Part shown: positions 1 through 64,000 of the stretch, in pieces
Numbering within the stretch: the first letter of the stretch is position 1
Layout: each line of letters starts with the position of its first letter
NCBI RefSeq assembly: GCF_007990755.1
Contig: NZ_BJXA01000003.1
Span: 1 to 64,000 of the forward strand
Direction: 5' to 3'
Length of the DNA stretch: 64,000 nt
DNA from: Nocardia ninae NBRC 108245
Lineage (GTDB): Bacteria; Actinomycetota; Actinomycetes; Mycobacteriales; Mycobacteriaceae
Notes under the pieces: model-generated
The model's input: the letters and a program-made list of their open reading frames with translations, nothing else
What the model was told of the DNA's origin: nothing
The model's database searches: none
Translations under genes and position numbers: made by a program

Positions 1-1356
1 GAGCCAATCCAGGTCGCCGTCGGCGAGCGCCGAGACGGTGATGCGGAGATGGTCGGTCGGCGGCTGGTCACCGACGCTGAACGGCCCACCGGGCGCCGCC
101 TTGATGCCGGCTGCGGCGAGCGAGATCATGGCGGCGTTCTCGTCGGCGACCGGCAGCCAGAGATTGATGCCGTCCCCGCGCGCGACGGCGACGCCGCGAC
201 GGGCCAGGGCACGACGGAGTTCCGTTGAGCGCCTGCGGTATTCGGTGCGCGCGGTGGTGACGGCCTGGATGGCCGCCGGATCGTCGAGCATGCTCAGCAG
301 AACGCGCTGGAGCAGCCTGCTGGTCCAGCCCGCGCCCAGCATCCGGCGTTCGATGAGCGGGTCGAGCAGGTCCGCCGGCCCGCCTGCCACGGCCAAACGC
401 AGGTCAGCGCCGTGCGATTTGGAGTACGAGCGAATGTGGACGGTGCGCCGGGGGAGCCGGCTGCCGAGGGAACGCAGTGCGGCGGCGGCGATTCCGGCGG
501 AGTGATCGTCCTCGATGATGAGAGTGCCCGTGTCCCGCAGGATGTCGGCCAGTTCGCGGAGGCGAGCAGCGGTGAGCGAGACGCCGGTGGGGTTCTGAGC
601 GCGCGGTTGCAGGATCAGTGCGGTGGCACCGTGCACTGCGATGGCGCGCGCGAGTTCCTCGGGCAGCAAACCGGATTCGTCCATCCGGACGGGAACCGGC
701 CGGGCACCGAGGCCGGCGAGCAGATCGAGAAACGGTGGGAAGCAAGGGTCTTCGACCGCTACCGCGTCCCCGAGCCGGACGTGCGCGGACAGCAGCCGGT
801 CCACGGCGTCCAACGCACCGTCGAGGACGGCGAGCCGTTCCGCGCGAAACGGCCAGTCCGCCCGGACTTTCGCGGCCAGCTCGGGCAGCACCGCCTCGCC
901 CAGATAGTCGGCGGCGAGGTCGCTGGCCCCGTCCTTGGTGAGGTCGCGCAGCGCGGCGCCCAGATCGGGCAGCAGTTCCGGGTCGGGTGTGCCACGGGAC
1001 AGATCGACGCGGAACGCGCTCAACGACGGCGGGTGCAGCCGCTGGTAGCGGCCGACGGCGGTGCCGGACCCGTTAGTGGCGGCGGCGCCGACGAAGGTGC
1101 CTGCCCGGCCACGCGCGACGATCGCACCGGCGGCGGCGAGCGCCCGCCACGCCTGGTTCACGGTCGCGGGCGACACCTTCAATTCGCGGGCGACTTCACG
1201 GACGGTGGGCAGCCGCGCGCCCGGTGTCAACGTCCCCGAACGGATCAGCCTGCTGACGGCCGCCGCGATTCCCGCGGGCGTCCGATCGGCCAGGTCCGCG
1301 ATGAACCGCCCCGACCCGTTCGTGGAGGCCATAACCTCGCCGATTCGCTCGCTCAC
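1..1356 (-). CDS. MocR-type GntR/aminotransferase-like transcriptional regulator (3' end cut by window edge)
   Basis: Likely controls the divergent pyrimidine-catabolism operon. Seen: an N-terminal winged-helix GntR domain (LPTVREVARELKVSPATVNQ near residues 45-65), then a fold-type I aminotransferase-like domain with EDDHSAGI (Asp of the PLP site) and HIRSYSKSHGADLR, which carries the PLP-binding lysine. This two-domain order defines the MocR/PdxR family, where a degenerate aminotransferase binds PLP or an amino compound as effector. The open frame reaches the window edge, so the C-terminus is missing. The start is GTG at 1356, six nt after CAGAAT; ATG at 1332 is the alternative. Regulation of the neighbours is inferred from position only. 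Confidence 0.85.
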   Translation of the reverse strand, partial: MSERIGEVMASTNGSGRFIADLADRTPAGIAAAVSRLIRSGTLTPGARLPTVREVARELKVSPATVNQAWRALAAAGAIVARGRAGTFVGAAATNGSGTAVGRYQRLHPPSLSAFRVDLSRGTPDPELLPDLGAALRDLTKDGASDLAADYLGEAVLPELAAKVRADWPFRAERLAVLDGALDAVDRLLSAHVRLGDAVAVEDPCFPPFLDLLAGLGARPVPVRMDESGLLPEELARAIAVHGATALILQPRAQNPTGVSLTAARLRELADILRDTGTLIIEDDHSAGIAAAALRSLGSRLPRRTVHIRSYSKSHGADLRLAVAGGPADLLDPLIERRMLGAGWTSRLLQRVLLSMLDDPAAIQAVTTARTEYRRRSTELRRALARRGVAVARGDGINLWLPVADENAAMISLAAAGIKAAPGGPFSVGDQPPTDHLRITVSALADGDLDWL

Positions 1357-1362
1357 ACCGTC

Positions 1363-1368
1363 ATTCTG
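1363..1368 (-). promoter_or_regulatory. -10 element for leaderless start of the MocR gene
   Basis: CAGAAT on the minus strand ends six nt before the GTG start at 1356, with no Shine-Dalgarno between. This fits a leaderless transcript. Confidence 0.4.
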
Positions 1369-1467
1369 CGTCGGGGGCGTCGCCGGAACTACGACCAGGC
1401 TGGAGATTTACGGCTACGAAACTGTTTCCGCAATCTTGTAACACAACCGAATTGGTTCGGAGTGAAG

Positions 1468-1473
1468 TATAAC
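1468..1473 (+). promoter_or_regulatory. -10 element of the pyrimidine operon
   Basis: TATAAC lies five nt before ATG 1479 and no ribosome binding site is visible, so transcription probably starts at or next to the start codon. Short palindromes just upstream (TTGT-aac-ACAA near 1434-1444 and CCGAA-ttgg-TTCGG near 1448-1461) could be operator half-sites for the divergent MocR protein. Confidence 0.4.
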
Positions 1474-1478
1474 AAAGC

Positions 1479-2315
1479 ATGGGAATCGTTCGAGCGGCGC
1501 TCGTCCAGACCAACTGGACCGGCGACAAAGAGTCCATGATCAAAGCGCATGAGGATTACGCCCGCCAGGCGGCCGCGCAGGGCGCGAAGGTGATCTGCTT
1601 CCAGGAGTTGTTCTACGGCCCGTACTTCTGCCAACTGCAGGACGCGAAGTTCTACGAGTACGCGGAGTCGGTGCCGGGCCCGACGACGGAGCGATTCGCC
1701 GCGCTGGCAAGGGAATTGGGCATGGTGATGGTCCTGCCCGTGTACGAGCAGGAGCAGCCCGGCCTGCTCTACAACACCGCGGCGGTGATCGACGCCGACG
1801 GCAGTTATCTCGGCAAGTACCGAAAACACCACATTCCGCACGTCAACGGCTTCTGGGAGAAGTTCTACTTTCGGCCGGGCAATCTGGGCTGGCCGGTGTT
1901 CGACACCGCGGTCGGCAAGGTCGGCGTCTACATCTGTTACGACCGGCATTTCCCGGAGGGCTGGCGCGCCCTCGGCCTGGCGGGCGCGGAGATCGTGTTC
2001 AACCCGTCCGCGACCTCGCGTGGCCTGTCGGGCTACCTGTGGAAGCTGGAGCAGCCCGCCTCCGCGGTGGCCAACGAGTACTACATCGGCGCGATCAACC
2101 GGGTCGGCATCGAGGAGTACGGCGACGACGACTTCTACGGCACCAGCTACTTCGTCGACCCCGAGGGCAAGTTCGTCGGCGAGGTCGCCTCGGACACCGA
2201 TCCCGAACTGGTGATCCGCGACCTCGACCTGGATCTGATCAAAGTCGTCCGCGACCGGTGGGCCTTCTACCGCGACCGCAGGCCGGACGCCTATGGCCCG
2301 CTGGTAGCTCCCTGA
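1479..2315 (+). CDS. Nitrilase-family amidohydrolase, beta-ureidopropionase-like
   Basis: Probably hydrolyses N-carbamoyl-beta-alanine (or a related N-carbamoyl amino acid) to the amino acid, CO2 and ammonia, the last hydrolytic step of reductive pyrimidine breakdown; cytoplasmic. The nitrilase triad is visible: Glu43 (FQELFYGPYF), Lys116 (GKYRKHHIPH) and Cys153 (YICYDRHFPE). At 278 aa it is typical of single-domain nitrilases. It is the first gene of the operon, 16 bp before the dihydropyrimidinase gene, which would make its substrate. An N-carbamoyl amino acid amidase acting in hydantoin use is the main alternative. Confidence 0.85.
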   Translation: MGIVRAALVQTNWTGDKESMIKAHEDYARQAAAQGAKVICFQELFYGPYFCQLQDAKFYEYAESVPGPTTERFAALARELGMVMVLPVYEQEQPGLLYNTAAVIDADGSYLGKYRKHHIPHVNGFWEKFYFRPGNLGWPVFDTAVGKVGVYICYDRHFPEGWRALGLAGAEIVFNPSATSRGLSGYLWKLEQPASAVANEYYIGAINRVGIEEYGDDDFYGTSYFVDPEGKFVGEVASDTDPELVIRDLDLDLIKVVRDRWAFYRDRRPDAYGPLVAP

Positions 2316-2331
2316 GCGCGGGGCGGATCAC

Positions 2332-3753
2332 ATGGCACTGACCTTCATCCACGGCGGCACAGTGGTCTCGGCCACCGGATCGCAACTGCTCGATGTGCTG
2401 GTGGACGGCGAAACCATCGTCGCCGTCCTGCAACCCGGCGCCACCACCCTCGGGGCGGAGCTGACCACCACCGCCGACACCGTGATCGACGCGACCGGGA
2501 AATACGTGATTCCCGGTGGGGTAGACGGACATACGCACATGCAGATGCCGTTCGGCGGCACCGAGGCGTCCGACACCTTCGAGACCGGAACTCGCGCCGC
2601 GGCCTGGGGCGGTACCACGACCATCGTCGATTTCGTGGTGCAGACGCCGGGGGAGCGGTTGCAGGACACGCTCGGCGCGTGGCACCAGAAGGCGGCGGGC
2701 AAGTGCGCCGTCGACTACGGCTTCCATCAGATCATCGGTGAGGTCAACGACGAATCCCTCAAGGGGATGAGCGAACTGGTGTCCGAGGGCGTGACCAGCT
2801 TCAAGTTGTTCATGGCCTACCCGGGTGTCTTCTACTCGACCGACGGACAGATCCTGCGCGCCATGCAGGCGGCGGGCGATCTGGGCGCGCTGCTGATGAT
2901 GCACGCGGAGAACGGGATCGCCATCGACGTGCTCGTCGAGCAGGCCATCGCCCGCGGCGACACCGCGCCGTACTTCCACGGCACCAGCCGCCCGTGGCAG
3001 ATGGAAGAGGAGGCCACGCATCGCGCGATCATGTTGGCACAGTTGACCGGTGCGCCGCTGTACGTGGTGCACGTGTCGGCGAAGCAGGCGCTGGAACAGA
3101 TCGCCACCGCGCGAGGCAACGGGCAGAACGTGTTCGGCGAAACCTGCCCGCAGTATCTGTACCTCTCGCTCGAAGAACAGTTGGGCGCACCAGGTTTCGA
3201 GGGCGCCAAATGGGTCTGCTCGACGCCGCTGCGGTCCAGGGCCGAGGGGCATCAGGACGAGCTGTGGCGCTACCTGCGGACCGGCGACGTGACCACGGTC
3301 AGCACCGACCACTGCCCGTTCTGCATGAAGGACCAGAAGGAAATGGGCATCGGCGATTTCAGCAAGATCCCGAACGGGATCGGCGGCGTCGAGCACCGGA
3401 TGGACCTGATGTTCCAGGGCGTCAAGAGCGGCAAGATCTCGCTCGAGCGCTGGGTCGAGGTGTGCTGCACCACGCCGGCCCGGATGTTCGGCATGTACCC
3501 GCGCAAGGGCGTCATCAACCCCGGCGCGGACGCCGACATCGTGATCTACGACCCCAACGGCCACACCAGCATCGGGCTCGGCAAGACCCATCACATGAAC
3601 ATGGACTACTCGGCCTACGAAGGTTTCGAGATCGACGGTCACGTCGACACCGTGCTCTCCCGCGGCCGGGTGGTCATCGACGACGGCAACTACCTGGGCA
3701 GCGCCGGGCACGGCCGGTTCGTCAAACGTGCACTGTCGCAGAACCTGATCTGA
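2332..3753 (+). CDS. hydA: Dihydropyrimidinase / hydantoinase
   Basis: Cyclic amidohydrolase that opens 5,6-dihydrouracil or hydantoin rings to N-carbamoyl acids using a binuclear zinc site. Seen: metal ligands His67 and His69 (DGHTHMQMPFGG), the Lys158 expected to be carboxylated (FKLFMAYPG), His191 (MMHAEN), His247 (VVHVSAK) and Asp326 (STDHCPF). The 473-aa length matches D-hydantoinases. Context: the amidohydrolase for its product lies directly upstream and a transporter downstream. Dihydropyrimidine versus hydantoin specificity cannot be read from the sequence. Confidence 0.93.
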   Translation: MALTFIHGGTVVSATGSQLLDVLVDGETIVAVLQPGATTLGAELTTTADTVIDATGKYVIPGGVDGHTHMQMPFGGTEASDTFETGTRAAAWGGTTTIVDFVVQTPGERLQDTLGAWHQKAAGKCAVDYGFHQIIGEVNDESLKGMSELVSEGVTSFKLFMAYPGVFYSTDGQILRAMQAAGDLGALLMMHAENGIAIDVLVEQAIARGDTAPYFHGTSRPWQMEEEATHRAIMLAQLTGAPLYVVHVSAKQALEQIATARGNGQNVFGETCPQYLYLSLEEQLGAPGFEGAKWVCSTPLRSRAEGHQDELWRYLRTGDVTTVSTDHCPFCMKDQKEMGIGDFSKIPNGIGGVEHRMDLMFQGVKSGKISLERWVEVCCTTPARMFGMYPRKGVINPGADADIVIYDPNGHTSIGLGKTHHMNMDYSAYEGFEIDGHVDTVLSRGRVVIDDGNYLGSAGHGRFVKRALSQNLI

Positions 3754-3804
3754 CACCCGCAGCTTCCGCACAGCTGTATCCGACTTCGAAACGGAGAGTG
3801 CCGC

Positions 3805-4839
3805 ATGGACATCGGTGTGGTGCTGCAATGCACACCCCCCGCCTCCCGGGTGGTCGAACTGGCCAGACAGGCCGAGACGCACGGGTTCTCGCACGTCTGG
3901 ACGTTCGACTCGCACCTGCTGTGGCAGGAGCCCTACGTCATCTACAGCCAGATCCTGGCCGCCACCCGGAGAGTCGTGGTGGGCCCCATGGTGACCAACC
4001 CGGCCACCCGGGACTGGACGGTGACCGCGTCGACCTTCGCCACGCTGAACGACATGTTCGGCAACCGCACCGTCTGCGGCATCGGCCGCGGCGACTCGGC
4101 GGTGCGCACGCTCGGCGGCAAGCCCACCACGCTGGCCACGCTGCGCGAAGCCATCGAGGTGATCCGGGAACTCGGCAACGGGCGCAGCGCCCGGGTCGGC
4201 GACACGATCGTGCGGTTCCCGTGGGCCGGTGACTCCCGGCTCGAGGTCTGGATGGCCGGATACGGGCCGCGCGCACTGGATCTCACCGGTGAGGTGGCCG
4301 ACGGGTTCATCCTGCAACTCGCCGACCCGGACATCACCGCGTGGACCATCGCGCGGGTGCGGTCTGCGGCCGAACGGGCCGGGCGCGACCCCGGGGCGGT
4401 GAAAATCTGTGTCGCCGCACCGGCTTACGTCACCGACGGGTCGGACGCGGGTTTGGCGCACGCTCGCGAACAGTGCCGGTGGTTCGGCGGCATGGTCGGC
4501 AACCACGTGGCCGATATCGTGGCGAAATACGGTGCGGGCAGCGATGTTCCGGCCGCGCTGACCGAATACATCGCGGGCAGGCAGGGTTACGACTACAACC
4601 AGCACGGGCGCGCGGGAAATACGCACGCGGATTTCGTGCCCGACACCATCGTGGACCGCTTCTGCCTGCTCGGCACACCGGATGATCAACTGGCGCGGTT
4701 GCGGGAGCTGGAAAAGCTCGGGGTCGACCAGTTCGCGGTGTACCTGCAGCACGACGCGAAAACCGCGACGTTGGAGGCGTACGGCGAGTCGGTGCTGCCG
4801 CGGCTGGCGCATCCGGTCACCGCCACGGAGGTGGTCTGA
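3805..4839 (+). CDS. LLM-class flavin-dependent oxidoreductase (TIGR03842-like)
   Basis: Luciferase-like TIM-barrel oxidoreductase, probably F420- or FMN-dependent. The start DIGVVLQCTPPASRVVELARQ and the VWMAGYGPRALDLTGEVADG segment are typical of F420-type LLM enzymes. The start ATG at 3805 follows ACGGAGAG with good spacing. The subfamily I recall (TIGR03842) often sits beside hydantoinase and transporter genes, as here. Its reaction in the pathway is unknown. It may supply a reduction, or a ring- or side-chain oxidation, in a cluster that lacks a recognisable dihydropyrimidine dehydrogenase. Confidence 0.8.
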   Translation: MDIGVVLQCTPPASRVVELARQAETHGFSHVWTFDSHLLWQEPYVIYSQILAATRRVVVGPMVTNPATRDWTVTASTFATLNDMFGNRTVCGIGRGDSAVRTLGGKPTTLATLREAIEVIRELGNGRSARVGDTIVRFPWAGDSRLEVWMAGYGPRALDLTGEVADGFILQLADPDITAWTIARVRSAAERAGRDPGAVKICVAAPAYVTDGSDAGLAHAREQCRWFGGMVGNHVADIVAKYGAGSDVPAALTEYIAGRQGYDYNQHGRAGNTHADFVPDTIVDRFCLLGTPDDQLARLRELEKLGVDQFAVYLQHDAKTATLEAYGESVLPRLAHPVTATEVV

Positions 4840-4862
4840 TGGCCGAGGCGGAGCACAGATGA
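4839..4862 (+). CDS. Seven-codon bridging mini-ORF
   Basis: ATG at 4839 shares its A with the stop of the upstream oxidoreductase gene. The frame encodes MAEAEHR and its TGA overlaps the ATG of the permease gene in an ATGA junction. Ribosomes could hand over from one gene to the next through it. The peptide itself is unlikely to have a function. Confidence 0.35.
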   Translation: MAEAEHR

Positions 4863-5740
4863 GGTTGCGTACGGCACGGGCCGTGTACGCGGTCGTCGTG
4901 CTGGTGTTGGTGCTCGGCTGCTGGGAGTTCGTGAAACTCGTTGTCCCCGAGGGGGGAGTGAGCATCGGGGACCAGCGGATCCTGCCGCGCACCGGGGACG
5001 GGGCGCTGCCGCACGTATGGGCGGTCGTGACGGTGCTCGGCGAGCGGGACGGCAACGGGACGGTCGGCGTCACCCTGGTGCGGACGGCCGGATTCACCCT
5101 CGGCCTGGCGTTGCTCGCGCTGTTGATCGGCACGGTCATCGGCGTGCTGCTCGCCGTGGTGATGCAGCGCTTCGCCTTCGTCGAGCGTGGCTTGCTGCCG
5201 TACATCATTGTGTCGCAAACCGTTCCGCTGATCGCGCTGGCACCGCTGGTCGCCGGATGGGGCGGCAAGATCGTCATCGCGGGTGAGCCGTGGCGGCCGT
5301 GGATGAGTATCGCGGTCATCGCGTCGTACCTGGCGTTCTTCCCGGTGGCGGTCGGCATGCTGCGCGGACTGCAGGCACCGTCCAAGGCGTCGGTAGAACT
5401 GCTGCACAGCTATTCGGCCAGCTGGTGGGAGACCCTGCTGCACTTGCGGCTTCCGGCCGCTGTCCCGCATCTACTGCCCGCCTTGCGGTTGGCCGCCGCG
5501 GCCTCGGTGATCGGGGCGGTCGTCGCCGAGATCTCCACCGGCACCGCAGGTGGCATCGGTCGCCAGATCATTGTCTTCTCCCAGCAAGCCACGGGTGATG
5601 CCTCGCGGCTCTATGCGGCGGTCCTGGCCGCTGCGCTGCTGGGTGTCGTCGTCACCGCAGTCGTCGGCGTGGCAGAACTGGCGCTGCGCCGCTACAGCAG
5701 GCCGGTCGGGGCCGCTCGGCCTGCGGGAGCCGCTCGGTGA
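4859..5740 (+). CDS. ABC transporter permease (pyrimidine-type importer), first
   Basis: Inner-membrane permease of the BPD_transp_1 (TauC/SsuC/ThiX) family: an N-terminal membrane helix (AVYAVVVLVLVLGCWEF), a periplasmic stretch, then five or so helices. The EAA loop lies in SVELLHSYSASWWETLLHLRLPAAVPHLLPALRLA. The start chosen is ATG 4859, which overlaps the stop of a seven-codon bridging ORF; the open frame extends further upstream only inside the preceding gene. 293 aa. It should pair with the second permease (7034-7825) as a heterodimer driven by the ATPase at 5895. Confidence 0.88.
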   Translation: MRLRTARAVYAVVVLVLVLGCWEFVKLVVPEGGVSIGDQRILPRTGDGALPHVWAVVTVLGERDGNGTVGVTLVRTAGFTLGLALLALLIGTVIGVLLAVVMQRFAFVERGLLPYIIVSQTVPLIALAPLVAGWGGKIVIAGEPWRPWMSIAVIASYLAFFPVAVGMLRGLQAPSKASVELLHSYSASWWETLLHLRLPAAVPHLLPALRLAAAASVIGAVVAEISTGTAGGIGRQIIVFSQQATGDASRLYAAVLAAALLGVVVTAVVGVAELALRRYSRPVGAARPAGAAR

Positions 5741-5894
5741 GCGCCCGCTCGTGCGCTGATCGAGTGCGGGCCGTGTCCGGGTGCGGCGCGGTGTGCGGCG
5801 CGGTGTGCGGCGCGGCTCTTCCCGGGGGCGCCGCCCCCGAATTCGTGCTTAGTCACTACCGCCGCCAGCGCGGCAGCTCATCAGGAGGTACCCG

Positions 5895-7037
5895 TTGACC
5901 CTCAAAGGACGACCAGTCGCCCCGACCACAGAGCGGGTCGAGGTTTCGGGGGACGGGCGGCCCGACGCCATCGAGGAGAGCAGTGCCGTCGAGCACGACG
6001 GTGCCGCCGGGACGGCCGGCGCGGTCGAGCAGGAAAGCGCTGTCGAGCGGCCGGATGCCGTGGAGCAGGGCGGTAGGGTCGGGCAGGCCAGCACCGTCGA
6101 GCAGGACGGCGCGGTCGAGCAGGACGGCGCGGTCGAGAGGGACGGCGCGGTCGGGAGGGAAGGCGCGGTCGGACAGAGCAGCGCCCGAGCCACCACCCGC
6201 ACCGACACCACAGCCGCTGCCGAACAAACTCCGGCAGTCCAGCTGACCGGCGTCGACAAGGTCTACACCGCGGGTTCGGTCACCGCTCTCTCGAACGTTT
6301 CCCTGACCGTCGCCCCACGCGAATTCGTCTCCTTGATCGGCCCTTCCGGCTGCGGCAAGTCCACCCTGCTGCGCATCATCGCCGACCTGGAGCAACCGAC
6401 CGGCGGCACCGTCACGGTGCACGGTAAAACCGCGCGGCAGGCCAGAATCGACCAAGACTACGGCATCGCCTTCCAGCAGTCCGGCCTGCTCGACTGGCGC
6501 ACCGTGCAGGCCAACGTCGAGCTGCCGCTGGAACTGCACAAGGTGCCCAAGCATGAACGGCGTTCGCGCAGTGCGGAATTGCTGGAGATGGCGGGGCTGA
6601 CCGATTTCGCCAAGCGCTATCCGGCCGAGCTGTCCGGTGGCATGCAGCAGCGGGTGGCGATCGTCCGGGCGCTGGCCCCGAAACCCTCGCTGTTGCTGAT
6701 GGACGAACCGTTCGGCGCCCTCGACGAGATGACCCGTGAGCGGATGCAGGGCGAGCTGCTGCGAATCGCGGGGGAGACCGAGGCGGCCGTGGTCTTCGTG
6801 ACCCACTCGATTCCGGAGGCGGTCTTCCTGTCCGACCGGGTCGTCGTCATGTCGCCGCGCCCGGGCCGCATCACCGAGATCGTGCCGACGGGCGGCTGGG
6901 GCAGGCGTGACGCGGCCGAGGCGGGCGACGAAGTCCGTTCCAGCCCAGCCTTCTTCGCGGCGGTGGCCGCCGTGCGCGCGGCGCTGCGTGACGGACACGG
7001 CGACAGCGGCGCGGTGGCGGGGCGGGAGCTGCGATGA
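5895..7037 (+). CDS. ABC transporter ATP-binding protein with long repetitive N-terminal extension
   Basis: ATPase of the importer, SsuB/TauB/ThiZ family: Walker A GPSGCGKST at residues 149-157, signature LSGGMQQRVAIVRAL, Walker B SLLLMDEPFGALDE, H-loop VFVTHSI. TTG at 5895 is taken as the start because AGGAGGT lies five nt upstream. About 115 residues precede the ABC domain, rich in six-residue repeats of the type AVEQDG (clearest at residues 67-94). That extension is absent from typical family members and its role is unknown. It overlaps the downstream permease start (ATGA). Confidence 0.9.
   Translation: MTLKGRPVAPTTERVEVSGDGRPDAIEESSAVEHDGAAGTAGAVEQESAVERPDAVEQGGRVGQASTVEQDGAVEQDGAVERDGAVGREGAVGQSSARATTRTDTTAAAEQTPAVQLTGVDKVYTAGSVTALSNVSLTVAPREFVSLIGPSGCGKSTLLRIIADLEQPTGGTVTVHGKTARQARIDQDYGIAFQQSGLLDWRTVQANVELPLELHKVPKHERRSRSAELLEMAGLTDFAKRYPAELSGGMQQRVAIVRALAPKPSLLLMDEPFGALDEMTRERMQGELLRIAGETEAAVVFVTHSIPEAVFLSDRVVVMSPRPGRITEIVPTGGWGRRDAAEAGDEVRSSPAFFAAVAAVRAALRDGHGDSGAVAGRELR
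6093..6176 (+). repeat. 18-bp in-frame tandem repeats in the ABC ATPase extension
   Basis: Four to five copies of an 18-bp unit, consensus GTCGAGCAGGACGGCGCG, encode (A/T)VEQDG-like hexapeptides. Degenerate copies extend upstream to about 5985. Confidence 0.7.
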
Positions 7038-7825
7038 CGTCGTCCTGGAAGACGGCGCTGCCGTGGCCGACGGTGCTGCCGCCGTTGCTGTTCGGCGTGG
7101 GCGGTCTAGCGCTGTGGCAGGTGCTGACCGCCGCCGCCGGTGTCCCGTCGTTCCTGCTGCCCGCGCCGACGGCCATCGCGAGTGAATTCACCGAGAACTT
7201 CGCCCGCATCGCCGACGCCGCGACGGCGACCGGAACCAACGCCCTGGTCGGGCTGCTGGTGGGTGCGGTGCTCGGCATCGTGGCCGCGATGTTCGCCGTC
7301 CGGTTCCATCTGGTCGACGGACTGCTCAGCCCGCTCGCGGCAGGCGCGGCAGCCGTGCCGATCGTTGCCCTTGCGCCCCTGCTGAATTCGATGTATTCGA
7401 CCACCACGGACACCCCGCGCCGCATGGTCGTCACCATCGTCGTGTTCTTCCCGATGTTCGTCAGCACGGCCAGAGGTCTGCGCCAGGTGCCACAGGTCCA
7501 TACGGATCTGATGACGTCGTACGCGGCGGGCGGCTGGCAGATCACCCGCACCGTGCGACTGCCCGCGGCACTGCCGTACCTGTTCACCGGTCTGCGCATC
7601 GCCGCGCCCGGCGCGGTGATCGCGGCCGTCATCGCCGAATACTTCGGTGGTCTGCAGAACGGGCTCGGCAGCCGCATCACCTCCGCGGCGGCGAATACCG
7701 CCTACCCCAGGGCGTGGGCGTACGTGGCGGGCGCCGTGCTCGTCGGCCTGATCTTCCTGGCCGCCGTCCTACTCCTCGAATTCCTCACCCGTAGACCACG
7801 CACCACCCTCTGGAGATCTAGATGA
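7034..7825 (+). CDS. ABC transporter permease (pyrimidine-type importer), second
   Basis: Second BPD_transp_1 permease, 263 aa, with about six membrane helices. The EAA-loop region is TDLMTSYAAGGWQITRTVRLPAALPYLFTGLRIAAP. It overlaps the ATPase stop and the binding-protein start by ATGA junctions, so the four transporter genes are translationally coupled. It differs clearly from the first permease, so a heterodimeric channel is expected. Confidence 0.9.
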   Translation: MTSSWKTALPWPTVLPPLLFGVGGLALWQVLTAAAGVPSFLLPAPTAIASEFTENFARIADAATATGTNALVGLLVGAVLGIVAAMFAVRFHLVDGLLSPLAAGAAAVPIVALAPLLNSMYSTTTDTPRRMVVTIVVFFPMFVSTARGLRQVPQVHTDLMTSYAAGGWQITRTVRLPAALPYLFTGLRIAAPGAVIAAVIAEYFGGLQNGLGSRITSAAANTAYPRAWAYVAGAVLVGLIFLAAVLLLEFLTRRPRTTLWRSR

Positions 7826-8964
7826 CGAAGTCCCCCAAGCGATTCCGGATCGGTCTCGCGCTCACCGCGCTGGCCGCGACCGTGCTGACCGGTTGTAGCA
7901 CCACCGACGGCGGCTCCACCACCACCGCCGACGGCCTCACCAAGGTGCGCCTGCAACTGCAGTGGTTCAAGCAGGGGCAGTTCGCGGGGTACCTGGCCGC
8001 GGTCGATCAGGGCTTCTACAAGGAGCAGGGCTTATCGGTCGAAATCCTGGACGGCGGAACGGATATCGTCCCGCAGACGGTGCTGGCGCAGGGGCAGGCC
8101 GACTACGCCATCGCCTGGGTGCCCAAGGCACTGGCCTCGCGCGAGGCGGGCGCGGGCATCACCGACGTCGCGCAGATCTTCCAGCGTTCCGGCACCAAGC
8201 AGGTGTCGTTCAAGTCCGACAACATCACCGGTCCGGCCGCGCTGCGCGGCAAGACCGTCGGAAACTGGGGCTACGGCAATGAATTCGAGCTGTTCGCGGG
8301 CATGACCAAGGCGGGCATCGACCCGGCGAAAGACGTCAAGCTGGTGCAGCAGCAGTTCGACATGAACGCCTTCCTGGCCAAAGACATCACCGCCGCCCAG
8401 GCCATGTCCTACAACGAGTACGCCCAGCTGCTGGAGACCAAGAACCCGGCCACCGGAAAGCTCTACACCGCAGACGATTTCGCCACCATCGACTGGAACG
8501 ACGAAGGCGTCGCCATGCTGCAGGACGCTATCTGGGCCAATACCGAGAAGCTGCAGGACACCGAATATCAAGAGCAGACCGTGAAGTTCATCGCGGCCTC
8601 GCTGAAGGGCTGGGTGTTCTGCCGCGACAACCTGGACAAATGCCGGGACATCACCGTCGCCGCGGGCCCCACGCTCGGCGCGACGCATCAGCAGTGGCAG
8701 ATCAACGAGGTGAACAAGCTGATCTGGCCCGCGCACGCCGGGATCGGCATGGTCGACCCCGCCGCCTGGGCGCGGACCGTGCAGATCGCGAAGAACACCA
8801 AGAACCAAGAGGGCGTCACCGTCCTGAAGAAAGATCCCGACGCGAGCGCTTACACGAGCGAATACGTCACGAAGGCACTGGAATTGCTGAAGTCCGGTGG
8901 AACCGATGTGACCGGAGCGGGTTTCGCCCCGAGCCAGGTCACCCTGACCGAAGGGGGTAAGTGA
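7822..8964 (+). CDS. NMT1/THI5-like substrate-binding lipoprotein
   Basis: Extracytoplasmic solute-binding lipoprotein of the importer. Seen: a basic start, hydrophobic core and lipobox LTGC giving a lipidated Cys near residue 25, then an NMT1/THI5-like (ThiY-family) fold beginning KVRLQLQWFKQGQFAGYLAAVDQGFYKEQGLSVEI in sense and order. This family binds pyrimidine-like ligands (thiamine-precursor pyrimidines, riboflavin, nucleobases), which fits the hydantoinase/ureidopropionase neighbours. 380 aa. The exact ligand is inference. Confidence 0.88.
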   Translation: MTKSPKRFRIGLALTALAATVLTGCSTTDGGSTTTADGLTKVRLQLQWFKQGQFAGYLAAVDQGFYKEQGLSVEILDGGTDIVPQTVLAQGQADYAIAWVPKALASREAGAGITDVAQIFQRSGTKQVSFKSDNITGPAALRGKTVGNWGYGNEFELFAGMTKAGIDPAKDVKLVQQQFDMNAFLAKDITAAQAMSYNEYAQLLETKNPATGKLYTADDFATIDWNDEGVAMLQDAIWANTEKLQDTEYQEQTVKFIAASLKGWVFCRDNLDKCRDITVAAGPTLGATHQQWQINEVNKLIWPAHAGIGMVDPAAWARTVQIAKNTKNQEGVTVLKKDPDASAYTSEYVTKALELLKSGGTDVTGAGFAPSQVTLTEGGK

Positions 8965-8965
8965 T

Positions 8966-10273
8966 TTGACCGATCACGTCTTCTATCCGTGGGCCGCGCA
9001 GGCGGAGCTGAACCCGGCGATGATCGTCGGCGCCGCCGGCTCGCACTTCTGGGACGACAACGGCAATCGGTACCTCGACTTCTCCTCGCAGTTGGTGAAT
9101 GTCAATCTCGGACACCAGCATCCGGACATGATCGCCGCGATCATCGCCCAGGCGCAGCAGCTGGCCACCATCTCGCCGACCGTCGGCAACGAGGCCCGCA
9201 GCGAACTGGCCAGGCTGATCGTCGAGCGGGCACCCGGCGAGCTGAACCGCATCCTGTTCACCACCGGCGGCGCGGAAGCGGTGGAACACGCGGTGCGGCT
9301 GGCCCGCAGCTTCACCGGTCGCACCAAGATGCTGGCCGCTTACCGCTCCTATCACGGCGGTACCGGTGTGGCGATCGGGCTCAGCGGTGAACCGCGCCGC
9401 TGGGCCGCCGAGCCGACCAACGTCGACGTGGTGCGCTTCTTCGGCCCGTACCCATACCGATCACCCTGGGGCACAAGCACTCCCGAGGAAGAAACGACGG
9501 CGGCGCTGACCCACCTGCGGCAGGTGATCGAGCTGGAGGGCCCGCAGAACATCGCGGGTCTGATCCTGGAGACGGTGGTCGGGACCAACGGCGTGCTGAT
9601 CCCGCCGCCGGGTTATCTCGCGGGCGTGCGCGCGCTCTGCGACGAGTTCGGCATCGTCTACATCGCCGACGAGGTGATGGTCGGCTTCGGCCGGGTCGGG
9701 CAGTGGTTCGCGGTGCAGGCCTTCGATGTCGCACCCGATATCATCGCCTTCGCCAAGGGCGTGAACTCGGGTTACGTGCCGCTCGGCGGCGTGCTCATCG
9801 CCGAACGGATCGCGCAGCGGTACGACCACACCGTCTATCCCGGCGGCCTCACCTACGCGGGGCATCCGCTGGCCTGTGCGGCGGGAGTCGCCTCGATCGG
9901 CATCTACGAGCGCGACGGCATTCTCCACCACGTCCGCTCGGTGGGCGCCGACGTGCTCGGAAAAGGCTTGCGCGAGTTGGCCGCCCGGCATCCGAGCGTC
10001 GGAGAGGTGCGCGGGCTCGGGTTCTTCTGGGCGCTCGAGCTGGTGCGTGATCCGGCGGCCAGGACCCCGCTGGTCCCGTTCGCCGCCGCCGGTGCCGCCG
10101 CCGAGCCGATGGCGAAGGTGACGGCCGCTGCTAAGGCTCGTGGTCTGTGGCCGTTCAGCGTGGGCAATCGTTTCCAGATCGCGCCGCCGCTCACCACCTC
10201 GGCGGATGATCTGCGCGTCGGCCTGGAGATCATCGACGAGGTACTGGAGGTCGCTGACGGCTACGTGAGCTGA
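8966..10273 (+). CDS. Class III omega-aminotransferase (beta-alanine/aspartate aminotransferase family)
   Basis: PLP-dependent aminotransferase, probably converting beta-alanine or beta-aminoisobutyrate from pyrimidine breakdown to the semialdehyde. Seen: TTGGAEAVEHAVRLAR (cofactor phosphate site), ADEVMVGFGRVG (the Asp pairing with the pyridine nitrogen) and AFAKGVNSGYVPLGGV with the Schiff-base Lys. TTG at 8966 follows AAGGGGG and lies one nt past the previous stop. 435 aa, normal for the class. Last gene of the operon, with a strong hairpin immediately downstream. Confidence 0.9.
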   Translation: MTDHVFYPWAAQAELNPAMIVGAAGSHFWDDNGNRYLDFSSQLVNVNLGHQHPDMIAAIIAQAQQLATISPTVGNEARSELARLIVERAPGELNRILFTTGGAEAVEHAVRLARSFTGRTKMLAAYRSYHGGTGVAIGLSGEPRRWAAEPTNVDVVRFFGPYPYRSPWGTSTPEEETTAALTHLRQVIELEGPQNIAGLILETVVGTNGVLIPPPGYLAGVRALCDEFGIVYIADEVMVGFGRVGQWFAVQAFDVAPDIIAFAKGVNSGYVPLGGVLIAERIAQRYDHTVYPGGLTYAGHPLACAAGVASIGIYERDGILHHVRSVGADVLGKGLRELAARHPSVGEVRGLGFFWALELVRDPAARTPLVPFAAAGAAAEPMAKVTAAAKARGLWPFSVGNRFQIAPPLTTSADDLRVGLEIIDEVLEVADGYVS

Positions 10274-10281
10274 CCCGAGGT

Positions 10282-10315
10282 AGCAGGGTGGCGTGAGCGA
10301 AGACGCCACCCTGCT
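10282..10315. terminator. Bidirectional hairpin terminator
   Basis: A perfect 13-bp inverted repeat (AGCAGGGTGGCGT / ACGCCACCCTGCT, 8-nt loop) lies between the convergent aminotransferase and PAP2 genes. There is no U-tract, as is common in high-GC actinobacteria. Confidence 0.75.
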
Positions 10316-10327
10316 GCTGCGGACCGA

Positions 10328-11812
10328 TCACCCCACGTCGTCGGGTTGCGCTTCCCGGAACACGGCCAAAGCGGCTGGCTGGCTGGTGAAGTCGAGCTTC
10401 TCGGCCTGATGAGCCACCTCGCCGTCGGTGGCCAGGGACACCGGAGCCCCCTCGACCTGAACGTTCAGACGACCTACGCGCCGATGCACGTAGGTGTCCG
10501 AGCGGTTCAGGGTGCCGGTGAAGGTGGCGAAGATCAGCCGCAGCCGCGAAAAGCGAAGGTCCGCACGCAAATACCGGATGTCCAGGGTGCCGTCGCTCAG
10601 GCGCGGACGGGACATGGGGATCTGGTCCGCCGGGTCGTACGCACCGTTGCCGACGAACAGCATCCAGAGGTCGTTACGTTCACCGTCGACGACCGCGCGC
10701 AGGGGCTCGGCCCGGAACAGCACGCACAGCATGGCGATCCCGGCCGCGGGCCACTTGCCGATCCGCCGTTCCCAGCGCTCCCGCAGCCGCACGAAGTCGG
10801 GGTAACCGCCGAGGCTGGCGGTGTTGACGAAGGTGCGCTCCTCCCCGTCGTCCAGCTTCACCTGAGCGGTGTCGACGAGCATGAGCTGGCCCGCGTCGAG
10901 CGCGGCGAACGTCGTTGCGGGCTCCTCGACGCCGACATCCCGCGCGAAGTGATTGAGCGTGCCACCCGCGAACACCGCCAGCGGAAGGCTGTGCCGCACA
11001 GCGGCTTCCGCCACGGCCGACACCGTCCCGTCGCCGCCGAGCACGCCGAGGGCCGCGATATCGTCGCGTCGCACTCGCTGGTCGATCTCGGCGTCGAGGT
11101 CGATGTCGCCATCCAACTGGAGCAGCTGCGCCGCGGGCAACCGATTGCGCAGCAGCGCAACCTCTTCGGCACCGTCGCCGGGGCCGGAGGACGGGTTGAC
11201 CACCAGCAGCATGCCGCGCCCGTCGGGCAGCGGTTCGGTCCGCTTGGCCGGACCCAAGCTGGCGGGTTCATCGTCGCGCACCGCCCACCATCGCCGAGTG
11301 CCCAGCGCGACGCCGGAGCCGAGCGCCGCACCGACCACCACGTCGGAGGGCCAGTGCACGCCGATGTGCACCCGCGAATAGGCCACCGCGACGGCGAGCG
11401 GCGCGAGCACCGCAGCCGTCCCCGGCGACTCGAGCGCCACCGCAGTCGTGAACGCCGCCGCGGAGGCCGCATGGCCGGACGGGAACGAAGAGGAGACCGG
11501 CGGCTTGACCAACCGCCGTAGCAGCGGCACCGCCTGCACCGGCGGCCGTCGCCGCGGGAACAGCGGCTTGGCGACACCGTTCGCCAGACCGCTCGCCATG
11601 CCCACCGCGGCCAGGCCGCGCACCGCACCGCGTCGCTGAGACCGCCCGCCCGCCACGAAAAGCCCGGCGGCGATGGCCATCCAGAGCCGACTGTGGTTGG
11701 CGCTCATACTGAGTGACCGCAGGAACTGGTCGGCGGGTGAGGCGCGCCAGTGCGCGGTGCGTTCCACCAGACGGCGGTCCAGGGTGTTGATCGAGTTCAT
11801 TCGTTTACGCAT
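10328..11812 (-). CDS. PAP2 phosphatase / diacylglycerol kinase-like fusion protein
   Basis: Two-domain lipid enzyme. The N-terminal membrane-associated PAP2 domain has SSSFPSGHAAS and SRVHIGVHWPSD motifs. The C-terminal lipid/diacylglycerol kinase catalytic domain has VVNPSSGPGD, GVLGGDGTVSAVAEA and FAGGTLNHFARD. Such fusions occur in mycolata and probably act on membrane lipid phosphates. ATG 11812 is chosen because it lies seven nt after TAAGCT and because a longer frame would run into the divergent ArsC-like gene; ATG 11800 is possible. 494 aa. Confidence 0.85.
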   Translation of the reverse strand: MRKRMNSINTLDRRLVERTAHWRASPADQFLRSLSMSANHSRLWMAIAAGLFVAGGRSQRRGAVRGLAAVGMASGLANGVAKPLFPRRRPPVQAVPLLRRLVKPPVSSSFPSGHAASAAAFTTAVALESPGTAAVLAPLAVAVAYSRVHIGVHWPSDVVVGAALGSGVALGTRRWWAVRDDEPASLGPAKRTEPLPDGRGMLLVVNPSSGPGDGAEEVALLRNRLPAAQLLQLDGDIDLDAEIDQRVRRDDIAALGVLGGDGTVSAVAEAAVRHSLPLAVFAGGTLNHFARDVGVEEPATTFAALDAGQLMLVDTAQVKLDDGEERTFVNTASLGGYPDFVRLRERWERRIGKWPAAGIAMLCVLFRAEPLRAVVDGERNDLWMLFVGNGAYDPADQIPMSRPRLSDGTLDIRYLRADLRFSRLRLIFATFTGTLNRSDTYVHRRVGRLNVQVEGAPVSLATDGEVAHQAEKLDFTSQPAALAVFREAQPDDVG

Positions 11813-11819
11813 CGAGTCG

Positions 11820-11825
11820 AGCTTA
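11820..11825 (-). promoter_or_regulatory. -10 element for leaderless start of the PAP2/DAGK gene
   Basis: TAAGCT ends seven nt before ATG 11812 on the minus strand. It is back-to-back with the ArsC-like promoter about 55 bp away. Confidence 0.4.
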
Positions 11826-11879
11826 TCCAGCCAGGCGCTGCTCAAACGGTGTCGTAACGATGGTGTCGGCGTGCCTCGG

Positions 11880-11885
11880 TACCCT
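11880..11885 (+). promoter_or_regulatory. -10 element for leaderless start of the ArsC-like gene
   Basis: TACCCT ends six nt before ATG 11892, with no ribosome binding site in between. Confidence 0.4.
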
Positions 11886-11891
11886 GCCTGC

Positions 11892-12260
11892 ATGACATCT
11901 GGGCAGACCGAGATCTGGCACAACCCCCGGTGCACCAAGAGCCGCAACGCCACCGCGTTCCTGGACGAAGCGGGCGTCGAATACTCGGTGCGGCGCTACC
12001 TCGACGAGCCGCCGACCCCCGACGAGTTGCGCGGCGTGCTGCGCAGGCTCGGCGCCGAGCCGTGGGACATCACCCGCACCGGCGAGCAGATCGCCAAGGA
12101 TCTCGGCCTGTCCGAGTGGGGCCGCACCCCCGCCGACCGGGACCGATGGATCGCGGCGCTGGCCGAACACCCGAAGCTGATCCAGCGGCCCATCGTGCTC
12201 ACCGCGGACGGCGGCGCGGTGGTCGCCCGCGACGATGCGGCGCTGCGCGAACTGGGCTGA
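11892..12260 (+). CDS. ArsC/Spx-family thioredoxin-fold protein (arsenate reductase-like)
   Basis: Small cytoplasmic ArsC-type protein, 122 aa. Seen: IWHNPRCTKSRNA near the N-terminus, with the catalytic-type Cys of the HNPRCSKSR motif, and the IQRPIVL segment with the RP motif that holds the anion site in glutathione-type arsenate reductases. No ars operon surrounds it, so a true arsenate reductase role is not assured. Related proteins of unknown substrate (YffB-like) are common. Confidence 0.85.
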   Translation: MTSGQTEIWHNPRCTKSRNATAFLDEAGVEYSVRRYLDEPPTPDELRGVLRRLGAEPWDITRTGEQIAKDLGLSEWGRTPADRDRWIAALAEHPKLIQRPIVLTADGGAVVARDDAALRELG

Positions 12261-12328
12261 CCGAGACGGTCCGCACGCTGCGGGCCGGACCCCGGCAAAT
12301 GGTGTCCCTGCCACCGCGAATCAGGCGG

Positions 12329-12334
12329 TAGGGT
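12329..12334 (+). promoter_or_regulatory. -10 element for leaderless start of the AIM24 gene
   Basis: TAGGGT ends eight nt before ATG 12343; no Shine-Dalgarno sequence is visible. Confidence 0.35.
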
Positions 12335-12342
12335 CGGCGGAT

Positions 12343-13023
12343 ATGAAGGTACAACTGCGCCATAACCCCGCGTCGGCCATCGCGCGGTGCTTCCTCGCGG
12401 GCGGCGAGCCGATGCGGGTCGAGAGCGGCGCCATGGTCGCGCACTCGGCGGGAGTCACGTTGGCGGCCAAGGCCGAAGGCGGCATCCTGGCCGGGCTGAA
12501 GCGCTCGGTGCTCGCCGGGGAATCGTTCTTCGTCTCGACGTTCACCGCGCCGCAGCAGGGCGGCTGGGTGGACGTGGCGCCCGCACTACCCGGCGACATG
12601 CTGAATTTGCAGATCACCCAGGACCGCCCGTTCTTCATCAGCCGCGGCGGCTGGATCGCGAATTCCCATGGCGTGCAAGTGGAAGGCAAGTGGGGCGGCT
12701 TCGCCAACCTGTTCGGCGGCGAGGGCGGTTTCGGCCTGCGCGCGCACGGTGAGGGTGAGGTCGTCGTCGGTGTCTTCGGCGCCATCGACGTCATCGACCT
12801 GCAGCCGGGGGAGCCGATCACCATCGACACCGGGCATGTGGTGGCCTACGACCTGGCGATGAACTTCACCATCCGGCGGGCGGTGGTCGGGCGCTCCATC
12901 CAGTCGCTGAAGTCCGGTGAGGGCTTCGTCTTCGATTTCGTGGGGCCGGGGCGGGTGCTGCTGCAGACGAGGAATCCTGGCGCTTTCGCTGCGTGGGCTA
13001 GTTCGGTAGCCTCCTCCGGGTAA
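12343..13023 (+). CDS. AIM24/TIGR00266-family protein
   Basis: Recognised as the AIM24 family (double beta-psi-like fold, function unknown) from the opening VQLRHNPASAIARCFLAGGE, GAMVAHSAGV, the Gly-rich LAGESFFVSTFTAP segment and GGWIANSHGV. 226 aa, normal length, cytoplasmic. It follows the ArsC-like gene by 82 bp and probably has its own leaderless promoter. No specific function is proposed. Confidence 0.85.
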   Translation: MKVQLRHNPASAIARCFLAGGEPMRVESGAMVAHSAGVTLAAKAEGGILAGLKRSVLAGESFFVSTFTAPQQGGWVDVAPALPGDMLNLQITQDRPFFISRGGWIANSHGVQVEGKWGGFANLFGGEGGFGLRAHGEGEVVVGVFGAIDVIDLQPGEPITIDTGHVVAYDLAMNFTIRRAVVGRSIQSLKSGEGFVFDFVGPGRVLLQTRNPGAFAAWASSVASSG

Positions 13024-13127
13024 TCCGGCGCGGCGATCATCGGTGTTCCCCCGGTGTTCAGGCATCGGCCATGTCGGTCGTCGAAGCTCCGGTGCTTCAT
13101 CGGTATAGCCAAACAAACGGAGAATTC

Positions 13128-13199
13128 ATGGAAATGCTCGAAGTTTTCGCCAACCTGTTCGCCACCGTCCTCTCGCTGGGCAGCGGCAGCGCGTCCTGA
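13128..13199 (+). CDS. Putative 23-residue hydrophobic peptide gene
   Basis: ATG 13128 is preceded by ACGGAG with five-nt spacing. The 23-residue product starts MEMLEVFANLFATVLS and ends in a Gly/Ser tail. It would form one amphipathic or membrane-associated helix with acidic residues only at the N-end. A TATAGC hexamer at 13104-13109 could be its -10. It lies in the gap between AIM24 and the convergent NUDIX gene. I recognise no family; small porin-like or phenol-soluble-modulin-like peptides are possibilities, and a chance ORF cannot be excluded. Confidence 0.45.
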   Translation: MEMLEVFANLFATVLSLGSGSAS

Positions 13200-13205
13200 C
13201 CCTGC

Positions 13206-13748
13206 TCAGGTGAGCAGATCGCCGACGAGTACCCGGGTGTCCGGCACGAACGGCCAGTCCGGGTCAGCCAGGTGGGCGCGCAGTTCCGCGTCGGTCCACC
13301 ACCAGCCGTCGGCGATCTCCTCGGGCTGGTGGCGGATCGGTCCGTCGTAGCGCAGTTCGTAAGCAAAAAGGTGGCAGCGCATAGGTTTTCCCTGCCACTC
13401 GCCATCCCAGGCCACCCGCGCCAGCGGTCGCGGTTCGGTTCCGATGAGCGTGATGCCGAGTTCCTCGGCGAGCTCCCGGACCGCGGTTTCCGCCGGGGAT
13501 TCCCCCGGCCCGATCACCCCACCCGCCAGACAGTCGTGCATCCCCGCGAACACCATCTTGGTGTCGGTGCGCCGATGCACATAGATCCGCTCGCCGTCGC
13601 CAGACCGAACCAGCACACCGGCACTCCCGTGCCAGATCCCCGCGCGGTACACCTCGGCCCGATCGGCGGCACCGACCACCTGCCCCGCCGCGTCATAGAC
13701 GGCGATCATCTCGGACTTCTGCTGGACGCGTTCCGGCTGCGCTGACAC
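13206..13748 (-). CDS. NUDIX hydrolase
   Basis: 180-aa NUDIX protein with the box GGVIGPGESPAETAVRELAEE followed by LGI at about residues 76-98, which holds the catalytic Glu residues. The N-terminal part (VVGAADRAEVYRAGIWHGSAGVLV) resembles the YfcD/isopentenyl-diphosphate isomerase-like branch. The substrate cannot be assigned. GTG 13748 lies six nt after TACTCT, so a leaderless start is likely. Confidence 0.9.
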   Translation of the reverse strand: MSAQPERVQQKSEMIAVYDAAGQVVGAADRAEVYRAGIWHGSAGVLVRSGDGERIYVHRRTDTKMVFAGMHDCLAGGVIGPGESPAETAVRELAEELGITLIGTEPRPLARVAWDGEWQGKPMRCHLFAYELRYDGPIRHQPEEIADGWWWTDAELRAHLADPDWPFVPDTRVLVGDLLT

Positions 13749-13754
13749 CGCTCG

Positions 13755-13760
13755 AGAGTA
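13755..13760 (-). promoter_or_regulatory. -10 element for leaderless start of the NUDIX gene
   Basis: TACTCT (minus strand) ends six nt before GTG 13748. Confidence 0.4.
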
Positions 13761-13866
13761 ACCCGAGGTGGCACGCCGCCTCGGGTCAGCACCGCGCCGA
13801 CGCTCGTCGGCGGCCGGTCCGGGACCGTCGAATTTCCGAGCACCTCCACCATCACCGGCGCGATGA

Positions 13867-13896
13867 TTGACATGTAGGAAAAATCCTACCTATAGT
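13867..13896 (+). promoter_or_regulatory. Consensus-like promoter of the VOC/ABC/ArsR operon
   Basis: TTGACA (13867-13872) and TATAGT (13891-13896) are separated by 18 bp, the best sigma-A-type promoter in the window. The -10 ends seven nt before ATG 13904, so the mRNA should be leaderless. Confidence 0.75.
13874..13889. promoter_or_regulatory. Palindromic operator inside the promoter spacer
   Basis: The perfect palindrome GTAGGA-AAAA-TCCTAC fills the spacer between -35 and -10. A repressor bound here would block RNA polymerase. The ArsR-family protein encoded in the same operon (16078-16425) is the obvious candidate; this is inference. Confidence 0.65.
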
Positions 13897-13903
13897 CGTG
13901 ATC

Positions 13904-14284
13904 ATGACGATTACCCAGATCAACACCATCACCGCGTTCGTTGCCGACCAGGACAAAGCCAAGGAGTTCTACACCACGGTGCTCGGCTTCACCGTGCGCG
14001 GCGACCAAACCATGGGGGACAACCGCTGGCTGGAGGTCGCGCCCAGCGAGGCGGGCACCGCCATCGTGTTGCACAAGCCGTTCCCCGGCGCGAGCCCCGG
14101 CACGCTGTCCGGTGTGATCCTGGGTAGCGACGATGTGGACGCCGCCGCCGCCCGGCTTCGCGAGGCGGGAGCCCAGGTGGACGGCCCGCACGAGCTGCCA
14201 TGGGGCCGACAGGCGACGTTCGCCGACCCGGACGGCAATTCCTTTGTGCTGCAAGCGCCTCTGGCTCAGGAGCGGCAGCAGTGA
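13904..14284 (+). CDS. VOC (glyoxalase/bleomycin resistance) family protein
   Basis: 126-aa vicinal-oxygen-chelate protein with two beta-alpha-beta-beta-beta units: INTITAFVADQDKAKEFYTTVLGF and DDVDAAAARLREAGAQV, ending FADPDGNSFVLQAP. Family members bind metals or sequester antibiotics. As first gene of an operon with an exporter and an ArsR regulator it could be a drug- or electrophile-handling protein. ATG 13904 is preferred to the in-frame GTG 13898 because transcription should begin at about 13903. Confidence 0.85.
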   Translation: MTITQINTITAFVADQDKAKEFYTTVLGFTVRGDQTMGDNRWLEVAPSEAGTAIVLHKPFPGASPGTLSGVILGSDDVDAAAARLREAGAQVDGPHELPWGRQATFADPDGNSFVLQAPLAQERQQ

Positions 14285-15237
14285 CACCATTGCTCGAGGC
14301 GGATGGCGTGGTCAAACGCTTCGGTGCGATCCGCGCACTGGACGGTCTCGACCTGGTCGCCGAGCGCGGCGAACTGCTCGCGATCCTCGGCCGCAACGGC
14401 GCGGGCAAGACGACCTTCGTGCGCATGCTGGCGACCCTGACCCGGCCCGGCGCGGGTTCGGTGCGGGTATTCGGGAACGACACGGTGCGCGATGCGCAGC
14501 GGGTGCGCAGCTCGATCGGCTTGGCCGGGCAGCACGCGACGGTCGAGCCGCTACTGACCGGGTTCGAGAACCTGGTGATGATCGGGGTGCTGTTCGGTCT
14601 CACGCGCCGTGCCGCCAAGGTTGCTGCCACTCGGGTACTGGAACGGCTCGGGCTGACCGACCGGGGTGGCGACCGGGTCGCTACCTATTCCGGCGGCATG
14701 CGGCGGCGGCTGGATCTGGGCGCGAGTTTGGTCGGGCGGCCCGCGCTGCTGCTGCTCGACGAGCCGACCACCGGCCTGGACCCGGCCAGTCGGCACGAGC
14801 TGTGGAAGTTGGTGCGGGACTTGATATCCGACGGCGTCGATGTCGTGCTGACCACGCAGTACCTGGAGGAGGCCGACGTGCTGGCCGATCGCGTCGTGGT
14901 GCTGGAGGCCGGGCGGGTGGTCGCGGACGGCACGCCCGAGGAGTTGAAGGGTATGCATGGTTGCGACGTGGTGTCGTTGCGCGCACGGCGTCCCGAGGAT
15001 CTCGGCGCCATCGAGGCGGTATTGACCGACCTCGCGCGCGACGAGGTAACGGTCGACGCGGCGGCGGGCTCGGCGCGCTGGTCGTCGCCGAACGGCGGTG
15101 CGGACGCGGCTCGTTGCTTCGCCGCCGCCGCGGCGGTCGGGGCTGTCATCGAGGAGATCACCGTGCGGCGCCCCACGCTGGAAGAGGCATTCCTGGCACT
15201 GACCGACACCCCGCGCGAGGCGGAGGTGGTGTCGTGA
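14281..15237 (+). CDS. DrrA-type ABC exporter ATP-binding protein
   Basis: ATPase of the daunorubicin-resistance (DrrA) family: Walker A GRNGAGKTT, signature YSGGMRRRLDLGASL, Walker B LLLLDEPTTGLDP, and a C-terminal extension ending VRRPTLEEAFLALT, typical of DrrA. GTG 14281 overlaps the VOC stop (GTGA). 318 aa. With the permease at 15234 it forms a two-component exporter; the substrate is unknown. Confidence 0.92.
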   Translation: MTPLLEADGVVKRFGAIRALDGLDLVAERGELLAILGRNGAGKTTFVRMLATLTRPGAGSVRVFGNDTVRDAQRVRSSIGLAGQHATVEPLLTGFENLVMIGVLFGLTRRAAKVAATRVLERLGLTDRGGDRVATYSGGMRRRLDLGASLVGRPALLLLDEPTTGLDPASRHELWKLVRDLISDGVDVVLTTQYLEEADVLADRVVVLEAGRVVADGTPEELKGMHGCDVVSLRARRPEDLGAIEAVLTDLARDEVTVDAAAGSARWSSPNGGADAARCFAAAAAVGAVIEEITVRRPTLEEAFLALTDTPREAEVVS

Positions 15238-16052
15238 AAGCCGTGGAATCCATTGCGGTGGTGCCGGTTCCGCGGCGGAGTGCCCCCGTCGCCTGCGTCG
15301 CGATGGTGGCCGAACGCGCGATACTGACAACGTGGCGTAACCCGCCGATCGTGGTGACGGCGATGGTGCAGAGCGTGGTGTTCCTGCTGATCTTCCGTTT
15401 CGTGTTCGGCGGCGCCATTGCCTCGGGTGAGCTGCCCTACGTCGACTTCATGGTTCCCGGCTTGCTGGCCGCCGGAGTGTTGTTCTCGGTGATGCGGGTC
15501 GCGAGCAGCGTCGCCGAGGACCGCGCGGCGGGGGTGGTCGACCGGTTTCGTTCGCTGCCGATGCCGCCGTCCGCAGTGCTGATCGGACGGGCGGTCGGCG
15601 ACCACGTGCTGACGATCAGCACGCTGGCCGCGACCTCGATGGTCGCGTTCGCGGTGGGTTTCCGTGTACGCGAAGGGTTTTGGGGCATCGCGGCGATGCT
15701 CGCACTATGTCTGCTCGCCGCGGTCGCCTTCACCTGGGTGTTCATCGCCGCAGGGCTCGCGGTCGGCAGTGTGCAGGCCGCGCAGGGTGTCGGGTTCCTG
15801 GTGTTGCCGGTCTCGTTCGTGTCCAGTGCGTATGTGCCGGTGTCGACGATGCCGGGGTGGTTGCAAGCGTTCGCGACGCATCAACCGTTCACCGTGCTGG
15901 TCGAGGCCAATCGCTACCTCGCCCAGGGGGAAGCCGGACTGGTCGGCGCGACACACTCCGGCGGGTACTACGTCGTCGCGGCGGTGGCCTGGTGCGCCGG
16001 TATCCTCGTCGTTGCCGCGTCGGCCGCGTTCGTCCTGTTCCGCCGGCGCTGA
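15234..16052 (+). CDS. DrrB-type ABC exporter permease
   Basis: ABC-2 type membrane protein, 272 aa, about six helices, with a cytosolic N-terminus and the family-typical DRFRSLPMPPSAVLIGRAVGD segment. GTG 15234 overlaps the ATPase stop (GTGA). It partners with the DrrA-like ATPase. Ends with a short basic tail (FRRR). Confidence 0.9.
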   Translation: MKAVESIAVVPVPRRSAPVACVAMVAERAILTTWRNPPIVVTAMVQSVVFLLIFRFVFGGAIASGELPYVDFMVPGLLAAGVLFSVMRVASSVAEDRAAGVVDRFRSLPMPPSAVLIGRAVGDHVLTISTLAATSMVAFAVGFRVREGFWGIAAMLALCLLAAVAFTWVFIAAGLAVGSVQAAQGVGFLVLPVSFVSSAYVPVSTMPGWLQAFATHQPFTVLVEANRYLAQGEAGLVGATHSGGYYVVAAVAWCAGILVVAASAAFVLFRRR

Positions 16053-16077
16053 CCGTTTCGCCCTACCGAAAGCGACA

Positions 16078-16425
16078 ATGCCGCAGCGAACCAAGGCATC
16101 CAGCGTCGACCAGTTGTTCGGTGCGCTGGCGAACCCGACTCGACGGGACATCCTGGACGGACTGCTCGATGGCGAGCAGACCGTCCAGGCCATCGCCGAG
16201 CGCTTCGACATGGCGCGTCCCAGCGTGTCCGAGCATCTGAAGGTGCTGCGGGACTGTGGATTGGTGATCGAGGAGAAGCGCGGGCGGTTCCGTTACTACC
16301 GGCTCTCGGCCGATCCGCTACTGACTCTGCGCAGCTGGCTCAACCCGTATGAGCGGTACTGGCGCGACAGCCTGACCGAGCTCGGCAAGGTGCTCGACGA
16401 GATGGACGACGAGACGCAACCATGA
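16078..16425 (+). CDS. ArsR-family winged-helix repressor
   Basis: 115-aa ArsR-type regulator: LFGALANPTRRDILDGLL, then the recognition helix in DMARPSVSEHLKVLRDCGLV and wing EEKRGRFRYYRL. No CxC metal-binding motif is present, so it is probably not a metal sensor. Encoded 25 bp after the permease and overlapping the SRPBCC gene (ATGA). ArsR genes paired with SRPBCC/AHSA1 genes are a common actinobacterial arrangement. Probably represses the whole operon at the 13874-13889 palindrome. Confidence 0.9.
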   Translation: MPQRTKASSVDQLFGALANPTRRDILDGLLDGEQTVQAIAERFDMARPSVSEHLKVLRDCGLVIEEKRGRFRYYRLSADPLLTLRSWLNPYERYWRDSLTELGKVLDEMDDETQP

Positions 16426-16865
16426 GCGACGATCCGACGGCCGTCGAGGTCGACCAGTTCTACCCGCATCCACCCGCGAAGGTGTGGCGGGCACTGACCA
16501 CCCCGGAGCTGATGGGCCGGTGGTTGATGGAGCCGGACGGCTTCGAGCCGGTGCTCGGTTGCCGATTCCGGATGCGCGCCAAGCCGATTCCGGCGGTGAA
16601 CTTCTCCGGCGAGGTGGCCTGTGAAGTGCTCGAGGTGATCGAAGCCGAACGGCTACAGATCAGTTGGGCCGATGCGACGGCTGTGCATCCAGCCGACTGG
16701 CGGATCACCTGGAGCTTGCATCCGGAAGGGCGCGGCACTCGAGTACTGCTGCGGCACAGCGGCTTCGACCCGGATGACCCGATGCAGCAGCTGTCCCGCC
16801 GGATGATGGGCGGCGGTTGGCCGACCGTCGCGCGCAACCTCGGGACGGCGCTCGACACGATGTGA
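16422..16865 (+). CDS. SRPBCC (AHSA1-like) domain protein
   Basis: 147-aa START/Bet v1-like protein with the hydrophobic-ligand cavity pattern DQFYPHPPAKVWRALTTPELMGRWLMEP at the start and GWPTVARNLGTAL near the end, characteristic of AHSA1-type proteins. Translationally coupled to the ArsR gene. Ligand and role unknown; it may bind the compound that the exporter removes. Confidence 0.88.
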   Translation: MSDDPTAVEVDQFYPHPPAKVWRALTTPELMGRWLMEPDGFEPVLGCRFRMRAKPIPAVNFSGEVACEVLEVIEAERLQISWADATAVHPADWRITWSLHPEGRGTRVLLRHSGFDPDDPMQQLSRRMMGGGWPTVARNLGTALDTM

Positions 16866-16867
16866 GC

Positions 16868-16898
16868 GGGGGTGGGTGCATCCGGCGCACCCACCCCC
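16868..16898. terminator. Bidirectional hairpin terminator
   Basis: A 12-bp inverted repeat (GGGGGTGGGTGC / GCACCCACCCCC, 7-nt loop) between the SRPBCC gene and the convergent yidC-like gene. Confidence 0.75.
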
Positions 16899-16902
16899 GT
16901 CT

Positions 16903-17787
16903 TCATCGGCGCCGGATGGGTTTCGCACCCGGTTTCGGAGCCGCCTGGGCGCGGATCACCGCCGTCCGCTCGGCCTCGGCGGCAGCCTCCGCGTCGAGCC
17001 TGCGGTAGACGAGGTGCTGTTGGGCGAGGGTGCACGCGTTGTTGGTGACGAAGTACAGCAGGATCGCCACCGGGACCAGCGCGCCGCCGATCAGGGCGAA
17101 CGCGGGGAAGGCCCAAAGGGTGAGCGGGCGCATCATGGGGAGCTGGACGGTGGTGTCCTGCCGGGACAGTGACGCGCGGGCGGTGAAATGCGTTGCGACA
17201 GCGGCGATCAGCATCAGCGGGACGGCGACGGCGGCCACCGTTGCCAGGAGATCGCCGGTGCCCGCCAGGATGGCCGACAGCGGGGCGCCGAAGACCTTCG
17301 CTTGGAGGAACGACTGCACATCGGCGGCGCTGAAGACGTAATTGGGCGTCGCGGCGTTCTGCTCGGGCGTCATCGGGTTCGGGATGGCCTGAAAGGGCAG
17401 ATGAGCGAGGGCCCCGGTCCGGTCGAACGAACGCAGCACATGAAACAGGCCGAGGAATGCCAAAAGCTGACCGATGAGCGGAATCAGTGTCGCGAAGCTA
17501 TTGATGCCATTGTCTTTATAGAGTTTCTGTATCTCGACGGCCTGTTGCCTGCGATCGGTCGCGTATTTTTGTTTCAAGCCGGCGACCTTCGGCTGCAATT
17601 TTTTGACAATGGCTTGGCTGCGCGCTTGTTTGAGAAAGGGCACAAAAAGGACGGCGCGCAGGGTGAGCACCAGGAAAATCACCGAAAGCACCCAGGCGAG
17701 TGCGCTCGCCGGACCGAAAGCCGCGGCGAAGACGTAGTGCCAGAGCCACAGGATGGCGGACACCGGGTAGTAGACGAAGTCGAGCAT
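16903..17787 (-). CDS. yidC2: YidC/Oxa1-family membrane protein insertase (probable second copy)
   Basis: Inserts proteins into the cytoplasmic membrane. Seen: LDFVYYPVSAILWLWHYVF, then ALAWVLSVIFLVLTLRAVLFVPFLKQARSQ, carrying the hydrophilic-groove Arg of YidC, a KLQPKVAGLKQKYATDRRQ coiled hairpin and further helices; basic C-terminus. 294 aa. The housekeeping yidC of actinobacteria normally lies in the rpmH-rnpA-yidC-jag cluster, so this stand-alone gene with DUF6412 is probably a paralogue. Start ATG 17787. Confidence 0.88.
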   Translation of the reverse strand: MLDFVYYPVSAILWLWHYVFAAAFGPASALAWVLSVIFLVLTLRAVLFVPFLKQARSQAIVKKLQPKVAGLKQKYATDRRQQAVEIQKLYKDNGINSFATLIPLIGQLLAFLGLFHVLRSFDRTGALAHLPFQAIPNPMTPEQNAATPNYVFSAADVQSFLQAKVFGAPLSAILAGTGDLLATVAAVAVPLMLIAAVATHFTARASLSRQDTTVQLPMMRPLTLWAFPAFALIGGALVPVAILLYFVTNNACTLAQQHLVYRRLDAEAAAEAERTAVIRAQAAPKPGAKPIRRR

Positions 17788-17882
17788 GCGAGCACCTGAC
17801 TGTGGGCGTGCGGATGCGCACGAGAACGGAAGGGGTCGACGGACAATGCCGACGGCACCCCGCACGCGGTGCGGAGTGGACG

Positions 17883-18182
17883 TCAGGCGGTCGCGAACCC
17901 TGGCGCTCGTGGGCGCGGACGCCCGGGGGTGTCAGGATTGCTCTGGCGCAGGAAAGAGCCGCGTCGGCGGCGTTGCGCGGAAGGCGGCGGGCCGGAACCG
18001 ACCAGCGGGAGCGGCAACCGGGCCGGCGGGTGTACCGCGGCGAGCGCGACGAACAGCGAGGCCGCGACGAGGCCGACTGCGGCCACCGAACCCGGCTCGC
18101 CCGCCGGAATCACGAAGAGCAGCAACGCGGGCAGCACGAATGCGAAAACCGCATACGTCGTCAGCCTGGCCCGCGAGATCAT
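17883..18182 (-). CDS. DUF6412-like small membrane protein
   Basis: 99-aa protein with two predicted helices (TTYAVFAFVLPALLLFVI and VAAVGLVAASLFVALAAV) and a tail containing QSNPDTPGRPRPRAPG, which I associate with DUF6412 proteins encoded beside actinobacterial YidC paralogues. Function unknown. ATG 18182 lies six nt after TATGCT. Co-transcription with yidC2 across a 95-bp gap is likely. Confidence 0.75.
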   Translation of the reverse strand: MISRARLTTYAVFAFVLPALLLFVIPAGEPGSVAAVGLVAASLFVALAAVHPPARLPLPLVGSGPPPSAQRRRRGSFLRQSNPDTPGRPRPRAPGFATA

Positions 18183-18188
18183 GCTCCG

Positions 18189-18194
18189 AGCATA
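18189..18194 (-). promoter_or_regulatory. -10 element for leaderless start of the DUF6412 gene
   Basis: TATGCT (minus strand) ends six nt before ATG 18182. Confidence 0.4.
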
Positions 18195-18237
18195 CTGCCC
18201 GTCGTCGCCACCGGTGTGCCGACGGACGAGCAAGCCC

Positions 18238-19014
18238 TCAAAGGCTGATGTCCCAGTCGATGTCGGGACTCATCATCGACGGCGGCAGCCCGAAGGTGCG
18301 CCGGCAGGTGCGGGTGAGGTGCGCGCTGTCGGCGAAACCGGCCGACGCGGACGCGGTCGTCATGTCGTCACCGGCCATCACGCCGTTCATCGCGATGTAG
18401 AGCCGCAGCCAGAGGATGTAGCGCCGCAACGGAATACCGACCTGTTCGGTGAACAGATGGGTGAGCCGAGTCGCCGAGATCCCCAGCTGGCGTGCCACAT
18501 CGGAGCCGCGGACCGAGCCGTCCTTGACCATGTCGGGCAGCAGCTGCAACGCCGCGGTCACCACGCCGTGCCGATCGTCGCGGTCGGCTGCCTTGTTGTC
18601 GCGCAGCAGATCCGTGAGGATGTCCGACACGTGCCCGGCCAGTCGGCCCTGTCCCGGATCGACGTTGAGACTCTGCACCCAGCCGTGCAGATGGGCCCGC
18701 CGATCGGCGGCCGCGCCGGCCACGGTCTCCGGGTCGAGGTAGACCGCGATACCGTGCGCGGCCCCGCCGCAGACCCGGTGTGGCGCGTCGGTGGGCACGA
18801 TGAGATGACTGCCCTCGCGCCGCACCCCGCTGCCGTCCACGACCATGACCGGGGTACACGAGGCCATGATCTGTACGGCGTGATGGGCGTGCAGTTCGGT
18901 CGGTAGGACCTCGCCTTCGAAAGCCAGGATGCCCGGCCGTAGCAGCGCGGTGCCCCGCCACTGCACTTCGGCGTCCGATGACGTCGTTGATTCGTTGCTG
19001 ACCAGAGCCTTCAT
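18238..19014 (-). CDS. AraC-family transcriptional regulator
   Basis: 258 aa. An N-terminal cupin-like sensing region (ELHAHHAVQIM) precedes the C-terminal double helix-turn-helix with SDVARQLGISATRLTHLFTEQVG and SASAGFADSAHLTRTCRRTFG. It lies downstream of the PapA-like operon on the same strand, separated by hairpins. It may control that operon or act elsewhere. SD-like GGGAG precedes ATG 19014. Confidence 0.88.
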   Translation of the reverse strand: MKALVSNESTTSSDAEVQWRGTALLRPGILAFEGEVLPTELHAHHAVQIMASCTPVMVVDGSGVRREGSHLIVPTDAPHRVCGGAAHGIAVYLDPETVAGAAADRRAHLHGWVQSLNVDPGQGRLAGHVSDILTDLLRDNKAADRDDRHGVVTAALQLLPDMVKDGSVRGSDVARQLGISATRLTHLFTEQVGIPLRRYILWLRLYIAMNGVMAGDDMTTASASAGFADSAHLTRTCRRTFGLPPSMMSPDIDWDISL

Positions 19015-19111
19015 CGTCGGACGCTCCCGGCTTTCACGAGATTTCTCTCGCTGGATCCTGTGCTGAGACTATCGGGTTCGACTACCCGGCAGTCGTACTT
19101 TCTCGATGGTT

Positions 19112-19162
19112 GCGGCCCTGACAAGGCCGCGATCCCGCGACTCGACGCCCCCGTTGCGGGGG
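19112..19162 (-). terminator. Two tandem hairpins after the PapA-like operon
   Basis: GCGGCC-N7-GGCCGC (19112-19130) and CCCCCG-ttg-CGGGGG (19148-19162) lie downstream of the minus-strand operon ending at 19214 and before the AraC gene. Confidence 0.55.
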
Positions 19163-19213
19163 TCGCCGAGCCTGCGGGTCTAGTCGGGTGGACGCGGTGC
19201 GTTGAGCGATCGG

Positions 19214-20596
19214 TCATACCCGAACCGAGATCGCGGCGGACAGGGTCGCGGCGACCTTGTCGAGGAACTCACCGATCAACGGTCCTGCGGTGGGCGTCGC
19301 GGGGAAACGGGTGCGCAGGGCGAGCCCGTCATCGGTGCGGGTGAACCACAGCTGCACGTCGTCCAGCGGTGCACTGCGGCTGAGCTGGGCCGGATTGCGA
19401 GGCACCGTGCGGGTCGTGTCGCTGCGCGAACCGCCGGGTAGTCGCCGGTAGTCGGTGTAGGAGACGCTGAACAGATCCTGCCTGGTCCGGCGCAGGTCAC
19501 TGCCCATCGCGGCGAGGACGCGGTTGGCGGGCACCTGCGCCAACCGCTGCCCAGACCGGACCGCGTCGTCGGCGGCCTGCGCGGTGGCGCAGAAGTCGTG
19601 CGCCACCGGCACATGCGCCGGGGCGTTCGACACCAGCCAGCCGAAGGTGTTGTGGTGTCGCGGTTCCCGCCGGGTGTGCACCGGAAATACCAGGTCGACG
19701 CCGGTGCGACCGCCGAGTTCGGCGGCCGCCATGGCCACCGCTGCGAGCAGCGCCGCGAACATCGAATACCCGTCGGCGCGCGACTTGCGGTGCAGCGCGT
19801 CGGTGGCCATGGCGCCGAGCAGCAGGCGGACATCGCTGCCGAACGGCGCCACCGACCCGGCGGGCAGGCCGAGGTCGAGCGGGAAGTGCGGCAGGTCGTT
19901 GCCCGCCGCGTGCAGGAAGTCGCGCCACGAGCGGATCAACGGCCCGGTCGCCGCCGCCGGAATGGCGGCCTCCCTGGTCGAATAGGACAGGAAGCTGCCC
20001 GGCTCGGGCAGCCGGTCGGCGGCCGCGACGGCGCCGTCGTGGCCGTCCTCGCAGGCGGCCCGGTACAGCTCGTCCAGCTCCGCCACCGCGATGGTGATCG
20101 ACCAGGCGTCACACACCGCGTGGTCGAATCCGCAGACGATGGTGGAGGTTTCGGACCTGCTGACCGCGCCGAGGAAGTACGGCGCGAAGGTGAACGGCGA
20201 GCACGCCTGATCGAGCCGGCCGCCGAGGACGGTGCGCAGGTCCTCGGTGGTCGCGGTTTCGACGGCGGGCTGGGGGAGGAGGCGGATGTCGCTGTCCACC
20301 ACCACGTGCACCGAGGCAGGCTTGCCTTCCTCGGGGCGTTCGAAGCTGCAGTGCAGGGCGTCGTGGCGCGGTAGCCACACCGAGAACGCCGTCTGCAAAG
20401 CGGATTCGTCGATCGGACCGGCCACGTCGAAGGTCGCGGCGAGCCAGGTCGTCGGCCCGCCCGAGGCCAGGTGGATCGCCTGGTTGGCCGAGGGTGGAGT
20501 CGCGTCCGGGGTCGGGCCGGGCTCGGCGACCGCGGTCCATTCGAGCAGGGTGCCCGGTGGTGCATTCAGTTGGTCGAGAAAAAGCAACTGCATCAT
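19214..20596 (-). CDS. PapA-like acyltransferase / stand-alone condensation-domain protein, third gene
   Basis: 460-aa protein of the condensation-domain superfamily, resembling mycobacterial PapA (polyketide-associated) acyltransferases that esterify trehalose or other lipids. It opens with the PapA-like PPGTLLEW, and GWLVSNAPAHVPV matches the family's conserved mid-region. The active-site motif HxxxDG is degenerate: His159-AVC-Asp163 followed by Ala and Trp instead of Gly. ATG 20596 overlaps the upstream stop (ATGA). It may be a divergent or non-catalytic partner of the two preceding proteins. Confidence 0.75.
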   Translation of the reverse strand: MMQLLFLDQLNAPPGTLLEWTAVAEPGPTPDATPPSANQAIHLASGGPTTWLAATFDVAGPIDESALQTAFSVWLPRHDALHCSFERPEEGKPASVHVVVDSDIRLLPQPAVETATTEDLRTVLGGRLDQACSPFTFAPYFLGAVSRSETSTIVCGFDHAVCDAWSITIAVAELDELYRAACEDGHDGAVAAADRLPEPGSFLSYSTREAAIPAAATGPLIRSWRDFLHAAGNDLPHFPLDLGLPAGSVAPFGSDVRLLLGAMATDALHRKSRADGYSMFAALLAAVAMAAAELGGRTGVDLVFPVHTRREPRHHNTFGWLVSNAPAHVPVAHDFCATAQAADDAVRSGQRLAQVPANRVLAAMGSDLRRTRQDLFSVSYTDYRRLPGGSRSDTTRTVPRNPAQLSRSAPLDDVQLWFTRTDDGLALRTRFPATPTAGPLIGEFLDKVAATLSAAISVRV

Positions 20597-22047
20597 GACC
20601 TCGCGAGAGCTGGTGCGGTGACCGCGAAATCGCCGGTCTCGGCGATTGCGCGCAAGGTGGTGCGGATCTGCTCCAGATACTCGGCGGCCGACTTGTGCGC
20701 GACCGGCGTGTCCGGATACATCATCGTGACGTGCAGCCGCTCCAGCTCCCGGTTGAACCAGATCGGCGAGGTCTGCCCGATCTTGCTGCGGGAGCCGAGA
20801 CCGTTGATGCCGGAGACGCCGGGCAGCGCGGCCTCCAGTGCCGGACCGGACACCGCGCGCATGTCCAGGTAGGACACCCACGGCCAGTCCGTCGTCGCAG
20901 GCAGCGGCGCGCCGGTGAGCTCGGCCGCCCGGTCGAGCGCGGCATGGATCGGGACGTTGGACAACGGCTTGGTCCAGTCCAGGGCGACACCGGCTCGGCC
21001 GATCAGCTCGGTGAACCGCTGCGCCCCGTCGAGATCGAACGCGATCGGCATCAGGTTGATGAACCAACCCTGCGCGAGCTGGTACTGCGGCTCGCTCCGG
21101 GTGCCGACCACATTCATGCCCAGATAGCTTGTCCGGCCCGCGAATTCGAGCTCGGCCAGCGCGACCGCCGCGTACAGCCCCGCGGAGAACGAACCGCCCG
21201 CGTTCTTGCACGCCGCGGCGAACGCGTCGATTTCGGCCGCATCGAGCATGTCGACCTTCGTGCCGAAGCTGTCGGCGACCTCACCGGGCGCGAGACCGAG
21301 CTCGATCGGCAGCGGGCGGACCTGGTGTGCTTTCTCGGCGAGCAGGCCTGCCAACTGCTCCAACTCCGGCGGCCGTGCGGCGACGGCGGCGCGCTCGGTC
21401 CTGGCGAACTCGACGTAGCTGCCGACCGGCGGCAGCACCGGCTCCTGGCCGGTGCTGAACGCCGTGTAGAGCGCATGGAATTCGTAGGTGGACGTGAGCA
21501 CCGACATGCCGTCGGTGAACGCGTGGTCGGCGCTGTAGACGATGGTGAATCCGTCCGCACCGTGATCGATCGCGCAGCAGACGATCGCGGGCCAGCGCGT
21601 CGGGTTGGCGTTGGCCTTGAACTTCGCGACCAGGGTGTCGCGCAGCTCGCCGCTGTCGGTGAAGGTGTCGAGGGTATGGGTTTCCAGATCGACCGCTGCC
21701 GGGTCGAGCAGGTATCTGGTCAGCGCGAACCCGCCGTCGGATTCGTCGATCCGGAACCACGAGCGCAGCGTCTCGTGGCGCTGCAGGAACGCGATGTAGG
21801 TCCGGCGCAGCGCCTCCGCGTCGAGCGGGCGCGCGATCGTGAAGCAGAACGAGAGCTCGGAAGCGAGCGGGTCGTTGGTCTGCCTGCGCGCCGACCAGCG
21901 GCGGATGTGCGACTCCTGCAGGTAGGTCGCGGGGATGTCGGAGGGCGCGGTGGCTTCGGTGGCGGCCTGGCTCGCCGCCGTGGTGGTGAACTCGAGTAGC
22001 ACGCCGGGTTTCGGCTGCCAGTGTTCGGTGAGGGTCATCTCTACCAT
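20593..22047 (-). CDS. PapA-like acyltransferase, second gene
   Basis: 484 aa. PapA signature features: PKPGVLLEF near the start, ATYLQESHIRRW, LQRHETLRSWFRI, the intact HxxxDG motif (His175, Asp179, Gly180 in SADHAFTDGMS), GSYVEFARTER and GWFINLMPIAFDL. In the known family the motif His acts as base for acyl transfer from a thioester to a hydroxyl. ATG 22047 has AAGGAG ten nt upstream and overlaps the preceding gene by seven nt. Acyl donor and acceptor unknown. Confidence 0.8.
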   Translation of the reverse strand: MVEMTLTEHWQPKPGVLLEFTTTAASQAATEATAPSDIPATYLQESHIRRWSARRQTNDPLASELSFCFTIARPLDAEALRRTYIAFLQRHETLRSWFRIDESDGGFALTRYLLDPAAVDLETHTLDTFTDSGELRDTLVAKFKANANPTRWPAIVCCAIDHGADGFTIVYSADHAFTDGMSVLTSTYEFHALYTAFSTGQEPVLPPVGSYVEFARTERAAVAARPPELEQLAGLLAEKAHQVRPLPIELGLAPGEVADSFGTKVDMLDAAEIDAFAAACKNAGGSFSAGLYAAVALAELEFAGRTSYLGMNVVGTRSEPQYQLAQGWFINLMPIAFDLDGAQRFTELIGRAGVALDWTKPLSNVPIHAALDRAAELTGAPLPATTDWPWVSYLDMRAVSGPALEAALPGVSGINGLGSRSKIGQTSPIWFNRELERLHVTMMYPDTPVAHKSAAEYLEQIRTTLRAIAETGDFAVTAPALARS

Positions 22048-23489
22048 GACAGCGGCGCTCCTTCGATCGGACGGATTCGGGCGTCCCCATAGCGGGTGAA
22101 CTCGGCGAGCAGATCGCGCATCCGCAGTACGTGCCGATGGATGTCGCGGGTCGCCTTGGTGGTGCCGGGATAGCGCATGTTGAGCGTCACGCCCTGCTGT
22201 GTGCGGACGAACCAGAAGAAGAACTCGTCGGCCGAGACGTTGCGGCTGCGCAGCCAGCGGGTGTTGGTGTCGACCCAGGTCGGGGCCGACTGAGCGCCGC
22301 GCACGTCCATGTACGACACCATGAACGAGATGCGCGGCCGGGTGCCGAGCAACTCGCAGACCCGGCCGAACGGCACCGTCGCCGCGCCACGGGTGCGGCG
22401 CAGCTCTTCGCCCGCGGGCTGGATGAGCTCGGCGAGATTGCGTGCGGGACCGCAATCCAGCTGGAACGGCGCGAGCCCGACGAACCAGCCGAGCGTGTCG
22501 GCCCACTGCGCTTCGGTGCGCGTGTGCAATGGGATCACCGTGCGGAAATCCCGTCCGGCACCCAGCTCGGTCGTGGTCACCGCGAACGCGGCGAGCAGGG
22601 CCGCGAACAGCCCCTGACCCTGTTCCCTGGCGACCGAGGCCGCCGCGTCGGCCGCGTCGGCGTCGAGCACCTCGACCGACAGATTGCGCTGCGGCACCCG
22701 CCGCGACGAGGCCTCCGCGGGACCGGTGAACTCGATCGGCGCCGCGGCGACCTTGCTCAACGTGCCGCAGGGCAGGGAGTTCTCGGTGTTCTCCGGGAAG
22801 AACGTCCGCCAGGTCTGCACGGCCGGGTCGTCGGCGGTGGCCGCGGTGGCGCGGACGCGTTCGTCTTGGCAGAAGTCGACATAGCTGCCGGTGTCGCACA
22901 GCTGCGCGGACTTGCCCGCGCGGACCGCGTTGTAGAGCGCGTGCAGCTCGCCGCCGGTGGAGACGGTGGAGTAGCCGTCCATGATCGAGTGATCGGCGGC
23001 GAACACGACGGTGAAGCTGTCGCGGCCCGCGATGGTCACGGCGACGTAGGAGGGCCAGCGCAGCGGCGAGGTTCCGTCGTCGAGCAGCCCGTGTACCAGG
23101 CGATACGTCGCCATCGTCGAGGTCGGCGCACCCGCGTCGACCGGTTGGACCCGGATGTCGCCGGGCGGCAAGGTGTATCTGGCCGGCTGGCCGCCCTCGA
23201 TGGCGACATGCGAGCGCAGACCCTCGTGCCGGTCGATCCAGGCATCGAAGGCGGTACGCCAGGCCTGCGGGTCGAGCGGTCCGTCGATCCGGAACGCGTG
23301 CCCGAGCCAGTAGTGGCGCCGATCTCGTATTCGACTGTGTTCCACCGCATCTCGAAGATGATGCTCGTGATTATAGGAAACGGCGCGAGTATCCCGCGGC
23401 CAGTCGGCCCAGTGTGAAGTGGCAGTCGGGAGCCACTCGATCACACGGCCGCTCGGCAACGGATAATCGGCCAGTTCGATGAATTCCAT
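22041..23489 (-). CDS. PapA-like acyltransferase, first gene of the trio
   Basis: 482 aa. It opens ELADYPLPSGRVIEWLPT, like mycobacterial PapA proteins. It has the motif His167-SIM-Asp171-Gly172 (AADHSIMDGYS), GSYVDFCQDERVR and LGWFVGLAPFQLD. First gene of a three-gene coupled operon; the leader contains a nested inverted repeat (23585-23633). Mycobacterial PapA1/A2/A3 build acyl-trehaloses with a FadD and a polyketide synthase. No synthase is present here, although a FadD-like ligase lies 4 kb upstream. Confidence 0.8.
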   Translation of the reverse strand: MEFIELADYPLPSGRVIEWLPTATSHWADWPRDTRAVSYNHEHHLRDAVEHSRIRDRRHYWLGHAFRIDGPLDPQAWRTAFDAWIDRHEGLRSHVAIEGGQPARYTLPPGDIRVQPVDAGAPTSTMATYRLVHGLLDDGTSPLRWPSYVAVTIAGRDSFTVVFAADHSIMDGYSTVSTGGELHALYNAVRAGKSAQLCDTGSYVDFCQDERVRATAATADDPAVQTWRTFFPENTENSLPCGTLSKVAAAPIEFTGPAEASSRRVPQRNLSVEVLDADAADAAASVAREQGQGLFAALLAAFAVTTTELGAGRDFRTVIPLHTRTEAQWADTLGWFVGLAPFQLDCGPARNLAELIQPAGEELRRTRGAATVPFGRVCELLGTRPRISFMVSYMDVRGAQSAPTWVDTNTRWLRSRNVSADEFFFWFVRTQQGVTLNMRYPGTTKATRDIHRHVLRMRDLLAEFTRYGDARIRPIEGAPLSW

Positions 23490-23584
23490 GACACACCTTC
23501 AGCTGCCCATCGGCCGTTCCCTGTGCGCGGTAAGGGAATTGCCGATCCGAATAGTGACAAGAATTTCGGCCTGCACCCGAGAAC

Positions 23585-23633
23585 TTTGTCCGTACCGTTC
23601 CGGGACGTCATCGTCGGACCGGAACGAGACAAA
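23585..23633 (-). repeat. Nested inverted repeat in the PapA-like operon leader
   Basis: Outer arms TTTGTC / GACAAA and inner arms CGTTCCGG / CCGGAACG around a 15-nt centre. It could be an operator or an RNA hairpin about 100-150 nt upstream of the first start codon. Confidence 0.55.
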
Positions 23634-23860
23634 CTGTAGAAGAAATTCTTGGTGAATGCGTGGGTGAGCCTGATCACCGATATTTGCCCCGATATCGCGG
23701 ACAACGGCGTTGCGGGCAGCGCAATGGGGGAGTGCGACGCCGCTGCCAGCGGCAATGTTAAACACTCAATGTTCAGGTAGCTGATAGATTGCCGGACAAT
23801 GTGTCTCAATGCACCTGGAATTCATCCCAGGTTTGCATGATCTTTACAGCTATCAACCCT

Positions 23861-23918
23861 GAAGGCGGGCTAAACGTAACCTGGGTCACGCCCGGATTGT
23901 CCGGTTCGGCCCGCCTTC
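23861..23918 (-). terminator. Terminator-like inverted repeat after the CocE-type gene
   Basis: Ten-bp arms GAAGGCGGGC (23861-23870) and GCCCGCCTTC (23909-23918) with a 38-nt loop, just past the hydrolase stop. Confidence 0.5.
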
Positions 23919-23928
23919 CTCGTCTGTC

Positions 23929-25983
23929 TCAGCCGCCGAACGCGGACTCGGGCGCCAGCGGCACGACCAGGCTCGACGGCCGGGCCGCGTCCCGATGGAG
24001 CTGCTGCGACGAACCGAGCAAACGCGGCAGATCGGTCGGAATGGGCATGGTCGACGGGAAGGTGCCGCTGGTGATCCGCAGGCGCAGTGCGTGTCCGGGT
24101 GCCAATCGGTAGAAGGTGGGGCGGATCTTGATCTCCAGCTTGGTCACCTCGCCGGGCGTCAGTAGCTGCTCCGCGTCCTTGCGGACCACGTGTTCCGGCG
24201 CGTAGATGGTGCCATCGGTTGCGCGCCAAGTCTTTTCATCGTTCAGCGTACGCTGGCTGGCCAACTGGGAGCCGCCGGTGATATTGACCGCCGAACCGTC
24301 CGGCGCGACATCGTCGAGCCACACCTGGAAAGCGGCGTCGGTGCTGGTCGAGGACGCGTACAGGGTGACGCTGCTCGGGCCGGCCAGCACGGTCGGCTCG
24401 GTCACCGGGTCCATCGTGTAGCGGCGGCCGGCCACCGGCTCCTGTACCCACTCTGTGCACGGGTTGTAGGCGTTGAACAGGCGGAACAGGAAGTCGAACA
24501 GGCCTGCGCTGTACTGACCGAGGCTCTGCCGGTTGCAGATGGAGTCGATGCCGGTGTAGTCGAGGCGATCCGACGCGTCCGCGACCGTGGGTGGTTGCGT
24601 GACGAGTCGATCGCCGTCGAAATACCGCTGCTGAACCGCCGCCTGCTCGAACGGATAACGCGCGGCGCTGACCGCCGTATTGTTCGGGTCGATCACATGA
24701 AGCGTTTTGTCTGTTTTGTCTATTCCATTCGGAATGTCCTTGAGCCACCGGTCGAACCAGGCAACCGTGATCATGTCGGTGTCCAACCGTGAGCCGGGCC
24801 CGAAGCCGAGGCCGACGTGGTACCACGGGCCCATCAGCAGCTGGAATCGTCCGTCGGGAGTCTGATCCGGCGCCATCGGCGCGAACTGGTCGCGGCCCGC
24901 GGCCAGGTTCTGCAGCTGGGAGTAGTTGCGCCACGGACCTTCCTGGTACAGGTCCCACAGGCCGCCGATCTGGTACATGGCGATGCCGTTCTCAACGACC
25001 TTGTTCAGGTCGGTCTCGAAGCGGCGGTCCTGCCACCACTGACCGTCGTAGGCCAGCGGGCCGCCGCCGTACGCCTCCAGCAGTAGCTTGATCGTGCTGT
25101 CCGAGGAGACGACCGCCTGGAGATGGTCGACGAGCGTCTTGATGAACATCTGCGGGGAGACCACCGCGGTCAGGAACGGGCCGATCAGGCTCAGATACGG
25201 CACCAGCACCGAGATGGCGGTGAGCAGGATCGGGCTCATCATGCCGTCGTGGCCGAGCACCTCGTTGAAGATGTTGTTCGGCATGGCCATCGGCACGATC
25301 GCCTTCAACGGCGAACCGGGCGCGACGGATTCGGCTGTGCGCAGGGCCGACAGCGCCGGGAACGAGTACCCGAACATGCCGACCTTGCCGTTGGAGCCGG
25401 GCAGTTTCGCGGCCCAGTCGACCAGCTGGGCGCCGTCGACGCCGTCCTGCTGGGACGCGGGGTTCCACGCGCCGGTCGAGCCGCCGGTGCCGCGCACGTC
25501 GGCGATCACCTCGATGTAGCCGCGCCGCACCAGCATGTCCTGAGCGCTGGTGGCCTGGTTGATGATTCGGCGCGCGTCCTTCAGCTGATCGGGCAGCGGG
25601 ATGTGCAGTGTGTCGATCACGCTGGTCACCGCCGCGGCGAGCGCGCTGGACACCGCGCCGTAGGTGGTGAAGTTGACGATGACCGGGAACTCACCCGCCG
25701 CGCGCTGACCGGTGGCGGGGTCGGTGGGGTAGCGCACCTCGGTCTGCAACTGGGTGCCGTCCGCGAGCGGAACGATATGTCCCAGTTCATAAGCGATGCC
25801 GTAGCGCTCGGGCGTCGGCTGATAGTCGGCGGGCAGGCCGAAGTTCGCGGGCGCGTTCGGAACCGGGCCTGAAGTAGGCACCGCGTTCGCGGCGGGTGTG
25901 AGCTGGATGATCAGGCCGACGGCGGTGATGGCGGCGACCGGCACAGCGCGGCGGAAGGTCCGCGCCCGGAATGCAATTCTCAA
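23929..25983 (-). CDS. Secreted CocE/NonD-family hydrolase (X-Pro dipeptidyl-peptidase-like)
   Basis: 684-aa alpha/beta hydrolase with an export signal (RTFRRAVPVAAITAVGLI, probable cleavage after ANA near residue 34). It has a catalytic domain and a C-terminal jelly-roll-like non-catalytic domain (EPTVLAGPSSVTLYASSTS onwards). The nucleophile is Ser207 in GMFGYSFPAL; family enzymes usually have G-x-S-Y/x-x-G, so GYSFP is a variant. GPWYHVG probably holds the catalytic His. TTG 25983 is the likely start. It acts outside the membrane on peptides or esters; the substrate is unknown. Confidence 0.82.
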   Translation of the reverse strand: MRIAFRARTFRRAVPVAAITAVGLIIQLTPAANAVPTSGPVPNAPANFGLPADYQPTPERYGIAYELGHIVPLADGTQLQTEVRYPTDPATGQRAAGEFPVIVNFTTYGAVSSALAAAVTSVIDTLHIPLPDQLKDARRIINQATSAQDMLVRRGYIEVIADVRGTGGSTGAWNPASQQDGVDGAQLVDWAAKLPGSNGKVGMFGYSFPALSALRTAESVAPGSPLKAIVPMAMPNNIFNEVLGHDGMMSPILLTAISVLVPYLSLIGPFLTAVVSPQMFIKTLVDHLQAVVSSDSTIKLLLEAYGGGPLAYDGQWWQDRRFETDLNKVVENGIAMYQIGGLWDLYQEGPWRNYSQLQNLAAGRDQFAPMAPDQTPDGRFQLLMGPWYHVGLGFGPGSRLDTDMITVAWFDRWLKDIPNGIDKTDKTLHVIDPNNTAVSAARYPFEQAAVQQRYFDGDRLVTQPPTVADASDRLDYTGIDSICNRQSLGQYSAGLFDFLFRLFNAYNPCTEWVQEPVAGRRYTMDPVTEPTVLAGPSSVTLYASSTSTDAAFQVWLDDVAPDGSAVNITGGSQLASQRTLNDEKTWRATDGTIYAPEHVVRKDAEQLLTPGEVTKLEIKIRPTFYRLAPGHALRLRITSGTFPSTMPIPTDLPRLLGSSQQLHRDAARPSSLVVPLAPESAFGG

Positions 25984-26525
25984 CTACCTGAACCTTTGCT
26001 GGCTGTGGTCGAAGCCGGGCGGCCGGCTACCCGTCCGCCGGCCGGTACCGCGGTTCGAGTGCCGGGTCGGGCCAACCCACCCCGGATTGTGTCCGGAGGT
26101 GCGGTGGCTACGCCTGACCTCATCGTCGCCCTTCAGCACAACGCATAAACGGGGTGCCGCAACACTGGCAATTCGCTAGAGGAGTCGACGAGTCTTTGGG
26201 AAAGTGCCTAAATTTGTGGTGCTCAGCGGGTTCGCAGGTGGCGCACTTAGACACGGCACAACGCCAGCGGGCTCTGAGGCGAGTCGCTGTTTGCGGTGCG
26301 CCGCTGGGGTAGCGGGTGGTGTCGGGAATTGCGGCGTCATGTCGGGGATTGCGGCGTGCTGCGGGGGATTGCAGTCTTGGTGCAGATTGCGGTGCGACGC
26401 GCGGATTGCAGTCTTGGTGCGGATTGCGGTGCGACGCGGGCGATTACGCGCAATGCCGTCCCGATTCGGCGCGTTGCAGCCGATCGCCGAATTGTGGCGC
26501 GTTATGGGCGGTGCGAAAGCGCGAA
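25984..26525. other. Non-coding region with iteron-like repeats
   Basis: 542 bp between the PucR gene and the CocE-type gene on the same strand. No credible gene is seen: open frames through it are antisense or repeat-driven. It contains the repeat array 26326-26429 and should hold the promoter of the hydrolase gene. Confidence 0.6.
26326..26429. repeat. Array of six G(G/A)ATTGC(G/A)G iterons including a 37-bp tandem duplication
   Basis: Nine-mers G/A-rATTGC-r-G start at 26326, 26346, 26366, 26384, 26403 and 26421, i.e. every 18-20 bp. Positions 26366-26402 are duplicated almost exactly at 26403-26439. The regular spacing suggests cooperative protein binding. Confidence 0.65.
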
Positions 26526-27698
26526 TTACGGTGCAAATGAGGCGGATTCGAGTCTCCTCGCCAGCCGTGCTGCCGACAGAGTCATGGCGTCGGCCGGGCG
26601 GTGCGGGTCGAGGCCGGTCAGCTCGTTTACCCGAGAAAGCCGGTAGGTCACCGTATTTCGGTGCACATTGAGCTGCCGGGCCGTCGCCAGCTGATTGAAG
26701 CCGCTGTCGACGAATACCTCGAGGGTTTCGGCGAGCATGGGCTGCGGGTCCAGCGGCGCGAGTACCGCCGCGAGTCCGGGGCGGGCCGCGTCGCTCACCG
26801 CGACCGTGTATTCGAACTGTAAATCCTGTCTGCGGCACAGGATTTCGCGCCGGGTGAGGCAGCGGCCCAGTTCGGCGAGTACCCGCGCCTCGGCGTACAT
26901 CGGCGGGATCGCGTCCTTGGTGCGGGCGGCGCCGACCCCCACCCAATACGGTGGCGGTTCGGCCGGTTCCTGGGCGGGCAGCCGCGCGGTGAGCCCGGAC
27001 AGGGTGGCCGAGCCGTCGTCACCCGCCTGCAACGGGATCAGCGCGGTCCAGCCGCCCGCGTCCAGCCGGAGGAACACCCCGGGAATCGCCTCCACCCGAT
27101 GCCGCAGCGCCGATGCCGGCCCGCCGCGGGTGCCGCACAGGCGGAACACCGCGACGAGGAAGGCGTCGGCCACCGGGATCACCGGATCGTTCGCCCACTC
27201 GACCGGGTCGCGGCCGGTGAGCAGCGCGTCGGCGATGCCGCGCCTGCGTTCCAGCAGCTCCCAGCGCGGGTCGTGCACGCGCTGGGTGGCCGCGGTGGCG
27301 ATCCGGGAGGTGACCAGCGTGACGTACTTCAGCAGCGCGAGCGAGGCATCGAAGAGCAGCTCGCGCTCGGCCGGGCCGGCCGAGGCGCGCAATCGCTCCC
27401 AGAGGAACGCCGCCCCGAACCGGTAGCGCTCCAGCACCTCGGGCAGCGGGGTGCCGTCGCGCAACCGATCCATCGCGAGCTCGACGAGTTCCCTGGTGTC
27501 CTCTTCCGACGGATCCTCGCCGCGGCGCAGATACTCGAAGAACAGGTCCACGTTGAGCTTGGTGCCCCGGGCGAAGTCGGTCTCCACCATGGATTGCGGC
27601 AGCCGCTGGTACGGCGGCAGCGCGGCGTAGAACGCTTCGAGAGTCGACGTGGTCCGTCGATGAAGATCGTCGAACACCCGAGTCCGCGATGGCATCAT
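26526..27698 (-). CDS. PucR/CdaR-type transcriptional regulator
   Basis: 390-aa regulator: an N-terminal RsbRD-like region, a central GGDEF-like domain characteristic of PucR/CdaR proteins (PYWVGVGAARTKDAIPPMYAEARVLAE) and the C-terminal PucR helix-turn-helix (FNQLATARQLNVHRNTVTYRLSRV). The start is ATG 27698 (or 27695), 20 bp after the acyl-CoA synthetase stop, so the two genes are probably one operon. It may bind the iteron array that follows it. Confidence 0.88.
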   Translation of the reverse strand: MMPSRTRVFDDLHRRTTSTLEAFYAALPPYQRLPQSMVETDFARGTKLNVDLFFEYLRRGEDPSEEDTRELVELAMDRLRDGTPLPEVLERYRFGAAFLWERLRASAGPAERELLFDASLALLKYVTLVTSRIATAATQRVHDPRWELLERRRGIADALLTGRDPVEWANDPVIPVADAFLVAVFRLCGTRGGPASALRHRVEAIPGVFLRLDAGGWTALIPLQAGDDGSATLSGLTARLPAQEPAEPPPYWVGVGAARTKDAIPPMYAEARVLAELGRCLTRREILCRRQDLQFEYTVAVSDAARPGLAAVLAPLDPQPMLAETLEVFVDSGFNQLATARQLNVHRNTVTYRLSRVNELTGLDPHRPADAMTLSAARLARRLESASFAP

Positions 27699-27718
27699 GC
27701 TGGTTCTTCTTCCCGGAC

Positions 27719-29524
27719 TTAGGTCGAGTACAAGGCCTCGATGGTATCTGTGTAGCCGCTGGAAATGGGCTTTCGCTTGAGTTTGCCAGTAGCGGTCAGG
27801 TAGTCGCTGCCGTTCTCCCATACCTCGGGGAGCACGATGTACTTCCTGATCTGTTCCACCCTGGACAGTTTGCTGTTCGCCGCGGCGATGCCCTCGTCGA
27901 TCGCGGTCAGGATCTGCGGGTCCTTCGCGAGCTCGGCGACGGTGCTGCCCGCCAGGTTGTGCCGCTGCGCGTAGGCGGCGGCCAGGTCGGGGTCGAGCAC
28001 CAGCAGCGCGGTGTTGAACGGCCGCTGCTCGCCGATCACCACCACCGTGCCGATCAGCGAGCAGTTGTCGGTGACCGTGTTCTCGATGTTGGCCGGCGAC
28101 ATGTTCTTGCCGGACGCGTTGATGATGAGCTCTTTTTTGCGGTCGATGATCGAGAGGTAACCGTCGCTGTCGATGCTGCCGATGTCGCCGGTGTGCAGCC
28201 AGCCGTCGCTGTCGATCGTCTCCGCGGTCTTCGCCGGGTCGCCCCGGTAGCCGCGCATCACCATCTTGCCGCGCACCAGCACCTCACCGTCGTCGGCGAG
28301 CTTGACCTCGGCACCCGGCAGCGGGGTGCCGACCGTGCCGATCTTGACCCGCTCCGGCGGGTTGAGCGTGGCGCCCGCAGTGCATTCGCTCATGCCGTAG
28401 CCCTCGCACAGCGGGATGCCGAGCCCGAGGAAGAACTCGTGCACCTCCGGCGGGATGGCGTTCGAGCCGGTGACCGCGATGCGGACCTGATCGAGGCCGA
28501 GCCCGGCGCGGATCGAGGTGAGCACCAGGCGATCGGCGAGCGCGTACTGGAGCCGATCGAGGGCGCCGAGGGGGCGGGCGTCGGAGGTGGCGCGGGCCTT
28601 CTTGCGGCCGACGTCGACCGCCCAGTGGATCAGGCGGCGCTTGACCGGCGACTCGGTCGCGAACCGTTCCTCCAGTGCGCCTTTGACTTTCACCCACACC
28701 CGGGGGACCCCGAGGAACACGCTCGGGTGCACCTCCGCCAAAGCCGTTGCCACCTGCTTGAAGTCGGGGACGGTGGTGATCTGGCAGCCCTCGAGCAGGG
28801 TCAGGTAATGCGCGAACCAGCGGTTGGCGGCGTGCGCGTCGGGCAGGTAGGAGATCACCCGGTCGTCGGGGCCGCCACCGCCGAATGTCTCCAGGACACG
28901 GGCGTTTTCGATGAAGTTGGTGTGGGTGAGTTCCACGCCCTTCGGCGGCCCGGTGGTGCCTGAGGTATAGACGACGGTGAGCAGATCGTCCGGCTGCACC
29001 TTGCGCCAGGCGGTGTCGAAATCGAAACCCTCGGCGGTGCGCTGTTCCAGGTCGGCCAGCGCGAGCGTGCCGTCGGGCGCCTCGTCCACGCAGATCACGT
29101 GCTCGACGTGGATGCCCTCGGCGGCGGCCTTGGCCACCGCCTCCAGGATCTTGGGCGCGAACTGCCGTTCGCAGACGACGGCCTTGTTGCGCGCGTTGCC
29201 GAACTGGTAGACGAGCAGGTCGACCGGGTTGGTGTTGTACACCGAGAACGGCGTCGCGCCGGTGTGCAGGATGGCGGTGTCGCAGAGGTGGAACTCGGGG
29301 CGGTTGGTCAGCATGATCGCGACCGTGTCGCCGGAGGTAATGCCCAGCGCGGCGAGCCCCGTCGCGATGGTTCGCACCCGTTCGCCGTACTCGCGCCAGG
29401 TGATGGAGACGGCACCGCCGAGGGTGCGCAGCGCGACCGCGTCCGGGTACTTCGCGACGTTTGACTGGAACGCCGCACACAGCGTGTCCGGGCGGGCGGC
29501 CGCCGGGACTGTCGATGAAACCAA
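27719..29524 (-). CDS. Long-chain acyl-CoA synthetase (FadD15-like)
   Basis: 601-aa AMP-forming ligase activating fatty acids to acyl-CoA. Seen: P-loop TVVYTSGTTGPPKGVELTH, GYGMSECTAGATL (the A5 motif), GWLHTGDIGSID (A7), DRKKELIINASGKNMSP (A8), and a C-terminal Lys in TGKLKRKP. The length and LC-FACS-type linker fit FAA1-class enzymes. TTG 29524 follows AGGTTAGG-like sequence. It could supply acyl-CoA to the PapA-like enzymes; this is contextual inference. Confidence 0.9.
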   Translation of the reverse strand: MVSSTVPAAARPDTLCAAFQSNVAKYPDAVALRTLGGAVSITWREYGERVRTIATGLAALGITSGDTVAIMLTNRPEFHLCDTAILHTGATPFSVYNTNPVDLLVYQFGNARNKAVVCERQFAPKILEAVAKAAAEGIHVEHVICVDEAPDGTLALADLEQRTAEGFDFDTAWRKVQPDDLLTVVYTSGTTGPPKGVELTHTNFIENARVLETFGGGGPDDRVISYLPDAHAANRWFAHYLTLLEGCQITTVPDFKQVATALAEVHPSVFLGVPRVWVKVKGALEERFATESPVKRRLIHWAVDVGRKKARATSDARPLGALDRLQYALADRLVLTSIRAGLGLDQVRIAVTGSNAIPPEVHEFFLGLGIPLCEGYGMSECTAGATLNPPERVKIGTVGTPLPGAEVKLADDGEVLVRGKMVMRGYRGDPAKTAETIDSDGWLHTGDIGSIDSDGYLSIIDRKKELIINASGKNMSPANIENTVTDNCSLIGTVVVIGEQRPFNTALLVLDPDLAAAYAQRHNLAGSTVAELAKDPQILTAIDEGIAAANSKLSRVEQIRKYIVLPEVWENGSDYLTATGKLKRKPISSGYTDTIEALYST

Positions 29525-29746
29525 GAACCTAACCTCTGCTAGCGAAGGGCTGAGGTCATCCCGATCGTCTGGGGGACGCGGATGACCTCATCGTCATCTA
29601 TCAGCAGAACGCATGAGCGAGTGTGTGCGCTAGCGGCAAACGCGCAGAGTGTGGCGCACGGCATTGTGCACTCGACCAAAGTTCGGGCTCTGGCGTCACT
29701 CGCGCCCAGCGGCGGGCTGCCGGTGTTCGGCCATCGAAGATCAGCA

Positions 29747-29792
29747 GAGTCGAATGGTCGCTAGTTGATCTTGGGCAACGACCATTCGACTC
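29747..29792 (-). terminator. Strong hairpin after the beta-helix gene
   Basis: Perfect 14-bp arms GAGTCGAATGGTCG (29747-29760) and CGACCATTCGACTC (29779-29792), 18-nt loop, with outer CCATCGA/TCGATGG arms at 29731-29737 and 29796-29802. The rest of the 29525-29807 gap shows nothing recognisable. Confidence 0.65.
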
Positions 29793-29807
29793 AGCTCGAT
29801 GGCAGGG

Positions 29808-31430
29808 TCAGCCGCAGATCGGCCAGGAGCCCGGATCCTCCAGGGGTAGGTTCGGCGCCGCCAGGGCGGCCTCGGTGGCGGGCGAGAAGCAGTTGCCGCC
29901 CGCGCTGCCGAGGCGGCCGCCGCCGAAGTCGACCACCGACCCCGCGCCGAGGGTGCTGTTGCGCTGGCTCAGCACTATGTCGCCACTGAAGCGCGACCGT
30001 TCCACCTTGCCGGTGAGCTCGGCCAGATCGCCGACGGTGTGTACCTGGAGGTCGGCCACCGCGGCATCGGTGACGGTGGTGTCGGCGATGTCGAAACTCA
30101 TGGTCGCCGTCGCGGGTGCGGGACCGCTGGGGGAGTAGGCGTAGATGCCGATGCCGTCGGCGCTGCATTGGCTGAGGTGGGCATTGCGCAGCGTCAGCGC
30201 GGTGGTGTTGTCCCGGCCGAAGCTGGCCGAGAACAGGCAGCTGCCGAGATTGCCCGGCACATACGGGTTCAGCAGGGCGGCGACGAAGCTGGAGCGCGAC
30301 GCGGTGAGGCCGTCGATGGTCATGACGTGGCGGGCGCCCTCGGCGCTCAGATTGAGGTTCTCCACGATATCGCCTGGGACATCGATGAATTCGCTATTGG
30401 TGAGGGTGACTTCACTGTCGGGGGTGCCGTTGCTGGTGACGAATTCGATTCCGTTGGCGGAGAAATGGCCGCCGCCGTGGCGATAACTGTTGCGGTCGAT
30501 GGTGATTCGCATACGGGCGCGCTCGGCCGCATTGACGAAAATGCCTTCGCTGTCGGCGGCGGCGTTGAGTGCGTCGTTGGCCGGAACCGCGATATTGCGC
30601 TGGGTGTTGCCGCGCACCGTGGCGGTCAGGGCGGAGGTTCCGGTGCTCTGCATGCCGACGGCGAGGACGGAGAGTTTGGCGAGACCCTGATTGATGTTCT
30701 CGGTCAGGTTGTCGGTGATGGCGGCGGTGACCTGTGCGGTGCCGGTGGTGCGGACGTCGATGCCGTCGCCGCACGCGGTGTCGCGCACGATGTTTCGCTC
30801 GATGGTCAGCGTGCTGGCGTCGGCGTCGGCGTCGATCATGATTCCGGCCCAGCCGTTGTTCAGTGCGACCACATTCGGCGCGACGGGGAGTGGCGTGCCG
30901 AACGGAACTCCGAGCATCGGCGGGAAGGGCTGCACCAGGAAGCCGTCGTGGCAGGCGCGATTGGTGGCGGCGACGGTGTTGCCCGCGACGACCGCGGTGC
31001 CGACATTGCGGCCGTAGATGCCGCCGCGCTGGGCGCCGGTGATGGTGAGGTCGCGGACTTCGGTGTTCGGGGCGAGGCGGACCGCGTCACTGTCGTTCGC
31101 GGTGGTCGTGTTGGCCACGGCCGCAACGCCGCCGGGGTCGTGACGGCCGAGTAGGCGCTGGCCCTGCTTCAGTGCTATACCGCCATCGAGCGGTGGGGTG
31201 CCGAGTGGCGCGGCCAGGACGACGATCGTGTCGCCGTCACCCGAAGCCTGCTGGACCGCCTGCAGTGTATTGAAAGGTGTTGCCTCCGTGCCATTCCCGC
31301 CAGCCATGGCCGTCGCGCTCACGTACCAGGTCCGGCCGGGCTCGGCGGACGCGTGCATCGGTGCCGTGCTGACGGTGAGCGCGCAGCAGAGCATGCTCGC
31401 CGCGGCGAGCTGCGGCGGAGACAGTTTCAT
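29808..31430 (-). CDS. Secreted right-handed parallel beta-helix repeat protein
   Basis: 540 aa with an N-terminal signal peptide (MKLSPPQLAAASMLCCALTV, cleavage near ASA). An N-terminal WYVSATAMAGGNGTEATPFNTLQAVQ segment is typical of surface beta-helix proteins, followed by PbH1-type coils such as GIYGRNVGTAVVAGNTVAAT and NNGWAGIMIDADADASTLTIERN. Such proteins often bind or cleave polysaccharide; no catalytic residues could be assigned. ATG 31430 has GGAAGG upstream. Single Cys residues scattered through the coils may form disulfides. Confidence 0.8.
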   Translation of the reverse strand: MKLSPPQLAAASMLCCALTVSTAPMHASAEPGRTWYVSATAMAGGNGTEATPFNTLQAVQQASGDGDTIVVLAAPLGTPPLDGGIALKQGQRLLGRHDPGGVAAVANTTTANDSDAVRLAPNTEVRDLTITGAQRGGIYGRNVGTAVVAGNTVAATNRACHDGFLVQPFPPMLGVPFGTPLPVAPNVVALNNGWAGIMIDADADASTLTIERNIVRDTACGDGIDVRTTGTAQVTAAITDNLTENINQGLAKLSVLAVGMQSTGTSALTATVRGNTQRNIAVPANDALNAAADSEGIFVNAAERARMRITIDRNSYRHGGGHFSANGIEFVTSNGTPDSEVTLTNSEFIDVPGDIVENLNLSAEGARHVMTIDGLTASRSSFVAALLNPYVPGNLGSCLFSASFGRDNTTALTLRNAHLSQCSADGIGIYAYSPSGPAPATATMSFDIADTTVTDAAVADLQVHTVGDLAELTGKVERSRFSGDIVLSQRNSTLGAGSVVDFGGGRLGSAGGNCFSPATEAALAAPNLPLEDPGSWPICG

Positions 31431-31736
31431 CGGGGCCTTCCGGATCGATCTCGACGGTGCCGCGCACCGCCGTGTGATCCAGCCCACCCCATCACCCGAC
31501 CGGGTGGTATCGGCAGAATGCCGAACCTGACGGTCGTTCTTTGTGCCGATGCCCGGTGCCGAACCCGCAGGTGGTGCCGAATCATGGTCCGCCCAAGCGA
31601 TTCACCTCCGATGCCGAGTGCGGCGTCGTATGGTGGATTCGGCGAGCCGGACCTGTCGCGACCTCTCGAGCGCGAACGATGGAATGGGCCCGCCTCGCCG
31701 ATCCGCGGATGCCGCGCGTGCGAGGAGTGAGTCGTG
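31431..31736. other. Divergent regulatory gap between the beta-helix gene and glnA
   Basis: About 300 bp with no gene. A small hairpin CGGCA-gaa-TGCCG lies near 31510. TATGGT at 31629-31634 is a candidate -10 for glnA. Nothing else recognisable. Confidence 0.5.
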
Positions 31737-33170
31737 ATGAAGCCGACTACCGAGGGAGTACTGGAGTACATCTGCGCGGAGGAAGTCGCCTACGTCGACA
31801 TCCGATTCTGCGATGTACCCGGTGTGCAGCAGCACTTCTCGATCCCGGCCGTCGCCTTCGGCGAGGACCTGGTGGAGAACGGGATCGCGTTCGACGGCTC
31901 GTCGGTGCGCGGGTTCCAGTCCATCCACGAGTCCGACATGCTGCTGTTCCCGGATCTGCGGACCGCCCGGCTCGATCCGTTCCGTGCGGCGAAAACGTTG
32001 AACATGAACTGCTTCGTGCACGACCCGCACACCCGTGAGGCCTACAGTCGCGACCCACGCAATGTCGCGCGCAAGGCCGAGGAGTATTTGCGGAGCACCG
32101 GGATTGCCGACACCGCCTACTTCGGCCCGGAAGCCGAGTTCTACATCTTCGATGCCGTTCGCTACGACACGAAGATGAACGGTGCCTTCTACGAGGTGGA
32201 TTCGGGGTCGGCGAGCTGGAACACCGGCCAGAAATACAACCCCGACGGCACGCTCAACCGTGGCTACAAGGTGCGCCCCAAGGGTGGCTACTTCCCGGTG
32301 GCGCCCTACGACGCCGAGGTCGACCTGCGCGACCGTATGTGCAGCAATTTGCAGAACGCGGGCTTCGAGTTGGAGAAGGGGCACCACGAGGTCGGCACCG
32401 CGGGCCAAGCCGAGATCAACTACAAGTTCAACACTTTGCTGGCCGCCGCCGACGATCTACAGCTGTACAAGTACATCATCAAGAACACCGCGTGGGCCGA
32501 GGGCCAGACCGTCACCTTCATGCCGAAGCCGCTCTTCGGGGACAACGGTTCCGGCATGCACGTGCACCAATCCTTGTGGCAGAACGGCGATCCGCTGTTC
32601 TACGACGAGGTTGGCTACGCCGGACTGTCCGACCTGGCGCGCCACTACATCGGCGGACTGCTGCGGCATGCGCCCTCACTGCTCGCCTTCACCAATCCCA
32701 CGGTGAACTCCTACAAACGGCTCGTCCCCGGCTACGAAGCGCCCGTCAACCTTGTCTACAGCCAGCGCAATCGTTCTGCGGCAGTACGCATTCCGGTCAC
32801 CGGAACCAGTCCGAAGGCCAAGCGGCTCGAGTTCCGCTGCCCCGACTCCTCCGGCAACCCCTACCTCTCCTTCGCCGCCATGCTGATGGCCGGCCTCGAC
32901 GGCATCCGCCGCAAGATCGAGCCCGCCGCCCCCATCGACAAGGACCTCTACGAACTGAGCCCCGAGGAATCCGCCGAGGTAACCCAGACCCCACCCAGCC
33001 TCGCCAGCGTCATCGACCGCCTGGAGGCCGACCACGACTACCTCACCGAAGGCAACGTCTTCACCGACGACCTCCTCGAAACCTGGATCCGCCTCAAGCG
33101 CGACACCGAAATAGCCGAAATCAACGTCCGCCCACACCCCTTCGAGTTCGAGCTCTACTTCGACGTGTGA
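31737..33170 (+). CDS. glnA: Glutamine synthetase, type I
   Basis: Makes glutamine from glutamate, ammonia and ATP as a dodecamer. Seen: [17 protein letters not shown], the flexible-loop [26 protein letters not shown], the metal-binding [40 protein letters not shown] and [11 protein letters not shown]. The adenylylation-type Tyr is present near residue 405 (DKDLYEL). GAGGAG sits nine nt before ATG 31737; GTG 31734 is also possible. About 477 aa, very close to mycobacterial GlnA1. Whether it is the main enzyme or a paralogue cannot be told here. Confidence 0.95.
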
Positions 33171-33249
33171 GCGCGAAGTCCTGCCGCCCTGTGCCGCACA
33201 ACGAATCGTTGCGCTGACACGCGTGCGGATGTCAGAGCTTGGGCGACTC

Positions 33250-33531
33250 TCAGGCGACGTCGACGCCGCGCCAGAAGGCGACGTAGTCCTTGATCTGGGC
33301 TGCCTCCGGCTTGGGGTCGGGGTAGTACCAGGCTGCGTCCTCGTTGGTTTCACCGTCGACGACGACGGTGTAGTAGCTGGCGGTGCCCTTCCACGGGCAG
33401 AACGTGTGGGACTGCGACGGTTGGAAGAACTCGGTGTGTACCGAGTCGGGCGGGAAGTAGTGGTTGCCTTCGACGATGATCGTGTCGTCGCTGCTCGCGA
33501 GGATGCGACCCTGCCAGGTTGCCGTTGCCAT
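33250..33531 (-). CDS. DUF427 domain protein
   Basis: 93-aa single-domain protein with the DUF427 pattern WQGRILASSDDTIIVEGNHYFP, HTFCPWKGTASYYTV and AAWYYPDPKPEAAQIKDYVAFW. Function unknown. ATG 33531 lies six nt after CAGAAT, implying leaderless translation. Confidence 0.92.
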   Translation of the reverse strand: MATATWQGRILASSDDTIIVEGNHYFPPDSVHTEFFQPSQSHTFCPWKGTASYYTVVVDGETNEDAAWYYPDPKPEAAQIKDYVAFWRGVDVA

Positions 33532-33537
33532 GGTTCG

Positions 33538-33543
33538 ATTCTG
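33538..33543 (-). promoter_or_regulatory. -10 element for leaderless start of the DUF427 gene
   Basis: CAGAAT (minus strand) ends six nt before ATG 33531. Confidence 0.4.
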
Positions 33544-33557
33544 CCCGAATCGCGGGG

Positions 33558-33896
33558 TCAAATGGTGACGTCGGGTTCGGCGGCCCAGTCGGCGACCGAG
33601 TCGAGGATGTTGCCGAGGCGGTGACCGCTCGGGGTGAGGGTGTATTCGACGCGTGGCGGCTTGTCGGGGTAGACGGTACGGGTGAGCAGGCCGTGGCGTT
33701 CGAGAACGTGCAGGCGGTCGGCCAGGGTTTTCGGGCTGATGCCGGGGAGGGCGCGTTGCAGTTCGCCGTAGCGGTGGGTGCCTGCGTGCAAGTGGTAGAT
33801 GACCAGGGGTGTCCAGCGGCTGCCGACGAGCGTGAGGGTGCGCGTGACGGGGCACTGTTCCGGTGTCATCGGTGCCTCTACCTGGATACTTTCCAT
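33558..33896 (-). CDS. HxlR-family regulator
   Basis: 112-aa winged-helix protein: CPVTRTLTLVGSRWTPLVIYHL, the GELQRALPGISPKTLADRLHVLERHGLL helix-turn-helix and the VEYTLTPSGHRL wing. The Cys in PEQCPV is the position used for redox sensing in several HxlR proteins (QorR, YodB). ATG 33896 is chosen because it lies six nt after TATACT; ATG 33869 has a Shine-Dalgarno-like AGAGG. Divergent from the NmrA-like gene, which it probably represses. Confidence 0.88.
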   Translation of the reverse strand: MESIQVEAPMTPEQCPVTRTLTLVGSRWTPLVIYHLHAGTHRYGELQRALPGISPKTLADRLHVLERHGLLTRTVYPDKPPRVEYTLTPSGHRLGNILDSVADWAAEPDVTI

Positions 33897-33898
33897 TT

Positions 33899-33911
33899 GC
33901 ATAGTATATGC
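33899..33911. promoter_or_regulatory. HxlR gene -10 within a short palindrome
   Basis: The palindrome GCATA-gta-TATGC contains TATACT on the minus strand (33903-33908), six nt before ATG 33896. Autoregulation through this site is plausible. Confidence 0.45.
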
Positions 33912-33923
33912 GAGAAACGTGCG

Positions 33924-33942
33924 TACTTCCGTATGGGAAGTA
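33924..33942. promoter_or_regulatory. Palindromic operator between the HxlR and NmrA-like genes
   Basis: Perfect palindrome TACTTCC-gtatg-GGAAGTA in the divergent promoter region. The TACT...AGTA ends match the general form of HxlR-family operators. Confidence 0.6.
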
Positions 33943-33949
33943 TCGCGCG

Positions 33950-33955
33950 CAGACT
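33950..33955 (+). promoter_or_regulatory. -10 element for leaderless start of the NmrA-like gene
   Basis: CAGACT ends six nt before ATG 33962; the 33924-33942 palindrome lies just upstream. Confidence 0.4.
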
Positions 33956-33961
33956 CTTGGC

Positions 33962-34786
33962 ATGACAACCAAGACGATTGCAGTGCACGGCGCCACCGGG
34001 GCGCAAGGAGCGGCGATAAGCAATAGGCTCGCCGCGGCAGGATGGTCGGTTCGGCCGCTCAACTCCCGGAATGCCGACCTGTCCGATATCGATTCGCTGG
34101 TCTCGGCGTACACCGGGGCGGACGCGGTCCTCGTTCAACTACCTCTGCTGTTCGAACCGGTCGTCGTGCGGTATGCCGAGACGATCCTCGCCGCGCTGAC
34201 CAAAGCCGACATCGAGCAGGCAGTGTTCAACCCGGCGACGGGGTTGCCGCCGGAGCCGATCGGGGTGCCCTTCATCGACGCGCGAGTGCACCTCATGCGG
34301 GAACTGCCCGGTGCGGTGGCGTACGGGACGACGATCGGGCCCGCCGGTCGTTATCTGGAGAATCTGTTGCAGCCGTGGTCGATTCAGCGCATCACGCAAG
34401 GCGGTGAGGTGGCCTACCCGCTGCGGGCGGGCGTCCCCGATGAGTGGGTATCGCTCGACGACATCGGTGACCGCGTCGCCGAGTCGCTGGCCGGCGGGAT
34501 GGACGACGGGGTCACCCTGGCGGCCGGCCCGGCGGCGGTCACCGGTGACGAGCTCGCGGCCGCCGTGGGTGCGGCGGTCGGACGTCCGGTGCGCTGGGTG
34601 CAGGTGCCGCCTGCCGAATACGGCCGCCTGATGGCTCCGGTCATCGGGGAAACCGCGGCCGAAGCCGTCGCGGGCATCTACGAGCAGGCTGCCGCGGCAC
34701 CGCCGCCTCCGCTACCCGCCGAACTGGTGTGGCGCACGACCACCACTCCCGCGCAGTGGACCGCGCGGCAGGAATGGACGGCATAA
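33962..34786 (+). CDS. NmrA-like NAD(P)-binding protein
   Basis: 274-aa atypical short-chain dehydrogenase with the Rossmann motif AVHGATGAQGAAISNRL at the N-terminus and a C-terminal substrate domain (VTGDELAAAVGAAVGRPVRWVQV), as in NmrA/QorB-type quinone or NAD(P)H-sensing proteins. The pairing with a divergent HxlR gene recurs in redox-responsive quinone reductase loci. The substrate is not determinable. Confidence 0.88.
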   Translation: MTTKTIAVHGATGAQGAAISNRLAAAGWSVRPLNSRNADLSDIDSLVSAYTGADAVLVQLPLLFEPVVVRYAETILAALTKADIEQAVFNPATGLPPEPIGVPFIDARVHLMRELPGAVAYGTTIGPAGRYLENLLQPWSIQRITQGGEVAYPLRAGVPDEWVSLDDIGDRVAESLAGGMDDGVTLAAGPAAVTGDELAAAVGAAVGRPVRWVQVPPAEYGRLMAPVIGETAAEAVAGIYEQAAAAPPPPLPAELVWRTTTTPAQWTARQEWTA

Positions 34787-34796
34787 CCCTTCCGGC

Positions 34797-36563
34797 TCAA
34801 TGGATTTCGGCAGGCTCCAGCGCGAACGGTGGGTCACCGACACCGACGATGCGCAGGTTGCCCCAAGGGTCGCGCTCCTGTAGCCGCCCCGCGGTGGGGA
34901 AGCGGCCGGGAAGAGTCAGGAACACCTCGGCGCGGCCGGGATCGGGAAGGTCGGCCGCGTCGGCGGCCCGGATGCGTCCATACCAGTGGTACCGGCCATC
35001 GATCGGGTCGGCGTGTCCGCTGAGCGTCACCGTCACCGGCAGTAGCGAACCGGGGGAGTCGAGCGTGGCGGGGCCCGAATACTCGTGTGCCGGTTCGCGA
35101 TCCGCGGCCACGGTGAGGTCGTAGTGGCCGGGGTCCGGGTGGCGCATGGTGCGCCAGTAGGACACGCTGGAACCCGGCCATGCGGCCCGGTTGACGCCGT
35201 GCTCGTCCAGGTACCAGCTCTGGCAGCCGCCCGAATTCCATACGGTCCCAGCCAGTTTCGCCTGGGTGCGGCGGTTGAACTCGTGCTGGGTCGCCGCCCG
35301 CACCTCCATCCGGGTGGTGGAGGTCTTGCGCTGCAACTCGACGCACTGCCGGATGTAGCGGGCCTGCGCCTCGATCATGAAGACGATCGACTGGTGCCCG
35401 CCGCCGGAGTTCGGGCCGACGATGAGGAACAGGTTGGGGAACCCGTTGACCGCCACACCGAGGAACCCCTCCACTCCGTTGCGCCAAGCATGTTGCAGGG
35501 TGAGGCCGTCGGCGCCGACGATGTGCTGGTCGGCGAATCGGTCGGAGATCTTGAAGCCGGTGCCGTAGATGATCGCGTCGAACGGCTGCTCGGCGCCGTC
35601 GACGGTGGCTATACCGGACTCTGTGATGCCGGCGATGGGCGTGCTCTCCAACTCGACGTTGTCCCGCTGCAACGCGGGATAGAAGGTGTTGGACACCAGG
35701 ATTCGCTTACAGCCCAGCCGGTAGTCCGGGGTGAGCCGAGCGCGCAGCTCCGGATCGCGGACCTGGCGGTGCAGGTGGCCGCGGGCGACCGTTTCCACCC
35801 GGCGCATCAGCTCCGGGTTCATGAACGCGGGAATCAGCGACTCGTAGCCCCAGTAGATCGCCCAGCGGTAGAGCCGTTGCGCGCCGGGCAGATACCGGAA
35901 CACCCGATGTTCCACGGGGGAAAGCGGGCGGTCCGGTTTCGGCACGATCCAGTGCGGAGTTCGCTGGAACACCGTCACGTGCGCCGCCTCTTTGGCGATC
36001 TGCGGCACGAATTGCACCGCGCTGGCGCCGGTGCCGATCACCGCGACCCGCTTGCCGCTGAGGTCGAAGTCGTGGTCCCACTCGGCCGAGTGGAAAGTCT
36101 TGCCGCGGAAGGTGTCCCGTCCGGGGAAGTCCGGCACCGATGGTTCGTGCAGTGGTCCGGGTGCCATCACGACCACTCGCGGGTGGAAGTGCCGCCCGTC
36201 CGCGAGGCCGACGTCCCAGCGATCGGCTGCGTCGTCGAAGTCGAGGGTCACCACCTCGGCGTGCAGGCGGAGGTGCCTGCGCAGGTCGTACTTGTCGACG
36301 GTGCGGCGCAGATAGTCCAGGATCTCCGGCTGCCGGGCGAACATCCGCGTCCACCGCTTGTTCGGCTCGAAGGAGTACGAATACATCAGCGACATCACGT
36401 CGCAACCCGCGCCGGGATAGGTGTTCTCCCGCCAGGTGCCGCCGATCTCGCCGGCCTTCTCCAGCACGACGAAATCGTCGATGCCCGCCTTGCGCAACTC
36501 GATGGCCATGCCGATACCACCGAAACCGGCACCGACAACGACGATTTCGGGGTTCTCGATCAT
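34797..36563 (-). CDS. Type I Baeyer-Villiger-like flavin monooxygenase with C-terminal DUF4873 domain
   Basis: 588 aa. FAD-binding VVGAGFGGIGMA (residues 10-20), the Baeyer-Villiger fingerprint FRGKTFHSAEW (152-162) and the NADPH-binding VIGTGASAVQFV (near 176-187) are all intact. The last ~95 residues (from YSGPATLDSPGSLLPV) form what I recognise as DUF4873, found fused to such monooxygenases or free in mycolata. It probably oxygenates a ketone or lipid. It overlaps the diiron-protein gene upstream by ATGA, so the two enzymes are co-produced. Confidence 0.88.
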   Translation of the reverse strand: MIENPEIVVVGAGFGGIGMAIELRKAGIDDFVVLEKAGEIGGTWRENTYPGAGCDVMSLMYSYSFEPNKRWTRMFARQPEILDYLRRTVDKYDLRRHLRLHAEVVTLDFDDAADRWDVGLADGRHFHPRVVVMAPGPLHEPSVPDFPGRDTFRGKTFHSAEWDHDFDLSGKRVAVIGTGASAVQFVPQIAKEAAHVTVFQRTPHWIVPKPDRPLSPVEHRVFRYLPGAQRLYRWAIYWGYESLIPAFMNPELMRRVETVARGHLHRQVRDPELRARLTPDYRLGCKRILVSNTFYPALQRDNVELESTPIAGITESGIATVDGAEQPFDAIIYGTGFKISDRFADQHIVGADGLTLQHAWRNGVEGFLGVAVNGFPNLFLIVGPNSGGGHQSIVFMIEAQARYIRQCVELQRKTSTTRMEVRAATQHEFNRRTQAKLAGTVWNSGGCQSWYLDEHGVNRAAWPGSSVSYWRTMRHPDPGHYDLTVAADREPAHEYSGPATLDSPGSLLPVTVTLSGHADPIDGRYHWYGRIRAADAADLPDPGRAEVFLTLPGRFPTAGRLQERDPWGNLRIVGVGDPPFALEPAEIH

Positions 36564-37459
36564 GCGAGCAGCCCCTGCCGCCGCCAGATCCACTCGCCGA
36601 CCGGCCCGATGAGGCCCTGCTTCTGCAGGAAGACACCGAGATTCGCGGCGCCGATGCCGAGCGCCTTCTTGGCGTCCGGATTCTTGGTGGCGATCCGCCG
36701 GGCCGCGCGTCCGTCCAGACCGGCGCGGGTGTACATGTGCCGGTTGGTCAGCAGGTAGACGAACAGCGGCGCCGCGATCGCGACACACAGTCTGGTGTAA
36801 GCGAGTTCGGCGCGTGACATGGTCGGTACCATGCGGGCCAGCGCGTCCCTGGCGAAGCCGATGTGGCGCGCCTCCTCGGTGACGTGAATGCGCATCGCGC
36901 GAGACACCAAGGGCTGCAACTCCGGATCGTCGAGGGTGCGCCGCTGGATCGCGTCGAAGATCTCCTCGCCGACCAGCGCGCCGACCCAGGTCATCGACCC
37001 GCGCAGGAACAGCGGCAGCACGCCGATCACCAGCCTGCCCGCGCGCCGCGGCCAATACGGGCGGGCCTCGATGCGGTCGATGAGCTTGCCGAACATCATC
37101 ATGTGCCTGCACTCGTCACCCATCTCGACGAGGGTGTAATGCGAATGCCTGCTGGTCGGGTCGTCGGCGAGCAACTCGCGCAACAGCAGCCGGTTGAGCA
37201 GGTTCTCGAACCAGATGCCGACCGAGAGCACGTTCGCCAGTTCCTGGCGGGACAGTTCGCGCTGTTGCTGCGGCGTCAGCGATTCCCACAGCTCGGTGCC
37301 GTACAACGAGACCACCTCGGCGGGGAGGAAGAGTTTGTCCGGATCGAGCGGCGCGTCCCAGTCCATGTCGACCACCGGGTCGTAGGACTTCTTGACCGAT
37401 CCGGCCAGGAGGCGCTGCGCGAAGGACTCTTGGGGGATCAGTGCGGCTTCGTTGCCCAT
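36560..37459 (-). CDS. AurF-like diiron oxygenase
   Basis: 299-aa helical protein with ferritin-like diiron ligands: RQELANVLSVGIWFENLL, E112-MGDECRH119 and TEEARH (Glu196xxHis199), the pattern of AurF/PhmC-type N-oxygenases and related hydroxylases. Cytoplasmic. SD GGAGAG precedes ATG 37459. Coupled to the flavin monooxygenase and divergent from a TetR gene across a shared operator. Substrate unknown; N-oxygenation or hydroxylation of an aromatic or lipid compound are possibilities. Confidence 0.82.
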   Translation of the reverse strand: MGNEAALIPQESFAQRLLAGSVKKSYDPVVDMDWDAPLDPDKLFLPAEVVSLYGTELWESLTPQQQRELSRQELANVLSVGIWFENLLNRLLLRELLADDPTSRHSHYTLVEMGDECRHMMMFGKLIDRIEARPYWPRRAGRLVIGVLPLFLRGSMTWVGALVGEEIFDAIQRRTLDDPELQPLVSRAMRIHVTEEARHIGFARDALARMVPTMSRAELAYTRLCVAIAAPLFVYLLTNRHMYTRAGLDGRAARRIATKNPDAKKALGIGAANLGVFLQKQGLIGPVGEWIWRRQGLLA

Positions 37460-37495
37460 GACTGCTCTCCAACATGTCGACTAACCGATACAAGC

Positions 37496-37519
37496 TGTCA
37501 CACTCAGATTAGTGAGACA
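37496..37519. promoter_or_regulatory. TetR-type operator palindrome
   Basis: TGTC-a-CACT-cagatt-AGTG-a-GACA, a 24-bp palindrome with one mismatch per arm, sits between the divergent AurF-like and TetR genes. It is the obvious binding site for the TetR protein. Confidence 0.65.
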
Positions 37520-37546
37520 CTCTGTCGCAGTCAACCGTCGTGCGGG

Positions 37547-37552
37547 TATCGT
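37547..37552 (+). promoter_or_regulatory. -10 element for leaderless start of the TetR gene
   Basis: TATCGT ends six nt before GTG 37559. Confidence 0.4.
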
Positions 37553-37558
37553 GATTCT

Positions 37559-38269
37559 GTGACCACGACCAGCGGAAACCTCGAGCCTCCCGTCTCCGAC
37601 GGGCGCGCGACCCGCTGGAACGGGCACAAGGCGCAGCGCCGGGCCGACGTGATCGACGCCGCGATCACCGTCATCGAGGAGCACGGCGTCGAGGTGTCGG
37701 TGCAGCAGATCGCCGACCGCCTCAACCTGCCCCGCCCGGTCGTCTACCGGCATTTCGACGGACGCACCGATCTGGACGAGCAGATCCGCCGCCAGATCCT
37801 GGAATCGCTACTGGCGCAGATCATGCCGAAGCTGCACCCCGACGGCACCGTGCGCGACGCCGTCCGCGGCGCCGTCGGCACCTACGTCCGCTGGGTCGAA
37901 CGCCACCCGAACCTGCACCGCTTCATCGGCGGCGCATCGCCGCAGGGTGATTCGTCGCTGGCCGGGGCGAAGGACCGGATCGGCGGCCGGCTGGCCGACC
38001 TGTTCGCCCTCTGGCTGTCCCGCTTCGGCATCGACCCCGGCCGCGCCCGTCCGATGGCCTTCGGCATCATCGGTTTCGTCGACGGCGTGGTGAACAGCTG
38101 GCGCGCCGATACCAACAGCACCCTCGCCTCCGATCAGGTCGAGGGCATCCTCACCGAATCGGTGCTCGCGCTCTTCGAGGGCAACGCCCGCAGCCTCGGC
38201 GTGCCACTGGAACGCGACGTGGTCGTCGGCGATCTACTGGCCCGCCCGGAAGCGTTGCGCGCCGAGTAA
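37559..38269 (+). CDS. TetR-family regulator
   Basis: 236 aa. N-terminal helix-turn-helix (DVIDAAITVIEEHGVEVSVQQIADRLNLPRPVVYRHF in order) and a C-terminal ligand domain of the kind found in mycobacterial TetR proteins beside monooxygenases. Probably represses the divergent diiron/flavin monooxygenase operon via the 37496-37519 palindrome and is released by its substrate. GTG start, leaderless-like. Confidence 0.9.
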   Translation: MTTTSGNLEPPVSDGRATRWNGHKAQRRADVIDAAITVIEEHGVEVSVQQIADRLNLPRPVVYRHFDGRTDLDEQIRRQILESLLAQIMPKLHPDGTVRDAVRGAVGTYVRWVERHPNLHRFIGGASPQGDSSLAGAKDRIGGRLADLFALWLSRFGIDPGRARPMAFGIIGFVDGVVNSWRADTNSTLASDQVEGILTESVLALFEGNARSLGVPLERDVVVGDLLARPEALRAE

Positions 38270-38360
38270 TTCCGGGCCCAGCGATCGCGGGCGATGCATT
38301 TCGACACGAAACCAGCGCCGGGCGAGGATACCTACGACGCGGCGTGCGTTGACTACGCTC

Positions 38361-39122
38361 ATGCCGGTGTCCGAACCTGTGCCCCTGACGAGGCTGCTCG
38401 ACGACGCGGGATTGCTGTCGCTCGAGCATCGCCTACATGTCGAGGAACTGCTCGGTTCGCACCGGTGGCAGGCCGATATGGAGGAGCGGCGGCTCGAATT
38501 CATCGGCGAAGACCAGACATTCGTGTGCACGAACTTTCACCTGCTCGGCACCGCCGACGCCGAGACGTGGCTGTGGGCCTGGGCTAATCCGTGGGGTTTC
38601 GCGCCGCCGCTGATCGCGGTCGCGCGCATGGTGCGCGAGTTCGGTTTCCGTTACGGCGTCGCCGAATTGTGTGCCGCGGAAATGCCGGTCGCGCTCGGCC
38701 GCGCCACACCGGAGCCACACCAGGTGGCGACCCTGCTGCTGGACGCCGCGAAAGTGATTTCCGGGCATTGGAGTTCGTACTGCGGGGTCACCGACGGCAC
38801 CTGCGTGGCGTTCCTGGTGGAGCACCCGGTGTTCGAGTTACCACCGCCCAGCGCGGCAGGCCTCGCGCGGGTACTCGCCCACGGCTTCAACGCATTGCCG
38901 CTGGTCGACCATCGGCGGGCCACGCAGAGCTACCTGAGCAGGCGGGGGCTGGTCACGGGGTTCCTCGAGGACAATCGATTGCTCGAATTCAGCGGCGCCG
39001 GTATGGCGGGGACCATCGAATTCGACGACGCGGGGCTCGTCGCGAACCTCGACGTCGGGGTGGTCATCGACCACATCGAGTTGCCGTCGGCACCGAAAGC
39101 ACAGTCCGCCAACTCATTGTGA
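38361..39122 (+). CDS. DUF6882-like protein
   Basis: 253 aa, cytoplasmic. The segment NFHLLGTADAETWLWAWANPWGF and repeated Trp-rich stretches resemble what I know as DUF6882 proteins. No catalytic motif or membrane helix is apparent and the function is unknown. ATG 38361 is chosen, with the upstream in-frame TTG 38349 as alternative. Followed by a strong bidirectional hairpin. Confidence 0.65.
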   Translation: MPVSEPVPLTRLLDDAGLLSLEHRLHVEELLGSHRWQADMEERRLEFIGEDQTFVCTNFHLLGTADAETWLWAWANPWGFAPPLIAVARMVREFGFRYGVAELCAAEMPVALGRATPEPHQVATLLLDAAKVISGHWSSYCGVTDGTCVAFLVEHPVFELPPPSAAGLARVLAHGFNALPLVDHRRATQSYLSRRGLVTGFLEDNRLLEFSGAGMAGTIEFDDAGLVANLDVGVVIDHIELPSAPKAQSANSL

Positions 39123-39126
39123 TGGG

Positions 39127-39158
39127 CGTCCGGCCCGCGTGGCTCCGCGGGCCGGACG
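39127..39158. terminator. Bidirectional hairpin terminator
   Basis: Perfect 13-bp arms CGTCCGGCCCGCG / CGCGGGCCGGACG with a 6-nt loop between the convergent DUF6882-like and DUF418 genes. Confidence 0.75.
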
Positions 39159-39176
39159 TCTCCCCTCCGGATTCGG

Positions 39177-40391
39177 TCAGGATTTTCCGTTGGTCAGCAC
39201 CAGGAAGCTGTGGTGCCAAGCCCATTCGACCGGCCCTCGCTCGAACCGGCGCAACCACAGGTGCGCACCGGCCACGATGATCAGCGAAACCAGCAGGTAG
39301 ACGCCCACCGTGAACGGCACCCGCGCGTCGGCGGGGACGCGGGCCGCGAGGCCGAAACCCCAGCCGTAGCACAGGATCGACGCCACCAGGTTCTGCAAGA
39401 TGTAGCAGCTGAGCGCGGTACGACCCACCTCGGTGAGTCGCCGGCCCACGAATCCGACGTGTGGCCTGCGCAGATAGAAGTGCGCGACCAGCGCGAGGAT
39501 GCCGAGCGACACGAACGGCGCGGTGCCGTAGCGAGTGAAAATGAACAGGTCGCCGCCGCCCGCCACGCCGGCGACCAGGTCGATCGGCGCCGCGACCCCG
39601 AAACCGATGATCAGCAACCGTTTACGCAGCGCCGCGCCTTCCGGCCGGAACACCCCGGCCCGAAACAGCCGGGCGCCCACCAGGAACAGCGCGATCGACA
39701 TGGCGAACACGAACACCGTCTCCACCCGGAACTCGCCCGCGTGCTGCACCCGGAACACCACCAGATCCCAGAACGACCCGTCGGCATAGGGATTCGGGTC
39801 CAGCGGTCGGCGTGGCTCGGAGTCCTGCTCCGGCACTAACGCTATCGCCAGGGCGAGCAAGGTCAGCATGCCGACGTGAATACTCGCCGCGATGATCAGC
39901 CAACGCCGTTGCGCACGTTCACTTGTCGCGAGGACATAGGCGACGACCAAACCGGTGAGCGCGTACCCCATCAACACATCGAATTCGGCGACGAACAGGA
40001 AGTTCAGCAGGCCGTCAAGGAACAGCAGCCCCGCGCGCACCGGGTACTTGCCCGGCCAGCGTCGCCCGCCGCGCTGCGCCGAAGCCTGCTGAATCGCGAG
40101 CCCGATGCCGAACATGATGGTGAGCAGCCCGAGAAACTTGCCCTGGGCCAGCTGTTGCAGCACCCGTTCGGCCCAGATCCAGCCGCTCGCGGGTCCGTTC
40201 AATTGATCGACGTAGCCCATGAGCCCTTCGGGGTTCGTCATGATCCAGATGTTGGTGCCGAGGGTGCCGAGAATCGCGATACCGCGCAGCACGTCCAAGG
40301 CGACCACGCGCGAGCGCCCGGCCGGTGCCTGCGCGGCTGCCGCGCGGTGTCGCCCCGCGTCGGCGTGCGGTGTGGCGAGAGATTCGGTCAT
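39177..40391 (-). CDS. DUF418-family multispanning membrane protein
   Basis: 404 aa with about ten hydrophobic helices. The start RVVALDVLRGIAILGTLGTNIWIM is typical of the heparan-alpha-glucosaminide-acetyltransferase-like/DUF418 (YeiB) fold, and the C-terminal DUF418 core includes GRTALSCYILQNLVASILCYGWG. Function unknown; acyl transfer across the membrane is sometimes suggested. ATG 40391 lies six nt after GATAGT. Confidence 0.85.
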   Translation of the reverse strand: MTESLATPHADAGRHRAAAAQAPAGRSRVVALDVLRGIAILGTLGTNIWIMTNPEGLMGYVDQLNGPASGWIWAERVLQQLAQGKFLGLLTIMFGIGLAIQQASAQRGGRRWPGKYPVRAGLLFLDGLLNFLFVAEFDVLMGYALTGLVVAYVLATSERAQRRWLIIAASIHVGMLTLLALAIALVPEQDSEPRRPLDPNPYADGSFWDLVVFRVQHAGEFRVETVFVFAMSIALFLVGARLFRAGVFRPEGAALRKRLLIIGFGVAAPIDLVAGVAGGGDLFIFTRYGTAPFVSLGILALVAHFYLRRPHVGFVGRRLTEVGRTALSCYILQNLVASILCYGWGFGLAARVPADARVPFTVGVYLLVSLIIVAGAHLWLRRFERGPVEWAWHHSFLVLTNGKS

Positions 40392-40397
40392 GCACCG

Positions 40398-40403
40398 ACT
40401 ATC
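40398..40403 (-). promoter_or_regulatory. -10 element for leaderless start of the DUF418 gene
   Basis: GATAGT (minus strand) ends six nt before ATG 40391. Confidence 0.35.
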
Positions 40404-40523
40404 GCGTCGACCTGGGCCCGCGAGAATCCTCCGGAAGTACGACGTGCGGGATGAGATCGACCTCCATCGTCGTCGTCCCGGCTCGGCGCAGCCTGCCGAC
40501 GGACTCCGCCCGGCGGTGCCCGT

Positions 40524-40529
40524 TAGGCT
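40524..40529 (+). promoter_or_regulatory. -10 element for leaderless start of dop
   Basis: TAGGCT ends six nt before ATG 40536; there is no ribosome binding site. Confidence 0.45.
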
Positions 40530-40535
40530 CGACCT

Positions 40536-42035
40536 ATGCAGCGCATCATCGGAATCGAGGTCGAGTACGGCATTTCGACCCCAACCGAGCCGTCGGCCAA
40601 CCCGATCCTCACCTCCACGCAGGCCGTCCTCGCCTACGCCGCCGCCGAGGGTGTGCCGCGCGCGAAACGCACCCGCTGGGACTACGAGGTGGAGTCGCCG
40701 CTGCGCGACGCGCGCGGCTTCGACCTGAGCCGGATGAACGGACCGGCGCCCGTGATCGACGCCGACGAGGTCGGCGCGGCGAACATGATCCTCACCAACG
40801 GCGCCCGGCTCTACGTCGACCATGCCCACCCCGAGTACTCCGCGCCCGAGGTCACCGATCCGCTGGACGCGGTCATCTGGGACAAGGCGGGCGAGCGGGT
40901 GATGGAGGCCGCCGCACGGCACGCGTCGAGCGTGCCGGGCGCCCCGCGCCTGCAGCTGTACAAGAACAACGTCGACGGCAAGGGCGCCTCCTATGGCACC
41001 CACGAGAACTACCTGATGAGCCGCGACACCCCGTTCAACCAGATCATCCTCGGCCTCACCCCGTTCTTCGTGTCCCGCCAGGTGATCACCGGCTCCGGCC
41101 GGGTCGGCATCGGGCAGTCCGGCGACACCGCAGGCTTCCAGCTGTCCCAGCGCTCGGACTACATCGAGGTCGAGGTCGGCCTGGAGACCACCCTCAAGCG
41201 CGGCATCATCAACACCCGCGACGAGCCGCACGCCGACGCGGACAAGTACCGCAGGCTGCACGTCATCATCGGCGACGCCAACCTGGCCGAGATGTCGACC
41301 TACCTCAAGGTCGGCACCACCGCGCTGGTGCTCGACCTGATCGAGGCGGGCGAGGATCTCACCGATCTGCAGCTGGCCCGCCCGGTCACCGCCGTGCACA
41401 CGATCAGCCACGACCCGACGCTGCGCGCCACCGTCGCGCTCGCCGACGGACGCGAGCTCACCGGCCTGGCCCTGCAGCGGGTGTACCTGGACCGCGTGAT
41501 CAAGTTCATGGACCGCACCGGCAACGACGACAAGCGCGTGCAGGACATCATCGACAACTGGGCCATGGTGCTGGATCTGCTCGAGCGCGATCCGATGGAA
41601 TGCGCGAGCCTGCTCGACTGGCCGGCCAAGCTGCGCCTGCTCGAGGGCATGCGCCAGCGCGAGGGTCTGGGCTGGGCGGCCCCGAAGCTGCACCTGATGG
41701 ATCTGCAGTACTCCGACGTGCGCCTGGACAAGGGCCTGTACAACCGCCTGGTTGCCCGGGGTTCGATGAAACGGCTCGTCACCGAGCAGCAGGTGATGGA
41801 CGCGATGACCAACCCGCCCACCGACACTCGCGCCTACTTCCGCGGCGAATGCCTGCGCCGGTTCGGCGCCGACATCGCCGCGGCGAGCTGGGATTCGGTG
41901 ATCTTCGACCTGGGCGGCGATTCGCTGGTCCGCATCCCCACCCTGGAGCCGCGCCGCGGCACAAAGGCGCACGTCGGCAAGCTGCTGGACGGGGTAACCT
42001 CGGCCGCCGATCTTGTGGAACAGCTCACAACCTGA
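40536..42035 (+). CDS. dop: Deamidase/depupylase of Pup
   Basis: Converts the C-terminal Gln of Pup to Glu and also removes Pup from substrates. Carboxylate-amine-ligase fold: GIEVEYG (metal-binding Glu8 and Glu10) at the start and the catalytic-type Asp95 in [15 protein letters not shown]. The loop [13 protein letters not shown] and the insertion at residues 40-80 distinguish Dop from PafA. 499 aa, the usual length. First gene of the proteasome block; Pup follows after a structured leader. Confidence 0.97.
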
Positions 42036-42101
42036 TCACAGGACCGCTACCGACTCGACGTACATCGGGACGGAATACGACATCGCGTCGGTTCGGCTGG
42101 G

Positions 42102-42107
42102 TAGTGT
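42102..42107 (+). promoter_or_regulatory. Candidate -10 element of the pup-prcB-prcA operon
   Basis: TAGTGT places the transcript start at about 42114, immediately before the first arm of the structured leader. No good -35 is visible. Confidence 0.4.
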
Positions 42108-42115
42108 TGAAGGAC

Positions 42116-42171
42116 GAGCACGGACATTGCTCATGACCGGGGCCGTGCTCAGAATTGAGCTCCGGTCATGA
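42116..42171 (+). promoter_or_regulatory. Pseudoknot-capable leader of pup
   Basis: Stem A pairs GAGCACGG (42116-42123) with CCGTGCTC (42143-42150). Stem B pairs TCATGACCGG (42131-42140) with CCGGTCATGA (42162-42171). The order A5'-B5'-A3'-B3' is that of an H-type pseudoknot or of two competing hairpins. The pup ribosome binding site (AGAGGAGGT) begins a few nt later. Confidence 0.55.
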
Positions 42172-42195
42172 TGAGGACAGAGGAGGTCGGCTGCC

Positions 42196-42390
42196 ATGGC
42201 ACAAGAGCAGACCAAGCGCGCCGGGGGCGGCGACGAGGATGATGGTCCGGAGGGTGCAGACGCCGCCGGTCAGGAGCGCCGCGAAAAGCTGGCGGAGGAG
42301 ACCGACGACCTGCTCGACGAGATCGATGATGTGCTCGAGGAGAACGCCGAAGACTTCGTCCGTGCGTACGTTCAGAAAGGCGGCCAGTGA
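42196..42390 (+). CDS. pup: Prokaryotic ubiquitin-like protein Pup
   Basis: 64-aa, mostly disordered tagging protein. The C-terminal half [19 protein letters not shown] forms the helix that binds the proteasomal ATPase Mpa, and the end VQKGGQ shows the Gln form that Dop must deamidate before PafA ligates it to lysines. SD AGAGGAGGT upstream. Its stop overlaps the prcB GTG start (GTGA), so the two are translationally coupled. Confidence 0.98.
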
Positions 42391-43247
42391 CAGTAGGTGA
42401 CCCCTCGCGTCTCCACCTGGGGTACGCCCTCTCGTCCTTCTCCGAATACCTCCGCATGCACGCTCCGGACATGTTGCCCGGCAACAAGTTCGGGATGGTC
42501 GACGGCGCGATGTTGAGTGCCACCGGCGCCAAGGACATCGCGCCGCACGGCACCACCATCGTCGCGATCAGTTACCGCGGCGGCGTGCTCATCGCCGGTG
42601 ACCGGCGGGCCACCCAGGGAAACCTGTTGGCCAGCAGGGACATCGAGAAGGTCTATATCACCGACAGCTACTCCGCGGCCGGCATCGCCGGTACCGCGGG
42701 CATGGCCGTCGAGATGGTGCGGATCTTCGCGGTCGAGCTGGAGCACTACGAGAAGCTCGAGGGCGTATCCCTGACCTTCGACGGCAAGTCCAACAAGCTG
42801 TCGAAGATGGTGCGCGAGAACTTGCCCGCCGCCCTGCAGGGGCTGGCGGTGGTTCCGATTTTGGTCGGGTACGACGTCAATGCCACCGACCCGGACCGGG
42901 TCGGCCGCATCGTCTCGTACGACGTGGTGGGTGGACGTAGCGAGGAGCGGTTCGGTTACGCCGCGGTGGGATCGGGTTCGGTCTTCGCCAAGGGGTCGCT
43001 GAAGAAGCTGTACGCCAAGGGAATTGATCAGGAGCGCGCCTTGCGCATCGCCGTCGAGTCGCTGTTCGACGCGGCCGACGACGACACCGCGACGGGTGGT
43101 CCCGATCTGATGCGCGGGATCTATCCGACGGCGATCGTCATCGACGAGGAAGGTGCGGTCGAGGTGACCGAGGACCGCCTCGAAGCGATCGCTCGCGGGA
43201 TCGTGGCCGATCGCGAGGCTGCCGAAGAAGGGAGGGCCACCGCATGA
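42387..43247 (+). CDS. prcB: Proteasome beta subunit
   Basis: Catalytic 20S subunit. A 55-residue propeptide ends in APHG and is cleaved to expose Thr56 ([11 protein letters not shown]), the N-terminal nucleophile; GDRRAT and the conserved [14 protein letters not shown] region follow. 286 aa, normal for actinobacteria. GTG 42387 overlaps the pup stop. Downstream, a 26-codon bridging ORF links it to prcA. Confidence 0.98.
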
Positions 43248-43324
43248 CCGGGTCAGGCCCCGGAGGAGGCAGCGTGCGTAACCACGGAGGGGCCCTCGGG
43301 CATGCGAAGGAGGGCACAGCATGA
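43244..43324 (+). CDS. 26-codon ORF bridging prcB and prcA
   Basis: ATG 43244 overlaps the prcB stop (ATGA) and the TGA at 43322-43324 overlaps the prcA start (ATGA), so this frame spans the gap exactly. The peptide begins [16 protein letters not shown] and is Gly-rich and basic. It most likely serves to keep ribosomes on the mRNA and hold prcB:prcA output balanced. A functional peptide is possible but unsupported. Confidence 0.5.
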
Positions 43325-44082
43325 CACTGCCGTACTACGCGTCGGCCGAGCAGATCATGCGCGACAAGACCGAGCTCGCGCGCAAGGGCATCGGTCGGGG
43401 TCGCAGTGTCGTGGTCCTGGTGTACGACAAGGGTGTGCTGTTCGTCGCGGAGAACCCGTCCGCGACGCTGCACAAGGTGAGTGAGCTCTACGACCGGGTC
43501 GGGTTCGCCGCGGTCGGCAAATACAACGAGTTCGAGAATCTGCGTCGCAGCGGAATCCTGCAGGCCGACATTCGCGGTTACCAGTACGACCGCCGCGACG
43601 TGACCGGCCGCGCACTGGCCAACGCCTACGCCCAGGTGCTCGGGTCGATCTTCACCGATCAGCTCAAGCCCTACGAGGTGGAGATCTGCGTCGCGGAGGT
43701 GGGTTATCCGGAGCAGCCGCCGACGACGGTGCTGTATCGGATCACCTTCGACGGGTCGATCGTGGACGAGCGCGAATACGTAGTGATGGGCGGCACGACC
43801 GAGCCGATCCTGACCGCGTTGAAGGCGTCCTACAAGCCGGGTCTCGACCTGGGGGCCGCGATCAAGGTCGCGGTGGAGGCGCTGCAAGCGGGCGTCCCCG
43901 AGGGTGCGGAGAAGGAGAAGCGGGTGCTCGGCGTCAGTTCGCTCGAGGTCGCCGCGCTGGAGCAGGCGCGACCGCGACGGGCCTTCCGGCGGGTCACCAA
44001 TTCCGCGCTGGAGCAGTTGCTGAACCCGGCCAAGAAGGGCAAGGCCAAGGCGGAACCGGCGGAGACACCCGAAGCCGAGTAA
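43321..44082 (+). CDS. prcA: Proteasome alpha subunit
   Basis: 253-aa outer-ring subunit. The N-terminal gate segment [26 protein letters not shown] and the alpha-type fold [18 protein letters not shown] are clear. A charged Lys/Glu-rich tail ends PEAE. Strong SD GAAGGAGG before ATG 43321. Forms the ring that docks the Mpa ATPase, whose gene is not in this window. Confidence 0.97.
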
Positions 44083-44100
44083 CGCCGTTCAGAAGTCCGG

Positions 44101-44139
44101 GCCCGTGCGGTGCCGTCCCAGTGGGGCTATCGCACGGGC
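44101..44139. terminator. Hairpin after prcA
   Basis: Nine-bp arms GCCCGTGCG / CGCACGGGC with a 21-nt loop, between prcA and the convergent lyase pseudogene. Confidence 0.55.
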
Positions 44140-44159
44140 TCGCTTCATGTCCCGTTCGG

Positions 44160-44953
44160 CTATGCGGCGCAGCGGATTTCGTCGGCGGCTCGGAACTCGG
44201 GGGTGAAGGCGTCCTCGCGGACCAGAGCGATGGCCGCGTCGACGTCGGGGCTGAGATAGCGGTCGTACTGGAGCATCGGGATGCTCTGACGAACCCTAGG
44301 GTGAACTGCTCCGGCAGGCCCGACGCGCGAAACGCCATGCTCGCCGCGACCTGCTTGCCGCGGAACAGGACCGGATTGTGTTCGCCGATCATGCTCAACC
44401 CGGCCGCCGCCATCGGTTGCAGATCGCCGGTGCCCAGCGAACCGATCTCCGGCATCAGCGGCAGCACGCCTGCCGCGACCATCGACAGCATCCGGTCCAC
44501 CACCTCCGGGCGGACCCCCATCGCGGCCCTGGCCATCGAGTTGGCGCGCAGCACCAGCGCCAGCCGCACCACGCCCGGCGGCAGCATGGGCCCGACGCCC
44601 GCGGCGTGCGAACGCAGCATGCGCCGCTGGAATTCGCGCTGCTGATCCGGTTCGAGCGGGCGGTCCTTCAGCGGGCCGAGCGCCTGATTCCAGCCGTACA
44701 CGCGCTGACCGGCCACGACGGGAATCCAGTGCGCCCTGCCGGGTGGTGTTCATCCGCAGCCTGGCCGAGTCGGCTAGGCGGACGGTGAGGTTGTCGTCGC
44801 GTAGCACCGGAGCATGGTCGGCCAGTCGAGGTGCCCGCCGTCCACCGCGATCAGTTCGGTCGGCGGGGCGTCGTCGAATTCGGCGGCCACCACGCCCTGC
44901 GAAACGAGCGCGCACATTACCGCGACGGCCGCCACCCTGATCCATTTCCGCAT
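44160..44953 (-). pseudogene. Decayed aromatic amino acid lyase (HAL/PAL family) with export signal
   Basis: Pieces of one protein lie in two alternating frames. They are a signal peptide (MRKWIRVAAVAVMCALVSQG) and LIAVDGGHLDWPT; then HAPVLRDDNLTVRLADSARL after a frame change; then RVYGWNQALGPLKDRPL through ANSMARAAMGVRPEVVDRML and GSLGTGDLQPMAAAGLSMIGE; then, after another change, YDRYLSPDVDAAIALVRED to the end. At least three frame disruptions occur. The total (~260 codons) is half the family length, so an internal deletion is likely. The MIO-forming ASG of active lyases is not present in GSLGTGDL. Confidence 0.75.
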
Positions 44954-45217
44954 TCGGCCTATCTTCGTCGTCGATATCGGGACAAACGAACTTCGCTGAA
45001 GCGGTAGCGCGCGACGCTGCGGACCGGCGCGTACCGAGGTCGGGACACACGGAGAGGATCGAATGGTATCCGCGGCGGCGGCGCGGTGGCTCGTGGATTG
45101 CGAAAAGGGTGTCCAAGGTGGTGCGGGACGCTGAATCCGGGCAAACCGGACCGAATCGTTGTGAAGACGTATGCGATCGTGTTGTCCGCAGCCCCACGCG
45201 GGCGCATGACATGGCTG

Positions 45218-45223
45218 TAATGT
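45218..45223 (+). promoter_or_regulatory. -10 element for leaderless start of pafA
   Basis: TAATGT ends seven nt before GTG 45231; no ribosome binding site is seen. Confidence 0.4.
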
Positions 45224-45230
45224 CGATAGT

Positions 45231-46589
45231 GTGCAGCGACGAATCATGGGGATCGAGACCGAGTTCGGTGTGACATGCACCTTCCACGGTCACCGTCGGC
45301 TGTCCCCCGACGAGGTAGCCCGGTACCTGTTCCGCCGGGTGGTGTCCTGGGGCCGCAGCTCGAACGTGTTCCTCCGCAACGGTGCTCGGCTCTATCTCGA
45401 TGTCGGGTCCCATCCGGAGTACGCGACTGCCGAATGCGACAGCCTGCACCAATTGGTGACCCACGACCGAGCGGGCGAGCGGGTCCTCGAAGAATTGCTG
45501 ATCGATGCCGAGCAGCGACTTGCCGAAGAAGGCATCGGCGGTGATATCTATCTGTTCAAGAACAACACCGATTCCGCAGGCAACTCCTACGGTTGCCACG
45601 AGAATTTCCTCGTGGTGCGTGCGGGGGAGTTCTCCAGGATTTCCGACGTGCTGTTGCCCTTCCTGGTCACCCGTCAGCTGATCTGCGGTGCGGGCAAAAT
45701 CCTGCAGACGCCGAAGGCGGCCACGTTCTGCCTGTCCCAGCGTGCCGAGCACATTTGGGAGGGCGTCTCGTCCGCGACCACGCGCTCGCGGCCGATCATC
45801 AACACCCGCGACGAGCCGCATGCGGACGCGGAGAAGTACCGCCGCCTGCACGTCATCGTCGGTGACTCGAACATGGCCGAGCCCACCACCATGCTCAAGG
45901 TCGGCACGGCCGCCCTGGTGCTGGAGATGATCGAGGCGGGCGTCTCGTTCCGAGACTTCGCCCTGGACAATCCGATTCGTGCCATTCGCGAGGTCAGCCA
46001 CGATCTGACCGGTCGCCGTCCGGTGCGGCTCGCGGGCGGTCGGCAGGCCAGCGCCCTGGACATCCAGCGCGAGTACTACGCCCGCGCGGTCGAGCACCTG
46101 CGTAACCGGGACCGTGACCCGCAGATCGACCAGGTCGTCGACCTGTGGGGCCGCACCCTCGACGCCGTCGAGGCGCAGGACTTCGCCAAGGTGGACACCG
46201 AGATCGACTGGGTGATCAAGCGCAAGCTGTTCCAGCGCTACCAGGATCGCTACAGCATGGAGCTGTCCGACCCGAAAATCGCCCAGCTCGACTTGGCCTA
46301 CCACGACATCAAGCGCGGCCGCGGCGTCTTCGACCTGCTGCAGCGCAAGGGTCTGGCCAAGCGGATCACCGAGGACGAGGCCGTGGACGCCGCGGTCGAC
46401 ACCCCGCCGCAAACCACCAGGGCCAAACTGCGCGGCGACTTCATCACCGCCGCTCAGGAAGCCGGCCGCGACTTCACCGTCGACTGGGTCCACCTGAAGC
46501 TCAACGACCAGGCCCAGCGCACGGTCCTGTGCAAGGACCCGTTCCGCTCGGTGGACGAACGCGTGGACCGGCTCATCGCCTCCATGTAG
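45231..46589 (+). CDS. pafA: Pup-protein ligase
   Basis: Attaches Pup through its C-terminal Glu to substrate lysines using ATP. Homologous to Dop: GIETEFG metal-binding Glu residues near position 9, the catalytic-type Asp57 in [32 protein letters not shown] and [19 protein letters not shown], the last nearly identical in dop. 452 aa, typical. GTG start with probable leaderless mRNA. Followed by a very strong hairpin, so it is transcribed apart from pafB/pafC, unlike the contiguous mycobacterial layout. Confidence 0.97.
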
Positions 46590-46596
46590 TGACGGG

Positions 46597-46630
46597 GCGA
46601 CCGATACCCGAGCAATCGGGTATCGGTCGC
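46597..46630 (+). terminator. pafA terminator with GNRA tetraloop
   Basis: Perfect 15-bp stem GCGACCGATACCCGA / TCGGGTATCGGTCGC closed by GCAA, followed within 10 nt by CTTTTTC. This is the best intrinsic terminator in the window. Confidence 0.85.
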
Positions 46631-46689
46631 CGTCGGACTTTTTCGGCGAATCCCTTACCTGGGTGGATGTCGGTTGCCGTGACTGTGCC

Positions 46690-46695
46690 TACGGT
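46690..46695 (+). promoter_or_regulatory. -10 element for leaderless start of the SnoaL-like gene
   Basis: TACGGT ends six nt before ATG 46702. Confidence 0.4.
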
Positions 46696-46701
46696 GGGGG
46701 T

Positions 46702-47079
46702 ATGGCAGACACGGAACTTCTCAATGAGCTGCTCGAGGTCGAGCGGCGGGGCTGGGACTCGCTGTGTGACGGCACCGGGGCCGATTTCTACGGGTTGCTG
46801 ATGACCGGGGATGCGGTGATGGTGCTCGCGCACGGGATGGTGCTGGGGCGTGCGGAAGTCATTGCCGCGCTGAACGATTCACCGCCGTGGCGGACCTACG
46901 AGATTCTCGAGCCGCGGGTGATCGACGGTGGGGTGGACAGCAAGGTGCTCGTCTACACCGGTGTCGCGTACCGCGAGGGGGAAGCACCCGCCTTCCGCGG
47001 GCTGATGTCGAGTGTCTATCTGCGCGCGGGCGGCGAGTGGAAGTTGGTGTTGTATCAGCAGACGCCGATCCCGGACTAA
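46702..47079 (+). CDS. SnoaL/DUF4440-like small protein
   Basis: 125-aa NTF2-like fold: [34 protein letters not shown] at the start, a central [14 protein letters not shown] and a C-terminal beta sheet ending [11 protein letters not shown]. Such proteins are small enzymes or binding proteins; no active site can be named. It lies between pafA and the convergent thiamine-binding-like gene and is not obviously part of the proteasome system. Confidence 0.82.
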
Positions 47080-47372
47080 CCCTCGGCGAGATAGCGCTCG
47101 ACCGTCTCGACCTTCGACGTCATCCCGTCGGTGACGCCGGGCCGGATGTCGGCTTTCAACACCAGACTGCAGCGCGGCGCGGCGGCGAGCACCGCGTCGG
47201 TGGCCTGCTTCACCACGCCCATCACCTCGTCCCATTCGCCCTCGACGGTGGTGAACATGGCATCGGTGCGGTTCGGCAGCCCGCTGGCGCGTACGACCCG
47301 GACGGCCTCGGCCACGGCACGGCCGACATCGACGCCGGTGCCGAGCGGGGTCACAGAGAAAGCGATGATCAT
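47076..47372 (-). CDS. MTH1187/YkoF-like thiamine-binding family protein
   Basis: 98 aa, [31 protein letters not shown] and [22 protein letters not shown], typical of the YqgV/MTH1187 family, which folds like YkoF and may bind thiamine-like ligands. It overlaps the end of the SnoaL-like gene by 4 nt in convergent orientation. ATG 47372 follows CAGAAT by seven nt. Confidence 0.88.
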
Positions 47373-47379
47373 GCCCTCG

Positions 47380-47385
47380 ATTCTG
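47380..47385 (-). promoter_or_regulatory. -10 element for leaderless start of the thiamine-binding-like gene
   Basis: CAGAAT (minus strand) ends seven nt before ATG 47372, divergent from the pafB promoter. Confidence 0.35.
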
Positions 47386-47448
47386 CCGCGTGGCACCCTG
47401 TGATCGAGGGAATCGCGCGCCGACGCGCACGCGCGGTGCCGGGCAGAT

Positions 47449-47454
47449 TACCCT
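47449..47454 (+). promoter_or_regulatory. -10 element for leaderless start of pafB
   Basis: TACCCT ends seven nt before GTG 47462. Confidence 0.45.
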
Positions 47455-47461
47455 CTATCGG

Positions 47462-48457
47462 GTGGCGATATCGAAGGTCGAGCGGCTGATGAATCTGGTC
47501 ATCGCGCTGCTGTCGACCCGGCAGTTCCTGACCGCGGAGCGGATCCGGGACAGCGTCGCCGGTTACGAGGAGTCCGCCAGCGACGAGGCGTTCAGCCGAA
47601 TGTTCGAGCGGGACAAGAACGAGCTGCGTGACCTGGGCATACCCCTGGAGATCGGACCGGTCGGCCGGTACACGTCGGTGGAGGGCTACCGGATCAACCG
47701 GGACGCCTACGAGCTGCCCGAGATCGACCTGTCCGACGAGGAAGCCGCCGCCGTCGCGGTCGCCGTGCAGATGTGGGAATCGCCGGAACTGGCCGCCGCT
47801 GCGGACGGGGCGCTGCTGAAACTGCGCGCGGCCGGCATCCACGTGGAGACCGATGCCGCGGTGGCCTCGGTTCCCGCCGTGCCCGCGCGGACGCGTGGTT
47901 CGGAACCGGTGCTTGGCAAACTGCTCGCCGCGATCGACGCGGGGCAAGCCGTGCGATTCGAGCATCGTGGCGCGATCAACGCGCCCTATCTGATGCGCGA
48001 CGTGGAGCCGTGGGGCGTGGTGACCCGGCACGGTCGCTGGTATCTCGTCGGTCACGACCGGCAGCGGGACGCGGTCCGCAGCTTCCGGTTGTCCCGGATC
48101 GGCGACGACGTGACCGCCTACGGGCCGGAGAATGTCGTGCGCAAACCGGAAGGTATCGACCTGCGCACGATCGTCGATCGCGTCACCAGTTCGGCGCCGG
48201 TCAGTTTCACGGCGACGGTGTGGGTGGCCGAGGGGCGCGGGCGGGAACTCCGCCGGATCGGCCAGGTGACCGGCGAACGCACCATCGGCGAACGCGTCGG
48301 TGCGGTGGTCGAGCTACCGGTTCGCTCTCGCGATTGGATTGCCCGCCTGATCACCGGACTCGGCCCGGACGCGGTCGTGCTCGCGCCGGAGGACCTGCGC
48401 ACCGACGTGGTCGCGCGGTTGCGCTCGGTTTTCGATCGCACGGAGGTCACGGCGTGA
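47462..48457 (+). CDS. pafB: WYL-domain DNA-damage activator PafB
   Basis: 331 aa. With PafC it activates the RecA/LexA-independent DNA-damage response. Winged helix SKVERLMNLVIALLSTRQFLTAERIRDSVAGY at the start, a WYL domain around FEHRGAINAPYLMRDVEPWGVVTRHGRWYLVGHD, and a C-terminal WCX region. GTG 47462 gives the same N-terminus as mycobacterial PafB. A 23-codon bridging ORF links it to pafC. Confidence 0.95.
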   Translation: MAISKVERLMNLVIALLSTRQFLTAERIRDSVAGYEESASDEAFSRMFERDKNELRDLGIPLEIGPVGRYTSVEGYRINRDAYELPEIDLSDEEAAAVAVAVQMWESPELAAAADGALLKLRAAGIHVETDAAVASVPAVPARTRGSEPVLGKLLAAIDAGQAVRFEHRGAINAPYLMRDVEPWGVVTRHGRWYLVGHDRQRDAVRSFRLSRIGDDVTAYGPENVVRKPEGIDLRTIVDRVTSSAPVSFTATVWVAEGRGRELRRIGQVTGERTIGERVGAVVELPVRSRDWIARLITGLGPDAVVLAPEDLRTDVVARLRSVFDRTEVTA

Positions 48458-48525
48458 ACGAGCCGCAGCGAGTCAGCCGACTGCACAGCTCGACGGGGCC
48501 TTGTGTCAGCGAGGTGGAGTCGTGA
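48454..48525 (+). CDS. 23-codon ORF bridging pafB and pafC
   Basis: GTG 48454 overlaps the pafB stop (GTGA) and its TGA at 48523-48525 overlaps the pafC GTG (GTGA). The peptide begins VNEPQRVSRLHSSTGP. It spans the intergenic gap exactly and probably couples translation of the two WYL proteins, which act as a heterodimer. Confidence 0.5.
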   Translation: MNEPQRVSRLHSSTGPCVSEVES

Positions 48526-49499
48526 GTTCTTCTAGACTTTCCGTTCGACTTTCGCGACTGCTGAACATGATTCCGTACTTCATCGCGCACCCCGGTATCA
48601 GCGCGGCGGAGGCGGCGGCCGATCTGGGCGTGACCACCAAGCAGTTGATGAGCGACCTCAACCAGCTGTGGATGTGTGGCCTGCCCGGCTACGGCCCCGG
48701 TGACCTGATCGACCTGTCCTTTTCCGAGGAGAGCATCGAGGTCACCTTCTCCGCAGGCATCGACCGCCCGCTGCGGCTCACCTCCACCGAGGCGACCGCG
48801 CTGCTGGTGGCGCTGCGCTCGATCGTGGACATGCCGGGCATGGTCGACCCGACCGCGGCGCACGCCGCCATCGCCAAGATCGAGTCGGCTATCGCAGGCG
48901 GTTCCGGCACTCAGCCGGACGACGCCCGCACCCCGCCGACCGAGGCCCCCGCCGTCGCCACCGTGCGGTCGGCGCTGGCCAGGCAGCGCGCGTTGCGATT
49001 GGTCTACTACTCGGCCAGCCGCGATGTCGTCACCGAACGCGTCGTCGACCCGATCCGGATCGTGCTTGTCGACAACAACAGCTACCTGCAGGCCTGGTGC
49101 AGGCAGGCCGAAGGCGTCCGCCTGTTCCGCTTCGACCGGATCGAGGACGCCATCGAACTGGACGAACCGGCCAGGCCGCCGAGCCACGCCACCGAGGAGT
49201 CCGCCGCGCTCGACCTGTTCCAGGACGACCCCGCGGTTCCGTTGGCGCGCTTGCGTATTCACGGCGACTACGCCTGGGTGCTCGATCAGTACCCGATGCA
49301 TCGGCTGGCCGTGCACCCCGATGGCAGCCTGGAGGCGACCATGCGGTTCGCGACGCTGGACTGGATGGCGCGCCTGCTGCTCGGCTTCGGCTCGAGCGTC
49401 ACCGTGCTCGGGCCGCCGGAATTGGTTGCGGCGGTGCGCGAACGCTCGAATGCCGCGCTGGCCGCCTACGCGGCCGCCGGATTCGAGGAGGTGGGATGA
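48522..49499 (+). CDS. pafC: WYL-domain DNA-damage activator PafC
   Basis: 325-aa partner of PafB: helix-turn-helix RLSRLLNMIPYFIAHPGISAAEAAADLGVTTKQLMSDL and a WYL domain around LRLVYYSASRDVVTERVVDPIRIVLVDNNSYLQAWC. GTG 48522 follows GGTGGAG. It overlaps the ketopantoate-reductase-like gene (ATGA). Confidence 0.94.
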   Translation: MSSSRLSVRLSRLLNMIPYFIAHPGISAAEAAADLGVTTKQLMSDLNQLWMCGLPGYGPGDLIDLSFSEESIEVTFSAGIDRPLRLTSTEATALLVALRSIVDMPGMVDPTAAHAAIAKIESAIAGGSGTQPDDARTPPTEAPAVATVRSALARQRALRLVYYSASRDVVTERVVDPIRIVLVDNNSYLQAWCRQAEGVRLFRFDRIEDAIELDEPARPPSHATEESAALDLFQDDPAVPLARLRIHGDYAWVLDQYPMHRLAVHPDGSLEATMRFATLDWMARLLLGFGSSVTVLGPPELVAAVRERSNAALAAYAAAGFEEVG

Positions 49500-50533
49500 G
49501 TACCGGCGCGACGAGCCGGGTGATGGTGATCGGTGCGGGCAGCATCGGCATCTTCGTCGGCGGCAAGCTGGCCGTGGCGGGTGCGGATGTCACCTTCGTG
49601 GGCCGACCGCGGCTGCTCGACGAGATCACCGCGTCCGGTGTCCGGCTCACCGACCTCGACGGCGGCGACGACACGCTGACCCCGGATCGTTTCCGGGTGG
49701 CCACCGAACCGGACGACATCGGCTCGGCCGACATCGTGTTGGTTACCGTGAAATCGGCAGCGACCGCGGATGCGGTACGCGAGCTCACCGGCAAGATCCG
49801 ACCGGGCACGGTGGTGCTGAGCCTGCAGAACGGCATCGGCAACGACACCGTGATCAGGGAGATCCTGCCCAACTGCGTGGTGCTGGCCGGCATGGTCTTG
49901 TTCAACGTGGTGCATCACCCCGGCGGCCGGTTCCATCGCGGCACCGAGGGCGGGCTCGCCGTGCAGGACGATCCGGCGCTGGCACCGTTCCTCGACGTCT
50001 TCCAGCAGGCCGGGCTGGCGCTGCGCCGCTACCCGGACCTGCGCTCGGTGCAGTGGGCCAAATTGCTGCTGAACCTGAACAATCCGATCAACGCGCTGTC
50101 CGGACGGCCGCTGCGCGAGCAACTCGGCGACCGGAACTATCGGCGCTGCCTGGCGCTGACCCAGCGCGAGGCGCTCACGGTGATGAACAGGGCACGAATT
50201 GCGCCCGCCCGGCTGACGCCCGTGCCGCCTGCCTTGATGACCAGGCTGCTGACCGTCCCCGACGGCATTTTCCGGCGCGTCTTCGGCCGGGTACTGGCCA
50301 TCGATCCGATGGCGCGCTCGTCCATGGCGGACGATCTCGAACTCGGCCGCAAGACCGAAATCTCTTGGCTCTGTGGGGAAATCGTGAGTCTCGGCACGAT
50401 GGTCGGCCTGCCGACGCCGGTGAATCAGCGGCTGATCGAGTTGATTGTGGCCGCCGAACAAGGCGACCGGCGCACCTGGACCGGTGCGGAATTACTCGAA
50501 CAACTGCGGGCCGCGCAGGCGAGCGCTCGTTGA
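49496..50533 (+). CDS. Ketopantoate reductase-like (ApbA/PanE family) oxidoreductase
   Basis: 345 aa. N-terminal Rossmann domain VMVIGAGSIGIFVGGKLAVAGADVTFVGR, LVTVKSAATADAV, LQNGIGND, and the C-terminal catalytic-type Lys/Asn region VQWAKLLLNLNNPINALSGRPL. Family members reduce 2-dehydropantoate for coenzyme A. A role as the pathway enzyme is not proven because paralogues are frequent. Coupled to pafC by an ATGA overlap, which is unusual company for it. Confidence 0.85.
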   Translation: MSTGATSRVMVIGAGSIGIFVGGKLAVAGADVTFVGRPRLLDEITASGVRLTDLDGGDDTLTPDRFRVATEPDDIGSADIVLVTVKSAATADAVRELTGKIRPGTVVLSLQNGIGNDTVIREILPNCVVLAGMVLFNVVHHPGGRFHRGTEGGLAVQDDPALAPFLDVFQQAGLALRRYPDLRSVQWAKLLLNLNNPINALSGRPLREQLGDRNYRRCLALTQREALTVMNRARIAPARLTPVPPALMTRLLTVPDGIFRRVFGRVLAIDPMARSSMADDLELGRKTEISWLCGEIVSLGTMVGLPTPVNQRLIELIVAAEQGDRRTWTGAELLEQLRAAQASAR

Positions 50534-50680
50534 CAGAGCTCGCCCAGCCGGCGTGAACATCGGGCAAACAGGGCATCGTGACTTCGCACTCCCCAGTGCG
50601 CCGAGCGGCCGGACGGTGCGTTCGCGCACGTCACCCTCCGGTAGCATCAGAACCATCACCAGTCTTGGGAGGTATAAATC

Positions 50681-50950
50681 ATGGGCAGTCTGAGCATCTG
50701 GCACTGGCTGATCATTGCGGTCGTTTTCGTGATGTTCTTCGGTGCCAAGCGGATGCCCGACGCGGCCCGCAGCCTGGGTCGGTCGTTGCGCATCTTCAAG
50801 AGCGAGGTCAGCCAGATGCAGAACGAGGGCAAGGAGTCGTCCGACGCGCAGGCGCCGGCGCAGCAGCAGCCCGTTCAGCAACTGCCGCCGGCCCAGCCGG
50901 TCACCCCGTCGGTCACCCCGCAGCCCCAGGCCGAGCCGAAGACGCTCTGA
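50681..50950 (+). CDS. tatA: Sec-independent translocase subunit TatA
   Basis: 89 aa. One N-terminal membrane helix ([18 protein letters not shown]) followed by the [24 protein letters not shown] amphipathic helix and a Pro/Gln-rich tail. Oligomerises to let folded twin-arginine substrates cross the membrane. SD GGGAGGT seven nt before ATG 50681. Confidence 0.96.
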
Positions 50951-50963
50951 GCGGGCTGTTCGA

Positions 50964-50991
50964 CCCGGAGTGAGTCGCGACTCACTCCGGG
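50964..50991 (+). terminator. 28-bp perfect palindrome between tatA and tatC
   Basis: Arms CCCGGAGTGAGTCG / CGACTCACTCCGGG abut with no spacer. In RNA this gives a very stable hairpin that could attenuate tatC relative to tatA; as DNA it could be a dyad binding site. Confidence 0.6.
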
Positions 50992-51039
50992 ATCCGTGCG
51001 CTGTTGCCGAGCTTCTCAACCCAGGGGCAATCACCCACC

Positions 51040-51993
51040 ATGCGAATCCCGTTCGATCCCCGGCACAGCAAGCGCCGGACCAATCCCGACGGCACCATGT
51101 CGTTGGTCGAGCATTTGCAGGAACTGCGCTACCGATTGCTGGTCTCGATCGCCGCGGTTCTCCTCACCACCGTGCTTGGGTTCATCTGGTACGAGTACGG
51201 GTTCCTCGGCATCAAGAGCCTCGGCGATATCCTCCGCGGTCCCTACTGTGCGCTGCCGGATTCGTCGCGCGCCTCGATCAGCCCGGACGGGACCTGCAAG
51301 CTGCTGGCCACCGCGCCGTTCGAGCAGTTCACCCTGCGCTTGAAGGTCGGCATGACGGCGGGCATCGTGCTCGCCGCGCCGATCTGGCTCTACCAACTGT
51401 GGGCGTTCATCACGCCGGGTCTGTACGCGAAGGAACGCAAGTACGCGGTCGGGTTCGTGTCGGCGGGCAGCGTGCTGTTCGCGTCCGGCGCCGTGCTGGC
51501 CTACGTCGTGGTCGCCCACGCATTGAGCTTCCTGCTGACGATCGGCAACAACGTCCAGATCACCGCGTTGAGCGGTTCGCAGTATTTCAGCTTCATCATC
51601 CAGCTGCTCGTCATCTTCGGTGTCAGCTTCGAAACTCCGCTGCTGATCATCGGTTTGAACCTCATCGGGGTGCTCACCTACGCCCGGCTCAAGGCGTGGC
51701 GGCGCGGAATCACGTTCGGGCTCTTCGTTTTCGCGGCCATCGTCACCCCGCAGGACCCGTTCTCCATGCTGGCGCTCGCGCTCGCGCTGACGGTGCTGTT
51801 CGAGGTCGCGATCCAGTTCTCCCGGTTGAACGACATCCGCAAGGCGCGCAAGGAAGCCGATAACCTGGCCGCGCTGGCCGACGAAGAAGCGTCCACGCTG
51901 AGCAGCCCCGATCCGATCGATCCGGCCGACTCGATCATGACACCCCCGGATAAAACCGGGCGCTCGATGTCGGACTACTCCGATACCCTCTGA
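51040..51993 (+). CDS. tatC: Twin-arginine translocase subunit TatC
   Basis: 317-aa receptor for Tat signal peptides with six helices. [22 protein letters not shown] carries the conserved HL-ELR motif of TatC's N-terminus, and [25 protein letters not shown] is the family-typical last pair of helices. The extended acidic C-tail is common in actinobacteria. ATG 51040 follows AGGGG. Confidence 0.96.
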
Positions 51994-51995
51994 CG

Positions 51996-54698
51996 GTGAC
52001 ACATCACCGGTCGCATACGGGCGAGCTAGCGAAGTTTTCCACCGAGCTGAAGTTCAGCCTGGATCCTTTCCAGCGCACCGCCTGCGCGGCACTCGAAGAG
52101 GGACACAGCGTCCTGGTCTGCGCGCCGACCGGTGCGGGTAAAACCGTGGTCGGCGAGTTCGCCGTGCATCTGGCGCTCGCCGCGGGCGGAAAATGCTTCT
52201 ACACCACGCCGATCAAGGCCTTGTCGAACCAGAAGTTCGCCGATCTCACCGAGCGGTACGGCCGCGACAGCGTCGGCCTGCTCACCGGCGACCAGTCGAT
52301 CAATCCCGGCGCGCCCGTGGTGGTGATGACCACCGAGGTGCTGCGCAACATGCTGTACGCGTCCTCCGACGCGTTGCGCGGGTTGTCGTTCGTGGTGATG
52401 GACGAGGTGCACTACCTGGCCGACCGGTTCCGCGGCGCGGTATGGGAGGAAGTGATCCTGCATCTGCCGCCGGACGTGCGGCTGGTCAGCCTGTCGGCGA
52501 CGGTCTCCAACGCCGAGGAGTTCGGCGCCTGGATGGAAACCGTGCGCGGTGACACCGCGGTGGTGGTGGACGAGACCAGGCCGGTGCCGCTATGGCAGCA
52601 CGTCATGGTCGGGCGGCGGATGTTCGACCTGTTCGACACCGATTCCACCGATCAGAAGGTGCTGGTCGACGGCGATCTGGTCCGGTTCATCAAGCAGCGG
52701 GAAGCCGCCGATCGGGCCAACAGCTGGCACGGTCCGCGCAATGGGCGCGGTGGTCCGCGGCGTGACTTCCGTCCGTTGCCGCGGCCGGAGGTGCTGGCGA
52801 AGCTGGACGAAGAGGGCCTGCTGCCTGCGATCACCTTCATCTTCAGTCGCGCCGGTTGCGATGGGGCACTGGCTCAGTGCTTGCGTTCCCGGCTCGATCT
52901 GAGCCGCGAGGATGATCGCGAACAGCTCGACGACATCATCGAGAAGCACACCGGTGATCTGCCGAAGGCGGACCTGGAGGTGCTCGGGTACTGGGAGTGG
53001 CGCGAGGCGCTGCACCGCGGGCTGGCCGCGCACCACGCGGGGATGCTGCCCGCGTTCCGGCATACCGTCGAGGAACTGTTCGTCAAAGGTCTGGTGCGGG
53101 CCGTATTCGCTACGGAGACACTGGCTCTCGGCATCAACATGCCCGCACGCACGGTGGTGCTGGAGCGGCTGGTCAAATACAACGGCGAGTCGCACGCCGA
53201 GCTCACCCCCGGTGAATACACCCAGCTGACCGGACGCGCCGGGCGTCGCGGCATCGACGTCGAGGGTCACGCGGTGGTGCTGTGGCAGCCGGAGGTCGAT
53301 ACGAGTGCGGTCGCCGGTCTGGCCTCCACCAGGACCTATCCGCTGCGCAGTTCGTTCAAGCCCGGCTACAACATGTCGATCAATCTGATCGACCGGATGG
53401 GCGCCGCCGAAGCGCGCATGCTGCTGGAGCGTTCGTTCGCGCAGTTCCAGGCGGACCGTTCGGTGGTCGGGCTGGTCCGCGGTATCGAACGCAACGAGTC
53501 CGCGCTGCGCAAGCTGCGCGATCAGCTCGGCGGCGCCGATGGTGACTTCCTGGAATACATTTCGTTGCGGGAACGGATCAAGCAGCGGGAGCGGCAGCTC
53601 GAGCAGCAGGGGCGGTCCGACCGGCGCGGTGTCGCGGTCGCGGCGTTGACGGCGTTGCGGCGCGGTGACGTGGTGGCGATCCCGTCCGGGCGACGGGCCG
53701 GGCTCGCGGTCATCCTCGAACCCGATGCGACGCCGGGTGACCCGCGGCCGCTGGTGCTCACCGAGGACAAGTGGGCTGGACGGGTGTCGGTGGCCGACTT
53801 CCCGGTGCCCGCAGAGGCGTTGGGGCACATGCGGTTGCCGCGCCGGGTCGATCACCGGACCGCGCAGACCCGTCGCGATCTGGCGTCGGCGCTGCGCAGC
53901 ACCGGGATTTCCGCGCCCGGCCGGCCGCGCCGCGGCAAACGCGCGTCGGCGGCCGACGACCGGGAACTGTCGACTTTGCGTCGCAGTCTGCGCGCCCATC
54001 CGGCGCACACCCGCGCCGATCGGGAGCAGATGTCGCGCATCGGCGAGCGCTACAACAAGCTGGCCCGGGAAACCGAGACCATGCGCCAGAAAGTTGCCGC
54101 AACGACCAACTCGCTGGCCCGCACCTTCGATCGGATCCTCGGGCTGCTGGAAGAACGCGGATTCGTGCACGAATCCGAGGTGACCGCGGACGGTCGCAGG
54201 CTGGCCCGGATCTACTCCGAAAGCGACCTGCTGGTCGCCGAATGCCTGCGGCAGGGGCTGTGGCGCGGGCTCGGCCCGGCCGAATTGGCCGGCGTAGTGT
54301 CCATTCTGGTGTTCGAATCCCGCCAGGACGGTGGATATCTCGGCGTGACGGGCCCGACGGCACCGATCCGTCGGGCGATCGGCGAGACCATCCGCGTGTG
54401 GTCCGAGCTGCGCTCCGACGAGGCCAGGCACAAGCTGCCGCCGACCAGGGAACCCGATCTGGGTTTCGTCACCGGTGTGCACAAGTGGGCGCGCGGCGAT
54501 GGGTTGGCCGAGTCGTTGCTCGCCAGCGGTGATCAGGCCACGCCGCTGTCCGCGGGCGATTTCGTGCGCTGGTGCAGGCAGGTGATCGACCTGCTCGACC
54601 AGATCCACAACACCGCCGACGACGAGGAGGTCGCCGCGACCGCCGCGAAGGCGGTGCGCGCGATCCGGCGGGGTGTCGTCGCGGTGGACGCCGCGTAG
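51996..54698 (+). CDS. helY: DEAD/DEAH-box helicase, HelY (Ski2/Mtr4-like)
   Basis: 900-aa superfamily 2 RNA helicase related to Mtr4/Ski2, probably in RNA turnover. Walker A APTGAGKT, VVMDEVHYLADRFRG (DEVH box), SLSATVSNAEEFG (motif III), FATETLALGINMPARTVV and QLTGRAGRRGIDVEGHAVV (motif VI), then an arch-like and a DSHCT C-terminal domain. GTG 51996 lies two nt after the tatC stop. Same position as Rv2092c in M. tuberculosis. Confidence 0.95.
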   Translation: MTHHRSHTGELAKFSTELKFSLDPFQRTACAALEEGHSVLVCAPTGAGKTVVGEFAVHLALAAGGKCFYTTPIKALSNQKFADLTERYGRDSVGLLTGDQSINPGAPVVVMTTEVLRNMLYASSDALRGLSFVVMDEVHYLADRFRGAVWEEVILHLPPDVRLVSLSATVSNAEEFGAWMETVRGDTAVVVDETRPVPLWQHVMVGRRMFDLFDTDSTDQKVLVDGDLVRFIKQREAADRANSWHGPRNGRGGPRRDFRPLPRPEVLAKLDEEGLLPAITFIFSRAGCDGALAQCLRSRLDLSREDDREQLDDIIEKHTGDLPKADLEVLGYWEWREALHRGLAAHHAGMLPAFRHTVEELFVKGLVRAVFATETLALGINMPARTVVLERLVKYNGESHAELTPGEYTQLTGRAGRRGIDVEGHAVVLWQPEVDTSAVAGLASTRTYPLRSSFKPGYNMSINLIDRMGAAEARMLLERSFAQFQADRSVVGLVRGIERNESALRKLRDQLGGADGDFLEYISLRERIKQRERQLEQQGRSDRRGVAVAALTALRRGDVVAIPSGRRAGLAVILEPDATPGDPRPLVLTEDKWAGRVSVADFPVPAEALGHMRLPRRVDHRTAQTRRDLASALRSTGISAPGRPRRGKRASAADDRELSTLRRSLRAHPAHTRADREQMSRIGERYNKLARETETMRQKVAATTNSLARTFDRILGLLEERGFVHESEVTADGRRLARIYSESDLLVAECLRQGLWRGLGPAELAGVVSILVFESRQDGGYLGVTGPTAPIRRAIGETIRVWSELRSDEARHKLPPTREPDLGFVTGVHKWARGDGLAESLLASGDQATPLSAGDFVRWCRQVIDLLDQIHNTADDEEVAATAAKAVRAIRRGVVAVDAA

Positions 54699-54817
54699 CG
54701 GATTCGATTGTGATTTGATTTCTTTCGCGTACCGACCGTGGCGGAGGACTAGAGATATCGGACCGTTCTCACGCGGGGGGCTACCGTGTGTACAACGATG
54801 CGAGTGGAGGCAACCAG

Positions 54818-55510
54818 ATGAGCGGCCCGTTTGGACCCAGCGAACCCGGGGAGGGGCGCAACAACGATCCCACCCAGCAGTGGGGTGGACAGCAGGCACC
54901 CGGCGGGGCAGGACCCACCCACCAGTGGGGCGGCCAGCCGCAGACTCCGGCCTCGGCCCAGCCGACCCAGCAGTGGGGCGGTGATCAGCCGCCGCCGCCG
55001 CAGCCGTGGGGTCAGCCGCCGCAGCAGCCCGGACAGCAGCAGTGGGGTCAGCAGCCGAATCCGCAGTGGGGCCAGCCCGGCCAGCAGAGCCAGCCGTGGG
55101 GCCAGACCCAGCCGCAGGACTGGCAGCAGGGCCAGCCGCAGTGGGGACAGCAGCAGCCGCAACCACAGTGGGGCGGCCAGCAGCAACCCCCGCCACAGAG
55201 CAAAGGAAAAGGCCTGGTCATCGGCCTGGTCGTGCTCGGTGTCGTGGTCATCGGCGCCATCGTCGCCCTCGTCCTCGTGCTGACCTCCAAGGACAAGCTG
55301 GACCAGGCCGCCGTCCAGGACGGCGTCAAGAAGGTGCTCACCGACTCTTACGGCATCCAGGACGTCAGCGACGTCACCTGCCCGTCCGGTCAGGAAGTCA
55401 AGGTCGACGCCACCTTCGACTGCAACCTGAAGGTCAGCGGCGAGGGCAAGAAGGTGACGATCAAGATCACCAAGGAGGATGGAACCTACGAGGTCGGCCG
55501 CCCGAACTAG
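54818..55510 (+). CDS. DUF4333 membrane protein with Gln/Pro/Trp-rich repeats
   Basis: 230 aa. The N-terminal ~135 residues are low-complexity QQWGG/QPQW-type repeats, facing the cytoplasm. One membrane helix follows (LVIGLVVLGVVVIGAIVALVLVL), then an outside DUF4333 domain with a Cys pair (VTCPSGQEVKVDATFDCNL). Matches Rv2091c in position. Function unknown. ATG 54818 has GTGGAGG upstream; TACCGT at 54782-54787 is a candidate -10. Confidence 0.85.
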   Translation: MSGPFGPSEPGEGRNNDPTQQWGGQQAPGGAGPTHQWGGQPQTPASAQPTQQWGGDQPPPPQPWGQPPQQPGQQQWGQQPNPQWGQPGQQSQPWGQTQPQDWQQGQPQWGQQQPQPQWGGQQQPPPQSKGKGLVIGLVVLGVVVIGAIVALVLVLTSKDKLDQAAVQDGVKKVLTDSYGIQDVSDVTCPSGQEVKVDATFDCNLKVSGEGKKVTIKITKEDGTYEVGRPN

Positions 55511-55682
55511 GTCCCGCCCGCTAGTAGCCTCCCGGTCGGCCCGCTTCGGTGGGCCGGCCGTTGGCGTTTCTGTGGGGTGGGGGATATCGCCGTGCCGGTC
55601 GGGATTCGTAGCCGATGTATGCCTTTGCGGGGTGCATATCTTCGAGGGCTGCCGCTAAAACTGAAGGCTGCCGAGAGCTGGG

Positions 55683-55920
55683 GTTGTCTACATCCAAAGT
55701 TGGGGTTGTCGACGTCGAAGGGCGGGGTTGTCGAGGTCGAGGAGTGAGGGCGGTCGACGTCGAAAAGTGGCGGTCGAGGTCGAGGAGTGAGGGCGGTCGA
55801 CGTCGAAAAGTGGCGGTCGACATCGAAGGTGAGGGCAGTCGACGTCGAAGGGTGGGGCGGTCGACGTCGAAAGGGCGCGGTCGACACCGAAAGCTGAGAC
55901 AGTCGACGTCGAAAGGCGAA
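55683..55920. repeat. Tandem array of ~11 degenerate 20-25-bp units with GTCGAC cores
   Basis: Units of the form GGTCGACGTCGAAAGgTGGGGC recur about eleven times with variable length (20-25 bp). Most contain the palindrome GTCGAC followed by a GTCGA direct repeat. Unit length variation rules out a simple coding repeat, and there are no spacers as in a CRISPR. Confidence 0.8.
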
Positions 55921-55938
55921 GGCCCCCTTTCACATACC

Positions 55939-56154
55939 CTCTGGCGCTCCGTTCATGACCAACGGAACCCAGTGGCACCAAAGCGCGCAGTTCACCGCCG
56001 CTATGTCCCGCCGCGCGAGCAGCTGTATGCCGAACGGGACCTCACGGCGGACTTACTCGCGTTTTCCCACCCCTATGTCCCGCTGGTCGATCGGTTCGGC
56101 CTCGAGTGGGACTTCATGGCGTGCTTACTCACGTTCTCCGCCCTCCATGCCCCG
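55939..56154 (+). repeat. Three degenerate 72-bp tandem repeats
   Basis: Blocks end in TATGTCCCG, TATGTCCCG and CATGCCCCG at 56010, 56082 and 56154, exactly 72 bp apart. The second and third share most of their last 47 bp; the first is partial. One plus-strand frame reads them as 24-residue repeats (YVPxxxxxxxExDxxAxLLxFS), but no start codon or ribosome binding site supports a gene. Confidence 0.6.
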
Positions 56155-56185
56155 TCGATCATGAAAACGGGCCGCTGCCAGAAAA

Positions 56186-56261
56186 ATCCGCACCCTCTCT
56201 CGGGATCCGCACCCACTAGGGACCCCAGTAGTCGGTGCGGATCCCGAGAGCCAGTGCGGAT
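56186..56261. repeat. Nested 27-bp inverted repeat
   Basis: Left arm 56186-56212 and right arm 56235-56261: 16 bp perfect (CTCTCGGGATCCGCAC), 3-bp mismatch, then 8 bp perfect (ATCCGCAC). GTGCGGAT thus occurs four times. Loop 22 nt. Confidence 0.75.
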
Positions 56262-56299
56262 CTTGCTGAACCACCGCGCTTCGCCAGTACTGGGGTGAT

Positions 56300-56365
56300 C
56301 TCACAGACCGTGCACACCCTTCATAGGGCGGCTACCGGCTGCGAATGGTGTGCACGGTCTGTGAG
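56300..56365. repeat. 19-bp perfect inverted repeat
   Basis: CTCACAGACCGTGCACACC (56300-56318) and its exact complement (56347-56365), 28-nt loop. It does not follow any gene on either strand closely enough to be an ordinary terminator. Confidence 0.75.
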
Positions 56366-56849
56366 TCTCCATACCCTGCAACGTGTTCCATCCTTCGGAG
56401 CTCTCGAAACGCAACCACAGCCAGATGACCACGCTGGAACCGAGCGCCGCGTGACCGACTGCGGAGGTAAGCCGGGTACGGCAGGCGACGTGCTCAGCAC
56501 TACTCACGGGAAAACCTGGGTTGGTCTTCAGCTCACTGGATCGTTCACCTGGGGAGTCCTTTGACTGCTCCTACCGGGAAGGTGAACCTTGGCGAGGGTT
56601 TTTGCGTGTACCCGTCTAGCACCCGCACGCTCAAAGACCTCCCGGGTGAGCTGACCTCTAGGTTTATGGCAGTCGATGATAAGCGCGGATAGTGCTGGGC
56701 GCGTCGGATGGTGTTCCCGGCTTTCTCTTCTGCAACCTGGGATGGGCAAGGTGAAAGCTCCAGCGTGGGGACTGGCTGTGGTGCCGTTTTCGGGATTTCG
56801 CCGAAGGACAACTCTGTCGTGAAGGGTTGCGGTAGCGGGGCTTCGAGAG

Positions 56850-57821
56850 TTACGCGGTGCGGGCGGCGAGGGCCTTGATGAGGCGGGTGACCGGGCTTTC
56901 GGCGTTGTAGGCGGTGGCCAGTTCGCGGAGGCGGTCGAGGTCGGCCGGGGTGGCGGGAAGGGTGTCGGGGCGGGAGAGTTCGACGTCGGCGTCGCAGACC
57001 ACCCGGACGACCGGCGCCGCTGCTTTCAAATACTCTTCTGCCGCACGGAGTTTGGCGCGGATGCCTTGGGCGAGGTCGGCTTCGGGGTCTTCGACGGCCG
57101 CCACCAATGCTTCCAGGGAACCGAATCGGGTGATCAGCATGGACGCGGACTTCTCGCCGATGCCCGCTACCCCGGGGAGGCCGTCCGAGGCGTCGCCGCG
57201 CAGGGTGGCGAGGTCGGCGTAGGCGCGGCCCGCGTTCTCCAGCGGCACACCGTATTTGGCGGAAACCTCCGCCGGGCCGTACAGCTCGGCCTTCGCCAGT
57301 CCGCGTCCCGCGTAGAGGACCCGCACGGGCGGCAGCGGTGTGTCCCGGACGAGTTGCAGCAGATCTCGGTCGCCGCTGACGACCACGACCTCGTCGGAGG
57401 TCTCGCGGGTGGCCAGGGTGCCGAGCACGTCGTCGGCTTCCAGCCCGTCGGCACCGCCGGTCGCGATGCCTGCCGCTTCGAGCACCTCGAGGATCATGTC
57501 GACCTGCGGTGTCAGCGTGTCCGGTACTACTTCGGCACCGGGGCCTGCGTCCGCGGCGGTGTCGAGCCGGTGCGCCTTGTACGACGGCACCAGTTCCACC
57601 CGGAACGCCGGCCGCCAGTTCAAGTCGAGGCACACCACCAACCGGCTCGGCGCGTGCTTGGTGATCAACGACGCGACCATGTCGGTGAACCCACGCAACG
57701 CGTTGACCGACCGCCCGTCCGGCGCGGTGATCTTCTCGGGGATCGCGTGAAAGGCACGGAACCACAGACTCGCCCCGTCCAGGAGCAACAACGGTCCACC
57801 GGAAGTCGCAGCAGAAGTCAC
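56850..57821 (-). CDS. 5'-3' exonuclease (Pol I N-terminal domain-like)
   Basis: 323-aa stand-alone flap-nuclease/5'-3' exonuclease, Rv2090-like. Acidic metal ligands in [29 protein letters not shown] and [13 protein letters not shown], and the helix-hairpin-helix [24 protein letters not shown]. Probably removes RNA primers or processes flaps. GTG 57821 lies six nt after TAGCCT. Confidence 0.93.
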
Positions 57822-57827
57822 GCGCTG

Positions 57828-57833
57828 AGGCTA
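57828..57833 (-). promoter_or_regulatory. -10 element for leaderless start of the exonuclease gene
   Basis: TAGCCT (minus strand) ends six nt before GTG 57821. Confidence 0.45.
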
Positions 57834-58175
57834 CCTCTCGGCCCCGACAAACCCGGACGATCCAGCCGCGACGGGCGGCAACAGTGTCGGCCGGCGCGAG
57901 CCTGGTGTGTGCGTGCCTTGCGAGCGTTGGCGGTCCGGCGGTATCCCCACTCGATTCGAACGCGTCCCCAACTCGTGGCACGGGAAAGGGATGAGGCGCG
58001 CGCTCCCCTGCTACACCACCGTTCCGGTGGCCAACGAATTCGAGCTGCTCGGCGTCGTCATGCTGCCCGCACGCATGCTGCCGGGCCGGTCGGCGGCCTC
58101 GTGAAGTGCCGATGACGGTTCGAGTGGACGAAGTGGAGCGGGGGAGTTCGGGTTCGCGGGGACGGGCGCGGCAGG

Positions 58176-58181
58176 TAACGT
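58176..58181 (+). promoter_or_regulatory. -10 element for leaderless start of pepE
   Basis: TAACGT ends seven nt before ATG 58189. Confidence 0.45.
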
Positions 58182-58188
58182 CGGATGA

Positions 58189-59316
58189 ATGAGCTCGCAT
58201 ACGGATTCCAGGTTCGCGGCGGACATTTACGGTGAGCGGTTGGAGCGGGCGGTGGAGCTGATGCGGGCCGCCCATCTGGACGCCTTGTTGATCACTCCCG
58301 GCCCGGATCTGCGGTATCTGATCGGGTCTGCGGCAGAATCGTTCGAACGCTTGACCTGCCTTGTCATCCCCGCCGACGGCGCAACCCCCGCGGTGGTCAT
58401 CCCCAAGCTGGAACTGGCCTCGCTGGAAGGGTCCGCGGCAGGCGAACTGGGCCTGCGCGTGCTGGACTGGGTCGACGGGACCGATCCGTACGGACTGGTG
58501 AAGTCGGCGCTGCACGTCGGCTCCCGGGTGGCCGTCGCCGACGCCATGCCCGCACTGCACCTGATCCCGCTGGCCGCGTCGTTCACCGGCCTGCCCGCCT
58601 CCGCCACGCCGGTGCTGCGCGAACTGCGCATGATCAAGGATGTCGCCGAGATCGACGCGCTGCGCCGAGCGGGCGCGGCCATCGACCGGGTGCACGCGCG
58701 GATGGGCGAATTCCTGCAGGTCGGCCGCACCGAAGCCGAGGTCGGCGCCGATATCTCCGCCGCCATCATCGAGGAAGGGCACACCGCAGCCGCGTTCGTC
58801 ATCGTCGGCAGCGGCCCGCACGGCGCCGACCCGCACCACGGTGTTTCCGAGCGCCGCATCGAGTCCGGCGACGTGGTGGTCATCGACATCGGCGGCCCGG
58901 TCGACCCCGGCTACTACTCCGACTCCACCCGCACCTACGTTCTCGGCGAACCCGACCCCAAGATCGCCGCCCGCTTCGCCGCCCTGGAACGCGCACAAGC
59001 CGCCGCCGTCGCCGCCGTCCGCCCCGGCGTCACCGCCGAATCCGTCGACGCCGCCGCACGAAACCCGTTGGTCGAAGCCGGTTTAGGCGACGCCTTCGTG
59101 CACCGCACCGGTCACGGCATCGGCCTCTCGGTACACGAGGAGCCCTACATCGTCGAAGGCAACGACCTCGTCCTCCAGCAGGGCATGGCCTTCAGCATCG
59201 AGCCCGGCATCTACTTCCGCGGCGACTGGGGTGCCCGCATCGAAGACATCGTCGTGGTCACCGCAGACGGCTGCGAGTCCATGAACCAGCGACCCCACGG
59301 ATTGACGGTCCTGTAA
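58189..59316 (+). CDS. pepE: M24-family Xaa-Pro dipeptidase/aminopeptidase
   Basis: 375-aa pita-bread metallopeptidase. An N-terminal creatinase-like domain is followed by the M24 domain with all five metal ligands: Asp in VVVIDIGG, Asp in YYSDSTRT, His in HRTGHGIG, Glu in FSIEPGIYF and Glu in ARIEDIV. Cleaves X-Pro bonds. Ortholog by position of Rv2089c. Followed by a hairpin at 59330-59360. Confidence 0.94.
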   Translation: MSSHTDSRFAADIYGERLERAVELMRAAHLDALLITPGPDLRYLIGSAAESFERLTCLVIPADGATPAVVIPKLELASLEGSAAGELGLRVLDWVDGTDPYGLVKSALHVGSRVAVADAMPALHLIPLAASFTGLPASATPVLRELRMIKDVAEIDALRRAGAAIDRVHARMGEFLQVGRTEAEVGADISAAIIEEGHTAAAFVIVGSGPHGADPHHGVSERRIESGDVVVIDIGGPVDPGYYSDSTRTYVLGEPDPKIAARFAALERAQAAAVAAVRPGVTAESVDAAARNPLVEAGLGDAFVHRTGHGIGLSVHEEPYIVEGNDLVLQQGMAFSIEPGIYFRGDWGARIEDIVVVTADGCESMNQRPHGLTVL

Positions 59317-59329
59317 GTCGACGAGTAGC

Positions 59330-59360
59330 GGGCGGGTGGGCAGCTTCACTGCCCGCCCGG
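59330..59360. terminator. Bidirectional hairpin after pepE
   Basis: CGGGCGGG (59330-59337) pairs with CCCGCCCG (59353-59360), or alternatively GGGCAG-cttca-CTGCCC. It lies between convergent pepE and the Rv2074-like gene. Confidence 0.6.
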
Positions 59361-59368
59361 CGGCCGTT

Positions 59369-59797
59369 CTACGCCGGTTCGGTGGCCTCGGGCGCGGGGG
59401 CGATCAGGGTAGAGCTGGACAGCACGCGCTCGACCTGGATTGCGATGACCACGCGGGTCGGGTTTACGCGGGGGACTCGGTAGCGGCCGGCGTAGCGTTG
59501 CTCCGCGTCGGCGACAGCGTCCGGATCGTCGAGCACCGTCGCCGGGCCTTCGAGCGTGAGCCATCGGCGACCCTCGACCTGGCTGACCGCCGCGTATCCG
59601 CCTCGCCGCACATTTCGCACCTTCGCCGACGCACCGTCGGTGATCACCCTGGCGATCCGGGCCGCCGGATCCCAGGTGAACCCCACCGCCACCACATGCG
59701 GCGTCCCGTTGGCCCGCAACGTGGTCAACGTCGCCAGATGCCGCTCGGTAACGAATTCGAGGGCGGCGGGCGAAAGTTCTGCGGTCTGCGTGGGCAT
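59369..59797 (-). CDS. F420-dependent PPOX-type reductase (Rv2074-like biliverdin reductase)
   Basis: 142-aa split-barrel protein very like M. tuberculosis Rv2074, an F420H2-dependent biliverdin reductase: [54 protein letters not shown]. Also beside the Rv2073c-like SDR, as in M. tuberculosis, which supports orthology. ATG 59797 follows TACGGT by six nt. Confidence 0.9.
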
Positions 59798-59803
59798 AAC
59801 CAG

Positions 59804-59809
59804 ACCGTA
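59804..59809 (-). promoter_or_regulatory. -10 element for leaderless start of the Rv2074-like gene
   Basis: TACGGT (minus strand) ends six nt before ATG 59797. Confidence 0.4.
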
Positions 59810-59930
59810 GCGGTGCCGCCGGGTCGTCCCGCATAGGGGCGTACACCTCCGGTGGGCGCGCACGAGGGAGTCGACGACACGTCACGCCGTGGCGCCGGTG
59901 CCCGCGTGGTCGAGCGCAGCCGGCGCGATG

Positions 59931-59991
59931 CGTGAGTGGCACACCATGGAGACGTCTTCTCGACGTTTGCCGCAGCCATGTGCCACTCACG
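59931..59991. repeat. 13-bp inverted repeat in a divergent intergenic region
   Basis: CGTGAGTGGCACA (59931-59943) and TGTGCCACTCACG (59979-59991), 35-nt loop, between the divergent Rv2074-like and SDR genes. A smaller ACGGGA/TCCCGT repeat lies at 60003-60028. Confidence 0.6.
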
Positions 59992-60054
59992 GACCTTCGC
60001 ACACGGGATATAGCTCGGTATGTCCCGTTGCGCGGGTGGGTGGGGGTGGAATGA

Positions 60055-60060
60055 CAGACT
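60055..60060 (+). promoter_or_regulatory. -10 element for leaderless start of the SDR gene
   Basis: CAGACT ends six nt before ATG 60067. Confidence 0.4.
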
Positions 60061-60066
60061 GGGCGC

Positions 60067-60822
60067 ATGGGAATGCGAGGGATTGCCGAGGGGACGGTGC
60101 TGCTGCTCGGCGGGCGCAGCGAGATCGGGCTCGAGGTGGCGCGGCGGCTGGCACCGGGGCAGGTGGTGATCCTCGCGGCGCGACGCAGCGACGACCTGGC
60201 GGCGCAGACCGCGGCGCTCACCGACGCCGGGGCGGCGGCCGTGCACCGCGTGGAGTTCGACGCCGACGATACGGCGAACCATCCGGCCTTCCTGGAGAAG
60301 CTCGCGGCCGAGTACGGGCAGATCGGGGTGGCGGTGGTCGCGTTCGGGGTGCTCGGCGATCAGGCGCGGGCCGAACACGATCCGGCGCACGCGATCGCCG
60401 TGGTGCACACCGACTATGTCGCTCAGGTCAGCGTGCTCACCACGCTCGCGAATCTGCTTCGCGCGCAAGGCGAAGGGCAGCTCGTCGTCTTCAGCTCGGT
60501 AGCCGGTGTGCGGGTCCGCCGCGCCAACTACGTGTACGGATCGGCCAAGGCGGGACTCGACGGTTTCGCCAGCGGACTCGCGGATGCCTTGCACGGCACC
60601 GGCGTTCACCTGTTGCTGGTGCGTACCGGCTTCGTCATCGGCCGGATGACCGAGGGCATGGAACCGGCCCCGTTCTCCAGCACGCCGGACCAGGTGGCCG
60701 CCGCAGTGGTCAAGGGACTGCACAAGCGCACAGGTGTCGTCTGGACGCCTCTGATCTTGCGCCCGGTCTTCTTCGCGATGCGCCTTCTGCCCCAAGCGAT
60801 CTGGCGGCGGATGCCGCGGTGA
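60067..60822 (+). CDS. Short-chain dehydrogenase/reductase (Rv2073c-like)
   Basis: 251 aa. Cofactor motif LLLGGRSEIGLEVARRL (a GGxxxIG variant also seen in DprE2-type reductases), the catalytic Ser in VFSSVAG and Tyr-x3-Lys in YVYGSAKAG. A hydrophobic C-terminus RPVFFAMRLLPQAIW may touch the membrane. Same neighbourhood as Rv2073c next to cobL. The substrate is unknown. Confidence 0.9.
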   Translation: MGMRGIAEGTVLLLGGRSEIGLEVARRLAPGQVVILAARRSDDLAAQTAALTDAGAAAVHRVEFDADDTANHPAFLEKLAAEYGQIGVAVVAFGVLGDQARAEHDPAHAIAVVHTDYVAQVSVLTTLANLLRAQGEGQLVVFSSVAGVRVRRANYVYGSAKAGLDGFASGLADALHGTGVHLLLVRTGFVIGRMTEGMEPAPFSSTPDQVAAAVVKGLHKRTGVVWTPLILRPVFFAMRLLPQAIWRRMPR

Positions 60823-61027
60823 GCGGGCGGCACGACAATGCGGGCCCGGCTGCGATGCTTCGCCGCAAGGTGGTCAGTCCGGGCTGGGGCAGCGAACCCA
60901 GGCCCGCGCCTAGCGCCCGGTGTCGACTGCGGTCGGCGTCGAAGCGGGTGTCGGACGCGACGAATGGTCGATTGACTGTCACCCCCTGGTGCGCACCAAT
61001 GACGGCGACGCTGCGCGGCGGGTATCG

Positions 61028-62260
61028 ATGACCGTGATCTGGTCCGGTCCGCCGGTGGTCGTGGCAGGGATTGGTGCCGACGGCTGGGACGGGCTGGCGC
61101 GTTCGGCGCGGGAAGCTATCGCGACGGCCGAGGTGCTCTTCGGTTCGTCACGGCAGCTTGCCCTTGTGCCGGAACAGGATTCGGTAGGGGAGCGGGTGGC
61201 GTGGCCGTCACCCCTGGTGCCCGCGCTACCCGGATTGTTCGAGCGGTACGCAGGCTCCCGAATCTGTGTATTGGCCAGCGGCGATCCGATGTTCTACGGC
61301 ATCGGGGTGACGTTGGCGCGGCTGCTGGGGGCGAACGCGCTCCGGGTCTTGCCGCAGCCGTCGTCGGCGTCGTTGGCCTGCGCGCGGCTGGGGTGGGGCC
61401 TGGCAGAGACGCCGGTGGTCAGCGTGGTCGGCCGCGCGCTGGAGACGGTGCTGCCCGAGCTGGTGGACGGGCGGCGGCTGCTGGTGCTCAGTGCCGACGA
61501 GCAAACGCCAACCCACCTTGCCGAGCTGTTGGGGCGCAACGGTTTCGGCGATTCCACGCTGACGGTGCTCGAGCAACTGGGTGGCCAGGCAGAGCGGATA
61601 GCGACCGGGATCGCGAAACAGTGGCAGCGGCCCGCAGGCGACCCGCTGAACATCGTGGCCATCGAGTGCACCGCCGACCCTGCGCATGTTCGAGCCACCA
61701 GACTGCCCGGCCTGCCGGACGAACTGTTCAGCGGCGATGGGCAACTCACCAAAAACGAAGTGCGAGCCCTGACCCTGACCGCACTGGCACCCGCCCCCGG
61801 CGAACTGCTGTGGGACATCGGCGGTGGATCCGGCAGCATCGCGATCGAGTGGTGCCGCACGCATCCCAGCTGCCGCGCAGTCACTTTCGAGCGGCTCGAA
61901 CACCGGCGACAGCAGATTGCCGATAACGCTGCGGCCCTGGGCGTACCGTATATCGACGTACGCGGCGAAGTGCTCGAGGAATTGCGCCGGAGCGCCGAAT
62001 CCGCCGCTCCGGACGCCATTTTCATCGGCGGCGGACTTACTCGGCATGGCCTGTTCGAGACATGCTGGTCGCAGCTGCGACAGGGCGGCAGGCTCGTCGT
62101 GAACGCGGTGACCGCCGAGTCCGAATCGCTGCTGCTCAGCTGGGCGGCCAGCCATGGCGGCACATTGCGGAAGTACCAGATCTACCGGGCGGAGTCGCTG
62201 GGATCCTTCACGACTTGGCGTCCGCAGCTCCCGGTCACGCAGTGGTTCGTTGTGAAATAG
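61028..62260 (+). CDS. cobL: Precorrin-6Y C5,15-methyltransferase (decarboxylating)
   Basis: 410-aa bifunctional B12-pathway enzyme. The N-terminal CbiE-type methyltransferase (VVAGIGADGWDGLA; LASGDPMFYGIGVTLARLL; PQPSSASLACARLGW) is fused to a C-terminal CbiT-type one (LTKNEVRALTLTALAP; LLWDIGGGSGSIAIEWCR). It methylates precorrin-6B at C5 and C15 and decarboxylates the C12 acetate. ATG 61028 starts after a 205-bp gap in which I see no cobalamin riboswitch. Confidence 0.95.
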   Translation: MTVIWSGPPVVVAGIGADGWDGLARSAREAIATAEVLFGSSRQLALVPEQDSVGERVAWPSPLVPALPGLFERYAGSRICVLASGDPMFYGIGVTLARLLGANALRVLPQPSSASLACARLGWGLAETPVVSVVGRALETVLPELVDGRRLLVLSADEQTPTHLAELLGRNGFGDSTLTVLEQLGGQAERIATGIAKQWQRPAGDPLNIVAIECTADPAHVRATRLPGLPDELFSGDGQLTKNEVRALTLTALAPAPGELLWDIGGGSGSIAIEWCRTHPSCRAVTFERLEHRRQQIADNAAALGVPYIDVRGEVLEELRRSAESAAPDAIFIGGGLTRHGLFETCWSQLRQGGRLVVNAVTAESESLLLSWAASHGGTLRKYQIYRAESLGSFTTWRPQLPVTQWFVVK

Positions 62261-62333
62261 CACAAAGCGGAGCCGCGAAATGAGGTCCGCGAGTGAAACG
62301 AGTTCTGTCCAGCGGGTAGGGTCGGGGCCGAGA

Positions 62334-62349
62334 TCCGATCATGATCGGA
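62334..62349. promoter_or_regulatory. 16-bp palindrome upstream of the DUF8020-like gene
   Basis: TCCGATCATGATCGGA, perfect, lies between a candidate -10 (TAGGGT, 62317-62322) and the ribosome binding site. It could be an operator or a 5'-end mRNA hairpin. Confidence 0.45.
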
Positions 62350-62374
62350 AATCCGGTTCCTGATGGGGAGATAG

Positions 62375-62992
62375 ATGAAATACAAGAAGTTTGCCGCCAC
62401 CGCACTTTTGGCCATCGCCGCCACCGGCGTCGCCGCGGGTACCGCGTATGCCGCGCCGGTACCGCCCGCGGTGCAGGATCAGGCCACTGCCGCGCAGACC
62501 GTCAAGGGCACCGACCAGGGTGTCAGCTACGCGCTGCAGCTGGCCGACGCCGGCAAGTCCGTCGTCACCAGCGTCACCGGCGGTGCGTTCAGCCTGGCCG
62601 CCGACAAGCAGTCGGTGACCCTGACCAACGCCGCGGGCGAGGCCGTCACCAGCATTCCGCTCACCGCGACCGCCAAGGGCGAGCAGGTGGAGATCGCCGC
62701 CGCCATCGCCGACGACGCCAAGCAGCTGACGCTGACCCCGAAGGTCGCGCCGTCCGCGAACGCGCCGGTCGCCGCCGAGTTCATCGGCGCGCAGGAGTGG
62801 TTCTTCGCCGAACTGCAGCGTGCGTCGCTCGGTGCCGCGGTCGGTGGATTGATCGGCGCCGCTATCGGTTTCCTGTTCTTCGGTGTCGGGATCCTGCCCG
62901 GTGCCGTGCTCGGCGCGCTCATCGGTCTCGCCGTCGCGGGCGGGCCGTCGCTGCTGAACGCGGGCATCGCCTACTTCAGCGGCCAGCCCTGA
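62375..62992 (+). CDS. Secreted protein with C-terminal glycine-zipper helices (DUF8020-like)
   Basis: 205 aa. Signal peptide MKYKKFAATALLAIAATGVA with cleavage after AYA. A beta-rich DUF8020-like region follows (VSYALQLADAGKSVVTSVTGG onward), then GxxxG-rich helices (GAAVGGLIGAAIGFLFF, GAVLGALIGLAVAGG) that could insert into an outer or mycolate membrane. GGGGAG precedes ATG 62375. The family name is from memory and tentative. It sits between cobL and cobK but has no evident link to B12. Confidence 0.75.
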   Translation: MKYKKFAATALLAIAATGVAAGTAYAAPVPPAVQDQATAAQTVKGTDQGVSYALQLADAGKSVVTSVTGGAFSLAADKQSVTLTNAAGEAVTSIPLTATAKGEQVEIAAAIADDAKQLTLTPKVAPSANAPVAAEFIGAQEWFFAELQRASLGAAVGGLIGAAIGFLFFGVGILPGAVLGALIGLAVAGGPSLLNAGIAYFSGQP

Positions 62993-63729
62993 AAACCCTC
63001 CTTTTAGGCGGCACCCGGGAAGCCCGGGAACTCGCCCACATCGCTTCCGGCGAGCAAGGATTCGATATCGTCTCCTCGCTCGCCGGTCGCGTTCGTGACC
63101 CCCTGTTGCCGGTCGGCGAAGTGCGTGTCGGCGGGTTCGGTGGGGTCGAGGGCCTGCGGGACTGGTTGGTGGCCAACGAAATCGACACCGTGGTCGACGC
63201 TACTCATCCGTTCGCGGGTGTCATCAGTGCGAATGCCGCTGCGGCTGCGGCCGATCTGGGCCTGCCGCTCGTCCATCTGCGGCGACCCGGCTGGTTACCG
63301 CAAGATGGCGACAAGTGGATCCGGGTAGTGGATCTGGCCTATGCCGCGAAGACCGTCGGTGATCTGGGCGAACGCATCTTTCTGACTATTGGCCGTCAGG
63401 GTGTCGGCGCTTTTGCCGGACTGACCGAGCCCTGGTTTCTGATCCGCGCTATCGATCCACCCGAGGGCGCGCTCCCGCCACGGCACGAACTATTGCTCGC
63501 TCGTGGCCCTTTCACCGTCGAGGACGAAACCCGGTTGCTGGCGGACCGGCGCATCGATGTGCTCGTCACCAAGGACAGTGGCGGCGATCAGACGGATGCG
63601 AAGTTGGCCGCTGCCCGTGCGGCAGGGTTGCCGGTTGTCATGATCGATCGACCTGCGCTGCCTGAAGGCGCGGTGGTCATGGAAAACGTTGCCCAAGTAT
63701 GGGATTGGCTCCGGTCAGCGGCCGAGTAG
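62989..63729 (+). CDS. cobK: Precorrin-6A reductase
   Basis: 246 aa, reduces precorrin-6A to precorrin-6B (CobK/CbiJ). The Rossmann-type start KTLLLGGTREARELA, VVDATHPFAGVISANAAAAA and VTKDSGGDQTDAKLAAARAAG are diagnostic. No ATG, GTG or TTG lies in frame close enough to start before the essential GGT motif. The best start is CTG 62989, overlapping the upstream stop (CTGA), as for a reinitiating ribosome. It overlaps the convergent PadR gene end by 15 nt. Confidence 0.9.
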   Translation: MKTLLLGGTREARELAHIASGEQGFDIVSSLAGRVRDPLLPVGEVRVGGFGGVEGLRDWLVANEIDTVVDATHPFAGVISANAAAAAADLGLPLVHLRRPGWLPQDGDKWIRVVDLAYAAKTVGDLGERIFLTIGRQGVGAFAGLTEPWFLIRAIDPPEGALPPRHELLLARGPFTVEDETRLLADRRIDVLVTKDSGGDQTDAKLAAARAAGLPVVMIDRPALPEGAVVMENVAQVWDWLRSAAE

Positions 63730-64000
63730 TTCGGGCAGGCGGTCGAACCAATCGAGCACCGCGCGTTCGTATCGGATGCCGAAGTCCAGCGTGGCGCGGG
63801 CGTAGGGCGGCAGATCGGTCGGGTCGTCGCCGAGGTATTTGGTGAGTCGAGTCTGGTGAATCTCCCTGTTGGCGGCGATGATTCGGTCCAGATGTGCGCG
63901 GTCGAGATGATGGCCGAAGGACAGCGTGAGCAATAGTGGGAAGCGGATGTTTTCGCCGCCCGGGTCGCGAGCGATCCACTCCAGGAAGGCTTCCCGTCCC
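63715..64000 (-). CDS. PadR-family regulator, C-terminal part (5' end outside window)
   Basis: The visible 95 codons match the PadR C-terminal effector/dimer domain (Vir_act_alpha_C): REAFLEWIARDPGGENIRF, LSFGHHLDRAHLDRIIAANR and YARATLDFGIRYERAVLDWF. The helix-turn-helix should lie beyond the window edge. Convergent and overlapping with cobK. Confidence 0.75.
   Translation of the reverse strand, partial: GREAFLEWIARDPGGENIRFPLLLTLSFGHHLDRAHLDRIIAANREIHQTRLTKYLGDDPTDLPPYARATLDFGIRYERAVLDWFDRLPELLGR

Follow-up and report, generated by a model that had tools for sequence, protein, structure and literature searches.

Trehalose lipids that carry acyl groups are surface lipids and serve as biosurfactants. 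To go by the references of PMC4365757, their chemistry in Nocardia, Rhodococcus and Tsukamurella has been known from 1989 or earlier. A table in that paper includes a succinic trehalose tetraester of N. farcinica, together with acylated oligosaccharide lipids of Rhodococcus, Tsukamurella and N. corynebacteroides. PapA3 of M. tuberculosis is reported to add two acyl groups, and PapA2 and then PapA1 to add one each (PMC4183827).

The genetic basis of the succinoyl trehalolipids is described as poorly understood in PMC8396431, according to which the sole acyltransferase shown to act is TlsA, from Rhodococcus sp. SD-74. The organism of that paper, the marine Rhodococcus sp. I2R, makes succinoyl di- and trisaccharide esters. 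Its gene list holds adjacent papA3, papA1 and papA3 genes, 17 and 3 nucleotides apart by their coordinates, with a fourth papA3 1.5 kb further on, and the authors propose the papA genes for acylation (PMC8396431). In the account of PMC8396431 this link between genes and lipid is genomic and no mutant is given; the papA genes have about 30% similarity to TlsA. A single papA3 near a glycosyltransferase is recorded in a Rhodococcus (PMC13206832), and no papA cluster appears in the accessible part of PMC9009618. A further three-papA set was not found in the open-licence PMC literature, which is weak as a sign of absence.

We analysed a window of 64,000 nucleotides, the whole stretch of DNA from Nocardia ninae NBRC 108245 under study, which contains a trio of adjacent genes, A, B and C, for putative acyltransferases of this kind.

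Results

Anatomy of the trio

The coordinates, the matches to the condensation superfamily (PF00668) and the overlaps of 7 nucleotides between A and B (ATGGTAG) and 4 nucleotides between B and C (ATGA) confirm the three adjacent minus-strand genes given in a preliminary description of this DNA (Table 1). Each gene has its own start and stop codons, and a purine-rich stretch can be read in the sequence 5' of each start. This arrangement suggests translational coupling only; synthesis in a fixed ratio, as the preliminary description had it, would be a further step. A simple promoter and terminator scan returned no sigma-70-type site on the minus strand, the region upstream of A included.

Table 1. 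Features of the trio and its surroundings, in positions of the window
Feature	Position	Strand	Remarks
AraC-type regulator directly downstream of the trio	18238..19014	minus	relative in 4/7 trio-less loci, so not trio-specific
Gene C, PapA-type acyltransferase, 460 aa	19214..20596	minus	active-site HAVCDA at residue 159
Gene B, PapA-type acyltransferase, 484 aa	20593..22047	minus	active-site HAFTDG at residue 175
Gene A, PapA-type acyltransferase, 482 aa	22041..23489	minus	active-site HSIMDG at residue 167
Intergenic region 5' of A	23490..23928	minus	probable promoter site of the operon
CocE/NonD-type hydrolase upstream of the trio	23929..25983	minus	in 5/7 trio-less loci read
PucR regulator	26526-27821		beside the FadD11-like gene
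FadD11-like acyl-CoA ligase	27719..29524	minus	adjoins PucR with or without the trio

The dN/dS ratio was 0.08-0.37 in all 15 comparisons (three genes against five relatives), which places A, B and C under purifying selection and rules out chance frames or decaying genes. Divergence within the trio is uneven: the N. colli locus (L045) is 84% identical in A, 96% in B and 95% in C, and the N. brasiliensis locus (L041) is 91%, 73% and 88% identical, respectively. This mosaic suggests recombination inside the trio.

Relation to PapA2 and to NRPS condensation domains

PF00668 (Condensation) is the only Pfam domain found in each protein, at 85.6 bits in A, 70.6 in B and 50.2 in C against a cut-off of 30.6. 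Neither adenylation nor carrier domains were found, and the three proteins are not embedded in a multidomain synthetase. None of the three matched PF16911 (PapA_C) at E 0.001. Among solved sequences, the best match of all three is the trehalose acyltransferase PapA2, which lies closer than the NRPS domains (2.8e-38 for B and 3.2e-20 for C against PapA2 6AEF); the trio proteins are 21-25% identical to PapA2 and 26-28% identical to one another. The HxxxD motif is intact in A, B and C and in 114 of 114 aligned rows. Our fold comparison, which covers A only (the predicted structure of C, with a pLDDT of 62.8, is too poor for a fold search), again places PapA2 nearest, with the NRPS condensation match 7 Z units weaker.

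In the tree, A, B and C form three separate clades, and B groups with PapA2 (support 80). Three of the four NRPS rows fall outside the A, B and C groups and the fourth (L001) sits at their base; L001 is a poor cut-out, with 3 in-frame stops set to X, and stands apart from the other three. The tree is of a quick type with SH-aLRT support only, and both PapA2 and L001 are long branches in it.

The nearest NRPS on the trio's contig, C3, is about 79 kb away, and the next PF00668 matches begin at C3:102711. Taken together, domain content, the tree, the fold of A and the distance to the NRPS rule out that A, B and C are ordinary NRPS domains. The preliminary description had called them PapA-like and without a polyketide synthase. 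Both points hold, since PapA2 is the nearest solved sequence for all three and is also favored by the fold of A and by the tree, and the 300-kb contig C3 contains no ketosynthase. No MmpL gene lies next to the trio (on C3, MmpL occurs solely at 266-268 kb). A polyketide synthase, FadD and MmpL beside a PapA gene are usual, not defining; this combination is missing here, the FadD11-like neighbour being not specific to the trio.

As a separate observation on the same contig, the NRPS frame at G000:C3 102711-113732 carries four condensation-domain matches.

Conservation in Nocardia

Type-I A genes, defined by at least 59% identity to the window's A, were found in 21 of 148 Nocardia genomes searched with A (G066, with A in two pieces, is counted). 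The expectation that the order of the trio is kept across the genus was borne out. Gene calls made with a simple codon-usage script, not a gene finder, give the order A-B-C in all 18 further distinct type-I loci, the window excluded (L039-L050, L052, L054-L056, L058 and L071; L053 and L057 duplicate L048 and L050). A and B overlap in all 18 and B and C in 17, with 2 nucleotides between them in L055. Named carriers are N. suismassiliense, N. tenerifensis, N. brasiliensis (two loci), N. vulneris, N. altamirensis, N. colli, N. panacis, N. puris, N. wallacei (two loci) and N. mexicana. A divergent trio, whose A is 31-36% identical to that of the window, has the same order in 6 of 6 Nocardia loci (L061-L066). 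Partial sets also occur, namely A-B-B (L059, L060), A-B (L067, L070) and A alone (L068, L069), indicating that the A lineage is not always dependent on B and C.

The surrounding locus

The trio lies between the CocE-type hydrolase and the AraC regulator, downstream of the FadD11-like and PucR genes; the next genes after C are those of the AraC regulator and of YidC. Among the annotated neighbours of the trio in the window we found neither a glycosyltransferase nor an exporter, and no trehalose gene or dedicated acyl-CoA ligase. A FadD11 orthologue (at least 67% identity) is present in 46 of the 148 Nocardia genomes, 27 of which have no trio. In all seven of these trio-less loci that we read, FadD11 and PucR are adjacent, and in five the CocE gene follows. 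At one of them (L154), the tblastn matches to CocE and AraC end 199 bp apart, at the place where the trio would sit. It looks as if the trio was inserted into, or lost from, a pre-existing locus. Since the CocE/FadD11/PucR locus is also found in genomes that lack the trio, nearness to FadD11 says little in favor of a shared pathway.

Between a NUDIX gene and YidC, the window also contains a cassette of glyoxalase, ABC ATPase, ABC-2 permease, ArsR and AHSA1-like genes (13898-16865). As the exporter of the trio it was rejected: N. suismassiliense (L039) has the trio and lacks the cassette in the 21 kb examined. In L040, the three small genes of the cassette are present and the transporter pair is absent.

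Elsewhere in the genome, an EryCIII-like glycosyltransferase is followed by an ABC-2 permease (L143 in the window's own genome, L139 in N. suismassiliense). The glycosyltransferase occurs in 20 of 21 type-I trio genomes and also in 48 of 127 others, a comparison uncorrected for shared ancestry; it and the permease may offer a weak lead to partners of the trio. In N. suismassiliense the pair adjoins an 854-aa frame (L139 6958-9522) that fuses a family-4 glycosyltransferase to a cytochrome P450.

Distribution beyond Nocardia

A profile search with C over 301 genomes of the family gave strong matches (E <=1e-100) in 13 of 31 genera, among the matches listed, and one with A over 296 genomes of the phylum gave 8 matches at 1e-50. 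Viral contigs queried with C held no relative. Among 20 non-Nocardia actinobacterial loci, which were picked from strong matches so that their counts are no frequency, A-B-C are adjacent in 14, the order is B-C-sseA-sufE-A in three and C-A-B in one, and two have a single member. One of these loci, L128, groups with the window's lineage in the tree, and L131 carries A-B-C twice. In both L131 (390-19196) and L124 (299-18834), two trios lie within 20 kb, with sugar-transfer and transporter genes between them (the first A of L124 is beyond the end of the fetched piece); these are apparent doublings of the module.

Across 31 trios, distances in A, in B and in C are correlated (r 0.920, 0.864 and 0.880), as those of linked genes are in any case; the 31 include loci with A apart from B-C (L129, L130, L134) and in the order C-A-B (L135), and leave out the first set of L124. 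Together with the three groups of the tree, this correlation indicates that the split into three enzymes predates the genera and that the set was mostly co-inherited. Judged from sequence, the A-B-C module is real, conserved and old, and it is a variant form of an enzyme kind that is already known.

Most divergent trios are linked to glycosyltransferases and an ABC-2 exporter. A DrrA-type ATPase and an ABC-2 permease accompany all six divergent Nocardia trios and 9 of the 14 non-Nocardia A-B-C loci (L122-L125, L127, L131-L133 and L137), and an EryCIII-like glycosyltransferase accompanies 11 of these 14. Many of these loci also encode a glycosyltransferase of family 2 and, in addition, one or two HxxxDG proteins (k3), four of which were tested and gave no Pfam match. 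L128 and L136 lack all of these, the sugar and export genes included. Downstream of the trio, several genera have sseA, sufE, a further A-type gene (A') and accA3.

At the maf-sseA-sufE-A'-accA3 place, Tsukamurella tyrosinosolvens (L158 3292-13353) has three PapA5-like (PF16911) proteins and a glycosyltransferase. These are flanked by maf on one side and sseA on the other, and an A-type gene separates sufE from the gene for the acyl-CoA carboxylase alpha subunit. The record, which is called plasmid 9, carries housekeeping genes and may be a chromosomal piece.

With B as the query, relatives were found in five Sinorhizobium and two Cupriavidus plasmid records. For the protein of S. fredii, the A profile gives 390 bits and the B and C profiles give 259 and 250. 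On plasmid pSfreNXT3b (L157 10489-18227) it belongs to a row of six genes, for a sulfotransferase, the A-like PapA protein, a GMC oxidoreductase, a class-III aminotransferase, a HAD hydrolase and a TreT-type glycosyltransferase, which continues with AraC and an RND efflux pair. All six have relatives in Sinorhizobium sp. 8-89, their annotation is identical in S. americanum, and further loci of the cluster are L161, L160 and L051 (8782-16266). For C. taiwanensis, a gene table that is incomplete lists sulfotransferase, condensation protein, GMC, aminotransferase and adenylyl-sulfate kinase genes and no glycosyltransferase. The gene content of the cluster would suit the synthesis of an (amino)trehalose that is both sulfated and acylated; no paper on it was found in the open-licence PMC literature. 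Its sulfotransferase and TreT-type glycosyltransferase, standing beside relatives of A, favor a trehalose-type acceptor for the A lineage.

Discussion

We favor, with moderate confidence, a model in which A, B and C are a co-translated module for the sequential tri-acylation of one sugar, most probably giving an acyl-trehalose product. The anatomy, family and joint inheritance of the three genes are shown above; the acyl donor, the acceptor, the sequence of steps, the product and its export are inferred. In each enzyme, the catalytic HxxxD histidine in the tunnel of the condensation fold would move one acyl group from acyl-CoA. A, B and C would each esterify a different hydroxyl of one common sugar, one after another, in the cytosol. 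The predicted product is a tri-acylated surface glycolipid that resembles the fatty-acyl part of the trehalose tetraesters. A different enzyme may add a fourth group, for example succinate, and export would depend on a transporter encoded elsewhere in the genome, not beside the trio.

Several observations count against this proposal. The annotated neighbours in the window include no sugar, export or trehalose gene and themselves exist without the trio, and the trios of L128 and L136 are equally bare. PapA3 of M. tuberculosis is reported to add two acyl groups itself, so the number of genes need not equal the number of acyl groups (PMC4183827). The Rhodococcus precedent, at about 30% papA-TlsA similarity, is genomic only (PMC8396431).

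The acceptor might instead be a natural product other than trehalose (a polyketide, terpenoid, lipopeptide or other glycoside) whose genes lie elsewhere in the genome. Peptides and polyketides can be tailored by condensation-type proteins that stand alone, and the trio might act in this way. Its genome, with 88 PF00668 matches (the trio's three included) and 61 ketosynthase matches, would offer many possible acceptors, and the window places no sugar gene beside the trio. However, all three proteins are nearest to PapA2 and not to NRPS domains, A by its fold as well, and most divergent trios sit with sugar genes. Moreover, in the 16 further type-I loci (of 18) that the gene calls covered, no called gene exceeds 690 aa, indicating that no NRPS or modular PKS is close by. 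We regard such an acceptor as unlikely.

That the trio and the neighbouring FadD11-like ligase form one pathway, with the ligase supplying acyl-CoA, is improbable. The two do travel together: an orthologue of the ligase is present in 19 of 21 type-I trio genomes and in 27 of the other 127 genomes (Fisher 1.3e-9, shared ancestry uncorrected), and 1.6-4.2 kb separate it from the trio in 18 of the 19 (in G093 they are on separate contigs). But the figure for co-occurrence ignores shared ancestry, the FadD11-PucR pair stays intact in every trio-less locus read, and at the N. panacis locus (L046) the trio is present but the 10 kb examined contain no ligase. With 27 of 46 FadD11 genomes trio-less, FadD11 was rejected as a dedicated partner. 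Of the earlier proposal of a triple acylation system fed by this ligase, multiple acylation of a surface sugar lipid stays plausible and the feeding by FadD11 is not supported. Very improbable, lastly, is one hetero-oligomeric enzyme of A, B and C in fixed ratio, perhaps with one catalytic and two structural subunits: the overlapping starts and strongly conserved gene order would suit it, but the HxxxD motif is intact in every aligned row, so that no subunit looks catalytically dead, and A alone, A-B and A-B-B occur in Nocardia.

Returning to sequential acylation of a trehalose-type sugar, a wider version of it can be put forward tentatively, as a possibility with the balance somewhat against it. 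A-B-C would be an unrecognised, portable three-enzyme module older than the genera that carry it, mostly kept in order, with one enzyme for each fixed position of a trehalose-type sugar and with the genes for sugar building and export swapped around it. It would then supply the acylation step still missing for two groups of lipids in Nocardia, Rhodococcus and related genera, the trehalose tetraesters and the acylated trehalose oligosaccharides, with the A lineage also on rhizobial plasmids. There, the company of a TreT-type glycosyltransferase, sulfotransferase, oxidoreductase and aminotransferase suggests a sulfated acyl-aminotrehalose.

If the trio acylates such lipids, each ester could be assigned to its enzyme by experiment. 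The three-group pattern also makes it a clean case of three enzymes that separated early and were passed on together.

Comparison with known systems

Like the trio proteins, mycobacterial PapA1, PapA2 and PapA3 (of SL-1 and DAT/PAT) are lone condensation-fold proteins with an HxxxD motif and of similar length (the PapA2 chain has 468 residues). The trio differs in its low identity to PapA2 and in having three such genes in one operon. In contrast to the mycobacterial systems, no Pks, MmpL or sulfotransferase occurs among its annotated neighbours, and the nearby FadD is not trio-specific. NRPS condensation domains share the Pfam family and fold of the trio, which differs in standing without adenylation or carrier domains. 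PapA5-like proteins (PF16911) are stand-alone like the trio, whereas A, B and C have no PF16911 match. The variant form of the trio consists in three enzymes with no Pks and no local sugar or export genes found.

The preliminary description knew of no three-PapA operon of this form, which the papA3-papA1-papA3 set of Rhodococcus sp. I2R and its fourth papA3 contradict in part (PMC8396431). Like the trio, that set has, by its listed coordinates, three adjacent papA genes. Its spacing fits the type-II loci, A-B-C-sseA-sufE-A', the genes in the gap being unnamed in the accessible part of PMC8396431. By contrast, the window's trio belongs to another lineage (type I), at a different locus and without sseA-sufE-A', and where I2R has a fourth papA 1.5 kb downstream, the window has AraC and then YidC. 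The trio is a variant of the known PapA kind, and the I2R set is its partial precedent.
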